From positions 19,377-83,376 of the forward strand of contig LGRX02034276.1 of assembly GCA_001247695.2 (NCBI GenBank): 64,000 nucleotides of DNA. The letters are read 5' to 3'. The stretch is from Cymbomonas tetramitiformis (lineage: Eukaryota > Chlorophyta > Pyramimonadophyceae > Pyramimonadales > Pyramimonadaceae). Shown here piece after piece: positions 1 through 64,000 of the stretch. The position numbers and the translations under genes were made by a program. Positions within the stretch are counted from its first letter, which is position 1. Every line of letters starts with the position of its first letter. The notes beneath the pieces were generated by a model. It made no database searches. It worked only from the letters and a program-made list of their open reading frames with translations, and was not told the DNA's origin.

Positions 1-2345
1 ACACATGAATTGACAAAAGGTGGTTGTGGACGTACATACACACAAACATTGTGTTGTGTAAAAACTGTTTAGATTATATCTAGCAGTGTCCAGATGTATT
101 TGAACATAGAGATATCACTTGATATACTCGTTGTATACATCCAAATATATCTTAGGATCTGACACAACTGTGAATCCATTTACAGTTGATATATCTTAAA
201 TATCACCAGAGAGTGCATTTGCCTCCATGGGTTTAAATCAGTAAAACCCAGAAATGTGATCAACCTTAGATGTTGATATGCAGTATAATTCACTTTTATC
301 CCATGAAATTTGTCATGTGCAATGGTGAAGTGATTTGCAGTACTTCTGTACTTTGCAGTCCACACACACAGAGATATGTATATATATATATATATACATA
401 TAGCCAAAAACGGCCAAAATAGGTAAAATCCGTTTGCGATAGATTTGAAAATTGAAAATCGGACCCTATTTTATTTGATAATATGATTTTATACCTATTT
501 AGGTATGAGAAAATCATAATGACACATGTCATATCTCGTGTAACACCCTAGATATTAGGTGTGTAATATATAGGGGTAAACATATTGGCTGTAACACTAA
601 ATCGGTCAAAATGCTGTACGTGTAATCTTTTGCAAATTCGGGATTGATTTTTTTTGCTATAATGGATATTTATCTATCAAATACCAATCCCTGAAAGACA
701 TAACACGTGTAACACCCTGTAACACCCTAATATTTGAATGTGTGTGTCAGGGGTATAACGTACCCTCTGAAAATCACTTAACATTCACTTAGGTATTGAA
801 TGCAGTTTTGCTTAAAAATCTTGGCAAAATAGTTATACTGCTTATTTTTTTACCTGTATTAGGGTTACTGATATCAAGTAACACCCTAAACACTGTATTG
901 GGTAATAGGGCCACTGTAACCACACATGCCCTAAAATGCCGCCATTATTTGGAAAAACTTCGTTTTTTTGGCATTATTATATCATGCTAAATCATCGTAG
1001 ACATGATAATACTATGGGCAACAACCCTAAAACTGTAGGGCAACAACCCAAAAACTGCAGGGCTACAACCCAAGGACTGTAGGGCTGCAACCCTAAAACT
1101 GTAACAGCTGCTTCCTATAAGGACTGCAAGCTATAAGCTATAAGCTATAAGGTATATAAATAACTGACTGCCTATGTTTTCACACTTCCTCAAGGGGGGA
1201 AGAAGGTGGATAGGATTCACACATATCCGTTTCATATTCCGATCTGGTGATTTTTGATGGATTGCTTTTGATAAAATCACTGCATCCACAAATAACGTTG
1301 AAATCTGTACAACGTTAAATCCACCATCACTAATAAAGTGTAAACTCAGATGGGAAACTATATTCCAATGACTATAAGTTGACTTTTGTTCAGCATTTAC
1401 ATTCTCGAGTAAGTTTGGAATGCTGAATATATACATAACATATAACCTGATACCATGCTTAATTGCATTTCCTGGATCAGAAGATGATAGTTATATAATG
1501 TATATATATATATATCCCACCTGATGCACTTTGGCACTATAGCCGTACATAAGAGTGGAAAGGACAAGTGCATCGCTGTAAGACTGGTTGATATAGTCCC
1601 AGTGTTGAAGGCAGAATTTGGCACCCGAATAACAGCTGATAACTGTTGGTGACCACCATGCAAAACCTTCCAAGCGTAACTCTTTTGTCCTGAGATGCAA
1701 GTGAATTGTTCATAAATGTTGACATCACATAAAAGCATTCTGATAAAAACCCTATATATTCATATGAGATGTCGTCCCTACAATGACATGCGGGTTTTTG
1801 AATCGTCGAAATAAGTATAACTCCGATGAATTCATTAGTACAGAATAAGCTGTTGAGATTATTCTTCGGCTGGATTGCAATCATTCACAATCCCTGTACA
1901 TTCCGGTGACAAAATATTGCACTGGACTGATCACCACATTGGTATAATCTGTGATATATAAGTCACCAGAGAAAGCATTGCAATCAGCACAATGTTGTCT
2001 AGACTCACAAAGATGAGTAACATATATTATCAGATGTAATAAACAGAGGCACAATGTGACCTACGCTAAAATCGCGTATGCTTGGGCACTGTATTGTGAC
2101 CTGCGCTAATATCGTGTATGCATGGACACAACATGACTCGTGCCAATGACGTGGACATGTTTTATGCCACGACTTCACATCTGAAATCAATAAATCACTC
2201 AGAGAGAAGGTATTGACATTGGTGTAGCGCCATTATACATATAGTCATGAGGATTTTTAAGAAGACATAGTCTCTCCGATATTGACAAACATGGTACATA
2301 TATATATATATATCCATGCTCTCTGATCATATATTGATATCCCAC
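1..2345. repeat. AT-rich repeat debris, no gene seen
   Basis: I see no credible gene here. The stretch holds TA microsatellites (about 376-400, 1499-1515, 2299-2312), scattered ACACCCTAA motifs between 535 and 920 that do not form a tandem telomere array, and a small minisatellite at 1018-1105. Around 1150-1205 a TATATAAATA box is followed by a CACTTCCT...GGGGGGAAGA motif that recurs at 2606, suggesting remains of related LTR-type elements. At 2050-2165 the motif TGACCTGCGCTAATATCG is repeated; relatives occur at 2430, 7816 and, inverted, 42950. Confidence 0.5.
1018..1105. repeat. GGGCTGCAACCC-type minisatellite
   Basis: About four units of roughly 22 bp with consensus near GGGCTACAACCCAAAACTGT. 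The same motif family recurs as short arrays at 2453-2515, 6113-6205, 37283-37340 (inverted) and 42870-42935 (inverted), so it belongs to the dispersed repeat family rather than to one local expansion. Confidence 0.6.
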
Positions 2346-4213
2346 AGCATACGATGATGGTAATAGCAAGCCACTTCGCCGCTGGAGGGTAGTGTTGTAT
2401 ATACACAGCACATGCTTGGGTACTATATGACCCACGCTGATGACGTGAATTCGGGCTGCATCCCAAGAACTGCAATGCACCTTCGGTGCAAGGGGCTGCA
2501 ACCCGAGAACTGCTATCCAGCTTCATAGTAAGCTATCACGTCATCACATAGAGGTCGGACCTCTGTTGTATTTAAACGGCGCTTGACAACCGCCTAGCAA
2601 TACACTTCCTTGAGGGGGGAAGATGGTAAGCTAAAAATACAACTAAAAACCAAATAAATAATAAAGACAAATAATAAAATAAAACAATTAAGTTGCATCA
2701 TCGTTTTTGTTTTGGTAAGCCTGACTATATACAGTCAAACCATGCAGAACTCCATGAAAGTTGACACATACATCAACCATGACATTCATATGAGCTTGAT
2801 TTTGAAGACCTAGACATTATATACATCCAGTCTAGCATATATCCAGACTAGAATTGTATATTGACACGGTGCAAGCACTATGGCCTCTGCCACCGATGAT
2901 CATTGAAAAGGGCAACCATTTTTGATATTTCATACATATCATCTGATTGGATCATTAAAGGTGTCAAGATTATTCAATGCAATATGCAGGCCACGGCCTG
3001 AGTACAACACCTAGAAAGGTCAAAGCCACTGAGCTGACCAATGCAGCATAAATGCTAGCTGCCTTGAAGGCTATACAATAAGCCTATTGCCCTTATGTCT
3101 TGATATGTATCCGTGTATTGGCATCTCTTTGAGGTAATTATGCCTACTGAATGAGCCATACCAACCATCTTGTCTTCATTGATCATTACATATCTGATCA
3201 TATCGCCATTGAGCAAAGCCTATTCTGTGAGATTATATATCACGAGACATTTCATTAGTGCACATTAAACAATTAAAGTGCAACAAAGATCATCAGCTCT
3301 GCATCATACCAAAAGGTTGAGTTGTTGTCAATTGATTTTTTAGACACCATTTCTCAGAGGTCTATTCATCATAAAAGACTGAGTCTGTGCAATCATGGCT
3401 ATTCAGCCTCCGACATAGCTGCATAGCTATTTAGCTTATGGTCCCAACCGTTGTTAAGCAGCCTCTACGCTTTATGGCTGAAAAGTGGCAAGCAATCTCT
3501 TCGGTCATTCTTGGGCATAGAGCAATCAAGCACAGCCAATCCAGGATGTTTATCCCAAAATTCTCTATGAATTATTCATATCTGCTATGTGTCATATGAA
3601 ACAACCAATATACCATCCTATGATGAAAGTCATCTCCTTCAGTGGTGATTTTGCATAATAACTTTCTTGCTGTTTATTTTCTTTTCATGCTGCAGGTCTG
3701 CTGCATCCCTGTGTGATTCGTCCTAGATGAAAGAACAAGACAAGTTGAAGCCAGTTTTGCTTTTGGATGAAGAAAGCTCAGAAGAAGAAGTTACCAGCAA
3801 GTTTCGTAGCCGGTACAACGTTCCGGATGAAAAAGTAGCAAAGAGGCGCTTGCAGAATAAGAAAAACGCTGAGCGTGATGCCAAAAGACGTAAGAAACAA
3901 TGTCCAGAGTGGATGTTGGACAGTCAATGGTAGCTTTAGCTATAAAAGTACATTAGATTCAGATTCTGAACATTTTAGTGGACTTGAATGCACTCAAATT
4001 TGCACTGAGTTGCAATTGTCCAAAGTTTTCACTCTGACATCATTGCTTATTGTGGAATAGCATACAATGGTATAAACCATCCACATATAGATGCCACTCC
4101 GTTCTATAGATTGACACCACATTTGTAATTTCATAACATTTTGGCACATAAGACAAGCATGCTTCATTAAGAAATGAAAACTCTTTGAAAGTTCATTCTG
4201 GAATGTTTAGAAA

Positions 4214-4292
4214 TTTGTTGCCTCATCCATTAGGCCACGAAGTCTTGGAAAACCCGCAATCTGCATACGGTCTCCAAGCACAGTTCATCCTC
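4214..4292 (-). pseudogene. Degraded tRNA-like segment
   Basis: Read on the minus strand, this has a 5'-half-like sequence (ACTTCGTGGCCTAATGGATG) placed after a partial T-arm start (GATTGCGGGTT). It is the decayed counterpart of 39227-39300 in the right arm and has lost about 18 bp that include most of the T arm. It cannot be a functional tRNA gene. Confidence 0.4.
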
Positions 4293-6112
4293 ATTCTGGA
4301 AAGTGACAGAAATTTTATAGTCATAAAACAAGTCACAATTCTATCGGATTGAAATGACACATTCATCATTCATACTTCTTTATCATAACAAGTCTCTGAA
4401 TAGTGTTTGCCCAAAAATAAAATGGGCACCATTGAGATAAGTGATCATGTGCTGAAGAATATACACATATCACTAGGCAATGCCATGTTCTATTCATAAT
4501 GAAATGACATGTCAGCCATCCATCAACTACGAAAATATAACTCGTAGTAATTTGTTGTCATTACGGACACTTCTTGATTGACTCTCCATTAGCTTCGATA
4601 CCAAAGTTAACTTCGGTACCATCACTGATTTCTTTGTTCATCATGACAATCATTTTCCAGAACCATTGTCTAAAATTGGGTACACTATATTGACCCTAAA
4701 CTGACAAAGTATGTGAGCTGCAACCCAACGACTGCATTTGACATCATCTGGCATTTGCCACATTCAAAAACGTCAGGCATATTGCCAATATGACGTAGAG
4801 AGAATCAATGTTCAGATTGACATTGTTACCTCTAAAGCATTCGATGAGTAATCTCAGTCTGATTCTCTATCAAATCATTATTCACATAACATAATGATTG
4901 AATAACGTCCTCCATTACCATCTGATTGGTTTGATACATCTCTCATTTTTGCGAGGGGAAGGAAGAGTATAGATTCATTCATTTTCATACAGCTGCCACA
5001 CCTTACATTATTGTGATTTGCTTGGAAAATTAAAAATCTTATCAAAAGTTCCAGCATCTGTGTATAGCAGCCATAAAGTTGATGACACGGTACATCATGC
5101 CGATTGAAACATCAAATGAAGTCTTATTTGACTTATTGACACATGAAGTTCATTATGAAGAAATCATAGATGCATATTTCTCCGGCTCTATCATAGTATA
5201 TGAAGGGCACTGACATAGGAGAACGATGGTTTTTCAAATGTGAATAAGCTATATTGTAAGCTTAAGACCATCACTTTGACGTCAACAGCCTGAGATGCTG
5301 ATTGTCGAAATTCAAGAGTTGAAGGATTCATTGAATCAACCTTGATACATGTGTTTTGATTCATAAATTGTTGATCCATGATTTCTAAATCTAGAGAAGC
5401 TGGCACACAAGTTGTTGCCAATGTCTTCAGGAAAGCATCTGAGCAAAGGATTGCCAGTTGTGCCATTAAACATCGAATTCCATGAACAGCAAAGCCGAGT
5501 GAGTAAATCAGCCACTCTAGCTAATTGCCCGTCATTCCTTCCAGGATCATGACAAGAGACAATTCATCAAAGTCATACATCAATGCATAAGTCACATGCA
5601 TGGTTGCACAGTTTGTATCCGAATGCCATTCCCTCAAAGTTAAGCATCTTGACAGTAATTCTGGCCAACCATAAGCCTTCCTGTCTTCGGATATCTTGAG
5701 CATTCTCATTTCCAGTTCCATTATGGACTAGGAAGCATCATGACTGTGCCTCGCCAGGACACTAACCCTCAAAGCCGCACACTTGAGGCGAGCCTTATGA
5801 GACAGTGACCTTTGGCTTGTGGGGCGTCAACCCCTTATCAAATCCTGATCACTTGTTAACACCTGGATAAATTTATCATGATGCAACTTAAGTGGGATTA
5901 TAAGTTCCACATAATCATATTGTCTACGTATGCTGAAGGCATAACTACCGCATATGGTTACAATAGGTCGCAGCTTCTATAACATTGTGGCTTCTAAGTC
6001 AAAAGCTGATAGCCAATGACTTTTTGCCAAAAAATTGCCGACCATATAAAAATCAGGCCATGGAAACATGTACCCAAGAGGTTTTCGTCCATCGGTCACA
6101 TATATATATCAG

Positions 6113-6205
6113 GGCTTCATCCCAAGAACTGCAGGGCTGCATCCCAAGAACTGCGATGCATCTTCGGTGCAATGGGCTGCAACCCGAGAACTGCAGGGTT
6201 ATATC
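6113..6205 (+). repeat. 22-bp minisatellite with hairpin spacer
   Basis: Units of GGGCTGCATCCCAAGAACTG repeat with small changes and are interrupted by the near-palindrome TGCATCTTCGGTGCA. Related arrays lie at 2453-2515, 37283-37340 and 42870-42935. Confidence 0.6.
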
Positions 6206-6745
6206 CCTAACATTTTTTACCCTGCATCAAATTGATATGACAGGAGCAGGAATTGATCCTTCCTTGCTAAGGTGTAGTGAGCCTTGTATAAATCATACCC
6301 TTACACAGATACGCATATGCGGGTACCAATATCTGTAAAAAAAACTGCTAAATGCTACCTTTGCCAAAACCGTGGTTTGTCATCGGATTCTTGGCCAGTC
6401 ATCCGAAGCTACCGGAGATATTGACTGAGGTAGAAGGAGTTGTGATCCTAAGTTGTGCTTGACAAACATAACTAAATAAATTTCACATTAGTACGTGGCG
6501 AATCCATTCTCACTCATCGCGATAGATGTTCGTCAAAGCGTGCGTACTGGACAAAAATATTGAGGAGTTGAGCAGACCGGTTAAGGATTTTAAATCCAAT
6601 TCCGTTAAGCAGGGCCACTCCGTTTGCATTAAAACAAGCCCCTTTGTTCGTTTATTATCGAAATCGGGCTCCCCATCACCGCCTAGGATCCTCCAAAGTT
6701 GCTTAAGGAGGGGAGGAAGAGTTGGGTGCACTATATTAGGCCGAG

Positions 6746-8100
6746 AATCGTTCGAATATAATTCGTTATAATCGTGGGATCATCGATCGCTCAAAGGCGA
6801 CGACGGCTAGCGCAAATAATCCGAAACGTAGACTTCGGATGCTTTGAATCGTCTAGCACATACATGATAACGTGTGGATCAATCAGTAATCCAGCGTAGG
6901 ATTGTATCGCGAAAACGCTCTTCATTGAACCTTGGAACGTCACTCAACGATACGATTTCCGGAAAGGTGGGCTGCATCCTAAGGCCTGTATGGCTAAATG
7001 CCTAAGGTGAGGGACTAAAGTGGACTCAGTTCCCCCCAATAACCTAAAAACACCATGAGGGACGCCTCAAATCGGTGTAAGAAGACTGGTACCAGCAAGA
7101 AGCGACAACAACAGAGACATTAAAGACATATACAAAGGTATGCCCTACAAAGGTATGCCCGTTGTGAGGACACAACTCTCTTAAGAGGGGAGATCTGTCA
7201 GGGTTATGACCGATGACATATGTGTCATACATGTCATACGTATCATACCTGTCATCCATGTCATGTCATGTCATATATTATTATGACAGTCGGTCGTGTC
7301 ATATATTATTATGACAGTCGACAGTATGGTCGATCATGACTGTACAGGTCGAGTCGCGTCATACATTTATGACAGTCGTCAGTACGGTCGACTATGACAT
7401 GTACAGTCATACCATTTGTCATTCACTCACCTTGAGTGACACCTGTCATCGAGAGGCCAGGTTGTGGCATCGAGATGACAAAGCAAGATGAAGTCTTGAA
7501 GAACCGAAAGTGTTCGGAGAAAACTCATCTTCGCTTCTAGCATGTTCTGAACAAGCATGCGAGTATCATATGGCTTATTCGTTCAGCCGATACTGATTGT
7601 TCAACCAATGCCTTGGGTTCACAACCCAATTGTGGTGGCATCTATGAGATGCGGGGCATTGCGTAAAATGAGGTAGCGTTGGGCTACAGCAGTCACTTCT
7701 GAAGAAGCACTGCACTCATATCCACACATACGCTGCGTGAGCTATTAACGTTCCATAATAGCCTCGCTATATATCATATATCATATCGCTTCCAAGCGAA
7801 CCCTTAAGAACGGTGATGTGACCTGCGCTACGATCGCGTATGCACGGGCACGATGTGACCCGCGCTGATGACGTGGACACATTCCACACAACCCCCGGTA
7901 CGAGCGGACAAGGTTGGCTGCCACGTCATCACATCTGAGGTCGGACCTCTGAAAAGTAACTCGACACGAATGTCGTGAGGTCACGACACTTTAAAGAGGG
8001 GAGATATGTTACGGATCGAAAGATGACAGACGCCCGCAGTCGCGATGTTGGTACGTCGTCGTCGATGTCACACGCATGGTCGATCATCGATCTGTAACAG
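6746..8100. repeat. LTR-element debris and GTCAT-rich repeat
   Basis: No gene is evident. Two polypurine-tract-like sites followed by TG starts occur at about 7182 (TTAAGAGGGGAGAT, then CTGTCAGG) and 7988 (TTAAAGAGGGGAGAT, then ATGTTACGG), as expected for 3' ends of LTR retrotransposons. Between 7200 and 7420 lies an irregular tandem repeat based on GTCATACATGTCATA and TATGACAGTCG. At 7816-7880 the tandem motif GACCTGCGCTACGATCGCG appears next to TGATGACGTGG, as in the repeat regions at 2050 and 2430. Confidence 0.45.
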
Positions 8101-8146
8101 TCCGATTTGTACGAGTACCACTGAAATGCGCGAAAGGATCATCATC

Positions 8147-8220
8147 CTCCGCGTAGCTCAGTTGGTTAGAGCGTCGCACTAGAGAAGCGAACGTCACGGG
8201 TTCAAATCCCGTCGTGGAGC
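8147..8220 (+). tRNA. tRNA-like gene, loop triplet AGA
   Basis: The 74 nt fold as a cloverleaf. The acceptor stem is CTCCGCG with CGTGGAG, with one G-U pair. The D arm matches the A box (TAGCTCAGTTGG), the anticodon loop is CTAGAGA (anticodon AGA at 8181-8183), and the T arm is perfect (ACGGG-TTCAAAT-CCCGT, B box GGTTCAAATCC). AGA would decode Ser, but the variable arm is short, unlike a normal tRNA-Ser, and the anticodon stem has an A-A mismatch. It may be a tRNA pseudogene or the head of a tRNA-derived SINE. The A and B boxes could still drive Pol III transcription. Confidence 0.6.
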
Positions 8221-8296
8221 ACTTTCGCCCATGACGATATATATGATTTGACCCGGCTCGTACAGTGAAAATCCCCGCACCGATTTCCAACCCTAA

Positions 8297-8660
8297 CATC
8301 TACACACCTGCGGAGTTCACGTTCTCAGCGAATGTATTGCAGCGAAACCTGAAACTGGACGTCAAAAACGGCCAAGTTCATCACAGAACATCACCGATAT
8401 TGTTTGCGGGACTTCAAGAGGGCCTTCTTACCTGTCGAACGCGCCCATCCTAAAGCGTCCCCGAGCATCCAGCTAGCATCTACACACCTGCGGAGTTCAC
8501 GTTCTCAGCGAATGTATTGCAGCGAAACCTGAAACTGGACGTCAAAAACGGCCAAGTTCATCACAGAACATCACCGATATTGTTTGCGGGACTTCAAGAG
8601 GGCCTTCTTACCTGTCGAACGCGCCCATCCTCAAGCGTCCCCGAGCATCCAGCTAGCATC
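8297..8660. repeat. 180-bp tandem duplication
   Basis: The 180-bp unit starting near CATCTACACACCTGCGGAGT (8297) is repeated almost identically from 8477, and a third, diverged partial unit begins near 8657. Only one or two substitutions separate the two full copies, so the duplication is recent. Confidence 0.85.
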
Positions 8661-8933
8661 TATAGAGCAGCGCGGTTCACGTTTTCATCAAATGCTTTCG
8701 TCCTACCGCCCTCGTTTGAAGGGTTCTTCCTGGGCTTGTAATGCACGATATGGCCTAACCGAAGGAAATATGGGTTTTCAGTATGACTTGGGACAATAAA
8801 TTCGTGGATATCGCTTCTGGAGGCAACAACATTATGCAAACTGCGATAGCTAAGCACCAGTCTGACGCCTTGAAACCGCAGTAGAAAAGAGATGGCGAAA
8901 ATGAAGAGAGGTTTTGAGCTTTTGGCATAAAAG

Positions 8934-9017
8934 ACCGGAGTCTCTGAGCTTCTAAAATGTAACAAACCTCGATGCTCGAATCATCGATCCTCGATCGCCG
9001 CGGCTCAGAGACTCCGG
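8934..9017. repeat. 84-bp terminal-inverted-repeat hairpin
   Basis: Perfect 15-bp arms (CCGGAGTCTCTGAGC and its complement) flank about 50 bp. The size and the CCGGAG start resemble the hairpin at 23203-23296. It directly abuts the assembly gap. Confidence 0.5.
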
Positions 9018-9022
9018 TTCCG

Positions 9023-9152
9023 NNNNNNNNNNNNNNNNNNNNNNNNNNNNNNNNNNNNNNNNNNNNNNNNNNNNNNNNNNNNNNNNNNNNNNNNNNNNNN
9101 NNNNNNNNNNNNNNNNNNNNNNNNNNNNNNNNNNNNNNNNNNNNNNNNNNNN
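9023..9152. other. Assembly gap (N run)
   Basis: A run of 130 N. It hides the 5' end of the LTR that continues at 9154, and therefore the insertion site and any target duplication. Confidence 0.99.
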
Positions 9153-9153
9153 T

Positions 9154-9391
9154 GACTTCGGGTTTAGGCTTAGTTATTATGGGCTCTGACTAGCCCCTAG
9201 CCTGACCCTGCTTCCGTCTCGTGTCCGTGACATCCTAGCACTGTACTGTACAGTAGTACAGTACAGTAGTACAGTCATCGTTTCACTGTCTGGGTTTCCG
9301 AGAGCATAAAGCTTCGGCCAGACACAAGTTATAGGATTATCAGTTTGTCTCCTAGCGAGCTTAGCCGGACAGCGTATCTGTCTTCCTCGCA
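9154..9391 (+). repeat. 5' LTR (3' portion) of gag element
   Basis: The 238 bp are identical to 22743-22980 and end in CA. The repeated short motif GTACAGTAGTACAGTACAGT lies at about 9245-9280. Identity of the two LTRs implies recent insertion. The 5' part is lost in the gap. Confidence 0.88.
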
Positions 9392-9410
9392 GGTTATGGG
9401 CCCACCACGC
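9392..9410 (+). promoter_or_regulatory. Primer-binding site: half-tRNA iMet
   Basis: Immediately after the LTR-terminal CA lies GGTTATGGGCCCACCACGC. This is the exact complement of the anticodon stem-loop region of a plant-type initiator tRNA-Met (known sequence recalled, not searched). Priming from an internal tRNA fragment is known from Drosophila copia and yeast Ty5; most LTR elements use the tRNA 3' end. The 446 bp from here to the gag start form the leader. Confidence 0.8.
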
Positions 9411-9855
9411 AGTGGAAGCGGTAGGCCGCACCGGCTTTCCGGTGATTCTGATGATGGCGCAGCGCCTTGCTGTTGCCATGTTCGGCTAAGTAGGACGTAG
9501 GAGGGGTTGAGCGCCCACTTGGGCGGTGGTGAATTGCTCTTACGGTATGGCCTTTTGACTTGGCAGTGATGGCGGCACGCATTGTGCTCGCCTTCGCTGC
9601 GCAGGAGATCAGTTAGTGACGGATTATTTTTTTATTTTGCGGAAGCATCGTCGCAGCGAGAGTTAATCTGTTTCGTGCGCCGCTGGCTCCGGCGAGGTCG
9701 TTCCACACGTGACTGATTTTGGCCGCTCTCATGGTTTCGCTTACGACCTGTGAATTTTGATCTGTCAGCTGAGACTTCTACAAACCATCTGGCCGCTGTA
9801 AGCGTTTTTCCACCATCTCCCTGTTTAGCTCAACCTTCTCCCCTGTCTCTCCATC

Positions 9856-11757
9856 ATGGTTACAACAACAAATAGATCGATGCGGTCTCGCGTCCGTAGA
9901 TTAGAAACGATTTTTGATGACGTCGGTGCGCAGCACGCTGCGACTCCACACACGCCGCAGCTGCCGGCACCGACCACCGCAGCTGCAAGAGAGATTTTGG
10001 ACAAATGTAAGCAGTTGGCTCGTGACAGTTTCGACAGGAAAATTGCCAAGACCGTTGCCACTAAGATTCTAGGCGACAAATCGGAGCGCTTTGCGGGAAC
10101 AGAGGCAGACGCTGTGGACATTTTTTCACAATTAATGCATGAGCTTCGCACGCAGTTTGTGCTCCAGTCATCGGCGTTTGCTCCCCTGTTTGACTTAACT
10201 GACATGGCAGTTGAGGCCAGGCATGAGGCAAATGAGCTGTTGCTCTCGGCTCTGACATTTCTGGCTCGCCCTGGCTCGCCTGCCCGTGACTGGCTTGAGG
10301 CCTCTGGGTCCGACGTTCCTGGAGATGGCAAGCGCGCTGCCCTTGAGGTGGTGCGCATGCTCCAGGAGCGTTCGGAACCCTTTGACTCTTTTGAGTTGCT
10401 GCTGGCGGTCCGCATCCCCAGCAGCAAAGATCCTGACCGTGGCATCCGCGAGTTCAATGGCCTGTTGAGGGACGTTCAGCGTTCCCACAACTTGCCAGAG
10501 GACGCGGTGAAGCGGCAGTTTCTAAAGGCTCTCGGCGATTCGTGGCTGTACCGTGATTTGGCTAACTCTCTGGCTCGAGCTGACCAGCGGCAGGGCGTGT
10601 CTCTCCTGACTATTCAGGCTCGTGTGCGGGAGCAGTTCCGCCACGGCCTGAAAGTCTCTGACGCCCCTGTCTCTGCTCTGTCATTCGGCGATGGCGCGTC
10701 TGACCTGGCTGCGGCGTTGTCCAGTCTGCAGAAGCAGCTGGAGCGCATGCAACAGGACATTCGTGACCTAAAGCGGCAGAAGCGGGAAGGGCCTCCGCCT
10801 GCGGGCAAGCACCTTACCCGCTCTGCTGCCAAGCTTCATCGTGCTGGTGTTAAGCCGCTTGGCACCGCTCCTCCTGTCTCGTTTGACAAGAAGAGTGGTG
10901 CCTTCGTGCCCCACTGCCAGAATGCGGTGTGTGCCAAAAGTGGTTTGAAGCACTGGCATGCTGAATGCCCCAACGGCGGTCTTCACTCTGCCCACTATTG
11001 TAGTGCGGTTGAAGACTACGAGACTGACTGCCTGGCTGTTCGTTTCCAGCGTTTCTATGACGCGGGGGATGAGCACGCCTTCGAGTCGCTCTGCACGATG
11101 GAGGGTCGTCCAGAGGTGTGCGAGCTGTCGGCGCATTCTTTTGTGACGGCTGAGCCCACGTCTCTGCGGCACTTCCAGGATGCGGCGGCTTCCGCTCAGG
11201 ATGCGGCAGCTGACGATGACGGCGTGGCTCACTTTCCTCTAGCCACATTCCACTCGGGTGCACGGGGTTCGATTCCGCCACCGCCTGCGGTTCGGGGTCC
11301 CTCTGCGCTCGTGGCTGGTGGTGTGCCTGCGGCTCATGACCCACCAGTGGCTGTCCCTGGCTCTCTCGGCTTGCCTGGTTCTGTCCCATCGCTCCAGCTT
11401 GGCGACTCTGCACCGGCTCCGCTGTTTACTGGCATGAGGATTGAGGCTTCGGACATTGGCTCTGAAATCTCTGACAACGACCAAGGCTCTGACAATGACT
11501 CTGACGGCGGGCAGCAAGTGGCTTTTGACTCCTTCGGCGCTCTTGAGCATGAATCTGACAGGGGGGCATCGCCACTAGCAGCTCCGATGTACCGTCCGCG
11601 GGCGCCGTCGAGTTTTCTCCGGTGTGCGTTGATGTCCTCGATGCTCTGCTGTTCTCTACTGGCCAGTGCTACGGCATCTCTGGTTGCCGTGGGCGGTGGT
11701 GACAGGGGCCTGGTTGAGCCCGGAGTCACCGTCCATCGGTCTAGCTCCCATCTGTAG
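9856..11757 (+). CDS. gag: Gag-like polyprotein of LTR retrotransposon
   Basis: This intact 633-codon frame lies downstream of the LTR and primer site, where gag belongs. Residues about 45-240 are helical and resemble the capsid-like core shared with the gag pseudogene at 32261-33690 (for example ATKILGDKSERFAG here). Residues 283-313 are a likely coiled coil (LQKQLERMQQDIRDLKRQKR), followed by a basic stretch. Residues about 354-371 form an unusual zinc-knuckle-like motif, C-x4-C-x6-H-x4-C (CQNAVCAKSGLKHWHAEC), instead of the usual C-x2-C-x4-H-x4-C. The tail is Ser/Pro/Ala-rich with an acidic patch. No protease or pol follows before transposon T copy 1, so the element as seen is non-autonomous. 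The start is the first ATG of the frame. Confidence 0.82.
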   Translation: MVTTTNRSMRSRVRRLETIFDDVGAQHAATPHTPQLPAPTTAAAREILDKCKQLARDSFDRKIAKTVATKILGDKSERFAGTEADAVDIFSQLMHELRTQFVLQSSAFAPLFDLTDMAVEARHEANELLLSALTFLARPGSPARDWLEASGSDVPGDGKRAALEVVRMLQERSEPFDSFELLLAVRIPSSKDPDRGIREFNGLLRDVQRSHNLPEDAVKRQFLKALGDSWLYRDLANSLARADQRQGVSLLTIQARVREQFRHGLKVSDAPVSALSFGDGASDLAAALSSLQKQLERMQQDIRDLKRQKREGPPPAGKHLTRSAAKLHRAGVKPLGTAPPVSFDKKSGAFVPHCQNAVCAKSGLKHWHAECPNGGLHSAHYCSAVEDYETDCLAVRFQRFYDAGDEHAFESLCTMEGRPEVCELSAHSFVTAEPTSLRHFQDAAASAQDAAADDDGVAHFPLATFHSGARGSIPPPPAVRGPSALVAGGVPAAHDPPVAVPGSLGLPGSVPSLQLGDSAPAPLFTGMRIEASDIGSEISDNDQGSDNDSDGGQQVAFDSFGALEHESDRGASPLAAPMYRPRAPSSFLRCALMSSMLCCSLLASATASLVAVGGGDRGLVEPGVTVHRSSSHL

Positions 11758-12250
11758 CCATGTGCCTCTCATCCAACGAGAACAGGTCCATGCGGCCTGT
11801 CATAATGCCAGTGTTCGAGAAGTTTGCGGGATTATCCCACATATTTCCGTGGTATCTCTTCGTTTTGCTCCAAAGCAACCGTGACAACTCCCGCTCGGTC
11901 CGGGCCTCCATGCTCACTCCCGAAGAAATCAAGCCTAGGTGTGTCATGTCACGGAATGATGTGTATGACAAGCCCCCCATGTCCGGGGAGTTAAGTATCG
12001 TGGCAAACACTCCTCCGCTATGGCCAGCTCTCCCATACAACTCCCCCAACGTGAGGTGGCCATGCGCCCCTAGGAAAGCCTGCAACGATGGCTTAGTCTT
12101 TATCCCCTTGGTCTGCAACCCTATAAAATTGAGTAGAGTACAATCCTTCCCCTTGTACCAGTGAGGGTTTACGTTAATGTAATGTGAGCTCCTGCGGAGG
12201 CCCTCCCCTGCCTCCCTAATGTACTCTGGGTAACGCCTGCACTTCTTCAT
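11741..12250 (-). CDS. Unrecognised ORF antisense to the gag element
   Basis: A 169-codon frame runs opposite to gag and ends just inside its 3' end. Its composition looks protein-like (GAHGHLTLGELYGRAG, SRLLWSKTKRYHG), whereas the overlapping plus-strand frame is less so. I recognise no family. It could be an antisense or captured gene in the retroelement, a fragment of another insertion, or chance. It starts 28 bp from the T insertion point, so its 5' part may be missing. Confidence 0.3.
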   Translation of the reverse strand: MKKCRRYPEYIREAGEGLRRSSHYINVNPHWYKGKDCTLLNFIGLQTKGIKTKPSLQAFLGAHGHLTLGELYGRAGHSGGVFATILNSPDMGGLSYTSFRDMTHLGLISSGVSMEARTERELSRLLWSKTKRYHGNMWDNPANFSNTGIMTGRMDLFSLDERHMATDGS

Positions 12251-12277
12251 TGATGGGATGCGGTTCTCTTTGTTGTC

Positions 12278-12304
12278 AACACACTATTCGATGAAAATGA
12301 TATT
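12278..12304 (+). repeat. TIR of T copy 1, gene A side
   Basis: Starts AACACACTATTCGATGAAAA and matches the reverse complement of 22235-22261 for 27 bp. Confidence 0.9.
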
Positions 12305-12550
12305 ATCATATGTCATTTTTGGATTTATATATATTTCAAAAAAATCAGGGTTTAGTGATATTTATGCGCGAAATAGGGATACATAAAGGCAACACGGTAG
12401 AAAAGTGCAGTATGCGTACAATGAAAACACCGAAATATGCATACATGTATCATTCTTTATTCAAATGTTTACGAGTAGAGTACTTTTCACCCTATACCGT
12501 CGAGGCATGACTGATACTATCAGTCAGGGCGGTCGACAAATCCTACTATT

Positions 12551-15500
12551 TTATTCATCATTCTCATCTTCCTCATCTGCATCATTCTCTTCTTCCTCAG
12601 AATCGGCAGTGGCCGCTTCCTTGCCCTTCGCCGTCGGTTCGCTCTTCTGTTTTGGCTTCGTCTCGGCGTCCTGATCGGGCTCGTTGTCGAAATTGATCAG
12701 CCGTTGCTGCGCAGAGCTGACCATGAACTGGTCGTGGTCGAAGCCGATCGCGTTCATACCACACCTCATGGCGGCCATGGACGTCGAGCCGACGCCGCAG
12801 CAAGCGTCGAGAATCCAGTTGAGTGGATGGCCGTTCTCATCCATCTTGCCCGGATTGTCACCGAGCATGTGGCACTGGATCAGCTCCATCAACAGAGCTT
12901 GGGGTTTCTGATGGTTATTCACGGCTTTGTTGTCGCGTTTGAACATCTGGTGCACAACCGGGAAGCCGCGCAAAAGTGACGCGCGGCTCACACGTTCACC
13001 TTCTCCAGTATCAAAGTTGAACATCCACTCCGGCTTTTTAGTAGACTCCCCCTGGGCATCGCTCTTTACATGGTACCCCAGGACGCCACATTCAACGTCA
13101 TTGTAGCGCACGGTCCTGTTGGGGTTCATGTTCACGTTCTGCTTGTGCCAGAAGAACCGCTCCGCGCGGCCGGAGCAGTAATTGTCAATCACCTCCAGGA
13201 AATCGCTTTGTTGGACGAAACCGCAAAAGATAGCGATAGTCCATGCCGGGGCGGTGGTCTTGGCGTTGAAAGACTCCAGGAACGGTTGCACCTCCTCCTT
13301 GGTCATCGCGTCGGGAGTCTTCTCCTTGTCAAGGGCGTAATTGCAGTCGATGATCGTCCCCGTGAAGGGCAGCCTCGGGACGTCCTTCATATCGCTCATG
13401 CTGCCCTTGACGATCTTCCAACGAGGGAACATCGGCACGTTCGTCTCATGTGTGGGCTCGTCCTCCTCAAGGCCTGCCTCTCCTGGAACCTTAAGCTCCG
13501 GCCCCTCGGTCCGCGCCTCCCGATAGAGTTTGATGTCGACTTTCACCTCGACCTGTTGCAAGCCTAGGATGTGCCCCGCGCGTGGCGCCTGCGCTTCTTG
13601 GAGATTCGCCCGCGCGTTCTCGACGTAATTCAAGATCGCGTGCGGAACTTCCCCAGACCCCCCCCGGCGCGCTCCCCCCTGAGTTGAAGGTAAGCAGCCG
13701 ATCAACGACTCGATTTTCTCTTGGGAGCTCCAGTAGGGGGTGAACTCGGCCTTGAATGCGTCCCAGGTTTGCAATCCCGCCGCGGACACCAAGTGCTTCT
13801 GCACCATGCGTTCCTTCTTGAACTGGCTTATCATCAGGCCCCCCTCTTTTACTGACAACTCCTTCTGAATAATCAGGCGCAGATACGTGTCCACCTTGTC
13901 GAACTCCGCCTCCCCCGCCAAGCCGCCCAAGTTAATCCAGAACGTCATACCCATGGATTTGGCATTGTGGAGAAACTGAGCTTCTTCCACCAAAATGCCT
14001 GCCCCTTTAGACGAGCCCGCTCCGTGGTCCCCGCCTCCTCGTTGCACCTCGTCTTCCATCTGCAAGTAAAAAAAACATTTTTAGAATGTCTTAAAATATA
14101 GAAAAGGATGCTTTGGGGGGGTAAACACTGTTTGAAGCAAAAGTAAAAAGTAATTTACCTGTCGGTTGGAGGTGCCTTTTTTGCCAGCTTTCTTGGCGGG
14201 TCCCTTAGCGGGCGAAGATGAGGCCTTGCGCTTTTTGGTCTTCGAAGCCAAAGGGTTTTTCATGCCCTTCAGGTCAAACCTTCTGTAAGCCTCCATGATC
14301 TTAACGCAGAGGTCCCACGTCTGCGGCCGGAAATTGGCAATTGTCCAGTGCATGAAGTAGTGGTTGATTTGCACGCCGCCGAACACAGAATGCTTGGACA
14401 TCGCTACTTCCTTCACATGCGTCTCCATCGACTGGTTCAAGTGAGACATTACGGGGTACCAACTTGTGACCCGATCGAGGTGAGCGTTGATGTCATCCTC
14501 CAGCGTCTTCACCGTCACGTCTACCTCAGGGAGGGTCTCAAGGTCTCCCTCGCGCTCAGACGTCTCCACATCCTCGATGTACTGGAATCCCTTGGGATAT
14601 TTCTCGATATCCGGGACTGCAAATCCATGCTCTGATTCGAACTCCGCCATTTTTTGCACCAGCCCTCCGACCTCGTAATACCCAGGTTGATAAGAGGTAC
14701 CCTCTTCGGTGTCCTCGGGGACACCGGCGACGAACTCGGAGATCAACGCATCTCGGTAAACCTTGTACACGACCCCATTCTTTTCGAAAAGGGTCGAACG
14801 AAGCCCTTGCATGAACTGAGTGTGGTCTTTGCCTTTCGTCTTCTGGTCGATTTGGTTCTGCATCTCGCCTAAGAACCGAATCATGTCAGGCGTGAGACCG
14901 ATGTAGATCTTGCTCTCGAAGAACTGGAAAGCTATCTCCAACGGGATTTCCTCGTGACACTCGTCGGTGGCTTGATAACAGTGCTGGTGCCCAAAAACCT
15001 TGCCTCTGTATTTTCCCGCGAGAGCTTTTTTTATGGAGAATTCGGCACGGGTTTTGACATCGTCGATCGCAACAAGACCCGCATTGAAAGGGGCCCACGG
15101 GTTCTCCTTCCTGCTGTTCTTGATCTCGTTCACCCAGCCCCTCTCTTGATCCCGGCAGGCCTCGTACCCCGTCGCGTGGTACAGGCATCCAATGGGGAGA
15201 CGAAACACACTCCCTTGCTCAGCCGCCTCGTCGGTCGACATCGGGTTCGGCCACCGGTGCTCCATCTCGATTTGCCTGCACAGCTTTGCTTTCTCCTCAA
15301 AATCCATCTTTGCTGCATGCTCCACTGTTAGCTTAGCGTGCCACCCATGTGCAGCCACCTCGGCTGCCTTCCTTGCCTCAGATGGGGTGGCCACTTGAGA
15401 CATATCCACATTGGCGCCCGCTCCAGTAAAAGCTCTGGAGCCACTAGGTCCTTGAAGGGCGCGTTCGGCAGCACGCTGCACATCCGTTCTCCTGGCAGCC

Positions 15501-16669
15501 TGGGACAAGACGAAACTGTTCATTAGCTAATGAAAGCCTTCCGCCCCGGTCAGGGCTCAGGGCGCGCGGTTCGAGGCGGAAGGCGTTCATTAGCTAATGA
15601 ACGCCTTCCGCCCCGGTCAGGGCTCAGGGCGCGCGGTTCGAGGCGGAAGGCGTTCATTAGCTAATGAACGCCTTCCGCCCCGGTCAGGGCTCAGGGCGCG
15701 CGGTTCGAGGCGGAAGGCGTTCATTAGCTAATGAACGCTTTCCGCCCCGGTCCAGGCGCAGGGCGCGCGTTTCGGGGCCGAAAGCGTTCATTAGCTAATG
15801 AACACTTTCCGCCCCGGTCCAGGCGCAGGGCGCGCGTTTCGGGGCCGAAAGCGTTCATTAGCTAATGAACGCTTTCCGCCCCGGTCAGGGCTCAGGGCGC
15901 GCGGTTCGAGGCCGAAAGCGTTCATTAGCTAATGAACGCTTTCCGCCCCGGTCAGGGCTCAGGGCGCGCGGTTCGGGGCCGAAAGCGTTCATTAGCTAAT
16001 GAACGCTTTCCGCCCCAGTTTAGGCTCAGGGCGCGCGTTTCGAGGCCGAAAGCGTTCATTAGCTAATGAACGCTTTCCGCCCCGGTCCAGGCGCAGGGCA
16101 TGAAAGGGACGTACCGAAGCCTCTACAAATGGTATCTCGCCAGCAAGTCCGAGGTCATCGATCACTGCCGCTGGTCTCCTGCTTTGCCAGAAAGGAGCTG
16201 TAATCGACGCTTTCCACGCCTGGTTTACATAGCTCGCTAGATAGAATTCTTTGCTTTTATTTTCGTCTGCTGCTCTAGTTTTCAAACTTTGAAAAGCCAA
16301 CAGCCGATTTGTGTGCTTTGGAAGGCTCAAGGCTTCCTCAAAGTTTGCGCTGTCTAATTCGATCACAGTAAGCTTTCTGTTTCTGTACGCGACGAAATAC
16401 AGAATTGGAGTCTCGTTCTCAATGATACTGTACGCTACGCGTTTCTCAGGAACGAGGCTACCCCCGGTTACAGTCGAAGAGGTAAATTTAGGAAAACTAA
16501 AAATTATTTCTTCATTTTCCTCGGAAGGGTCCTCAGAGTGAATCAGTAATTGCAGACTGTCCGAAGGATCGTCGGCTTCAAGGGTTCTAACAATGCTCCA
16601 CTTGTTACCAAGATAGAGCTGGAAAATATGTTGAGCCCTCAGTGCTTGAAATGTTTCGAGTGTCGCCAT
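12551..16669 (-). CDS. Gene A: fusion with N6/N4-type DNA methyltransferase domain
   Basis: Three exons on the minus strand: 16669-16115 (185 aa), 15499-14159 (447 aa) and 14059-12551 (502 aa plus stop). Donors and acceptors are consensus (TTCG|GTACGT, CCCAG|GCT, CAG|GTAAAT, TTGCAG|ATG) and all in phase 0, giving 1134 aa with no stops. Residues 1-185 and the middle part match nothing I recognise; a strong Lys/Arg nuclear-localisation-like tract (KTKKRKASSSPAKGPAKKAG) ends exon 2. The last third fits the permuted beta-class N6_N4_Mtase fold. A motif-IV-like IIDCNYALD at about residue 866 comes first, then an IAIFCGF and FFWHKQN strand region, then motif I (LDACCGVGSTSMAAM, about residue 1048), where S-adenosylmethionine should bind. 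The usual D/S-PP-Y/W catalytic motif reads DCNY, so activity is uncertain. A Glu/Asp-rich tail ends the protein. Likely nuclear DNA methylation of the element or its target; this is inference. Confidence 0.8.
15518..16080 (-). repeat. Palindrome array in intron 1 of gene A (copy 1)
   Basis: About nine units of 65-67 bp, each centred on the palindrome CGTTCATTAGCTAATGAACG, which often extends to include GCTTTCGG or CCTTCCGC arms. The GC-rich spacer between palindromes also begins and ends with complementary sequence (CTTTCGGCCCCG against CGGGGCGGAAAG), so dyads alternate along the array. The array fills the intron (15500-16114). Confidence 0.95.
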
Positions 16670-16993
16670 TGCGAAATGAGAGAAATTGGCTGTCAACTGT
16701 GAAAGGGGTGTGTGTGAATGAACTTTGAAAAAGTGATGTAACTTTAGCACAATAATAAAAGTCATTTCTGGCGGCTAAAAATGACATGTCGAATATCGAT
16801 GTCAATTTTAATCAAAAATGACATGCGCTGTCGCTTTTTGATTCGGTCTGTTCAGATCAAGGATATGATTTTAAGATATCCTGGTGTCATTTGCGCTGAA
16901 ATCGAGGATCGATCGATTCAGTAAGATAGAAATTCTTGGTTGACTCGCAAGTCTATATCATTTTTAGAACGTAAAAAACGGCTTCATAAGCTA
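16670..16993. promoter_or_regulatory. Divergent promoter region of T copy 1
   Basis: The 324 bp between the start codons of genes A and B must hold both promoters. The repeated motif AAATGACATG and its inverse (16773-16830) and the palindromes AATATCGATGT and GATCGATCGAT are visible. I see no clear TATA box. Copy 2 has the same region at 52864-53187. Confidence 0.5.
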
Positions 16994-17130
16994 ATGACGG
17001 CTAATTTTGACGAAAATATGTTTTCTATTCCTTTCGATGAAGGTTGCGAGATTATCTGCAAACCGTGCCCGGGAATAGTTATTGAAGATTCCATGGAAAT
17101 AGGGGCTGACTTTTTCAATCATGAGCCAAT

Positions 17131-18211
17131 TGCCTATTCTAAAAATATTACGGTGGGTATACCCACCGTAATGCGAAACTGTGCATGCTCGTACCGACCG
17201 CGCAAGTAGGTTGCGGGGGTCAACCCTATGATTTTTCTGTGTCCCAAGAGGTTGATTAAAGGCTGGAAAAGTTAATTTGCACGACTCCGATAAGTTTTGG
17301 CCACCTGCCACACCCTTGAAGTTGGAGAAATTACGGTGGGTAGGAATTATCCCTTACGGTGGGTATACACAATTAACGGTATTTGTAGACTCCTGGAGCT
17401 TGGTATAATATCGAGACACTTATTTGTTCGTTATTTACTTTGATTTTGGTATATAACCGACGTACCTTAGGGTACACATGAGCTGCCACCTGGCGGACCT
17501 CCATATATCGCACGTTCAAAATCAGGTAGCATGCAGACCAAAAAGATATTATTCACACTGTATTACAGGTGCACCTCTGTTATTTCCTAAACTACGGCGC
17601 TGCCTTCCTTGGCGATTACCTCGAGGCCGGGCTCTCTCAACTGGGTCCTGGTTCTCGACTAAGACTAAAGCTCAACTCGCGGGGTTTGTAGAAGGAGCGG
17701 TCACGTCAGAGGAGGGCGTTTGGGGCGGATCCCCCACCAAATATTCAAAACCAAAGTCCTCGCCCTTCTCAGAGTTATCTCCATCCAATTCAAACCATCA
17801 AACGTGATCCCGTATCGTTTTCCCGAGAGGGCTTCGCCGCGTCATAGGACGTCACCACCGCTTCGAGATGGTGTTGTAAGGGGTCCTCGCAAATATCTTA
17901 AAATTTGAATAGCCCATTCCCGCTTCCGCAAGCCCCGGCGGGCACGAGCAGCGTGCGAGCTACCAAAAGCTCATTGAAGCTCATTGCTTTTAGGGTTTCT
18001 GAGTTTGGGTTTCACTTTTCTCGCTGATGAGCCATTTCTGGCGCATGTGAAGGCTCCATAGAGGTTCATTGAAGTGTCTAGAACAAGTTGGTCACTGGTG
18101 ACATGCCGTGATTCGCAGCCAATCAGCGGGAATTATTAGTACCCTTCGGGTGGGTATACCCACCGTAAGCACCTCTTACGGTGGGTATACCCACCCTTCG
18201 TAGAATAGGCA
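17131..18211. mobile_element. MITE with GGTGGGTATACCCACC palindromes (copy 1)
   Basis: The 1081-bp insertion is absent from T copy 2. Its ends are inverted repeats TGCCTATTCT/AGAATAGGCA. The 16-bp palindrome GGTGGGTATACCCACC, usually extended by ACGGT/ACCGT, lies near both ends, and the right end carries it twice around a 7-nt loop. Internal half-copies lie at 17332 and 17353. No coding capacity is seen. The empty site in copy 2 reads CCAATTCCAAGCAC, so a few target bases (TCCAA) are missing here. A second member is at 40791-41849. Confidence 0.9.
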
Positions 18212-18745
18212 GCACAGCCCCCAAGCGCGAATACGCAATTGGTTCTTTGAACGCGCCTGACGTGTAGATCGGAAGTTAGCTCTAATTCTTCACGTTTCGG
18301 GTCACGCGCTTTGCGCGAAATTGACTTACAAGAGATAAAAAGCAGACTTGATACAGAATTTTCAGAGACAAGTTTGGACTTGAGGAATGAAGACCCTCTT
18401 GTTTGTTTAAATGGTGAAGTGAACAAGCAGATTGTCGTGCGCAAACCGTACGAATCCGACATACGCAAGAAACAATATACGGGCGTAATTAGTATTAAGC
18501 AGCGACGTTTGCAGGCGACAAGTATATCAATGGCGAAACAATTAAGTGCAATTGCAAGTCGCACTGCCGTCTCATCTTTCTCATCCGCAGATATTCAGTC
18601 TTTTCATGAAAATATTTTCAAGATGTCGCAAAAAGATAGAAAGGAATACTTCATCAAAGACTTGCTAAAACAATTTTCGATCTCGAGGACAAGTTCGACT
18701 TCAAATACTTTTTGGGCAAGAAGCAGTGTATGTTTTTTTTGAACT

Positions 18746-19316
18746 CGTTCATTAGCTAATGAACGGCCTCCGCCAAAGCGCGACTCACACAGACACTTTG
18801 GCTGCGGAACCGTTCATTAGCTAATGAACGGCCTCTCGGCCAAAGCGCGACTCACAATTAGACACTTTGGCTGCGGGAACCGTTCATTAGCTAATGAACG
18901 GCCTCTGGCCAAAGCGCGACTCACAATTAGACACTTTGGCTGCGGGAACCGTTCATTAGCTAATGAACGGCCTCTGGCCAAAGCGCGACTCACACATAGA
19001 CACTTTGGCTGCAGGAACCGTTCATTAGCCAATGAACGGCCTCTGGCCAAAGCGCGACGCACTTATAGACACTTTGGCTGCGGGAACCGTTCATTAGCTA
19101 ATGAACGGCCTCTGGCCAAAGCGCGACTCACACATAGACACTTTGGCTGCGGGAACCGTTCATTAGCTAATGAGCGGCCTCTGGCCAAAGCGCGACTCGC
19201 ACATAGACACTTTGGCTACGGGAACCGTTCATTAGCTAATGAACGGCCGCTAGCCAAAGCGCGACTCGCACATAGACACTTTGGCTACGGGAACCGTTCA
19301 TTAGCTAATGAACGGC
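18746..19316 (+). repeat. Palindrome array in intron 1 of gene B (copy 1)
   Basis: Nine units of about 68-69 bp with core CCGTTCATTAGCTAATGAAC (some units with one change). Spacers read GGTTCCCGCAGCCAAAGTGT or its complement and contain a second dyad, GCCAAAG...CTTTGGC. The core palindrome is shared with the gene A array while the spacers differ. Confidence 0.95.
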
Positions 19317-19431
19317 CTCTGGTCAAAGCGAAATTTTTCTTGGACCTTGTGATAGATTGTGTAATCTTGTTCATCACAGGAATGTGGAATATTGTATCAT
19401 AAATTTCTAAATAAATTTCATAAAGTACATT

Positions 19432-19502
19432 CGCGACGTTGGTCGAGTTGGTACGGCGCTAGGCTATGAACCTCGCACTCGTGGGTTCGATTCCCACTGA
19501 GG
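19432..19502 (+). tRNA. tRNA-like gene in intron 1 of gene B (copy 1)
   Basis: The A box (TGGTCGAGTTGG) and B box (GGTTCGATTCC) match consensus and the T arm is perfect (GTGGG-TTCGATT-CCCAC). The loop CTATGAA would place AUG (His) as anticodon, with one mismatch in the stem. Relative to copy 2, three bases (CGT) are missing at the start of the 3' acceptor strand, so this copy is impaired. Same strand as gene B. Confidence 0.5.
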
Positions 19503-22234
19503 GTCTAGGTTGCGCAGATTTAAGGCGTGGTGTGGAGAGTGCTGACGAGCATGCGACGGCCGTCCCGCCTGCAGACGTGCAGTGTTGGGGGTGTCTCCCA
19601 AGCGTCTTAAATTGGCATGACCTACCAAACCCCTTATGCATTTTCTAGATAATGTGTTATTAATTTTTGAGTGACGGTTTTTTTTTGTAACAGGTGTGCT
19701 TTAAGTTCTACTATATGGCTTACGGCATCAGCTACGGGTATCTTCTCGACTGTCGGACACGCGTGCTCGAGGGCCGACACACGTTTGTTCATGGATTGAC
19801 GTACGAGGAGGACAACCGCAAGATTTCTCTGAAACGCGAGTCGGTCGTCGCCTGGCTCAAGAAATACGCCGACGAATACGGACAACACCAACCTGACCAA
19901 GAACTGATTCATCTTTCGGATGGATTGACCATCGAAGAGCTGTGGGACGAGTACAACGAGGGCTTGCAAGAGAATGAGGAGAGGAAAAAATGCTCTCTCA
20001 GTTACATCTACAAAATATTTGACGAAGATTGCAGGAAGTGGCTCAAGATTCCATCGACGAACCGATTTTCTCAGTGCGATGTTTGCGCGTCCTTCAAGTT
20101 ATTGAAGGAAGGCTTAACCAAATCTCAAAAAGGTGAATATTCAAGAATAGCTTTGTGATGTGTTTATATGCTTATGTAATTTGTTCACTGACCCAAATTT
20201 GTGTATCTTGCACAGCGCAATACAACGGGCCTCTCAACAAACATCATGCAATCGCACGAGCGGAGCGCCAGAAGTACTACAAACATGGTCGTAAAGCGAA
20301 TATGACCAAGAGCATTACCATGAACAAAACTTGGCATAAGTATGCCTCGGTGATCATCGATGGCATGACGCAGTTGACCACCCGACTGCCACACTTTCGA
20401 CGTATCCCTAAACATCTGGACTCTAAGGACTTCCTTGACGTGCACAACATGGGGAGCATGATCGAGAACGTGGGCCGCTTTATGGATTTCAACTACGCCA
20501 ACTTCAAGGACGATGCGAACTTCCTTGTCAACGTTTTGCACCGGGATATCCTCCGCATTCAAGAGCATCGACGCAACGGGGACGGGGAAAATTCATACCC
20601 GATGCCGGAAGTATTGTATGTACAGCTTGACAATGTGAGCACCAACAAGAGCCCAAGTTGATGTTGGCATACGCAGCTTGGCTGGTGCACACGGACGTCT
20701 TTCGCAAGGTGAAACTCAACTTTCTGTTGGTGGGACATACGCACGAGAACATTGACCAGATGTGTTCACGCTTCTCCGTGCGTCTACGACGCAAGCAAGC
20801 TTGGACGCTCGACGAGATGATAGAGGTCGCACAAGAATGCTTTACGGATGGTGTAACGTGCGAGTACACCGAGAAGATCTTCGACTTCAGCTCTTGGTTT
20901 GATGGTCACGTCTTCGATTGCCACAATATTTTGGCACAGCAGGCTTTCAAGTTCAAGAAGAACGAGCACGGCGAAGTGGGCATGCAGTACAAACAGTATT
21001 CCATTTCACCCAAATGGTTACCCGAGACTCCATTGCCAAAGCTTGCTTCTACACCCCCTGTCGCGGGGCCTGGATACATCAAGCCGATTCCTTTTACCGA
21101 AGAAGGCATCGAAAAGTTTGAGCATACCTTACAGGCGTTGAAGGACATTTTGGGCACAAAGCTCACGGACGTGCACGAAAAGTTTTGGCGCGAGGATGTC
21201 ATCGAGAAATAGCGCCACCTAACTGCTGGTGGAGAATGTCAAGCGCCCGCGATACCCTTCCAGCATCCCGAGAAAATCGCCATCGAGCGCAATGCCACCT
21301 TGGTTCGACTGATAGAGGCGCCTGCGTTGGCGATAGAAGCTGCCGGGGCTGCCGCCGTCCCCGCTATACCGGTGCGCATCCAACGCCGAATTGATCGAGC
21401 GCCGATAGAAGTGTACAACGGTAAACGGAAACACCAAGGTCGAGCCCAAAAGCGAGCAGAGCAGTACGTGGACAACGCCCAGTGGGAGGTCACCTACGGC
21501 CAGATGACAGTCGGCAGCTTTGCAGTGGCTCTCGCGGTGGAATCTGAAAACGACAAGTTCGCTTTCCGCGTACAACTGAGGCGAAGCGAATGGTCGGATC
21601 CGTTGTACTTGGTGAAGGTGGAGGCGCGCTATCCGTCAACTCAACAACTGCTATATCGCTATTTCCAACCCAAAAAGCACACCGACACCAAGAAGAAGCA
21701 CCTCGGCAAGCAGCTTGCGAGTCACCCAGGAGCTTTCGCAGCGCCACCGGGCACCGACCGTCTACCGAGACTTTCGATAAGAATGAAATAGTGCTGGCAT
21801 GGAATGTGGATGCGAAAGACCCCGAACGGAGTATACCGAACGAGCAATACGCGCAGATAGTCGTCGCTTTGCTTGCACAACAATCCAAACGCACGCGCAA
21901 GGACCTAGGTGACTTGAATGAATCGGATGATTCCGATGAAGACGAAGCTTTTGATAATTGCGTAGCGGTAGCGGTAGCACCTGAAGTGGACGCGTAAAGC
22001 AAGACGAAAAAAACATGTAAATAATATGTGTATAACGTGTATATAGATTCTGAGTCAAAAGTTCTTTGTGTTTTCACTCCTCCTAGATTTCGAAAAAGTG
22101 CATTTGACCTCAATTTTGTACCATAAAAACCATTAAATCTAATGCACAACCTGCACTTGCATGTTCTTGACTGTTAAAATGCGGCTTTTTAAGCCTATCA
22201 TGATGTAAATAAGGCAATATCATTTTCACATGAG

Positions 22235-22261
22235 AATATCATTTTCATCGAATAGTGTGTT
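22235..22261 (-). repeat. TIR of T copy 1, gene B side
   Basis: Reverse complement starts AACACACTATTCGATGAAAA; it pairs with 12278-12304. Confidence 0.9.
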
Positions 22262-22637
22262 CTACTGGAGGTCTCTTTGCTTCGGATCCGCCACTTGGCT
22301 CTCTGGACATCCGTGATTGGCCGCCTGACGATCGAGTTCTTTCATCTCTTTCTTCAATGTTCGAACCGCCATGGGAATCTGCTTGTATGGTTTCTTCAGT
22401 TGATTTACTTTCTGCTGTGGAACCGCCTTGCCCACTTGGGCCTGGTGGTGCTCAATTTCGAACAGACAGTTTACAATTCACTTCGGGATTACTCTGTATC
22501 TACATCCCAACCGCTGAACTCAGCTCTGCTGACCAGCTTCAAAGTGGCTGAGTTTTCTTGTCAATCATCCTGGCAGCTTGATTAGCTTTAGCCCAGTAGT
22601 GGGATGACCGGGTCAAGACCCCGGCACCCAGCTAGAA
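22262..22637 (+). other. 3' internal region of the gag element
   Basis: This lies between transposon T and the 3' LTR. A plus-strand open frame of about 100 codons is present but shows no recognisable pol, integrase or env motif. If this element ever had pol, it is not in the present sequence. Confidence 0.4.
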
Positions 22638-22980
22638 GTGATCGGTTTCCACCGAGTTGCACGTAGGTGTTTGTTTATTATCACGTGGCTGTATACCCTG
22701 TACCTGCCTTGCTAGGTAGTCACACCCACGGGTGGTGTGCTGGACTTCGGGTTTAGGCTTAGTTATTATGGGCTCTGACTAGCCCCTAGCCTGACCCTGC
22801 TTCCGTCTCGTGTCCGTGACATCCTAGCACTGTACTGTACAGTAGTACAGTACAGTAGTACAGTCATCGTTTCACTGTCTGGGTTTCCGAGAGCATAAAG
22901 CTTCGGCCAGACACAAGTTATAGGATTATCAGTTTGTCTCCTAGCGAGCTTAGCCGGACAGCGTATCTGTCTTCCTCGCA
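22638..22980 (+). repeat. 3' LTR of gag element
   Basis: The last 238 bp (22743-22980) are identical to 9154-9391. The 5' boundary is uncertain because the other LTR is truncated by the gap; TGATCGG at 22638 is one candidate start and the true start could be nearby. Ends in CA at 22980. Confidence 0.8.
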
Positions 22981-24169
22981 AGACGTACAGAGTCTGACTC
23001 TCGCTCTCGTCTCTTGCTGTTGGATGTTGGGATGTCGCACGTCGACGTGACGATGACGTCTCACGTCACGTCTGTTCAACTATCTCGTGTGTGTCTCGTC
23101 TGCTGGTGATCTGGTCTGACGCTGACGTACTCTGGCTGAGACCACGAGCCTCCGGACGCGATTTTTTCACTTTTTTAAGGATTTTTTATTTTTCTGTATT
23201 ACACCGGAGGTTACGAGCTGCTTTCCATTGTTGTCTGTCGAGAATCGCGCGATCGGCCGCGCAGCGGCCGAAGCTCGTAACCTCTGGCAAGCCAGAGTAG
23301 GTCTGACGTGAGGTGAGCGGAACTCCAAGACCACCCCAACGCAACAAACTCAAAACGAAGGAAACTCCTCTGAAGGTTCTACTTTCAACTGTTGGACTTG
23401 CTTCTGAGACATTTCAGACCTACAATACTGACAATCTTGGGCTCTACCTGAAAAGGAACAACACCACTTTCCCTGATTCTGTGCCACCTCTCAGCTGTGC
23501 AAATAAATTCGGGATAAAACGAAAATGGCACCCGGAGATTTTGCTATGAGATGCCCGTGTTGTAAGAACCCCTGGCAGCTACCAGCGTCCGAGCTGCCCC
23601 AAGGTCACAACTCCCCGAACGTGACCTGCGGTTCAAAGCTTTTCTCCTTGCAGTGTTCCACCAGCTCGTTTGAAAAAAGTGGTAATCTAAACGCGCTCTA
23701 CAAAAGATAGCTGTGGGCGCAAAAAATACATAACCTCACACACTTGAAGTCAGTTCATTAGGTTTGCAACCTCCACTGTGCACTTTCTCTTACTCTCAAC
23801 AGCTGTTAGGAGTGAGATGTGATTTTGGCTCCGGTTTCGCGGTGATCTGTGATCTGTGTAGTGACAGCGCTTGAACCAACATCGACCAGTCCGGTGTCAC
23901 TCACGATGCATGCGCACGACTCTGCACCATATAGAACGTGGCCAGTGCTGTGATTTATGGTGATTGAATATTTAAAAAGATGATTTACTTGAGCGCTGTC
24001 TTCCAAAGATTGTCAGGGCTTTCAACTGCACTGGTGTGTCAGGTATTTCAAGGTACGATTGTGACAATTGCTCCTGCGTAGGTCGAGAAGATGTGCTCAA
24101 TGACTCGGAGGGAGGATGAAGGAGTGCCTACGGTGTGTGTGTGCTGATGTTGTAAGCGAACAGGTACAG
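22981..24169. other. Intergenic region upstream of peptidase gene
   Basis: I see no convincing gene. It contains the hairpin at 23203-23296 and a short frame at about 23525-23710 with a CPCCKNPW motif that I cannot assign. The promoter and any further 5' exon of the M13 peptidase gene should lie in the right part. Confidence 0.4.
23203..23296. repeat. 94-bp hairpin element
   Basis: CCGGAGGTTACGAGC at the left pairs with GCTCGTAACCTCTGGC at the right (one mismatch), around about 65 bp rich in GGCCGCGCAGCGGCC-type palindrome. It resembles the hairpin at 8934-9017 in size and start. Confidence 0.5.
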
Positions 24170-27100
24170 CTCCCCCGCCACCACCACCAGATTCCACTTG
24201 CGATGACTGCACAAAGTCAGCGACGGAGTGGGAAATGCGGAAAGGCATCTTCCCAGAGAACATGGAGCTTCAGGCAGACCCTGGCGCGAACTTCTATGAA
24301 TACGCGAACGGTGGTTGGATTAAGAATAATCCAATCCCACCCGAATACAGGTGTTCGAGTTTCTGAAGCGTTCACACACATTCGTTGTTTCATGGACAAC
24401 TGTCATGTTGTAACGTTTTCACTCTCTCAGTTTGGATCCTTTCATTCAATTGATCATCCTGCGGTTTGCAAAAGTCTTATTGTTATCGTAGCAAGACCGA
24501 ACTCAAGAATGACGCCTATACTGATTCGCCCATTAGTTCACCTTTCGAGTACCAAAACTGCTGAACATAGGGAAGATGAGCATGTTCACAGCTGTTTCGC
24601 GAACTTGCACTTCTATCATATTGACGTTGAGTCTCCTTCTTTTCGCGTACGCCTCGGAATGAAGAGCTTGAGAAATTTGCGTGGGCGGCGCCCGACCCAT
24701 GAAGAGTAGTGGAGTGCATGTTTCATCTCGTGGGGTAACGAATGCATGTCTCATCAACCGATACGATGGTGCTGTCGCCGTCATGTATCGTAGGAGATTC
24801 AACAGGATCACACGAGTGGGTGGATACTTGCTTTGATGCACAGTGCTTGGGGAGCATTCCATCAACTGGCGGATCAGAATCTGACGATAACCAAAAGTAT
24901 TGTGGAAGAGGCTGCCGTCGCCAGCGACGATGACATCGCTAAGATCGTGAGGCTTCGGGGTTTTTCTCTCGTTTCGCGAACCCAGCTTCCTTGCTGGCTG
25001 ACTCTTAAGGAACAGACCTTGGCTGTATTGCGCCACGACTGGCACGAGTTCTACGCCCCGTGGTGTCAAGTTTCATCATCCCTGCGAACTTCGCTGGCAT
25101 AAGATGATAACCCGACTTTGCACGGACTTCTCCCAGTTCGACCCACCTGGAGACGATGTCACTTGCTCACTTGATGGGTAAAGCAGAGTACAGCAGCATA
25201 ATCGTAAATCAACTGAGATTTGAAAGCTGTTTGGAAGGCCCTTGATAGCACTCCTCTCTCCCAATGGCGCTTTGCTGACCTGGACAAGGTGTCCACTCTG
25301 CCTTGCTGTTACTCACCTGATCACCTCGGGATGGGGACCTTCCCGACTAGGTTGGTGACCTATGGACCTGCGGTATGGACACCGAGGCAATCAACGCCGC
25401 CGGCTGCACTCCGATCGCAGATCTCCTGTCCAGCATCAATGAGTTGCTCACGACACATAGTGACCCGAGCCAGGTCACACGTGTGGTGGCAACGCTTCAC
25501 GCCCAGGGGGTGTCTGCCCTTTTCGGTCTATCCGATGCCCCAGGTTCGGACCCCACAGCTCGCAGCAGCATCTCTGACGACGACGGCTGCAGCATGTGTT
25601 GCATCAGCCGCAATTCTGACATAGCCGCAGAAAGAACAGGAAAAACCGGCAAATCTTCGGAGTGCGAGATGTGCGGCCCTCCAGCCTTGCGTTCATATGT
25701 TTGACCTGGATTCTGCAGCGGCATATCCGCTATAGATTGCAGTGCTGACACAGCTGCATTCCAGGCAGTGTGGGTTGCACTTTTGACCTAACCAGCTGCT
25801 CTCTGAGTCGGCACCGGTGCGGCGCCTCCGGTTATGTGTACAGATGCGAAGAACAGCTTGCACAGCATCGCGCAGCTGCACCAGGGGGGGCTCGGATTGC
25901 CGGACCGGGACTACTACTTCGACGAGGACAAGGCCGAGACCCGCGCCAAGTACATCGAACATGTTGCGCGCATGCTCGCTATGCTTCCAAAACTCAATCA
26001 AATCGATGCGGCCGAGCTCACCAAAGGTGTGCTGGTGTGCTTCATTTGTGTTGAGTGCGAAGAGCCAAGGTCCACATCCCTGTCTTGCATTTGGCGAATT
26101 TGATGACTATCTGCCTTCCACCGTACTAATCTCCATGGAACCATATTTTTGTACGCAACCGCCCTGCCTGACGTCCCAGCACCCGGAGCACGCTCTACCA
26201 TTCATGTGGGCACGTGGAGCGATATGCCATGCGTGAAGAAGATGCTCCAAGCGACATATAATCTTTATGAAAACCCTGCTTCGAGACGCATATCGGCATC
26301 GCAGAACTTGGAGGGCAGTGCAAGATTGCACACATCACTCTCGGAGGGAGAGAGGGTAAAGGCGGTGGGAGCCTTCATGTCGGAGGAGCTTTGTTGTTCC
26401 TTTCCTTCTTTTGTTTCCTTCCCTTGGTCGGTGGCACTGAAAGAGAGGAGATCCAGGAAGGGGGACTGATGGGGTTGAAAGAGAGGAGATCCAGGAAGGG
26501 GGGCTGATGGGGTTGGGGCAACTTGCAGTGGCGGGGGACGTGATGGCTTTTGAGACGGCTTTAGCGGAGCTGCATCTGACCCGCACCGCGCGACGTGATC
26601 CAGATTTGACGTACAATATAAGGACACTGGCAGAGGTTGGCGAGGAGGCTCCCGGCGCTGTCAGGTGTGGGAGTTACAACATACCTTGTACATGCACAGA
26701 TTCAAATTCTAAGTGGAAACCTGATCTGGACAGACTTGAAACAGGCACACCACATACTAGGCACGGTAAAAGGGCACGTAAGCCTTGCTATCATACACAC
26801 CAATCCAATGGGGGAATGCTATTTTCCTTATTTATTTTCCTGTGGCTGGCGCCTTGTCATCCATCTCTCCTATTGTCGCCGGTGTCAGTCGTCATCGCCA
26901 GTGTCATCCATCGCTCTATATTGTTGCATTCTTGCCATCCACCCCCTTGAGCCCTAGTAATGCCATTACTTAGTACACCATTACTTCACAAAACCCAATT
27001 AATAACTGAGCATCGATGCTTCATGATTTATCCCATATTTAGTAGCATGATAACACAGCGATTCTGATATTTAGCAACTGCGAGCTTGAGGAGCCGGATG

Positions 27101-30100
27101 GCTGGAGGGCCAATCAACTGGCATCTTAGCGAGTGGAGGGCCAATCAACTGGCATCTTAACGAGTGGAGGGGTATTCAGGTGGGCAGAGTACTTTTCGGA
27201 GGTCGGGAAGGCGGAGCCTGGACCTCTGAATCTGGATTGCCCGGCATTTTTCACCGGCATGTGCCGGCTGGTGGCTGACCTCCCAGCTGCGACCCTGTGC
27301 GCGTACCTGCAGTGGAATGTGATCAATCATTATGCCGCGTATCTCTGGGAGGAGGTGGACCGCGCAGATTTCGAGTTCTTCCAAAAGTTCCTCAGTGGGC
27401 AGGCGAGTCCTCGGGGACCTCCCCGGCCTGGAGATGGGAGTCTTAGGCCCCCCCCAGCACTCCCATGCACGCACGGCACGACGTCGAGATTTTCTCTTCT
27501 CCTACTCTCGAGAGCGAGCAAGCGCGCGCGGGCCTCGGAGCCTTCGACAAAGATCGCCTCAGAGCGCGAGCCGCGGAGCCACCGACAAAGATCGCCTCAG
27601 ACAACGCTCTGGCTCGGGCACGCTAGTGCCTCCGCATTTGGCATTCAGTCACAATTGATACGATGCAGGCACTCGATGACAGCCAATTTCGCACGACTCT
27701 CACGAACTCTGCCTTATTCTGTATCTCCCAGCACACGTGGAGAATGAGGACCCCGTTACCATGCAATGCATGGGTACGCTTGGACGATGGAGGATAAAAT
27801 GCACGGTGCGCACCCGCGCGATGCTGACATACGGAGTTGGGGGGGGCACCAGGCGGAGATGAAGCCGCGGTGGAAGCGCGTGCTCTCAGTGATGAACGGC
27901 CAGATTGGGGAGGCGGTGGGCCAGCTCTACGTGGCGAAATGTTTTCCCCCGGAGAGTAAGACGAAGTGCCTCAAAATCGTCAATGCAGTGCGTGAAGTGC
28001 TGGAGCGGCGTCTCACGGAGGTGGCATGGATGGGGGACACCACGCGAGTGGAGGCGCTGAAGAAGATGGCTGCCTTCGGGGTCAAGATTGGATACCCGGA
28101 TAAATGGGTGGACTACTCCACGCTGCAGGTGCCTCGTCACTGAGTAAGGTCGCAGCTGGTGAAGAGGGCGGGTGATAGGAAGGGGCCGGCAGGAGGGGAA
28201 CCCGCCACGAAACCGGAATGCAACCGCTGATTATTTATGGCAAGTGTAAAAACTAATCAGATTTTGAATATAGAATCCTGGATTTATCCGAGATGGGCCT
28301 TTGATTACAACCACCAGCACATTATGCAATTCGCTATATATGTACCAACGGGTCCTGGGATGATGGTGGGCTGGCTTTTGTTGGCCGATCTCATGCCGTT
28401 CAATGTGTGGCACGGCCATTTATTGGAACGTCCCATCCTCTCGCACGGGAGAGGGAATACAGATTGCTTCAGGACTCAGGATCACGCCAAGCTTTGTACT
28501 CCTGTAGAATATTCGTATGTGATGACAAGTCAGAGGTTTCTTTTGCAAGGGTTGGTTCCAGCCGGGGGATGCAGGCAAGGGGCTGCGAGGAGATGCCATT
28601 GGCGAGAGGGTATGCGAGGAAATACTATTGGCGTGAAGCGCTGGCGAGAGTGTGAGCATTGGTGAGACGGGCTCGCAGAAGGGATATTGTTGGGCTGATG
28701 AGAGGTATTATCGGGGATAAGCCGGGGGGGATATGATAGTGCGATGGGGAAATGGTGGTGTTGGTTACAGCTGGACCGTAATGGATACGGTGCCAACGTG
28801 CGGCGGTGCGAGGCGTTTGACTTCCAGCGCATGCTCGCCCGCTTGGATGTCCCCGTGGACCGCAGTCGATGGCTGATGGCCCCCCAAGTCGTCAACGCGT
28901 ACTATCATCCAATGCTCAATGAAATCGTGTTTCCCGCGGCCATTCTTCAGTACCCCTTCTTCGACCCGAGATCAGATGACGCCGTCAACTTTGGGGCCAT
29001 GGGGGTCGTGGTGGGGCACGAAATGACCCATGGGTATTGTCTCCGCCGCCAGTCCATGGTGCCTTGCGCACGCGCCCTTGACCTAGCCGCACTTTCACCT
29101 AGCTGCAGTGCATCTACCCGATTTCACTGTTTCCGCGAAGGCGCTCTTTGAGGTCGCTCGCCTGGCCGGTCACCAGAACAAGCGAGAGGCATGATACCTC
29201 GGCATCAGATGTCGTGGCGCCGTGGGTGTCATGACTGAACCTGCATTTGCCCATCATTATTGTCAATATCGTCCCAAAAAATAAAGAAGCTAATAAATAA
29301 ATCAGAAAACCTTTTCAGGTTTTGTGGCTTTCGTCGGAGGGAGCCGAGCCCTCGTAAGAAGCTAAAACGAGAGAGAGAGAGAGAGAGAGAAAACGATATT
29401 CCTGCGGGGTGTGGAGTTTTGCCCCTCCGGCGTCTTTTCTTTTTCAATGCCCTTTAACCCTCTTCTTTCTCACTCCTTTTGCCCTCTTGCTCCCCATCGC
29501 ATTCCTGCCCTTGAAACCCTCTTGGTTCTTTTGACCAGTGGGAAGCGTTGGAGGTGGCAATGGGAGGGAGTTGGAGGCAGGTACGATGACAAGGGGCGCA
29601 AGTATGACTTCGAGGGCAACTTGCGGGACTGGTGGGGGGAAGCTGACGCCGCTGAGTTCAAGAAGCGTGCGCAGGTCATCGTAGACCAGGTGCGCAGTAT
29701 GACAGGGGATGCACACCTGACCGGTTCCCCCAGCAGCGTCATACCACGGAGTTTGGCGGACCGGGAAATGTAGCAGTGCCTTCCTCGCCGAGACATGGGG
29801 AAGGCAGAGCTTGAACCAGCATACAAGCATGTGCGAGGGCGCCCTCGCTGGTCATCCGAGTCGGATAGTACCCTGGAAGGGGGACTTCATTGTCTGTTGA
29901 AGATAAGGTGCGTGCGATGATGCCGAGGGGGAGCCACCTGACGGGGGGGGTTGTTTCCAGGCCAGCAAGCATTTGGTGCACGGGAAGCCGCTGAACGGGG
30001 AGCTGACGCAAGGGGAGAACATAGCAGATCTCGGGGGGCTCAAGCTGGCGTATGCAGCCTTCCAGCATGCCCAGGCCAAAGAGGGGGATGCCTCAACCCC

Positions 30101-30738
30101 GGACCCTTCGGGTTTCACCCCTGAGCAGCGCTTTTTCCTTGGCTATGCACAGCTGTGGCGCCAGAACATCACCAAGGAGCGCGCATTACAGGTGAAACCC
30201 GCAAGCCCCCACCCACAAGCTATGCGGATGTAGCTCGGAACACGACTCAGAAAACCAGGAAGGCAACGTGGCTGCATCCAAGCCCCCTGAAGATCCCGAA
30301 AGAAAGCCATTGTAAAGGAAATGTGCGCTTTGGTGTGTACATGCGGGATGCGGGGTGCCTATCCATCCTTCGGATGCGAGCTCACTCCGCCCGTGTGCTG
30401 TGGTATCCTTGAGCCAGGGGGTACGGTAGCTGTCCTGAGCAGATTCGTGTGTATGCGAAGTATACCGAAGCAAACTGTTGGGGTTTCCCGCTTTGAACAA
30501 TTTGATGCCATACGCTGTTCTTAGAGGATGTTCGTCTGGGAGGTGAAGCGGTGGTGTTAAGGGGGTGTTTGAGGGGACAATGGAAAATGCGCAGTTGGTA
30601 ACGATCGACCCGCATGGTCCTGCAGACCTCCGTGTGAATCAGCCTCTGAGAAATATGACGGAGTTTCACCAAGCATTCACGGTGAAAAAGGGCTCTGCGA
30701 TGTGGATGCCGAAGGATGAGCAGGTGGATATTTGGTAG
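24170..30738 (+). CDS. M13 family zinc metallopeptidase (neprilysin/PepO type)
   Basis: Eleven exons can be read by family conservation and splice sites: 24170-24350, 24844-24946, 25351-25543, 25844-26026, 26529-26664, 27165-27402, 27853-28128, 28771-29033, 29581-29689, 29961-30191 and 30595-30738. All phases agree. From the ATG at 24235 this gives 663 aa, near the usual M13 length. Exon 1 holds the family start (ENMELQADPGANFYEYANGG). Exon 8 has substrate-binding NAYY (N457) and the zinc site HEMTH (498-502, catalytic E499). Exon 10 has GENIAD with the third ligand E558 and D562. Exon 11 encodes the conserved C terminus (NMTEFHQAF). Intron 6 starts with GC (CAG|GCGAGT); all others are GT-AG. 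No signal peptide or membrane anchor is visible unless a 5' exon lies upstream, so it resembles soluble PepO-like forms. The product should cleave oligopeptides. First-exon start uncertain. Confidence 0.93.
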
Positions 30739-31480
30739 GACAAATTTGCTACGTTGCAAGTTCTCTACGGCTACAGCAAGAATTTTGCATTCACGCTTGT
30801 ACTGTGCGATGCCAAATGCACATTGAGAAGCCATGTAAGCATGCAAAGCTCCCAGAAAGAAAGTTGGTGACACTGTCATCGACGTCGCATGTGTGGGCTG
30901 GAACAAAAGAATTATACACAAACGACGAAGCCTGCACCTGCGCCTGGCGGGTCGCGGATCGTGGTCGTGGTGATATTACGATTAGTAATCGTAAACTTCA
31001 GATTTTCGAGAACACCAAATCGAACAGACAGAGGAAGGGAGAGTAACGTAGACAACATATTGTATGCCCGTGTTCGTGTAACAAAAAATGTAAAATTGCT
31101 TTGTGTCATGTGTGTTCGACGACACCACGTAAAATGGACGGAAACCGACACCACGAAAATTAGTGCTGGTAGGGCGTACCAATGGGTCTGGGGGGTGGGG
31201 GTGGAGTCCTCCCAGTGGGGGTATGGGAGGTTAAAGTCTTGAAAACATCCGGAATCTTTAAAATCGACGCTGATGTGGGATGTGGGGGGAGCCTTCCCAC
31301 TGGGCGAAGTCTTAAAAACATCCGGAATGGGTGCGCAGTCTGTGAAACACGTTTCACAAAAAAATGTGGTAATGGGGGGCGTGCTGGGATTTGGGAATTA
31401 CAGGATGTAGTCGTGTAGTTATGTAGTCTTTACAAAAATATCGTAATATATACTCTACAATGGGGGGTCTGAATCTGACG
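30739..31480. other. Downstream region of peptidase gene
   Basis: No gene seen. It contains a small repeat, AAGTCTTGAAAACATCCGGA at 31232 and its near copy at 31304, and the palindrome GTGAAACACGTTTCAC at 31339-31354. Confidence 0.4.
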
Positions 31481-31481
31481 A

Positions 31482-31665
31482 GAAGGAGCACCCAAAAAAC
31501 AAATGGCACCTATGACTTCCCGGCGAAATGGCCCGATTAAGAGTCAGTTGTCAACGCCTTTTTCATCGTTTTGACCAGTCGAAAAGCGGTTGCTGACTGT
31601 GCCGCGCGACAAGTGATCGCATTGGTCATACGTGGCACCGAATGGCATCGTCCGGTGAACATTTT
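31482..31665 (-). pseudogene. Duplicated gag fragment
   Basis: This 184-bp segment is a direct repeat (about 90% by eye) of 32198-32382, the 3' end of the gag pseudogene. It lies 716 bp before that copy in the same orientation. It is a fragment only. Confidence 0.7.
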
Positions 31666-32197
31666 TTGTTTTCAAACTTCATAAAAAACGTTTTAAAAGC
31701 GCACAGGTACCTGGGCACCTGGCATAGGTTTGTTCGCCGACGGCGCTGGAGTCGCAGTCAAACTCGCCGCGTATTTTTCAATGTGCTTCCGGGGTATGCG
31801 GAAACGGGAATGAAAAGGTTTCCCACATAGAAGTTGTAAATGACTCGATGAATGTTGTTTCTAACACCTTTACAAACGTTTCGTGATGTTGGGGAATTTC
31901 AGCTTTGCCGTGCGTCGGCAACTATTATCTCTGTAAGTGGCTTACTTACAGGTGGCCGTGCAGACATAAATTTAGCACAAGGTAGGGTGAATTAGGCTTT
32001 ACTGCTCTAGGCTCCATAGTTCTTCACCAAAGTTGGTGAGAAGCGTGTTTGACCTGTTTGGAAGGCTTGGAAGTATTCCTTTTATGGGGGCAGTGCGCCC
32101 CGAGAAGATTTCTCTGGCGGGACTGATCAAGTCCTCGGGTTTCAACACCCCTGCTCCCCCCTCTAACTCTTGTGTGCTCTAACGTTTGCAGATGGGC
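31666..32197. other. Spacer between gag fragments, no gene seen
   Basis: I see no protein motif or structured repeat in this interval. It separates the two copies of the duplicated gag segment. Confidence 0.4.
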
Positions 32198-32260
32198 ATC
32201 GGGAGCACCCAAAAAAACCAATGGCACCTATGACTTCCCGCGAAATGACCCGATTAAGAG

Positions 32261-33690
32261 TCAGTTGTCAACGCCGTTTTCATCGGTTTGGCAAGACGAA
32301 AAACGGTTGCTGACTGTGCTGCGCGGCAAGTGATCGCATTGGTCATATGTGGCACCGAATGGCGTCGTCCGATGAACATTTGCCCGCTGGAAGCGAGCGG
32401 CGAAGACGGAGTTCTCGATGTCCTCGCTGGAAAAGGATTGTGCCGATACGCCCCCTTTCCCGCCGTTGGGGCAGTCCCTATGCCAGTGGCGTGCGCGCTG
32501 CTTCGCGCACGCCGCATTCTGACAATATGGTATAGTGTTGCCCGTGCCCCGATGGAAGGCCACCTTCTTGGAGATGCCCTGCGGCCACTGGGCAGGGGCT
32601 CAGCAACGAACCTTTGCTTCATCCTGCGGTCCGACTTCTCCGCACGCCGCGTGAATCCGCGAGGGGAAGCCGAAGACTCGTCGGAGTCGGTGTTAAAGGC
32701 GGCCCATTCGCGTTTGAGGTCGAGGACCATGGTGCGCAAGTCGGAGAGGGCGGTGTCGTCCGTCGCGCCCGCGGTGTCCTCGTGGTCCCGGTTCATGAAG
32801 TGTCGGCCATGAAAACGCGCAGCGGAAGCGAAGCCGGTGTCGCCGCCCGCCTTGGAATGTGCGGCGTAGCATTCCCGCACCCATTGCTGGATGGTCAGGA
32901 GGTCGTGCGCTGCCCGCTAGTCGTGAAGCAGCAGCCTCGACACCGCCGGCTGGTAGAAGGTGCGGTCCAGCGCCTGGATGAATACGGACTTGGCGTCCTC
33001 CTCGTCCCATGTAGACCTCGTCCGCGCGGCTTTGAGGGCGGTGTTGAAGTCACTGATGGCGTCATGCGGGTCCACATTCGCAATCACGCGGAACCCCAAG
33101 CATATCGGAGGTTCCCTGGAATGGGGCGTCCGAATGCAGCAGCTTGTGGGCATCTGGGCAAACTCCAACAGAACCCGCTTCCCATCCGACGGGAAAGTGG
33201 AGCTGGGGCTGTCCATCCAGTCAGCCGCGGGCGACGTAGGGTGGACGAGGAGCTCGAGGGGGGGGGATATAGCAAAGCGTCGGCCTCCTCGCGCGGACGG
33301 CAAGGGTGGCGCCGTCCAAGGTGGAGGGGAGCGAAAGCGGGATCCTCGGTGACGAAATATGACCGTTACGCCGACACCAGTCGCGTGAAGAGAGCCGAGG
33401 CATGCTTGGGACCCATTTCCAGAAAATCTGTTCTCCTTCGTCTCGAAGAGCTTGCGAGGTACAGCTTTGGCCACTTTCACGTGGAAGTGGTCCTTCTGGA
33501 GCGAGCGTGCGGACAACCGCCAGGAAGATGGCTCCCGCCGAGTTGGCCGGTGGCGCAGGAGCCACATGCGTTTGCGGTGTAACAGCATGTCGTGCGGCCG
33601 CGTTGTCAAAGATAGTAGCTAGGGAGCGTCGCTGCGACGCCGTACTTGATGTCGATATAGTCGTAAGAAACCATTGAGAGAAAGGACTGG
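32261..33690 (-). pseudogene. gag: Gag pseudogene related to 9856-11757
   Basis: Reading the minus strand across several frames gives segments matching the intact gag in order: SLATIFDNAAARHAVTPQT, KVAKAVPRKLFETKENRFSG, DWMDSPSSTFPSDGKR, LTIQQWVRECYAAH and the same unusual knuckle CQNAACAKQRARHWHRDC (C-x4-C-x6-H-x4-C). At least three frameshifts separate them, so the gene is dead. It ends near 32261. No pol remains nearby. Confidence 0.8.
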
Positions 33691-33837
33691 AGGGGCGGAG
33701 TGAGGCAACAGAAAGCGAGGGCGGTAGTAGTGAGGGGCGGCCAAGAGGTGTGGATGGTCGTCGTAAGAGCAGGCCGCGAAAACGCAAATGTCTGGAGAGT
33801 CGTGTGGTAGTGGCGGCCAATACGTGTTAGGTTGAGC

Positions 33838-34020
33838 CCAGGCAGCCCTCCCGAGAGTCTCGGTGTAGGCCCCTGGCTAGACCCCTAGTCCGATCTGACT
33901 CGGGTACCGCTGTCCGTGTGTGTCACTGTAGTGTCACATGCCGTTAGGTTCCGTTCGAGACTTTCGCCTAGGTTATAGATTTCAGTATCTGATATCTACT
34001 CACACTTTATATATATTCTG
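33838..34020 (+). repeat. Possible diverged LTR fragment
   Basis: By eye, segments such as GGCTAGACCCCTAGTCCGAT, CTGTCCGTG and GGTTATAGATTTCAGTATC resemble, in order and on the plus strand, parts of the LTR at 9154-9391. The orientation is opposite to the adjacent gag pseudogene, so it may belong to a different insertion. Weak evidence. Confidence 0.3.
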
Positions 34021-34087
34021 AATACAGTTAACCAATATCGGCTCACTCCGAATATACCGGTTTAGGTATATTCACTAATACGCAAGG

Positions 34088-34146
34088 GACGGTATCGATA
34101 GTTCGATATCCCGATATATCGATATATCGATATATCGAAAATATCG
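34088..34146. repeat. ATATCGAT palindromic repeat
   Basis: Tandem overlapping ATATCGAT units (CGATATATCGATATATCGAT), capable of snap-back pairing. Confidence 0.7.
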
Positions 34147-34159
34147 TTCTCATCACAGC

Positions 34160-34745
34160 TTTTAGGACATCCTGTAAAGATGCTGAAGCTGCAGACGTTG
34201 TCAAAAGGGCGAAGCGAAAGGCAGAGAAGGCAGCTGAGGAAAAGGCAGAAGGTATTACTGATATACGTATTTCGTTTTGTTTTTCGACTTGTGCGTGAAC
34301 GAACATGTGTTGCATGCCCTTTCAGTTGACATCATAATTGCTAACAACACGTGCGTGTATTCGTAATGCAGCTACTGGCGACTTTGAGTGGAAGGATGGT
34401 GCCACCGTCAAGCGCAAGGCGGCCTGCTGGAAGTGCTACATGTGCAGGTACTCTGACACCCATCCTGAAAAGATCGAGGACGTCTACTGCAAGATTTGCG
34501 GCCCCGACTTTACTCTCGCTGTTTCTGGAAATACTTCGAACGTGCGCAGCCACCTCGCCCACGTCCACACGGATGTCTTCTGCGAAATGCTTTCATCGAC
34601 GGCGAGATGCGGTGCTGGCGGCGACGGCAGTGGTCCTGGATCCTTCTGGCACGACCCCCGAGTCTCAGCATGTCAGCAAACAGATATCACCGCTGCCATG
34701 TTGCCCCCAGTTCCCAACGAGCGACGCGATGCTCTGCACAGGCTG
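34160..34745 (+). CDS. BED-type zinc finger gene fragment (hAT-like N terminus)
   Basis: Two exons can be proposed. One, ending at 34251, encodes a Lys/Glu/Ala-rich helix (KRAKRKAEKAAEEKAE). After an intron (34252-34371), exon 34372-34745 carries GDFEWKDG, WKCYMCRY and a BED-like finger (YCKICG...NTSNVRSHLAHVH), with Cys and His ligands correctly spaced for a C2H2-type BED domain. It ends at a strong donor, CTG|GTGAGT. BED fingers commonly start hAT-family transposases and their domesticated relatives. I find no catalytic hAT core or C-terminal dimerisation domain downstream, so this is a fragment or the following exons lie beyond what I recognise. Confidence 0.55.
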
Positions 34746-35477
34746 GTGAGTTCAACATAATCATCTGTTTGGACTAGCTTGTTTTATTTATGTAGCCTGT
34801 TGTAGCTTACCTGTTGTTTCGGTGTTCGCATGTTACGGTATCCAGCTTTCTTACTTCTCGGTGTGCTGACGTTGGTTGCAGATTTCACTTTGGATTGTCC
34901 GTCGAAAACGGGCTTTTTCCAGGAAAAAAGGTTTTCGAGGAATAGAAAAGTGCTAAATGGGGAATAGAAATTATGTCCATTTCTGGGGAATATATTGTAT
35001 GTCACACGCACATGCGTCTAGTATCACCGTTTGTAATATTTCCCCCCCACCCCACCTGTTGACTTGGCTATTGCAAACATGAGGAAGCCTCCGAAAAAGT
35101 AAAGCAGGGTGTGCCTTTCTTGCGACAACGGCGGGTGCCGTTGTACTATTGAACACACTGATGGTATGCCTTTTACTGTCCTCTATTCAAGAAAGAGGAC
35201 ATGGTAAAAGATTCTCCATCAAAAATGAAAGGTGCGTTGCCCTTGCTTTCCACTCCCTTGTACAGTTGTGTGTGAAACTCTTGCGCTTTTTTCGATATCA
35301 AATCTTTCGCTTCTTCAGAGTAGAAAAAACATACCACGCTTCCACATCTCCTAAACTACGGTCAAAACCGGGGTATTTATCACATTTATCACACAGGGCA
35401 TTAACACAACATAACTTTCCATATACATTCTAGATAATAAGTGTTAGATGCAACTTTTTTTGCGCAAGCAAGATTAC

Positions 35478-35600
35478 GGGGCTTTCGTTGAACCAGGTAC
35501 GGGGCTTTCATTGAACTAGATACGTGGCTTTCGTTGAACCAGATGATACGGGGCTTTCAGTGAACCAGGTATGTGGCCTTCATTGAACTGTCAGATACGT
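35478..35600. repeat. Minisatellite (ACGGGGCTTTCGTTGAACCA)
   Basis: Five imperfect units of 23-29 bp, consensus ACGGGGCTTTCGTTGAACCA plus a short variable GGT/GAT tail. Confidence 0.8.
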
Positions 35601-35848
35601 AATTCTACGAGTTCCTGACCACGATACCGAGTGTGCAGGCAATTCTGCTTAAATTAGAAAGGGTTGGAAGCAAGATCCGTTCGGAATCTAGGATGCTGGA
35701 CGGTTCTTGTGAGGGGGGTAATGGGCGTGATTCGAGCCAGCCAACTCGACTCACGCCCAACAGGCAGGGACGCATCCTGCACAGCATGAACATATCACGC
35801 ATATCATATAAGCATAATAAACACATACTGACCGTTTGGCAGTGCAAT

Positions 35849-35899
35849 TTCACCTCTAGCGGAAACGCGGGTGTCAACCGCGTCCACGTTTCCGCTAGG
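35849..35899. repeat. Inverted repeat hairpin
   Basis: CTAGCGGAAACG and its complement CGTTTCCGCTAG flank about 22 nt, which itself contains CGCGG...CCGCG. Confidence 0.7.
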
Positions 35900-36302
35900 C
35901 GTTTCTTCCCTCATTCGCGCGCTCGTTTGCAAGAGAGCCTGGGCAACGGATGAGGGAAGCGTTAGCAAAAATAGTATTTCGTATGCGTTGTTTTCCCTAA
36001 ACAAATTGCACAAACTGAACGGTCAACCACACATCTCGTTGTGGGATGACGCGTTCATTTGGCGGAAGCGGGTGGAATTTAAGGAATTTGAAACCCGCAA
36101 TAGTTGCGCTATGGGTTTTCATTCTTTGCGAAACGGGTACCCACATACTAAGTAGGAATGTGTGATAATATTTTGAAGCAAAAGATTACTCAGATTAGTA
36201 TACAATCTTAGAGATCTTTATTTCGCTGGACAGGGGCACACTCCCGGAGAGAAAGCCTTCCGCCTTTAGTTAAATTTGCATATTTAACAAATCAGACAGT
36301 AA

Positions 36303-36553
36303 GTATTTTCTTTAAGTATTTTCAGACGTGTTCCCAAAAGTAACAAAAAACCGTTCAATCGCCCGATCGAACGGCGATCGAACGGTTTTTGGGTACTTTG
36401 GGAACACGTCTGAAAATACTTAGTGTTGTCTCGCGTGTTGTCACCAAGCCTAAACTCACGATCTCACTCCCAAAGTGACCAAAAACCATTCGATTGGCAA
36501 TCGAACGTTTTTTGGTCACTTTAAACACGTCTGAAAATACTTAAAGAAAATAC
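36303..36553. mobile_element. MITE with nested hairpins
   Basis: Outer 30-bp inverted repeats begin GTATTTTCTTTAAGTATTTT. Inside, 36314-36421 forms a hairpin with arms of about 49 bp (few mismatches), and 36474-36523 forms a second one (AAAGTGACCAAAAACCATTC and complement). CAGACAG occurs just outside both ends and may be part of the target duplication. No coding capacity. Confidence 0.8.
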
Positions 36554-39226
36554 CAGACAGGTCTTTGCAACCAAGCCGACTTCAGTTACGTACGGTTTAC
36601 GCCCTCCCGAATCTGGAATTCACGGCCGTGAATATTAAATTCACGCCGTCTTCCGAGATTTACGTTACGGATAGATAGATTACGTTACGGAGAGATAGAT
36701 ATTGCGCTTGCCGATCGACTTTCGACCTAATGGGTACTTGTTTTGTTTCCACGGCCGTATATAGTGCATCCACCCCTTCCTCCCCTCGAAGAGCTACTTC
36801 CGAGGTTCACAGGCAGAATGGAGAGCCCTTTTCGAATAAGGCTTGTTTTTAATGCAAACGGAGATGGCCCTGCTTACGAGATATCGGAGGGTCTTTATAA
36901 GTCCACTTTAAATCCTCACTCGACTGCCAAACTCCTTTTTCGGTCCGGTACGCGCGCACTGACGAACATTTCATCGGGTGGATTCGTCAACGTACTAATG
37001 TGAATTCGTTTAGTTATGTATGTCAATCATAACTCAGGATCACAACTCCGTCTACCTCAGCATTCCGGTAGCTGCGGAATCTGGCCATAAAACCCGAATG
37101 ACAAACCACGGTCTGGCAAAGGCAGCATAACAGTTTTTATTCATCCACAGATATGGTACCCGCATGTATGCGTATCTGTGCAAGGGTATGATTTGTACAA
37201 GGCTCACTACACCTCAGCAAGGAAGGATCAATTCCCGCTCCTGTCATATATATCAATTTGATGCAGGGTAAAAATGTTAGGGATGTAACCCTGCAGTTCT
37301 TGGGATGCAGCCCTGCAGTTCTTGGGATGCAGCCCTGATTATTATTTGGTCGACAATCATTGGCTAAAGTTATCGGCTATCAGCTTATTGACTCAGAAGC
37401 CACAATGTTATAGAAGCTACGACCTATCGTGACCATATGCGGCAGTTATGCCTTCAGCATACGTAGACAATATGACTGTGTGGAACTTATAATCCCACTT
37501 AAGTTGCATCATGATAAATTCATCCATGTCTTAACAAGTGTTCAGGATTTGATAAGGGGTTGACGCCCCACCGGCCAAAGGTCACTGTCTCGTAAGGCTC
37601 GCCTCAAGTGTGCGGCTTCGAGGTGCAGCGTTCAGGCGAGACACAGGCATGATGCTTCCTTGACCACAATGGAGCTGGAAATGAGAATGCTCAAGATATC
37701 CGAAGACAGGAAGGCTTTTTGTTGGCCAGAGTTGCTGTCTAGATGCTTAATCTCGATGGGGTTGCATTCGGATACAAACTGTGCAACCATACATGTGACT
37801 TATGCATTGGTGTATGACTTTGGTGAATTGTCTCTTGTCATGAATCTGGAAGGAATGACGGGCAAATAGCTAGAGCGGCAGATCTTACTCACTCGGCTCT
37901 GCTGTTATGGAATTCGATGCTTGAATGGCACAACTGGCAATCCTTTGGCTTAGATGCTTCCCTTCAGACACTGGCAACAACTTGTACGCCAGCTTCTCTA
38001 GATTTGGGGAAAAACCATGGATTAACAATTCATCAATCAAAACACATGTTACCAAGGCTGATTCAACGAATCTTTCAGCTCTTGAAATCCAACAATCAGC
38101 ATCTCAGGCTGTCGACGTCAAAGGAATAGTCTTAAGCTTACAATATAGCTTATTCACATTTAAAAAACCATCGTTCTCCTACGTCAGTGCCCTTCAAATA
38201 ATATGATAGAGCTGGAGAAATATGCATCTATGATTTTTTAAATGATGAACTTCATGTGTCAGTAAGTCAAATAAAGACTTCATTTGATGCTTCAATCGGG
38301 ATGATGTACCGTGTCATCAAACTTTATGACTGTTATACACAGATGCTGGAACTTTTCATAAGATTTCTATATTTAATCTTTCAAGTAAAATCATTGTGAT
38401 GTAAACCAATTTTTTTGGCAGCTGTATGAAGAATGAATGAATCTATACTCCTTCCTCCCCCTTTAAAAAGAGGTGTATCAAACCAATCAGATGGTGATGG
38501 AGAATGCCATTCAATTATTATGTCATGTGAAAAATGGTTTGATAGAAAATCAGACTGAGATTACTCATCGAATCAAGTGCTTTCGAGGAAACAATGTCAA
38601 TATGAACACCGATTCTCTCAACGTCGTACCGGCAACATGCCTGACGCTTTTGAATGTGGTGAATGCCAGATGTTGTCAAATGCCAATGTCAATTCACTAT
38701 GATTCAATATGCAGTTTTTGGGTTGCAGCCCACATACATTGTTGGTTCAGGGTCACAATAGTGTGCCCAACTTAGACAATGTTTCTGGATAATCATTATC
38801 ATAATGAAAAACGAAACCAGTGATACAGATGGTACCGAAGCTAATGGAGATTCAATCATGAATATAAATATCAATTCTCTATTGTCGTAAACGGCTCACA
38901 GATTCAGTGTTTGCAGTGATAACAACTTACTACGAGCTGTATTTTCGTCCTTGATGAATGACTGGTATGTCATTTCATTGTGACTAGAACATGGCATCGC
39001 CTAGTGATATGTGTATATATGAATCTTCTTCAGTACATGATCACTTATCTCAATGGTGCTCATTTTATTTTTGGGCATACACTATTCAGAGACTTGTCAT
39101 GGTAAAGAAGTATGAATGATGAATGTGTCATTTCAATGCCGACAGAATTGTGACTTGTTGATGACTATTTGCCACTAATTTAAAGTTTCTGTAACTTTCC
39201 AGAATGAGAATGAACTGCGCTTGGAA

Positions 39227-39300
39227 ACCATCTGCAGATTGCGGGTTCGAGTCCCGCCATGGCTTTTCCCAAGGCTTCGTGGCCTAATGGACGAGGCGAC
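39227..39300 (+). tRNA. tRNA-like halves in permuted order
   Basis: A perfect T arm (GCGGG-TTCGAGT-CCCGC, 39241-39257) with a 3' acceptor-like CATGGCT comes first. After 8 nt follows a 5'-half-like sequence with acceptor-like GGCTTCG and an intact D arm (GCCT-AATGGACG-AGGC). The order is 3' half then 5' half, as in circularly permuted tRNA genes. However, the acceptor strands pair poorly (two mismatches, two G-U) and no anticodon stem can be formed across the join, so a decayed pair of tRNA pieces is more likely. Confidence 0.3.
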
Positions 39301-39759
39301 AAATTTCTAAACATTCCAGAATGAGCTTTCAAAGAGTCATAATTCCTCAATGAAGCATGCGTGTCTTATGTGCCAAAATGATATGAAACCACAAGTATGA
39401 TGTCAATCTATATGTGGATGATGTATACCATTGTATGCTATTCCACAAATAAGTAGTGATGTCAGAATAAAACTTTGGACAATTGCAACTCAGTACAAAC
39501 CCGAGTGCATTCAAGTCCACTTGTATGCTTAGAATCTGAATCTAATGTACTTTCTATATGCACAGGATAAAATATTTTTTCTATGCGATTCTGGATTCAG
39601 GAACTAGAGTCAATGAAAAACTCCTGTCCTATTTCAGACAATGAAACCTTTATTCCCTTCGGTGCAATACCTTATCTTAAGGAATAGTCATTTTCAATAC
39701 AAGTTTCAATCGATTTTCTCAAATCTGTCACCTTTATCGATGATCAGACTGGTCAATGT

Positions 39760-39990
39760 TTACAGCATGACCCACTTCCCCTTGCTGAAGGAGATGATTC
39801 CCTTTTTAGGGTCATAGGGCGATATGTTGGCTGTTTTCATATGACACATGGAATACATGAGTGGCTCGGCGATTTTTGAGAATTTCGGGATAAATCTCCT
39901 GAATTGGCCGACTATTCCCAAGAATGACCGAAGGTTAGACTTGCCATCTTTAGCCATGCGGCGTAGAGGCTGCTTGCCAACAGTTGGGCC
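39760..39990 (-). pseudogene. Ty3/gypsy pol fragment
   Basis: The minus-strand frame contains SNLRSFLGIVGQFRRFIPKF followed by SKIAEPLM, the conserved segment linking the RT thumb to RNase H in Ty3/gypsy polymerases (family pattern LRxFLGxxxxYRRFIPxFSxIAxPL). Nothing else of pol is recognisable around it. The left arm keeps a more decayed version at 3490-3560. It identifies R as a fossil gypsy-type element, or as having captured one. Confidence 0.7.
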
Positions 39991-40421
39991 ATAAGCTGGA
40001 TAGCTATGATAGCTATATCGGAGGCTGAATGGCCATAACTGCACGGACTCTGTCTTCCATGATGGATAGACTTCTGAGATGTGATGTCCGATAAATCAAT
40101 GCAACAGACAAACAACTCAACCTTAGAAGGTCGGATGAAGAGCTGATGATCGCTGCTGCTCTGAAAGAACTGGCAAATGAGAGCAGAGTGTCTCTATAAA
40201 GAGTAGAAACAAATATGCACTGTATATTTTTGATGTGCATTACCGAAATGCCTCGTGATATAATAATTTCACAGAATAGGCATTGCTTATTGGCGGTATG
40301 ATTAGATATGTAATGACCAATGAAAAATAGGATGACCAGTATGGCTTATTCAACAGGCATGACTACCTCAAAGAGATGCCACTACTCGGATACATTTCAA
40401 GACATAAGGGCAATAGACTTA

Positions 40422-40589
40422 CAGTAAACACTCGATTTTAAGAAAACAGGAATTTTAGATCAGATTAGCAACTTTCTTATTTATATAGAGATCTTAAATA
40501 TGGAGTGTTATGTGTTAAATATTATGAAGAAATCAAAAAAGCTGGCTACTTTCTTATTGGCGGGTTTTCTTATTACCGAGTGATTACTG
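40422..40589. mobile_element. Mariner/pogo-like MITE with TA duplication
   Basis: The ends are CAGTAAACACTCG and its near complement CGAGTGATTACTG, flanked by TA at 40420-40421 and 40590-40591. The left arm of R has the empty site (GGCTTATTGTATAGCC in inverse). 168 bp, no coding capacity. Confidence 0.85.
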
Positions 40590-40790
40590 TATTATGTAGC
40601 CTTCAAAGGCAGCTAGCATTTATGCTGCATTGGTCTGCTCGGTGGCTTTGACCTAGGTGTTGTACTCAGGCCGTAGCCTGCATATTGCATTGAGTACTCT
40701 TGACACCTTTAATGATCCAATCAGATGATATGTATGAAATATCAAGAATGGTTGCCCTTTTTCGGTGATCATCGGTGGCAGAGGCTATAG

Positions 40791-41849
40791 TGCCTATTCT
40801 TGGCAAATTATGGTGGGTATACCCACCGTAAGAGCAATTTTAAATGGGTCATAACACATGCATAACTCGAACAAGGGCATGATACCCATGCCCGGGGATG
40901 ATTATTACGAGGCCTTTCGTGCGAAGATAGCTTAAAATAGCGGACTCCATAGGTTTTGATATGTGAAAACGCTTTGTCAAGTTGGAAAATTGACTGGTGG
41001 GTAACCTAAAGTGCTTACGGTGGGTTTACCCAAGACATCAATATGGGTAGATGCACACAGCACATATGCATGTCTCCGTGTGGCATATTATTATAAAATA
41101 AGCTTCATATGCATATTGAGACTTCACATTTTACCCCATACATATCGGAGGCTTGTACAATTCATTTCGCGCAGCTAGCGATCCACCAAGGGTAAGATGT
41201 CTATTTAGCAATACTATTTCCCTAGTGCACCACACTAATTAACCCCCTGAGTGTACCCCACCATCTCGGGCGAAGTTCGATGCCAACCGACCCATGGCGT
41301 TAATACAAAGTCAAACACATTCCGACGGATGTATTTTACCACCCACGACCCCATCTCACTATTCCCACTCACCCTTAAGCCAGCCGCCCCACGCCACCCT
41401 CACACTCAGTCCCCAGCCCTAAATCGGACACCTCCTGTGGCCACCCCCTGAGTGCACCCCACCATCTCGGGCGAAGTTCGATGCCAACCGACCCATGGCG
41501 TTAATACAAAGTCAAACACATCCCGACGGATGTATTTTACCACCCACGACCCCATCCCACCATTCCCACTCACCCTTAAGCCAGCCGCCCCACGCCACCC
41601 TCACACTCAGCCCCCAGCCTTGAACTTAGTACCTACCCTAGACTTCGAGTGGACGGCGGCATGATGTTTGAGGGCTTCTAGGGGCTGGGGTTGAGTTTTG
41701 GCGCTTTGCCCGGCTCTAGTCGACACTTTTAATCGGGGTAACGACCTCCGGGCCCGCGCGATACGCGTTAAACGCGAAAAGTTTAGGGTTGGGTAGCCCA
41801 CCGTAAAGCCGCGTTACGGTGGGTATACCCACCTTGCCAAGAATAGGCA
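40791..41849. mobile_element. MITE with GGTGGGTATACCCACC palindromes (copy 2)
   Basis: 1059 bp with inverted ends TGCCTATTCTTGGCAA/TTGCCAAGAATAGGCA and 4-bp target duplication ATAG (40787-40790 and 41850-41853). The left arm of R preserves the unoccupied ATAG site. The palindrome lies near both ends and is doubled at the right end, exactly as in the member at 17131-18211, although the interiors look unrelated. It contains a 201-bp tandem duplication at about 41246-41650. Confidence 0.92.
41246..41650. repeat. 201-bp tandem duplication
   Basis: The unit beginning CCCCACCATCTCGGGCGAAG occurs at 41256 and again at 41457, with a few substitutions. Each unit is open in one plus frame, but composition and lack of motifs argue against a protein. 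It lies inside the MITE at 40791-41849. Confidence 0.85.
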
Positions 41850-42051
41850 ATAGTGCTTGCACCGAATCAATATACAATTCTAGTCTGGATACATGCTAGA
41901 CCAGATGTATACAAATGTCTAGGTCTTCGAAATCAGGCTCATATGTACGCCATGGCTGATGACCTTAGAAATGTCCGATACATATGTGTGTTAACTTCAT
42001 GGAGCTCTGCATGGTTTGACTGTATATAGTCACAATTACCAAAACAATCAA

Positions 42052-42665
42052 CAGTGTCGACAACGGATCCGGATTCGTTGCTCCGGATCCAGACACAAAT
42101 CAGAATCCGACCTATCGAATCCTCAATTTAAGCGGCTTCGAAAGATACAGATACGGGCAGATCCTGAAATTCTACTGGATTCGAAGCATCGAATCCTGAT
42201 CCGTAAAAAATCCGTCAATTCCGACGATTCTGCGAATCCAAACCTGCCAAGTAAAAATTTGAACCCACATCCTTTAGGGTGTTTGCCAATATGGCCCTGC
42301 TTTCCCAGATGTGCTAAGAGGATAATTCCGTGACATTTGCCCACATTTTGATTAGTTTATATCCCTTGACAATCGAAATTCATATCACAATTAATAATTT
42401 GACATTTGACTTTTCGATCGGCAGCATGGAATATAACGGATCCACGGAGACTAATCCAGACATTTTCTGGATTTTCGAGTACGGATACATTGACAATCCT
42501 GAAATTTCGTGTATCCGTTCGAACGAAGCCTGATTTTCGTTGGCTCCGACAGGTACAGATACGAACGGATTCAAACAAATTGCTGGATCCGAAGCGTCGA
42601 AGCCTGAAAGATTTCTGGATCCGTCCTACGAATTCGGATTGGACCCGGATCCGTTGTCGACACTG
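42052..42665. mobile_element. hAT-type MITE with 8-bp target duplication
   Basis: Perfect inverted ends begin CAGTGTCGACAACGGATCCG (21 bp in all), flanked by the perfect 8-bp duplication ACAATCAA (42044-42051 and 42666-42673). The left arm of R lacks it. Many GGATCC/GAATCC subterminal motifs fill the 614 bp. An 8-bp duplication and CAGTG ends point to hAT. Non-coding. Confidence 0.92.
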
Positions 42666-43078
42666 ACAATCAACGATGATGCAACTTACTTGTTTTATTA
42701 TTTGTCTTGTCTTTATTAGTTATTTGGGTTTTAGTTGTATTTTTTTAGCTTGTCACCTTCCCCCCTCAAGGAAGTGAAAATTGCTAAGCGGTTGTCAGGC
42801 GCCGTTTAAATACAACAGAGGTCCGACCTCAGATGTGATGACGTGGTAGCTAGCTTACGATGAAGCTGGATAGCAGTTCTCGGGATGCAGCCCATTGCAC
42901 CGAAGGTGCATCGCAGTTCTTTGGATGCAGCCCGAATTCACGTCATCAGCGTGGGCCCATAGTGCCCATGTATGTGCTGTACAAAATACAACACTACCCT
43001 CCAGCGGCGAAATGGTTTGCTATTACCATCATCGTATGCTAAGCGTGGACTAGATTATTGATTAAGCGCTGTAGAGAT

Positions 43079-43560
43079 AACGGAATGGAGCAATCTCAAC
43101 GGCATATTGAAGGTAAGGGTCCCACCTAGCATATTTTCTATTGCAAGTAGTCATGAAAGTTGTGTAGAGGGTCCAAACGTAGAGGGCTGATAGGGTATGT
43201 CCGCAGATGCGGCATTAACCCCAACGAGCGAGAACGAGCACCCCAACCTCCATAGTTAACGGAATCGAGCAATCTCAACGGCATATTGAAGGTAAGGGTC
43301 CCACCTAACATATTTTCTATTGCAAGTAGTCATGAAAGTTGTGTAGAGGTCGCGAACGTTGAGGGCTGATAGGGTATGTTGGCAGAATGGAGCATGGCCA
43401 CCCTAAACGAGATTGAGTCCCCAAGGCTCTATAGTTAGTCAAATCGAGCAAGCTCAACGGCATATTGAAGGTAAAGGTCCTCCCTAGCATATTTTCTATT
43501 GCGAGTAGTCATGAAAGTTGTGTAGAGGTCGCCAACGTTGAGCCGGTGGTGGATTGCTGG
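43079..43560. repeat. 180-bp tandem repeat, three units
   Basis: Units start at 43079, 43260 and 43440 with GAGCAATCTCAACGGCATAT and share most of the following 130 bp, including GTCATGAAAGTTGTGTAGAG. Period 179-181 bp. It lies directly upstream of the helix-hairpin-helix ORF and may act as promoter-proximal repeats, or be a small satellite. Confidence 0.88.
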
Positions 43561-43578
43561 AGCTGTAAAGTGCAGAAG

Positions 43579-43935
43579 ATGTCGTTTCCGAGTGGATCTA
43601 AGTTCGCAAGATTCATTCATCTGGCAGCTGGAGGTACTCGGGAGGATCAGCAAGCGGATATGGATACCCCGATCACCGTGTTGAATGGTGTGGGGAAGAA
43701 GACTGGTCCCAAGCTGATTGAGCTTGGGTTGGCGATTGTAGGCAAGTTGGCTGAGTTGACAGATACGGACATGCAAACATATTTTTGCAAGATGATCGTG
43801 GAAGGGGTGCGGCGTGTCAACTTGTGGAAGTTGCGTGATAATGCTCGCGAATTATTGGCTACTGGTGTTCCTGATGTGGATCCTGAGAGTGAAGACGATC
43901 GTGACGTTGAGGAGTTACCGTGTCTACTTTATTGA
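43579..43935 (+). CDS. Small helix-hairpin-helix protein
   Basis: The ATG at 43579 opens a 118-codon frame; the open frame extends upstream into the 180-bp repeat, so the true start is uncertain. Residues about 35-60 (TVLNGVGKKTGPKLIELGLA) fit a helix-hairpin-helix motif, a sequence-nonspecific DNA-binding unit found in repair and recombination proteins. The C terminus is acidic. With the RecQ-like gene downstream on the same strand, a shared DNA-transaction role or a common mobile element is possible. No closer family recognised. Confidence 0.5.
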   Translation: MSFPSGSKFARFIHLAAGGTREDQQADMDTPITVLNGVGKKTGPKLIELGLAIVGKLAELTDTDMQTYFCKMIVEGVRRVNLWKLRDNARELLATGVPDVDPESEDDRDVEELPCLLY

Positions 43936-44192
43936 TTTTAAATGTAAATAATTATGGAGGAAAAAATCGTCTTTTGAAACGTAAATAGGCTTTAAAATTA
44001 AATAATTCCTCCCGGATAGGTTGCGAAAAAAAAATAAGGTAAATAATTAAATATTGTGCCATACACATCATTACAACAAATTTAAACAACAAAGTATTAA
44101 ATATATAATTCCGATCTCGCCCCTCAGCGCGAAAACAAACAAAGTGACAAAATAACTGGAAACTGGTCACTCTCTTCACCTACACGGCAGGT

Positions 44193-44925
44193 ATGGCTGG
44201 CGGCTCGGGACACGAGGGAGAGCTTTGTTTAATCTGCAATTTTCTTCCGACAGAATGCCGATGTGGCAAAACAACGCTCGGGGATATGGCCAAGAAGCGC
44301 AGGTCACTCGAGAGGCTTCAACAGGCCTCCCTCCTCAGCTTTGGTGTCAAGCGAGGGGTTCCGGCAGCATCAGTGAACTCAGACCCGACCGTTCTCCGAC
44401 CCGTCTCGGCACGTCCTAAGCGCAGTGCAAGAGAAAGATTCCTAGGAATAGGAGAACGAGTTTTAAGACAAGTTCTCAAGAAGGGCGCTGGACGCACGTT
44501 AAAACACACCGCGTTCGTGCATCGTTCAACCCCCCTGCAGAGATGCGACGTCGACCTAGGTGCGAGTCTGGTGGCTGAGCGCGACTACGAAACAGACCCT
44601 AGAAGGTGGGTTAATGACTTTTTGTATGAGGCTGACTTTGATGAATGGATGGGCGAGGATGCGGTTGGTTCTCAGCAAACGCCACGAACTCCGGCTGTTC
44701 CTCGCAGGAAGGATGGACTTTGAGGAAGATGAGATCGTGCATTTGTGGGACGTTGAGTCTCCCGCTGAGGAGAACGGAATCCCTCAAGACATGTTTGCTA
44801 TTGTGATGGCAAATCTGAAGGGGATCATGGCTTCAGGCGGTGGTGGCAGTGGCACTGGTGCCAGTGGCAGTGGTAGTGGCGCTGGTGCCAGTGGCAGTGG
44901 AGCTGGTAGTAGTGGGCAGTGAAGG
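44193..44925 (+). CDS. Cys-rich basic protein, probably two exons
   Basis: The ATG at 44193 opens a frame with a zinc-binding-like start (CLICNFLPTECRCG), a basic region (MAKKRRSLERLQQASLLSFG, whose QQASLLSFG weakly resembles a PCNA-interacting peptide) and a further basic segment, ending in a stop at 44723. The other frame continues sensibly from about 44708 (MDFEEDEIVHLWDVE) to a Gly/Ser/Ala-rich tail ending at 44922. A short intron with acceptor CTCGCAG at 44707, or a frameshift, would join them. Function unknown. Confidence 0.4.
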
Positions 44926-45409
44926 TGCATATTGACGTTGCATATTACAGTGAACACATAGCTTGGAAACACGCAACGAACTTTCGTACTGCCGGTATCC
45001 ATTCGTTACCGTATTGTATACTTGTACTTTTGAATAATTCTCTGGGTCAATTGCACCGATATAGCAAAAAAGAAAAAACAAGCAAAACAAAATAATTAAA
45101 TATAGGTCATATAATAGTGTGAACAAACAAACAAAGTTCATAAATTAAATAATTTTCGTATAATTATCTGTATTCCTCCAGTTAAAACAAACAACTTTAA
45201 AATCAATTAAATAATTAAATCTGGGGGACCAACAAACTTAATTAAATAGTTTATTGCGGCTCATTTTCGGAATTAAAATGAATAAAGTAGACACGGTATT
45301 AACTCTAGATGATAGTGATGAAGAACTCGCGGTAAGGAGAATCGAAAAAGTGTGATGAAGTAGGTGTCCCATTTGATACATCTACGGTTATGGTGGAATT
45401 GTTTTGGGG
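44926..45409. other. AT-rich spacer, no gene seen
   Basis: A/T-rich with several AAATAATTAAAT motifs, similar in character to 43940-44160. No coding signal seen. Confidence 0.4.
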
Positions 45410-45695
45410 TCATAAATGAGTGTTTGAGGGTCAAAAATAGAGTTTTAAGGTCAGGAATGAGTGTACCCGGGTCAGAAATGAGTGTTTCAGGGTCAAAAAC
45501 AGTGTTTCGGGGTCAGAAATGAGTGTTTCAGGGTCAGAAATAGTGTTTTAGGGTCGGAAATGAGTGTTTCAGGGTCTAAAACGGCTGCATGGGGTCACAA
45601 ATGGGTGTTTTACGGTCAGAATTAGTATTTCAGGAGCAAAAATGAGTGTTTCAGGGTCAACTTTAATGTGTTGGGGTCAAAATTGATGGGATCGC
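45410..45695. repeat. GGGTCAGAAATGAGTGTTTC minisatellite
   Basis: About twelve degenerate units of 20-24 bp with consensus GGGTCAGAAATGAGTGTTTC, ending 30 bp before the helicase start codon. Units vary in AAATGAGTG versus AAACAGTG. Confidence 0.88.
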
Positions 45696-45725
45696 GGGGG
45701 GCGGGTGTGGACACGTGCAGTTGTA

Positions 45726-46735
45726 ATGGAGGCGCCAGATTTGTTGACATTAGGAAACCGGCGCATCTTCAACAATGACAGCTTCCGCGGAGATCAACTG
45801 AGAATTTGTCAGACAGTTTTAGATGATAAAGAAGTATTTGTTGTGCAACACACTGGGTTTGGAAAGAGTTTGACATACCAGCTTCCTGCCGTCGTATCCC
45901 GAGGAGTCACGGTTGTGATTTCACCGTTGGTGTCGCTGATGCATGATCAAGTCCAGGCTCTAAAGGCCAAAAACATTTCGGCTCTGCAATATACGAGTGA
46001 TATGTCGGATGCTGATAGATTTTGTGCGATAGATGTGATACGTAGATCACGGATCCAGTTATTGTACGTCGCTCCTGAAGCATTGATGGGAGAAGGCCAC
46101 TTGCGGAAGGCACTTGCCGAATTGTGGCATAATAGTTTATTGCGGCGCTTTGTGGTGGACGAGGCTCACTGCTGTAGTGAATTTGGACACGATTTTCTGC
46201 CAGCGTATAGCCGTTTAGGTGAATTAAAGGATACATTCCCCGGTGTTCTCTTCACGGCAATCACAGGAACCGCGACAGAAAGGACAAAAACGGACATCAA
46301 AAAGATTTTGCGAATGAAGAACCCTGTTGAGTTTTTCGGCACTAGTAGAAGAGCAAACTTGATTTTGAATGTGGAGGAGAAGTTTTGGGGAGAAGAGACA
46401 GTTAATGAGATAGTTGTCGATTCATGTTGGAAGCAGATATTAGCATTCGTTTTAGATCAGCCAGCGACTTCTACTGGAATCATTTATTGCATGACAAAAA
46501 AAGACACTGAGAAGTTAGCAAATTGGTTGAGCCAACAAAAGCAAGGCGGCGACAGTATTCGAAAGCAGCTCACTATCATGGAGAATTGAATACGGCACAG
46601 CGATCGCAAGTGTACAATGCTTGGATGCGAGGAGAAACTAGAATAGTGGTAGCAACCACCGCATTTGGGATGGGGGTGGACAAGGGCGATGTTCGTTGGA
46701 TCGTGCATCATGCTAGAAACAGCTGAAACAGGCAG
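45726..46735 (+). pseudogene. Truncated RecQ-like DNA helicase
   Basis: From the ATG at 45726 the frame shows RecQ motifs in order: motif 0-like FRGDQLRICQ, Walker A variant HTGFGKSLTYQLPA, motif Ia ISPLVSLMHDQ, DEAH box DEAHCCSEFGHDF and motif III TAITGTATERT. Near 46548 the frame shifts; the next frame continues with motif V (VVATTAFGMGVDKGDVRWIV) and stops soon after HHARNS at about 46726. The ARN/arginine-finger motif VI, RQC and HRDC domains are missing, so the gene is cut off, apparently by the sequence starting at about 46730. The intact helicase would be a 3'-5' ATP-driven DNA unwinder. Its frame break could be a short unrecognised intron. Confidence 0.82.
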
Positions 46736-47370
46736 TGGGGATCCGCAGCCGACGGTGAACAAACGGATCACTAGACTCGTATATAGTGTATAGATGGACA
46801 TAAATACTGAGTCTAGGTCACTAGTTGTACACCGAGAATGACACACGGGATAAGACACTTGACTGTACAAGCTAGTCAGGCTGTCATTTCCAGCACACCA
46901 CCTCATTTGAGGTGCACAGCTTGTGACTACACACCACCCTAGCTACTAGAGTTTACTGAAAGAAATGTAAGATGTCAACTCTAGGGGCTAGCTAGGTCTC
47001 AAGATGTGGCTGAGTGCTAAAGCATAAAGTACATGCTAGGATGAGCTGTGAGCAACGAGATAAAAAATAATAATACGTCTCCGATCACAAATTCTTTTTC
47101 CTGCAAGTGGCTGGGTAACGCACGCAAGAAACCGCCGGTCTGCATGTTGGATTAGGCAGCTAAAATTAAGAAAACCCTGCCGGTCGATGTAGCGTTGTTG
47201 TCTCTGCACTCTGAAAAGGGACCTCCGCCCATGGATTACGTGCCATAAAAAAACAAACGCTGCTCGCAAGTGGCTAGGATAGCAAAATAAGATGCCAAAA
47301 TGAACATTCGATCTCAACTACAGCAAGTGGCTGGCTCCCAAGTAACGCCCCGCCGGTCAACGAAAAGAAA
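46736..47370. other. Possible LTR-like debris and short dispersed repeat
   Basis: The sequence joining the helicase break resembles generic LTR or transposon end sequence, but I cannot assign it. GCAAGTGGCTGG recurs at 47104, 47264 (one change) and 47325, twice followed by CGCCGGTC. No gene seen. Confidence 0.35.
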
Positions 47371-48033
47371 TCAGTAACCATCGGAATAGTACTCGTCGTC
47401 AACATACTCGTCAAAATGCTCAGCGAACTCCTCTGACGCACCACCATACTCGTGAGAGTCGTAAGCCCGTGCGTCCCAGGCAGCCCACTCCTCTGCGGTG
47501 CACTCAACATCGTGCTCTTCTCCTTCAGCGAAAGCTGCCTCCGGAAAATTCTCGTGTTCAAACTCTTCTACTGTGGGCTCTGGGAGGGGCTCCACTGTAG
47601 AATTATCGTCAACATCAGATATATACTGCGGTAAAAAACCTTCCTCAATAGAGGGTTGTAAAACTCCGCCATAAGACTCTAGCTGGAGACCTGTGTCCAG
47701 CCCAGAACCCTGTTCCAATCGAAGGGTAGAAAAATGCGGTGCGCAAGCCAAGTGGCCATAATACCCCTCTTCCTCCTCCAAATCGTCTTCAGAATCGTCG
47801 AAATACCCAACAGGGTACTCCGATTCATCTTCGGTCTCACTACTTTCATACTCCTCAAGTTGGCGCTGTCCAGAATGCAAATAAGAATGCGTTGAGGGAG
47901 GGGCATGAATGTAATGTACTTCTGTGCGCACAGGAGGGGCCTGTGGCACAACGTCTCTCGCCCCAGGGATACTAGGCGAGGGTCTGGTGGTAGTGACCTG
48001 ACAAGAAACAGATCTCGAATTCGAATAAACCAT
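47371..48033 (-). CDS. Acidic low-complexity ORF, unknown
   Basis: From the ATG at 48033 the minus strand gives 220 codons, very rich in Glu, Asp, Tyr and Ser (EEYESSETEDESEYPVGY; end EYVDDEYYSDGY). The frame is open further upstream into 48396, but the sequence TGTCACAACTATAGACA at 48048 may mark the edge of another element, so the 5' end may be foreign. It could be the C-terminal region of a Gag-like protein or a host acidic protein. No family recognised. Confidence 0.35.
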   Translation of the reverse strand: MVYSNSRSVSCQVTTTRPSPSIPGARDVVPQAPPVRTEVHYIHAPPSTHSYLHSGQRQLEEYESSETEDESEYPVGYFDDSEDDLEEEEGYYGHLACAPHFSTLRLEQGSGLDTGLQLESYGGVLQPSIEEGFLPQYISDVDDNSTVEPLPEPTVEEFEHENFPEAAFAEGEEHDVECTAEEWAAWDARAYDSHEYGGASEEFAEHFDEYVDDEYYSDGY

Positions 48034-48194
48034 ACAGTCACCAACTCCCTTTGTCACAACTATAGACACGCCCAACCCTGGGGTCGGGGGGGGACCCCCT
48101 CGCAGCCCCGACAAAGGTCTTCCCCCCCCTTGCGCTCTCAGCTTCGCCACGTCCCTGCCACCTCTCAGACAGTCATTCCCACGCCCGCGCTCAG

Positions 48195-48442
48195 TTGTCA
48201 CCATTTTCCCCCACTCCGCAACATCGCTTTTCCCCAATTTCACGCTCAGATACCACAATTTATACCAGCCACACCACCGCCCCAATTTCACGCTCAGATA
48301 CCACCACTCCAAACCCCCGCAACTACCGACGCACACCACCCGGCTCACCACCAGCGCGCTCACTGCACAACACCGCACGCACCAGCGATTGCCCATTCTG
48401 CGGGATCACCATCGACCGCCCATTCCACCGCTTCCTACCCGA
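48195..48442 (+). CDS. 5' coding segment of the gypsy-type element
   Basis: This Pro/Ser/Thr/His-rich open frame ends in CPFCGITIDRPFHRFLP at the T insertion point. Across T the same frame gives DRC, completing a C-x2-C-x8-H-x6-C zinc-finger-like motif. It is probably part of the gag region. The true start is unknown. Confidence 0.45.
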
Positions 48443-48708
48443 AACACACTATTCGATGAAAATGATATTCTCATGTGAAAATGATATTGCCTTATTTACC
48501 TCATGATAGGCTTAAAAAGCCGCATTTTAACAGTCAAGAACATGCAAGTGCAGGTTGTGCATTAGATTTAATGGTTTTTATGGTACAAAATTGAGGTCAA
48601 ATGCACTTTTTCGAAATCTAGGAGGAGTGAAAACACACAGAACTTTTGACTCAGAATCTATATACACGTTATACACATATTATTTACATGTTTTTTTTTC
48701 GTCTTGCT

Positions 48709-51700
48709 TTACGCGTCCACTTCAGGTGCTACCGCTACCGCTACGCAATTATCAAAAGCTTCGTCTTCATCGGAATCATCCGATTCATTCAAGTCACCTA
48801 GGTCCTTGCGCGTGCGTTTGGATTGTTGTGCAAGCAAAGCGACGACTATCTGCGCGTATTGCTCGTTCGGTATACTCCGTTCGGGGTCATTCGCATCCAC
48901 ATTCCATGCCAGCACTATTTCATTCTTATCGAAAGTCTCGGTAGACGGTCGGTGCCCCGGTGGCGCTGCGAAAGCTCCTGGGTGACTCGCAAGCTGCTTG
49001 CCGAGGTGCTTCTTCTTGGTGTCGGTGTGCTTTTTGGGTTGGAAATAGCGATATAGCAGCTGTTGAGTTGACGGATAGCGCGCCTCCACCTTCACCAAGT
49101 ACAACGGATCCGACCATTCGCTTCGCTTCAGTTGTACGCGGAACGCGAACTTGTCGTTTTCAGATTCCACCGCGAGAGCCACTGCAAAGCTGCCGACTGT
49201 CATCTGGCCGTAGGTGACCTCCCACTGGGCGTTGTCCACGTACTGCTCTGCTCGCTTTTGGGCTCGACCTTGGTGTTTCCGTTTACCGTTGTACACTTCT
49301 ATCGGCGCTCGATCAATTCGGCGTTGGATGCGCACCGGTATAGCGGGGACGGCGGCAGCCTCGGCAGCTTCTATCGCCAACGCGGGCGCCTCTATCAGTC
49401 GAACCAAGGTGGTATTGCGCTCGATGGCGATTTTCTCGGGATGCTGGAAGGGTATCGCGGGCGCTTGACATTCTCCACCAGCAGTTAGGTGGCGCTGTTT
49501 CTCGATGACATCCTCGCGCCAAAACTTTTCGTGCACCTCCGTGAGCTTTGTGCCCAAAATGTCCTTCAACGCCTGTAAGGTATGCTCAAGCTTTTCGATG
49601 CCTTCTTCGGTAAAAGGAATCGGCTTGATGTATCCAGGCCCCGTGACAGGGGGTGTAGAAACAAGCTTTGGCAATGGAGTCTCGGGTAACCATTTGGGTG
49701 AAATGGAATACTGTTTGTACTGCATGCCCACTTCGCCGTGCTCGTTCTTCTTGAACTTGAAAGCCTGCTGTGCCAAAATATTGTGGCAATCGAAGACGTG
49801 ACCATCAAACCAAGAGCTGAAGTCGAAGATCTTCTCGGTGTGCTCGCATATTACACCATCCGTAAAGCATTCTTGTGCGACCTCTATCATCTCGTCGAGC
49901 GTCCAAGCTTGCTTGCGTCGTAGACGCACGGAGAAGCGTGAAAACATCTGGTCAATGTTCTCGTGCGTATGTCCCACCAACAGAAAGTTGAGTTTCACCT
50001 TGCGAAAGACGTCCGTGTGCACCAGCCAAGCTGCGTATGCCAACATCAACTTGCTCTTGTTGGTGCTCACATTGTCAAGCTGTACATACAATACTTCCGG
50101 CATCGGGTATGAATTTTCCCCGTCCCCGTTGCGTCGATGCTCTTGAATGCGGAGGATATCCCGGTGCAAAACGTTGACAAGGAAGTTCGCATCGTCCTTG
50201 AAGTTGGCGTAGTTGAAATCCATAAAGCGGCCCACGTTCTCGATCATGCTCCCCATGTTGTGCACGTCAAGGAAGTCCTTAGAGTCCAGATGTTTAGGGA
50301 TACGTCGAAAGTGTGGCAGTCGGGTGGTCCACTGCGTCATGCCATCGATGATCACCGAGGCATACTTATGCCAAGTTTTGTTCATGGTAATGCTCTTGGT
50401 CATATTCGCTTTACGACCATGTTTGTAGAACTTCTGGCGCTCCGCTCGTGCGATTGCATGATGTTTGTTGAGAGGCCCGTTGTATTGCGCTGTGCAAGAT
50501 ACACAAATTTGGGTCAGTGAACAAATTACACAAGCATATAAACACATCACAAAGCTATTCATGAATATTCACCTTTTTGAGATTTGGTTAAGCCTTCCTT
50601 CAATAACTTGAAGGACGCGCAAACATCGCACTGAGAAAATCGGTTCGTCGATGGAATCTTGAGCCACTTCCTGCAATCTTCGTCAAATATTTTGTAGAAG
50701 TAACTGAGAGAGCATTTTTTCCTCTCCTCATTCTCTTGCAAGCCCTCGTTGTACTCGTCCCACAGCTCTTCGATGGTCAATCCATCCGAAAGATGAATCG
50801 GTTCTTTGTCAGGTTGGTGTTGTCCGTATTCGTCGGCGTATTTCTTGAGCCATGCAACGACCGACTCGCGTTTCAGAGAAATCTTGCGGTTGTCCTCCTC
50901 GCACGTCAATCCATGAACAAACGTGTGCCGGCCCTCGAGCACGCGTGTCCGACAGTCGTGAAGATACCCGTAGCTGATGCCGTAAGCCATATAGTAGAAC
51001 TTAAAGCACACCTGTTACAAAAAAAAAACCGTCACTCAAAAATTAAGAACACATTATCTAGAAAATGCATAAGGGTTTTGGTAGGTCATGCCAATTTAAG
51101 ACGCTTGGGAGACACCCCCAACACTGCACGTCTGCAGGCGGGACGGCCGTCGCATGCTCGTCAGCACTCTCCAAACCACGCCTTAAATCTGCGCAACCTA
51201 GACCCTCAACGGTGGGAATCGAACCCACGAGTGCGAGGTTCATAGCCTAGCGCCGTACCAACTCGACCAACGTCGCGAATATGTACACATCGTAAATTTA
51301 GAAATTTATCATACAACATTCCACATTCCTGTGATGAACAATATTGCACAATATATCACAAGGTCCAAGAAAAATTTCGCTTTGGCCAGAGGTCGTTCAT
51401 TAGCTAATGAACGGTTCCCGCAGCCAAAGTGTCTATATGTGTGTGGCGCTTTGGCCAGAGGCCGTTCATTAGCTAATGAACGGTTCCCGCAGCCAAAGTG
51501 TCTATGTGTGTGTCGCGCTTTGGCCAGAGGCCGTTCATTAGCTAATAAACGGTTCCCGCAGCCAAAGTGTCTATGTGTGTGTGTGTGTGTGTCGCGCTTT
51601 GGCCAGAGGCCGTTCATTAGCTAATGAACGGTTCCCGCAGCCAAAGTGTCTAATTGTGAGTCGCGCTTTCGCCAGAGGCCGTTCATTAGCTAATGAACGG

Positions 51701-52863
51701 TTCCCGCAGCCAAAGTGTCTAATTGTGAGTCGCGCTTTGGCCAGAGGCCGTTCATTAGCTAATGAACGGTTCCCGTAGCCAAAGTGTCTAATTGTGAGTC
51801 GCGCTTTGGCCAGAGGCCGTTCATTAGCTAATGAACGGTTCCCGTAGCCAAAGTATCTAATTGCGAGTCGCGCTTTGGCCAGAGGCCGTTCATTAGCTAA
51901 TGAACGGTTCCCGCAGCCAAAGTGTCTAATTGTGAGTCGCGCTTTGGCCAGAGGCCGTTCATTAGCTAATGAACGGTTCCCGTAGCCAAAGTGTCTAATT
52001 GTGAGTCGCGCTTTGGCCAGAGGCCGTTCATTAGCAATGAACGGTTGCCGCAGCCAAAGTGTCTAATTGTGAGTCGCGCTTTGGCCAGAGGCCGTTCATT
52101 AGCTAATGAACGGTTGCCGCAGCCAAAGTGTCTAATTGTGAGTCGCGCTTTGGCCAGAGGCCGTTCATTAGCTAATGAACGAGCTCAAAAAAAAACATAC
52201 CTGCTTCTTGCCCAAAAAGTATTTGAAGTCGAACTTGTCCTCAGATCGAAAGCTGTTTTTTAGCAAGTCTTTGATGAAGTATTCCTTTCTATCTTTTAGC
52301 GACATACTGAAAATATTTTCGCGAAAAGACTGAATATCTGCGGATGAGAAAGATAGACAGCAGTGCGACTTGCAATTGCACTTAATTGTTTCTGCCATTG
52401 ATATACTGTCAGCCTGCAAACGTCGCTGCTTAATACTAATTACGCCTGTATATTGTTTTTTGCGTATGTCGGATTCGTACGGTTTGCGCACGACAATCTG
52501 CTTGTTTACTTCACCATTTAAACAAACAAGAGGGTCTTCATTCCTCAAGTCCAAACTTGTCTCTGAAAATTCTGTATCAAGTATGCTTTTTATCTCTTGT
52601 AAGTCAATTTCGCGCAAAGCGCGTGACCCGGAAACGCGTGAAGAATTAGAGCTAACTTCCGATCTACACGTCAAAGGCGCGTTCCAAAGAACCAATTGCA
52701 TATTCGCGCTTGGGGCTGTGCTTGGAATTGGCTCATGATTGAAAAAGTCAGCCCCTATTTCCATGGAATCTTCAATAACTATTCCCGGGCACGGTTTGCA
52801 GATAATCTCGCAACCTTCATCGAAAGGAATAGAAAACATATTTTCGTCAAAATTAGCCGTCAT
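48709..52863 (-). CDS. Gene B: DUF7869-like putative transposase
   Basis: Three exons on the minus strand: 52863-52201 (221 aa), 51011-50573 and 50489-48709. Consensus splice sites (AAGCAG|GTATGT, TGTAACAG|GTG, AAAAAG|GTGAAT, TGCACAG|CGC) give one open frame of about 960 aa. Exon 1 has a Cys cluster (KCNCKSHCC), then the join VCFKFYYMAYGIS typical of this family. Exon 3 holds an RNase H-like core with acidic landmarks IIDGMTQ, YVQLDNVSTNK and LLVGHTHENIDQMFSRF. This D...D...HTHExID pattern is what I know from DUF7869 proteins, which look like DDE-type transposases. The C terminus is acidic. The product should act in the nucleus on the TIRs or palindromes. No ATG exists farther upstream in frame before a TTG at 52917, so 52863 is chosen. 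This copy appears intact. Confidence 0.82.
51204..51277 (-). tRNA. tRNA-like gene in intron 1 of gene B (copy 2)
   Basis: 74 nt with a near-complete acceptor stem (CGCGACG with CGTTGAG, one mismatch, one G-U), A box TGGTCGAGTTGG, anticodon loop CTATGAA (anticodon AUG, His) and a perfect T arm. The D stem is imperfect. It is the better copy of the pair and lies on the same strand as gene B, within its first intron. Whether it is expressed or only a captured pseudogene is unknown. Confidence 0.5.
51388..52187 (-). repeat. Palindrome array in intron 1 of gene B (copy 2)
   Basis: Twelve units of about 69 bp (core CCGTTCATTAGCTAATGAAC, spacer GGTTCCCGCAGCCAAAGTGT and so on). Two cores carry a single change (TTAGCTAATAAAC near 51540, TTAGCAATGAAC near 52030). 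Copy 1 has nine units, so the array length varies. Confidence 0.95.
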
Positions 52864-53187
52864 TAGCTTATGAAGCCGTTTTTTACGTTCTAAAAATGAT
52901 ATAGACTTGCGAGTCAACCAAGAATTTCTATCTTACTGAATCGATCGATCCTCGATTTCAGCGCAAATGACACCAGGATATCTTAAAATCATATCCTTGA
53001 TCTGAACAGACCGAATCAAAAAGCGACAGCGCATGTCATTTTTGATTAAAATTGACATCGATATTCGACATGTCATTTTTAGCCGCCAGAAATGACTTTT
53101 ATTATTGTGCTAAAGTTACATCACTTTTTCAAAGTTCTTTCACACACACCCCTTTCACAGTTGACAGCCAATTTCTCTCATTTCGCA
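52864..53187. promoter_or_regulatory. Divergent promoter region of T copy 2
   Basis: 324 bp between the two start codons, almost identical to 16670-16993. Inverted AAATGACATG motifs and ATCGAT palindromes lie in the middle. Both genes must be driven from here. Confidence 0.5.
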
Positions 53188-56100
53188 ATGGCGACACTCG
53201 AAACATTTCAAGCACTGAGGGCTCAACATATTTTCCAGCTCTATCTTGGTAACAAGTGGAGCATTGTTAGAACCCTTGAAGCCGACGATCCTTCGGACAG
53301 TCTGCAATTACTGATTCACTCTGATGACCCTACCGAGCAAAATGAAGAAATAATTTTTAGTTTTCCTAAATTTACCTCTTCGACTGTATCCGGGGGTAGC
53401 CTCGTTCCTGAGAAACGCGTAGCGTACAGTATCATTGAGAACGAGACTCCAATTCTGTATTTCGTCGCGTACAGAAACAGAAAGCTTACTGTGATCGAAT
53501 TAGACAGCGCAAACTTTGAGGAAGCCTTGAGCCTTCCAAAGCACACAAATCGGCTTTTGGCTTTTCAAAGTTTGAAAACTAGAGCAGCAGATGAAAATAA
53601 AAGCAAAGAATTCTATCTAGCGAGCTATGTAAACCAGGCGTGGAAAGCGTCGATTACAGCTCCTTTCTGGCAAAGCAGGAGACCAGCGGCAGTGATCGAT
53701 GACCTCGGACTTGCTGGCGAGGTACCATTTGTAGAGGCTTCGGTACGTCCCTTTCATGCCCTGCGCCTGGACCGGGGCGGAAGGCGTTCATTAGCTAATG
53801 AACGCTTTCGGCCTCGAAACGCGCGCCCTGCGCCTAAACTGGGGCGGAAAGCGTTCATTAGCTAATGAACGCTTTCGGCCCCGAAACGCGCGCCCTGAGC
53901 CCTGACCGGGGCGGAAAGCGTTCATTAGCTAATGAACGCTTTCGGCCTCGAAACGCGCGCCCTGAGCCCTGACCGGGGCGGAAAGCGTTCATTAGCTAAT
54001 GAACGCTTTCGGCCCCGAAACGCGCGCCCTGCGCCTGGACCGGGGCGGAAAGTGTTCATTAGCTAATGAACGCTTTCGGCCCCGAAACGCGCGCCCTGCG
54101 CCTGGACCGGGGCGGAAAGTGTTCATTAGCTAATGAACGCTTTCGGCCCCGAAACGCGCGCCCTGCGCCTGGACCGGGGCGGAAAGTGTTCATTAGCTAA
54201 TGAACGCTTTCGGCCCCGAAACGCGCGCCCTGCGCCTGGACCGGGGCGGAAAGCGTTCATTAGCTAATGAACGCCTTCCGCCTCGAACCGCGCGCCCTGA
54301 GCCCTGACCGGGGCGGAAGGCGTTCATTAGCTAATGAACGCCTTCCGCCTCGAACCGCGCGCCCTGAGCCCTGACCGGGGCGGAAGGCTTTCATTAGCTA
54401 ATGAACAGTTTCGTCTTGTCCCAGGCTGCCAGGAGAACGGATGTGCAGCGTGCTGCCGAACGCGCCCTTCAAGGACCTAGTGGCTCCAGAGCTTTTACTG
54501 GAGCGGGCGCCAATGTGGATATGTCTCAAGTGGCCACCCCATCTGAGGCAAGGAAGGCAGCCGAGGTGGCTGCACATGGGTGGCACGCTAAGCTAACAGT
54601 GGAGCATGCAGCAAAGATGGATTTTGAGGAGAAAGCAAAGCTGTGCAGGCAAATCGAGATGGAGCACCGGTGGCCGAACCCGATGTCGACCGACGAGGCG
54701 GCGGAGCAAGGGAGTGTGTTTCGTCTCCCCATTGGATGCCTGTACCACGCGACGGGGTACGAGGCCTGCCGGGATCAAGAGAGGGGCTGGGTGAACGAGA
54801 TCAAGAACAGCAGGAAGGAGAACCCGTGGGCCCCTTTCAATGCGGGTCTTGTTGCGATCGACGATGTCAAAACCCGTGCCGAATTCTCCTGAAAAAAGCT
54901 CTCAGGGGAGAATACAGAGGCAAGGTTTTTGGGCACCAGCACTGTTATCAAGCCACCGACGAGTGTCACGAGGAAATCCCGTTGGAGATAGCTTTCCAGT
55001 TCTTCGAGAGCAAGATCTACATCGGTCTCACGCCTGACATGATTCGGTTCTTAGGCGAGATGCAGAACCAAATCGACCAGAAGACGAAAGGCAAAGACCA
55101 CACTCAGTTCATGCAAGGGCTTCGTTCGACCCTTTTCGAAAAGAATGGGGTCGTGTACAAGGTTTACCGAGATGCGTTGATCTCCGAGTTCGTCGCCGGT
55201 GTCCCCGAGGACACCGAAGAGGGTACCTCTTATCAACCTGGGTATTACGAGGTCGGAGGGCTGGTGCAAAAAATGGCGGAGTTCGAATCAGAGCATGGAT
55301 TTGCAGTCCCGGATATCGAGAAATATCCCAAGGGATTCCAGTACATCGAGGATGTGGAGACGTCTGAGCGCGAGGGAGACCTTGAGACCCTCCCTGAGGC
55401 AGACGTGACGGTGAAGACGCTGGAGGATGACATCAACGCTCACCTCGATCGGGTCACAAGTTGGTACCCCGTAATGTCTCACTTGAACCAGTCGATGGAG
55501 ACGCATGTGAAGGAAGTAGCGATGTCCAAGCATTCTGTGTTCGGCGGCGTGCAAATCAACCACTACTTCATGCACTGGACAATTGCCAATTTCCGGCCGC
55601 AGACGTGGGACCTCTGCGTTAAGATCATGGAGGCTTACAGAAGGTTTGACCTGAAGGGCATGAAAAACCCTTTGGCTTCGAAGACCAAAAAGCGCAAGGC
55701 CTCATCTTCGCCCGCTAAGGGACCCGCCAAGAAAGCTGGCAAAAAAGGCACCTCCAACCGACAGGTAAATTACTTTTTACTTTTGCTTCAAACAGTGTTT
55801 ACCCCCCCAAAGCATCCTTTTCTATATTTTAAGACATTCTAAAAATGTTTTTTTTACTTGCAGATGGAAGACGAGGTGCAACGAGGAGGCGGGGACCACG
55901 GAGCGGGCTCGTCTAAAGGGGCAGGCATTTTGGTGGAAGAAGCTCAGTTTCTCCACAATGCCAAATCCATGGGTATGACGTTCTGGATTAACTTGGGCGG
56001 CTTGGCGGGGGAGGCGGAGTTCGACAAGGTGGACACGTATCTGCGCCTGATTATTCAGAAGGAGTTGTCAGTAAAAGAGGGGGGCCTGATGATAAGCCAG

Positions 56101-57371
56101 TTCAAGAAGGAACGCATGGTGCAGAAGCACTTGGTGTCCGCGGCGGGATTGCAAACCTGGGACGCATTCAAGGCCGAGTTCACCCCCTACTGGAGCTCCC
56201 AAGAGAAAATCGAGTCGTTGATCGGCTGCTTACCTTCAACTCAGGGGGGAGCGCGCCGGGGGGGTCTGGGGAAGTTCCGCACGCGATCTTGAATTACGTC
56301 GAGAACGCGCGGGCGAATCTCCAAGAAGCGCAGGCGCCACGCGCGGGGCACATCCTAGGCTTGCAACAGGTCGAGGTGAAAGTCGACATCAAACTCTATC
56401 GGGAGGCGCGGACCGAGGGGCCGGAGCTTAAGGTTCCAGGAGAGGCAGGCCTTGAGGAGGACGAGCCCACACATGAGACGAACGTGCCGATGTTCCCTCG
56501 TTGGAAGATCGTCAAGGGCAGCATGAGCGATATGAAGGACGTCCCGAGGCTGCCCTTCACGGGGACGATCATCGACTGCAATTACGCCCTTGACAAGGAG
56601 AAGACTCCCGACGCGATGACCAAGGAGGAGGTGCAACCGTTCCTGGAGTCTTTCAACGCCAAGACCACCGCCCCGGCATGGACTATCGCTATCTTTTGCG
56701 GTTTCGTCCAACAAAGCGATTTCCTGGAGGTGATTGACAATTACTGCTCCGGCCGCGCGGAGCGGTTCTTCTGGCACAAGCAGAACGTGAACATGAACCC
56801 CAACAGGACCGTGCGCTACAATGACGTTGAATGTGGCGTCCTGGGGTACCATGTAAAGAGCGATGCCCAGGGGGAGTCTACTAAAAAGCCGGAGTGGATG
56901 TTCAACTTTGATACTGGAGAAGGTGAACGTGTGAGCCGCGCGTCACTTTTGCGCGGCTTCCCGGTTGTGCACCAGATGTTCAAACGCGACAACAAAGCCG
57001 TGAATAACCATCAGAAACCCCAAGCTCTGTTGATGGAGCTGATCCAGTGACACATGCTCGGTGACAATCCGGGCAAGATGGATGAGAACGGCCATCCACT
57101 CAACTGGATTCTCGACGCTTGCTGCGGCGTCGGCTCGACGTCCATGGCCACCATGAGGTGTGGTATGAACGCGATCGGCTTCGACCACGACCAGTTCATG
57201 GTCAGCTCTGCGCAGCAACGGCTGATCAATTTCGACAACGAGCCCGATCAAGACGCCGAGACGAAGCCAAAACAGAAGAGCGAACCGACGGCGAAGGGCA
57301 AGGAAGCGGCCACTGCCGAATCTGAGGAAGAAGAGAATGATGCAGATGAGGAAGATGAGAATGATGAATAA
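53188..57371 (+). pseudogene. Gene A copy 2: broken methyltransferase fusion
   Basis: Exons 53188-53742, 54425-55764 and 55864-57371 correspond to copy 1. Exon 1 is open. In exon 2 one base is lost near 54889, giving a stop at 54890-54892. In exon 3 a G is lost from a G run near 56262, and TGC became TGA at 57048-57050. Each exon is otherwise nearly identical to copy 1, so the decay is recent. Methyltransferase motif I (LDACCGVGSTSMATM) lies after the new stop. Confidence 0.88.
53783..54412 (+). repeat. Palindrome array in intron 1 of gene A (copy 2)
   Basis: Ten units of about 66-67 bp around CGTTCATTAGCTAATGAACG with GC-rich spacers (GGCCCCGAAACGCGCGCCCT). The intron runs 53743-54424. The last palindrome overlaps the intron's 3' end, 20 bp before the acceptor. 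Confidence 0.95.
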
Positions 57372-57648
57372 AATAGTAGGATTTGTCGACCGCCCTGACT
57401 GATAGTATCAGTCATGCCTCGACGGTATAGGGTGAAAAGTACTCTACTCGTAAACATTTGAATAAAGAATGATACATGTATGCATATTTCGGTGTTTTCA
57501 TTGTACGAATACTGCACTTTTCTACCGTGTTGCCTTTATGTATCCCTATTTCGCGCATAAATATCACTAAACCCTGATTTTTTTGAAATATATATAAATC
57601 CAAAAATGACATATGATAATATCATTTTCATCGAATAGTGTGTTCCGA

Positions 57649-58909
57649 CCGCTGCGCGGTATCGGGCGCGCGAAAAGATCTGGTGCTGCGCGGCTACTCC
57701 CCGTGCCGAATCCTGCAAGGAGACACGCGTCCTGAAAATGTGGCACTCGTGCGCGACGCCACCGCCCTCATGTACATCAACACCGTCAAAGTTACAAATG
57801 GGTTCCGGCCGCTGACTTTACGGCGTTTCAGAGCAAACGGCTCACAATGGACAGCCACAACGCACACCATGATCGCGCCACCCACCGCCCCACCACGCAC
57901 CACCGACCACAACTACGCGCGCGGAGTGCCCACTCACGTGGGCAGCCATTCAACCCCTGCACCAAACTCTCAACAAACGCCCAACGACCTGTTGAGAGTT
58001 GGGCCATACCGGCCCATTCCCACCGCATCACCCGCCCCTCCCGATGTGCATCACCGCCCTGCCCCTCAAGCAGTACAGGCACCCCGCCGCAGGCCCCGAT
58101 CGTCCCACATTCCAATGCACACCTGGCTAGCAACCGCCATGATGTGCGTTTTCTCACTCGCAAGCCCCACCACAGCACTGACATCCCCCAACGTCGTCAG
58201 CGACATCCCGTCATCTCCCGCCACCTTCTTCATTCTGCCAGCAACGTCGGTCGAGCCACAGCCTCTCCACCCATTGCTGGGGGGGGGAAATAATACGTCA
58301 CCATCACCAAAAACAACAAACACAGACTGGGCAATCTGGACCACTAAACCTTTTTTTTCTCAAATGCTCAAGACGCCCTCAGCAGCAACCACCCAGCACG
58401 GCTGCCACCACGCCACAACCGCCCCAACCAACCCCGCAGACAGGTGGAATGACGGGTCACGACTCGCCACCACGCGGCAGGGGCTTGGCGCAGCCCCTCA
58501 CACACAGACACTCACAGCCGTGGCCAAAACCACAACCCGGTCACCGACACCACGCGCCTTCAACAACGTCATCACAGTGGGGCTGGTCACAACCGCCACC
58601 ATGTGGGCCAAAGGGTTCGGCACGGAAAGCGTAGTGTGGGCCAGCATGTACACCTTCGCCTCCGTCACGCCCTGCCTATGGGCACCCGGCGCATGGTGCC
58701 TGGAACACACCGCTGCCGTCATGATCGCCGCAACAGCAGGGGCGGCCGCTGTGACAACACAGGGAATGGCATCCTGGGCCATGGGGGTGCTGGTGACCCA
58801 GTGGTTCGAATCGGCCACAGTACACTACGTGTCAGTCGGCATTCTGCTCCTGGAGGCGACATGGCGGGCAGTGCGGAGGTTCTCTCCGAGCCTCCCCCTG
58901 CTGTTATGA
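57649..58909 (+). CDS. Hydrophobic N-terminal region of the pol frame
   Basis: This frame, open from before T copy 2, runs to a single TGA at 58907-58909, after which the same frame continues as pol. The first part has VALVRDATALMYINTV and a Pro/His-rich stretch. Then follow several membrane-like segments (WLATAMMCVFSLASPTTAL, AAVMIAATAGAAAV, VHYVSVGILLLEATW). More hydrophobic segments follow the stop (VCVRLGCALAVWTTF, WCITAVATAGAIHAW). A multi-pass membrane-like region before RT is unusual for Ty3/gypsy. The TGA may be a readthrough site or a simple mutation. No aspartic protease motif seen. Confidence 0.45.
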
Positions 58910-58912
58910 CTC

Positions 58913-61900
58913 GTGGAGCGGTCCCTTAGCGCCCGGATGAGGTGGGCACTCATCCAGGCCTGGGGCCCAGTGCCCAAGTCCGCTGGAAGGCGCAACCGGC
59001 GGGCTCAGCAACAGGCTAAAGCAGTGCTGCAACTCCTTGCCCGCACCTGGGTACAGCGAGTGTGCGTACGGCTTGGCTGCGCGCTAGCCGTCTGGACTAC
59101 CTTTACGACGGTCCAGACCAACAGCATAGGACACGTGCTCGTGGAGGTGGCGTGTCTGGTGGCGACAGAAGCATGGAGGAGCGTGCCCAACTGGTGCATC
59201 ACGGCCGTAGCGACCGCCGGGGCAATACACGCGTGGACACAGTTCCGTCTGGCCAACACCAACGCAATCATGCGATTCATCATTCTCAATCCAAAGTGTG
59301 AGGACCCCCCCAGCTGCTTCAAGCGCGCCAGCAAGCGGAATAAACGGCAAGGCCGAGGGGAGCCATCCTCCCACAATCTACGGCGCAGAGCCGGCCTTAG
59401 GAGGGCAAAAAGCCGACGCCACGCCCGCCGGGGCCGCAAGCGACGCAAAAAGCCGCGGCAGCACTTCCAGGCGCAGGCATTCTCCACGCAGGCCGGCGAG
59501 GTGGACAGCGCCATGCCTCTCGGCCGAGAAGACGACGTCGAGGCACTACACGCCCGTGACGAGGAGCTGGACGTCATCATGGGGCCTCAAGCAGGCTTCC
59601 ACGGCGAGGGCGCCTGGACCGACGAAGAATGGCAGGACCTACGCAGCCTCTTGCGTCGCGAGAAAAGCTTCATGGCCACCACCGCCACCGACCTGCCTGG
59701 ATACACGGGACAGATCGGCAAGTTTGACATCCCCTTCAAAGACGAGTCCGCCTCACACTACCAGAAGCCCCGACGATTCTCTCCAGCCGAGCGAAAACTG
59801 ATCGATGAACACTTCAACAAGCTCCTGGCTGACGGCATCATCGAGAAAGCCCCAAAATACTGCGAAAACACCTGCAACGTCGTCGTGGCCATGAAGAAGG
59901 CCCTGGATGGCTCCTGGTCGGACAAGCGCGTGGCGCTAGACCTGCGAGGGATCAATGAATTATCACTCAGAGACCGCACGCCCCCGCGGCTGCCCGAAGA
60001 CCTGTTCCACGACATCGGCCGAGACCAGTACATGACCAAGCTGGACCTGCGCAGCGGATTTCACCAGATCGTCCTGACCGACGACGCGTCACTCAAGACA
60101 TGCTTTTGGTGGGCGCGAGACGGCGCCGCTCCCGAACAGTACGTCTACAAGCGCATGCCCTTCGGCAGCGCTAACAGCACCGCCATGTTTGGACGGGTGA
60201 TCGAGCACGAACTGCGCGGACTCAGCTGCGCCAAGGTGTACTGCGACGACATCCTAGTGACCTCGCCCACCGCCCGCCAGCACCTGGCCGACCTCGAGGC
60301 AGTCATGCAGCGCCTAAGCAAAGTGGGACTGCGCGGTCACCCAGGCAAGTCGGTTTTCGCCGCCGGCGGGTGTGAGTTTTTGGGTTTCCTGCTGCGACCC
60401 GGCAGGCTGTCGCCTCACCAGGCGAAAGTGGCCGCCCTGCTCGAACTACCCACACCCAAAGACGTCCGAGGCGTCCGGGCCATATTGGGCTTCATGAATT
60501 TCTACCGAATCATGGCTGCGCGCATCGGCAAAGAAGACTACTCGTCGCTCGCATGGCCACTGAACTGCCTACTGAGAAAAGGCAACGAGAACGTCAAGGA
60601 TCTTTGGGGCAAGGAGCACGACGACGCGCTGGCCCGGCTCAAGGAGCGGCTCACCGAGCCTGGCGTGGTCATACACGCCTACGACCCAAGCCGGCCATTG
60701 TACCTTATGACCGACTGGTCCGGGGTTGGCATCTCTGCCATATTGGGGCAGAAGGACGACGAGGATCGCGACGTCATCATCGCAGCCACCAGCCGCTCCC
60801 TCTCCCGGTCGGAAGTGCGCTACAGCAGCTTCTATGGGGAAGCCCTTGCGGCCGTGTACGGCGTGAGATCTTTCCGACACTACCTCCACGGCGTCAAGTT
60901 CACCTTGATCACCGACCACAAGCCGCTAACATGGCTGCGCTCCTCGCAATCCCTGACCGGCATGCACCTGCGATGGCAGGTTTCCCTGCAGGAGTTCGAG
61001 TACGACATCGTGCACAGGGCCGGGAGCAGCCACACCAACGCGGACGTACTGTCTCGATACCCGAGAAAGTCGTCCGTGGACCCCACCGGCGCCAGTCTGG
61101 ACCCCACTGAGGAGGAAGCCGCACTACCGACAGCAGGTGCTTTCGCCTGCCTCTGCGCGCGACACCCGCGCGTCCTAGAAGAGAGCACGCAGGACGTCGC
61201 CCCCATAGCATCGTGGCAATACGAGAGCCATGTGGGCGGGCTGCCAGACGACCCCTGCACAGGCCATGACCTGGTCAGCCACCACCTGGGGGAGCATTGG
61301 GCCATGCACATTGACGCCGAGGACCACGACGCCCGCAACGACAACGCGACGACGCTCTGGGAAGAGGCGTGCGGTTGGGTGGAGGCATACCTAAGCAACA
61401 GGAGGCACACCCCCATTACTCGGGTGCTGTGCGGCGAATGTGCGGATGGGCATGCGACCAGCCTAAACACGCGCCCCCTGCCCCAGCGGACCGTGTCCAC
61501 CCTGCACGACAAAGGAGCCGTGGTCATCGAGCTCTGCGCAGGCCTGTGTTCGGGTCTGGAGGCCTGGCTCATCGCAGGAGGCAAAGTCACCAAATACGTT
61601 TACTGCGACAATAACGTGAAAAGTCGGCAGGTCGCCAAACATCGGTTGGTGCAGCTGCACAACCGATTCCCGCAGCAACTCCCTCTGGAAGCCCTCCACG
61701 ACGCCTTCACCTCCGTGCCCCAAGATCTCAGACGAATTTCACGAAACGACCTCCTCTCCCTCACCAGCGAGGGTCCGTACGTCTTCGCCGTAGTGGGCAC
61801 AGAATGCCAGGACCTCTCGGCGGCTGGTTCCCTGCAAGGATTGAAAGGGCGGCACTCGTCAGTGCTGTACGACGTGGTGCGCGTGCTGGGGCAGCTGCAG

Positions 61901-63781
61901 CTCCTGGCGGGGCACGACAAGTTCGCGTACATGATCGAGTGCGTGGCGGCGCAGCACAACTTCAACAGCCGCGAGGTCCGCGACGTCATGCACCCCCTCA
62001 TGTGCTCCATGATTGGCATGCCCATCACTATCGACGCAGCACGCATGGGGGCGCGTGCACACCGCTTGCGGAATTATTGGACGAACATGGCCGGGTACGC
62101 GGACGCGCAATCCGTGCTGGACACCGTGGAGCGGGACCCATGCCGCCTCGTAAGGGACATCCTGGACCCCGGCCGCACCGAGCAAGACGCCGCAGACGAC
62201 ACCGCCTCCGGCCACTACCCCTGCAACACGCGCGGAGAGCCCATGAGGGCGTGGCCCACCATGATGTCCTTCCCAGACTCCTACCAGTTCAGGGAGGGCA
62301 GAAAGGGCACCGTCTGGGATCACGCCACACAGCAGTGGGGGCCGCCCACGCCCGAAGAAAAGGAGCGCGCCATGGGGTTCCAGACCGGAGCCACACAGGC
62401 GCCCGGCGTCTCAGCGCGCGAGCGAGGCGAGATGCTGGGCAGAGCCTTCGACGTCCGATGCGTATCCCGCCTTCTGGCCGTGTGCTACCTTCTCAACCGA
62501 GCGGAGGCTCCTCGGGTAAAAGTCGAGTCCAGACACTCCATCGCCGAGTACGCCACGCCCAAGGTTACCTCCCTTCACTGCGATGGGGAGGAGAGGCCAC
62601 CTGAAGAACCCCCGGAAGCCGTCGTGACCCAATGGGCAGCAGCGCTCAGCACCATCAAGAGAATGGCACGATTGGAGGCATCCGAGCTGCGGCAGCTGTA
62701 CGGGCCTGGCGCCACAGCCTCGCTTGTGCAAGCGGCACACCAGTCCCCACCAGAATGCTGCGGCCAACGACCCCACGACAAGACCGGGCTAGGCGCCGCC
62801 CCAGGCGATGGCACCACCACAGCGCACGACCCAACAAACTCCCTCAGCACCCCCATACAGTTCGTACCCGCCAGAAGCCCCGTGCCCTCACTCCACACCG
62901 ACTCTCAGCACCAATCCCGCTCTCCGCGACCCAGCCTCCCCAGCGAAAAGGTGGCCCGAACCCTCAGCGCGGCGGCAGAGGCCCGCGAACCGACAGAACC
63001 CTACGACGACGAAGCAATGCTGCGGTGGCTGAAAGGCGAACGCCCCGACAACCCCGACATCCTCGCAGCCGCCAGCAAACGAGCACAGCACTACGCGCTC
63101 GAAGGAGAATCCCTGATCCGCATCCTGCCCAACGGGGCAAGGCGACCTGTGCCACCAGTGGACCAGCGAGACCGCATTGTGAAGCAAATGCATGAACGGT
63201 GTGGGCACTTCGGGCGCCGCCGCACCGCAGCCATGGTGAGAGACGCATTCTACTGGCCCAAGCTGTACGACACCTGCTCCGACGTCGTCAGCAAGTGCGA
63301 CGCTTGCGCCCGTTACCGCACCACCTTCGACAAGCACGCCCCTCACCTAAACCCCCTGGAAGTCAAGGGCATGTACTACCGCTTCTCCACCGATCTGGCC
63401 AAAATGCCCCGCAAAGCCAAGAACAACTATCAGTACGTCATGGTGGTCGTGGAGCACTTCACCAAGTACGTCTGCCTCATCCCACTGCACACCAAGGAAC
63501 CAGTGGAGACCGCTCAGGCGTTTGCCCTCCACGTCATAGCCAGGTTCGGGTGCCCGGCAGAAGTGGTGACCGACAACGGCGGCGAGTGGGAAAAGGAGTT
63601 TGCCCAGCTGCTCAAGGATAATCTGATTGACCACCGCACTACTTCGCAATCCCATCCCCAGAGCAACGGCCTACTGAACTTCGAGATCAGCGCGCCCCCT
63701 GCCGCAGCCGCTCACCCAACTCCACACGACCAGCCGCAGCCAGCCCACCCCACACTCCGCCACATCAGCTCCCCACCCTGA
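58913..63781 (+). CDS. pol: Gypsy pol: RT, RNase H, C5 DNA methyltransferase, truncated integrase
   Basis: A 1622-codon open frame (first ATG 58937). After a hydrophobic and then Arg/Lys-rich N terminus come RT (about 270-590; LDLRSGFHQI, MPFGSANS, YCDD at 443-446) and RNase H (about 598-730; TDWSGVGISA, GEALAA, TDHKPLTWL). A C5-cytosine methyltransferase follows (870-1200): motif I ELCAGLCSG, catalytic motif IV GTECQDLS (C965; the usual Pro is Glu), motif VI-like MIECVA, motif VIII-like RLRNYWTN and motifs IX-X ERAMGF...GEMLGRAFDV, closest in style to DNMT3/DRM. Then come an integrase HHCC finger (H1427, H1432, C1462, C1465) and a core with STDLAK and VTDNGGEW. The core breaks off at HPQSNGLL, before the third catalytic acid, and continues into a Pro/His-rich tail. 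Integrase is therefore probably inactive. No protease seen. Confidence 0.92.
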   Translation: MERSLSARMRWALIQAWGPVPKSAGRRNRRAQQQAKAVLQLLARTWVQRVCVRLGCALAVWTTFTTVQTNSIGHVLVEVACLVATEAWRSVPNWCITAVATAGAIHAWTQFRLANTNAIMRFIILNPKCEDPPSCFKRASKRNKRQGRGEPSSHNLRRRAGLRRAKSRRHARRGRKRRKKPRQHFQAQAFSTQAGEVDSAMPLGREDDVEALHARDEELDVIMGPQAGFHGEGAWTDEEWQDLRSLLRREKSFMATTATDLPGYTGQIGKFDIPFKDESASHYQKPRRFSPAERKLIDEHFNKLLADGIIEKAPKYCENTCNVVVAMKKALDGSWSDKRVALDLRGINELSLRDRTPPRLPEDLFHDIGRDQYMTKLDLRSGFHQIVLTDDASLKTCFWWARDGAAPEQYVYKRMPFGSANSTAMFGRVIEHELRGLSCAKVYCDDILVTSPTARQHLADLEAVMQRLSKVGLRGHPGKSVFAAGGCEFLGFLLRPGRLSPHQAKVAALLELPTPKDVRGVRAILGFMNFYRIMAARIGKEDYSSLAWPLNCLLRKGNENVKDLWGKEHDDALARLKERLTEPGVVIHAYDPSRPLYLMTDWSGVGISAILGQKDDEDRDVIIAATSRSLSRSEVRYSSFYGEALAAVYGVRSFRHYLHGVKFTLITDHKPLTWLRSSQSLTGMHLRWQVSLQEFEYDIVHRAGSSHTNADVLSRYPRKSSVDPTGASLDPTEEEAALPTAGAFACLCARHPRVLEESTQDVAPIASWQYESHVGGLPDDPCTGHDLVSHHLGEHWAMHIDAEDHDARNDNATTLWEEACGWVEAYLSNRRHTPITRVLCGECADGHATSLNTRPLPQRTVSTLHDKGAVVIELCAGLCSGLEAWLIAGGKVTKYVYCDNNVKSRQVAKHRLVQLHNRFPQQLPLEALHDAFTSVPQDLRRISRNDLLSLTSEGPYVFAVVGTECQDLSAAGSLQGLKGRHSSVLYDVVRVLGQLQLLAGHDKFAYMIECVAAQHNFNSREVRDVMHPLMCSMIGMPITIDAARMGARAHRLRNYWTNMAGYADAQSVLDTVERDPCRLVRDILDPGRTEQDAADDTASGHYPCNTRGEPMRAWPTMMSFPDSYQFREGRKGTVWDHATQQWGPPTPEEKERAMGFQTGATQAPGVSARERGEMLGRAFDVRCVSRLLAVCYLLNRAEAPRVKVESRHSIAEYATPKVTSLHCDGEERPPEEPPEAVVTQWAAALSTIKRMARLEASELRQLYGPGATASLVQAAHQSPPECCGQRPHDKTGLGAAPGDGTTTAHDPTNSLSTPIQFVPARSPVPSLHTDSQHQSRSPRPSLPSEKVARTLSAAAEAREPTEPYDDEAMLRWLKGERPDNPDILAAASKRAQHYALEGESLIRILPNGARRPVPPVDQRDRIVKQMHERCGHFGRRRTAAMVRDAFYWPKLYDTCSDVVSKCDACARYRTTFDKHAPHLNPLEVKGMYYRFSTDLAKMPRKAKNNYQYVMVVVEHFTKYVCLIPLHTKEPVETAQAFALHVIARFGCPAEVVTDNGGEWEKEFAQLLKDNLIDHRTTSQSHPQSNGLLNFEISAPPAAAAHPTPHDQPQPAHPTLRHISSPP

Positions 63782-63840
63782 CGAACACATCGCACTCTCC
63801 CCGTCCCAACCAGCAGAAGGCTCCCTGCCCAATACGCCCT

Positions 63841-63859
63841 CAGCTGGGGGGGGGATATA
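63841..63859 (+). promoter_or_regulatory. Polypurine-tract-like site
   Basis: CTGGGGGGGGGATATATAC lies 60 bp after the pol stop. A similar G9-ATATA motif occurs at about 33248 near the gag pseudogene. Plausible plus-strand primer, but the 3' LTR start is not defined. Confidence 0.35.
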
Positions 63860-64000
63860 TACAAAAATTTTCCCCCGTAACAGCCCGCGCGCCCTAACTC
63901 CGCCAACCCTCACACCCGGAACCTCAGCAGCCTGGCCACCCTGACACCCGCCACGACACAGCGCTGTTCATAATCGCGACAGCTGTCACAACTATAGACA
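63860..64000 (+). other. 3' end region of the gypsy-type element
   Basis: C-rich, no coding. The last 17 bp, TGTCACAACTATAGACA, repeat the sequence at 48048 and may begin the 3' LTR, which would continue outside the window. Confidence 0.35.

Follow-up and report, generated by a model that had tools for sequence, protein, structure and literature searches.

Why should a DNA transposon carry, next to its transposase, a gene resembling a DNA methyltransferase? This question is raised by a locus of the green alga Cymbomonas tetramitiformis, where the 64,000 nucleotides analyzed here (contig LGRX02034276.1, positions 19,377 to 83,376; hereafter the window) contain two copies of a single terminal inverted repeat (TIR) transposon, copy 2 at 48443-57644 and, in inverted orientation, copy 1 at 12278-22261. 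The 27-bp TIRs proposed in the initial annotation of this DNA were confirmed to the base: AACACACTATTCGATGAAAATGATATT is perfect at both ends of copy 2 (48443-48469, forward strand; 57618-57644, reverse strand) and of copy 1 (12278-12304, forward; 22235-22261, reverse). A 26-bp TIR pattern with up to three mismatches matched four times in the window, against a chance expectation of 0.00, and a genome-wide search, which the same annotation had suggested, returned 2,479 assembly matches to the 27-bp TIR and none to a reversed-pattern control. The 4-bp target duplication, ascribed to both window copies, held for copy 2, which is flanked by CCGA on either side (48439-48442 and 57645-57648), but not for copy 1, whose flanks read TGTC and CTAC and for which no empty site was recovered when these were compared with the window and sampled loci. 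Among full-length copies of this subfamily (subfamily 1), 10 of 12 have a 4-bp duplication (nine of the ten outside the window), as do all three subfamily-2 copies with both ends seen. With TIRs, a duplication of constant length and a predicted DDE/D transposase, the element has the features of a TIR (cut-and-paste type) DNA transposon, and we are nearly certain that it is a transposon with two partner genes.

Gene models, built from sequence alone without RNA, agree with the earlier description of two divergent spliced genes, each having three exons and GT-AG introns. In copy 1, on the reverse strand, gene A (1134 aa) has an intact frame (exons 1 to 3 at 16115-16669, 14159-15499 and 12551-14059, the last including the methyltransferase-like domain). 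The gene is broken in copy 2, on the forward strand, where exon 1 lies at 53188-53742, exon 2 (54425-55764) loses its frame near 54890, and exon 3 (55864-57371) is hit by an indel at 56258 and by a stop codon at 57048-57050. Conversely, gene B (960 aa) reads through without a break in copy 2, on the reverse strand (exons 1 to 3 at 52201-52863, 50573-51011 and 48709-50489), and in copy 1 it is disrupted by indels and, in exon 1, by a nested insert of 1,077 bp (17133-18209). None of 12 copies had both genes uninterrupted. The two genes are divergent in all 12 full-length copies examined, and because two diverged subfamilies (2 and 3) retain both the pair and related TIRs, we regard A and B as partners rather than chance passengers.

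Gene B matches the Pfam domain DUF7869 (PF25273) with 161.9 bits, the gathering cut-off being 26, over 49705-50292 in exon 3 of copy 2. The landmarks D...D...HTHE that had been noted were located as D, DN and HTHE, and D, DN and GHTH[E/D] are common to all 26 aligned relatives. Structure prediction yields an RNase H-like fold of the DDE type. These results support the proposed assignment, and gene B is probably a DDE transposase, its activity being predicted from domain match and modeled fold. Pfam assigns no function to DUF7869, whose named relatives come from Branchiostoma and Saccostrea, and among the matches listed in the open-licence literature no paper names it. Our element shares D, DN and GHTH[E/D] with these proteins; what is added here is the element as a whole, including its termini, its target duplications and the partner gene. 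Among the matches listed in the same literature, Repbase Reports left out, none reports a DUF7869 transposon or a DNA transposon that carries a PF01555 methyltransferase. Intron 1 of gene B in copy 2 also holds a tRNA-like stretch (51203-51278, reverse strand). Where gene B begins, subfamily 1 shows a stretch resembling a palindrome; it did not recur in subfamily 2 and was dropped.

Gene A carries, as had been annotated, DCNY (motif IV; 56574-56585 in copy 2, forward; 13337-13348 in copy 1, reverse) and, further on, DACCGVGST (motif I; 57114-57140 and 12782-12808, respectively), within a methyltransferase-like part covering about 56560-57210 of exon 3 in copy 2. Judged by its sequence, this C terminus is homologous to permuted N6/N4 amino-methyltransferases: the PF01555 profile matched 19 of 22 gene A members at E ≤ 0.1 (best 7.1e-8), and the aligned motif order IV, W-x-K, X, I is that of the permuted beta class. 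Member P0053 scores 31.9 bits, above the PF01555 cut-off of 26.7, and exon 3 of the window copy scores 25.3 bits, slightly under it; the subfamily-3 gene A frame matches only general methyltransferase profiles, all under their cut-offs. The homology proposed in the initial annotation is thus upheld, with the qualification that motif IV lacks PP. The canonical form (D/N/S)PP(Y/F/W) occurs in none of the 20 members covering this site (22 aligned), which read DCNY (11), DCVY (4), DGNY (4) or DSMY (1), and PP is likewise absent from two subfamily-3 frames, where the motif is DVIY. For this reason we file gene A as a divergent PF01555 homologue and not as a canonical member. The D and Y of motif IV are retained in all 20 covering members, variation is nearly absent from W-x-K, HQKP and the motif I residues, and the rest of the domain is strongly retained. 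An hhalign comparison covered all motifs except motif IV, and PDB sequence searches gave no significant amino-methyltransferase (best rows at E 0.18 and 0.86; CcrM 0.51). A check of this C terminus, also suggested earlier, was successful in part: it matches DNA methyltransferase families, but the gene A structure model was poor (pLDDT 48). Ratios for gene A were near neutral within subfamily 1 (0.57-1.54), and for the methyltransferase part in subfamily 2 they exceeded 1 in four of five comparisons with one locus (L050) and in three of the ten others. We put the odds that gene A codes for an active DNA amino-methyltransferase at even.

What the methyltransferase-like protein might act on is suggested by the introns. 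In subfamilies 1 and 2, tandem arrays of a dyad, TCATT(A/G)GC(C/T)AATGA, occur in the first intron of gene A and of gene B alike. In copy 2, with dyad CGTTCATTAGCTAATGAACG, the arrays consist of a 69-bp unit repeated 11.5 times in gene B (51378-52181) and a 67-bp unit repeated 9.8 times in gene A (53758-54413); those of copy 1 lie at 18741-19330 (gene B) and 15511-16099 (gene A). The gene B array of subfamily 3 has a dyad form longer by 1 bp, and the gene A side of that subfamily, seen over 701 bases, showed three dyads that form no regular array. Site number varies from 5 to 11 in gene B introns and from 7 to 10 in those of gene A. The array period differs between subfamilies (66-69 versus 93 bp), as does the unit outside the dyad, and the bases flanking the core change in matched pairs in a by-eye comparison of consensus sequences. 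In 12 copies the arrays lie inside the element, separated from each TIR by about 2.7 kb or more. Covariation within arrays is not claimed, because at nearly all positions the observed complementarity hardly departed from what column make-up predicts.

The reading that best accounts for these observations, to which we assign a probability of about one in two, is a cut-and-paste transposon whose methyltransferase-derived partner A acts on the dyad arrays, by analogy with VANC21 of VANDAL21. Gene B would cut and join the 27-bp TIRs and generate the 4-bp duplications, and gene A would supply an accessory protein, presumably nuclear, that has a permuted amino-methyltransferase fold at its base. This protein would most likely recognize the palindrome TCATT(A/G)GC(C/T)AATGA in both intron-1 arrays and there methylate or occupy the DNA, with the outcome that the central divergent promoter region would be kept active, in the manner of anti-silencing, or that copy output would be regulated. 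Gene A would then be a sequence-specific self-regulator of a logic comparable to VANC21. We infer the function of the arrays, both that their binder is A and not B or a host factor, and that binding or methylation is the role; that gene A acts on the element's own arrays we hold to be slightly short of an even chance. Several results weigh against this reading: motif IV without PP, the poor gene A model, PDB searches with no significant amino-methyltransferase, the gene A ratios, the absence of any copy of 12 with two uninterrupted genes, the lack of clear covariation within arrays, the gene A side of subfamily 3 with its three dyads, and a sampled gene A locus (C251) in which 9.5 kb contain no gene B.

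The closest competitor, to which we give roughly a third of our credence, is that the methyltransferase fold of gene A is catalytically dead and has been reused for sequence-specific DNA binding or for assembly, as a repressor or as a second subunit of the transposase, with the arrays as its binding sites and no base modified. The absence of PP from motif IV in every covering member and in both subfamily-3 frames argues for it, as do the strong retention of the remaining domain and the dyads, which fit a dimeric binder. A dead enzyme, however, need not keep an invariant motif IV D and Y or nearly invariant W-x-K, HQKP and motif I, and phage-like relatives with DLPY or DIPY show that the first P is dispensable. 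Alternatively, gene A could be an active amino-methyltransferase while the arrays are enhancers or binding sites for the transposase or a host factor, its methylation marking newly copied or excised elements as Dam does for bacterial IS10. Here the methyltransferase homology fits, and the arrays, present in both genes, are equally close to the control region of B, but transposase binding sites are usually subterminal whereas these are internal, and we consider this unlikely.

Somewhat less probable still is that neither A nor B has a role in the arrays, which would then be hairpin-prone minisatellites, by-products of a selfish or mutational kind. Freely varying site numbers and the lack of clear covariation within arrays would be expected of such minisatellites. 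They would not account for a closely related dyad that returns in subfamilies 1 and 2, in the array-bearing intron of each gene, and again in the gene B array of subfamily 3 while unit and period differ, nor for the matched changes, seen by eye, in the core flanks. As to A and B being unrelated passengers joined by nesting in the window, copy 1, without a target duplication and with nested DNA inside, could be read in this way, as could C251, a sampled gene A locus where gene B is absent within the 9.5 kb examined; we give this almost no credence, since each of the 12 full-length copies has both genes between its TIRs, and so do subfamilies 2 and 3, whose TIRs are related. Other genomic copies, proposed at the outset as the check on this point, have A and B together in three subfamilies. 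A viral origin found no support, because viral contigs, in searches that may have left out near records, gave no close relative of exon 3 of gene A, exon 3 of gene B or either alignment; the sole viral-contig match, L001, has a gene for a phage-like methyltransferase and was the starting point for a phage-like comparison set.

How does the preferred reading, partner A acting on the element's own arrays, relate to known systems? VANDAL21 is described as having an element-encoded regulator that acts on short motifs, with tandem repeats in introns of its own genes (PMC5735166, PMC10398659), and motif-bearing tandem repeats in introns of its own genes are present here as well. By the same accounts VANDAL21 is of the MuDR type, and VANC21 binds YAGTATTAY, its localization accompanying methylation loss, whereas our motif is palindromic; the likeness is one of working principle (PMC5735166, PMC10398659). 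A methyltransferase inside a DNA transposon has some precedent in viral Mariner elements, reported to encode a transposase and a methyltransferase, although these are single copies in giant viruses with TA duplications, a Mariner transposase, an additional endonuclease, and Methyltransf_26 and cytosine-C5 methylase domains in place of PF01555 (PMC3627910). DIRS elements with a Dam-like methylase are likewise eukaryotic mobile carriers of a DNA methyltransferase, but are retrotransposons, as are the Symbiodinium LINE/DIRS and K. nitens Gypsy elements listed with cytosine (C5) methyltransferases, unlike those here (PMC5890265). The N4CMT of bdelloid rotifers is, as here, a permuted PF01555 amino-methyltransferase in a eukaryote, but is presented as a host gene with SPPY and a chromodomain, outside any transposon (PMC8885841). 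TET/JBP-encoding fungal transposons similarly combine cut-and-paste transposition with a DNA-modification enzyme, in their case a dioxygenase on methylated bases alongside other transposase superfamilies (PMC12730594). The 4-bp target duplication is also that of the Sola superfamily; Sola2, compared by description alone, has 4-bp duplications, a transposase near 900 aa and possible accessory genes, as here, but AT-rich duplications and 12-21-bp TIRs (PMC3627910).

Nanopore long reads have been described for Cymbomonas tetramitiformis (PMC10675990), and since the element is abundant, such reads may allow base modifications to be called across many array units with no fresh cultures. For DUF7869, a domain to which no function is assigned, there is now a whole element whose termini and target duplications are defined, and gene A raises a question of enzymology, namely whether methyl can be transferred by D-x-x-Y without PP. 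A bolder version, in which the lineage writes N6-adenine or N4-cytosine marks on its own palindromic arrays through such a motif, which would be a new catalytic one, as a self-recognition or anti-silencing code coevolving with the arrays, we regard as speculative and more probably wrong than right. Some transposons are known to counteract or remove host marks (VANC, TET); the element described here may mark or regulate its own DNA, and self-writing of amino-methyl marks, if true, would be a new mechanism.

In the window (C24185:19377-83376 of the 851.7-Mb assembly), we found one element in two copies with identical 27-bp terminal inverted repeats (TIRs), at 48443-57644 (copy 2) and, inverted, at 12278-22261 (copy 1). 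CCGA borders copy 2 at both ends; the flanks of copy 1 differ (TGTC versus CTAC). Each element carries a methyltransferase-like gene (gene A) and a DUF7869 gene (gene B), both modelled, from sequence without RNA evidence, as three exons with GT-AG introns. The centre from which they diverge lies between 52863 and 53188, and their 3′ ends point toward the TIRs. Gene A has an intact frame in copy 1 and a broken one in copy 2, and the reverse holds for gene B. Their best named relatives are from C. tetramitiformis itself: CYMTET_44419 for gene A (86% identity) and CYMTET_15056 for gene B (95%).

Copy 1 is bracketed by 238-bp direct repeats (9154-9391 and 22743-22980, 100% identical), which may be the two LTRs of a young retroelement that served as its insertion target; an N run lies at 9023-9152. 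Nested in gene B of copy 1 is a 1,077-bp insert (17133-18209) with ends CCTATTCTA...TAGAATAGG and GGGTATACCC palindromes, perhaps a small non-autonomous TIR element. Intron 1 of gene B contains a tRNA-His-like stretch (51203-51278), perhaps a SINE-like insert or a captured tRNA, whose box is present in 9 of 12 full-length copies.

Across the assembly, the TIR was matched with at most three mismatches at 1229 forward and 1250 reverse places, and the reversed pattern, used as a control, at 0 and 0. Among the first 100 places listed, 11 facing pairs lay under 20 kb apart; we retrieved all except the widest, on contig C1680, a selection biased toward full-length copies. Genes A and B are divergent in all 12 copies (the ten retrieved and the two in the window). 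Perfect 4-bp duplications, no two alike, accompany ten of them (ACAG, TTCC, GAAA, TACA, AGGG, TGTA, CAAG, AATC, GGTT, CCGA), the two without being locus L011 (AATA/ATAT) and window copy 1. Three of the 12 have an uninterrupted gene A and three an uninterrupted gene B (unscored in L016, where the match ends one base before the exon end), and one or both genes are broken in every copy. As the published assembly is described as a nanopore and Illumina hybrid (PMC10675990), errors of assembly may compound true decay. The first eight listed TIR places with loci led to gene A in four cases, to gene B in three and to neither in one (L004), L002 and L003 being opposite ends of one copy.

Two diverged relatives of this window type (subfamily 1) have their own gene pair. 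For subfamily 2 (query protein P0057), 98 of 2896 first-look candidates were scored, and six of these loci showed 87-100% identity to the query; all six were retrieved. L045, L046 and L048 hold gene A with a divergent, nearly complete gene B, L047 and L050 hold gene A with a partial gene B (L050 beginning at a contig end), and L049 holds a truncated gene A with no gene B in the locus. Compared with the window, subfamily 2 gene B is 39-68% identical, piece by piece, and the main part of gene A 49-56% identical in five loci (41-53% in L049). The first ~170 residues of gene A diverge much faster, at just 24-25% identity versus ~50% elsewhere. Subfamily 2 has the TIR AACACGCTATTCGCAGAAAATGACATTA; duplications CGCA, TACC and TATT flank the three copies in which both ends are visible.

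The query for subfamily 3, P0008, is 56-63% identical to gene B. Of 3733 first-look candidates, 74 were scored, all 97-100% identical to the query, and this subfamily shows signs of a very recent burst. The matched part is free of stops in 66 of the 74. A gene A homologue lies beyond gene B, divergent from it, in two of three probed copies. That on contig C11233 is 31-35% identical to the related proteins P0053 and P0057 and ~43% identical to P0061, in the methyltransferase part; the open frame on C25363 is nearly identical to it, and the copy there ends in AACACGCTATTCGATGAAAACGACATT. The third probed stretch (C871, L063) gave no match. In the Cymbomonas gene model P0067, an end resembling gene B (42%) is fused to a part resembling gene A (52%).

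Two further observations concern subfamily 3 loci. At L004, a subfamily-1-like TIR (position 1501) starts just upstream of the first exon of a subfamily-3 gene B, and the DNA it opens into holds neither gene; this may be a nested or a non-autonomous element. At L066 (C11233:26000-26700), which belongs to the gene A side of its copy, an open frame ending in a stop carries a pattern like that of a MYND zinc finger (CxxC...CxxC...YCSxxC...HxxxC).

Pairing was also viewed from gene A, where 18 of 20 loci examined have a TIR near the gene end (none was found there in L030 and L037). The expected place of gene B was requested for ten gene A loci and obtained for eight, one of them short. Gene B was found in three of these stretches (L054, L055, L057), gene A exon 1 in one cut by a contig end (L056), and neither gene in four (L051, L052, L053, L058). 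Two of these four were extended: on C721 lies an internal-deletion copy retaining parts of both genes, and on C251 gene A is truncated, with no gene B found within the 9.5 kb examined. Decayed copies without gene B therefore probably exist.

Both genes contain a tandem array of a palindromic dyad in intron 1. In subfamily 1 the unit is 69 bp in gene B and 67 bp in gene A, both centred on CGTTCATTAGCTAATGAACG, and all 12 copies have both arrays, with 5-11 sites in B and 7-10 in A (in L019_20 the A array is interrupted by an insert, 3 + 6 sites). The pooled sites number 101 in B and 102 in A, with a spacing of 69 in 83/89 B intervals and of 67 in 81/89 A intervals. Both arrays occur in five of six subfamily 2 loci, mostly as GTATCATTGGCCAATGATAC in B (spacing 67-68 in 17/23 intervals) and GTATCATTAGCTAATGATAC in A (66-67 in 17/27); none was found in the truncated L049. 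Exact-length dyad searches missed subfamily 3 because of one extra base. In L004, which adjoins a P0008-type gene B (C25:6173-7933), a 93-bp array between the exon 1 and exon 2 pieces of the subfamily-3 gene B has CTGCTCATTAGCTTAATGAGCAG at seven places (chance 0.02), and the 701-base L066 piece has three related dyad places, irregularly placed. The three subfamilies have T/A, A/T and C/G beside the core: the dyad, as read from these sequences, is retained while its letters change.

Gene A resembles DNA methyltransferases. PF01555 matched 19 of 22 aligned members with E up to 0.1 (best 7.1e-8), window gene A scoring slightly below the curated cut-off, and all five submitted proteins matched the phrog_67 DNA methyltransferase (window exon 4.3e-11; P0054 1.6e-13). 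In profile comparison, gene A matched four viral-contig sequences with 97% probability (E 1.3e-10), against 0.2% for the gene B profile. PDB searches gave nothing significant with the gene A exon (best E 0.18; CcrM 0.51) or the gene A profile (best E 0.86). The conserved order is D-x-x-Y, W-x-K, HQKPxALL and DACCGVGST or a near form of it. At motif IV, 11 of the 22 members read DCNY, four DCVY, four DGNY and one DSMY, and two do not cover it; subfamily 3 has DVIY, with DAGCGVATA as motif I. In the viral-contig comparison motif IV lies outside the aligned region and was assigned by its distance ahead of FC, which is 37 residues in gene A and 33 in the viral-contig protein. The three viral-contig proteins covering it have DLPY or DIPY; hence relatives can do without the first proline. 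Exon 2 of gene A ends in a basic stretch, NLS-like in our own reading.

Between subfamilies 1 and 2, gene A had a dN/dS of 0.27 (methyltransferase part, 0.20) and gene B one of 0.11, from one copy pair per gene with saturated dS (1.6-2.5). Within subfamily 1 the ratio was 0.21-0.63 for B and 0.57-1.54 for A, and within subfamily 2 0.37-0.70 for A, the methyltransferase part exceeding 1 in four of five L050 comparisons and three of ten others. As these within-subfamily counts read across frame breaks and include dead copies, we place weight only on the between-subfamily values. In four of the five L050 comparisons, the methyltransferase part has dS 0.03-0.05, versus 0.22-0.26 for the whole gene, with ratios above 1; gene conversion or frame effects are candidate causes.

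From its modelled fold, motifs, TIRs and duplications, it follows that gene B is a predicted transposase. By a logic taken from VANC21, the VANDAL21 regulator, gene A would act on the arrays, and its fast-diverging N-terminal part might be the target-recognition part. VANC21 motifs are described as lying in tandem repeats, in VANC21 and VANB21 introns and also upstream of VANA21 (PMC5735166). The proposal also draws on N4CMT, described as a PF01555 enzyme able to mark eukaryotic transposons (PMC8885841). Methyltransferases in DNA transposons are reported from two viral Mariner elements, each present as a single copy (PMC3627910); retrotransposons are reported with Dam-like or C5 enzymes (PMC5890265). 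Our search of open-licence papers turned up neither a DUF7869 transposon nor a cut-and-paste element with a PF01555 enzyme. The mechanism proposed for this element is thus both unusual and testable.
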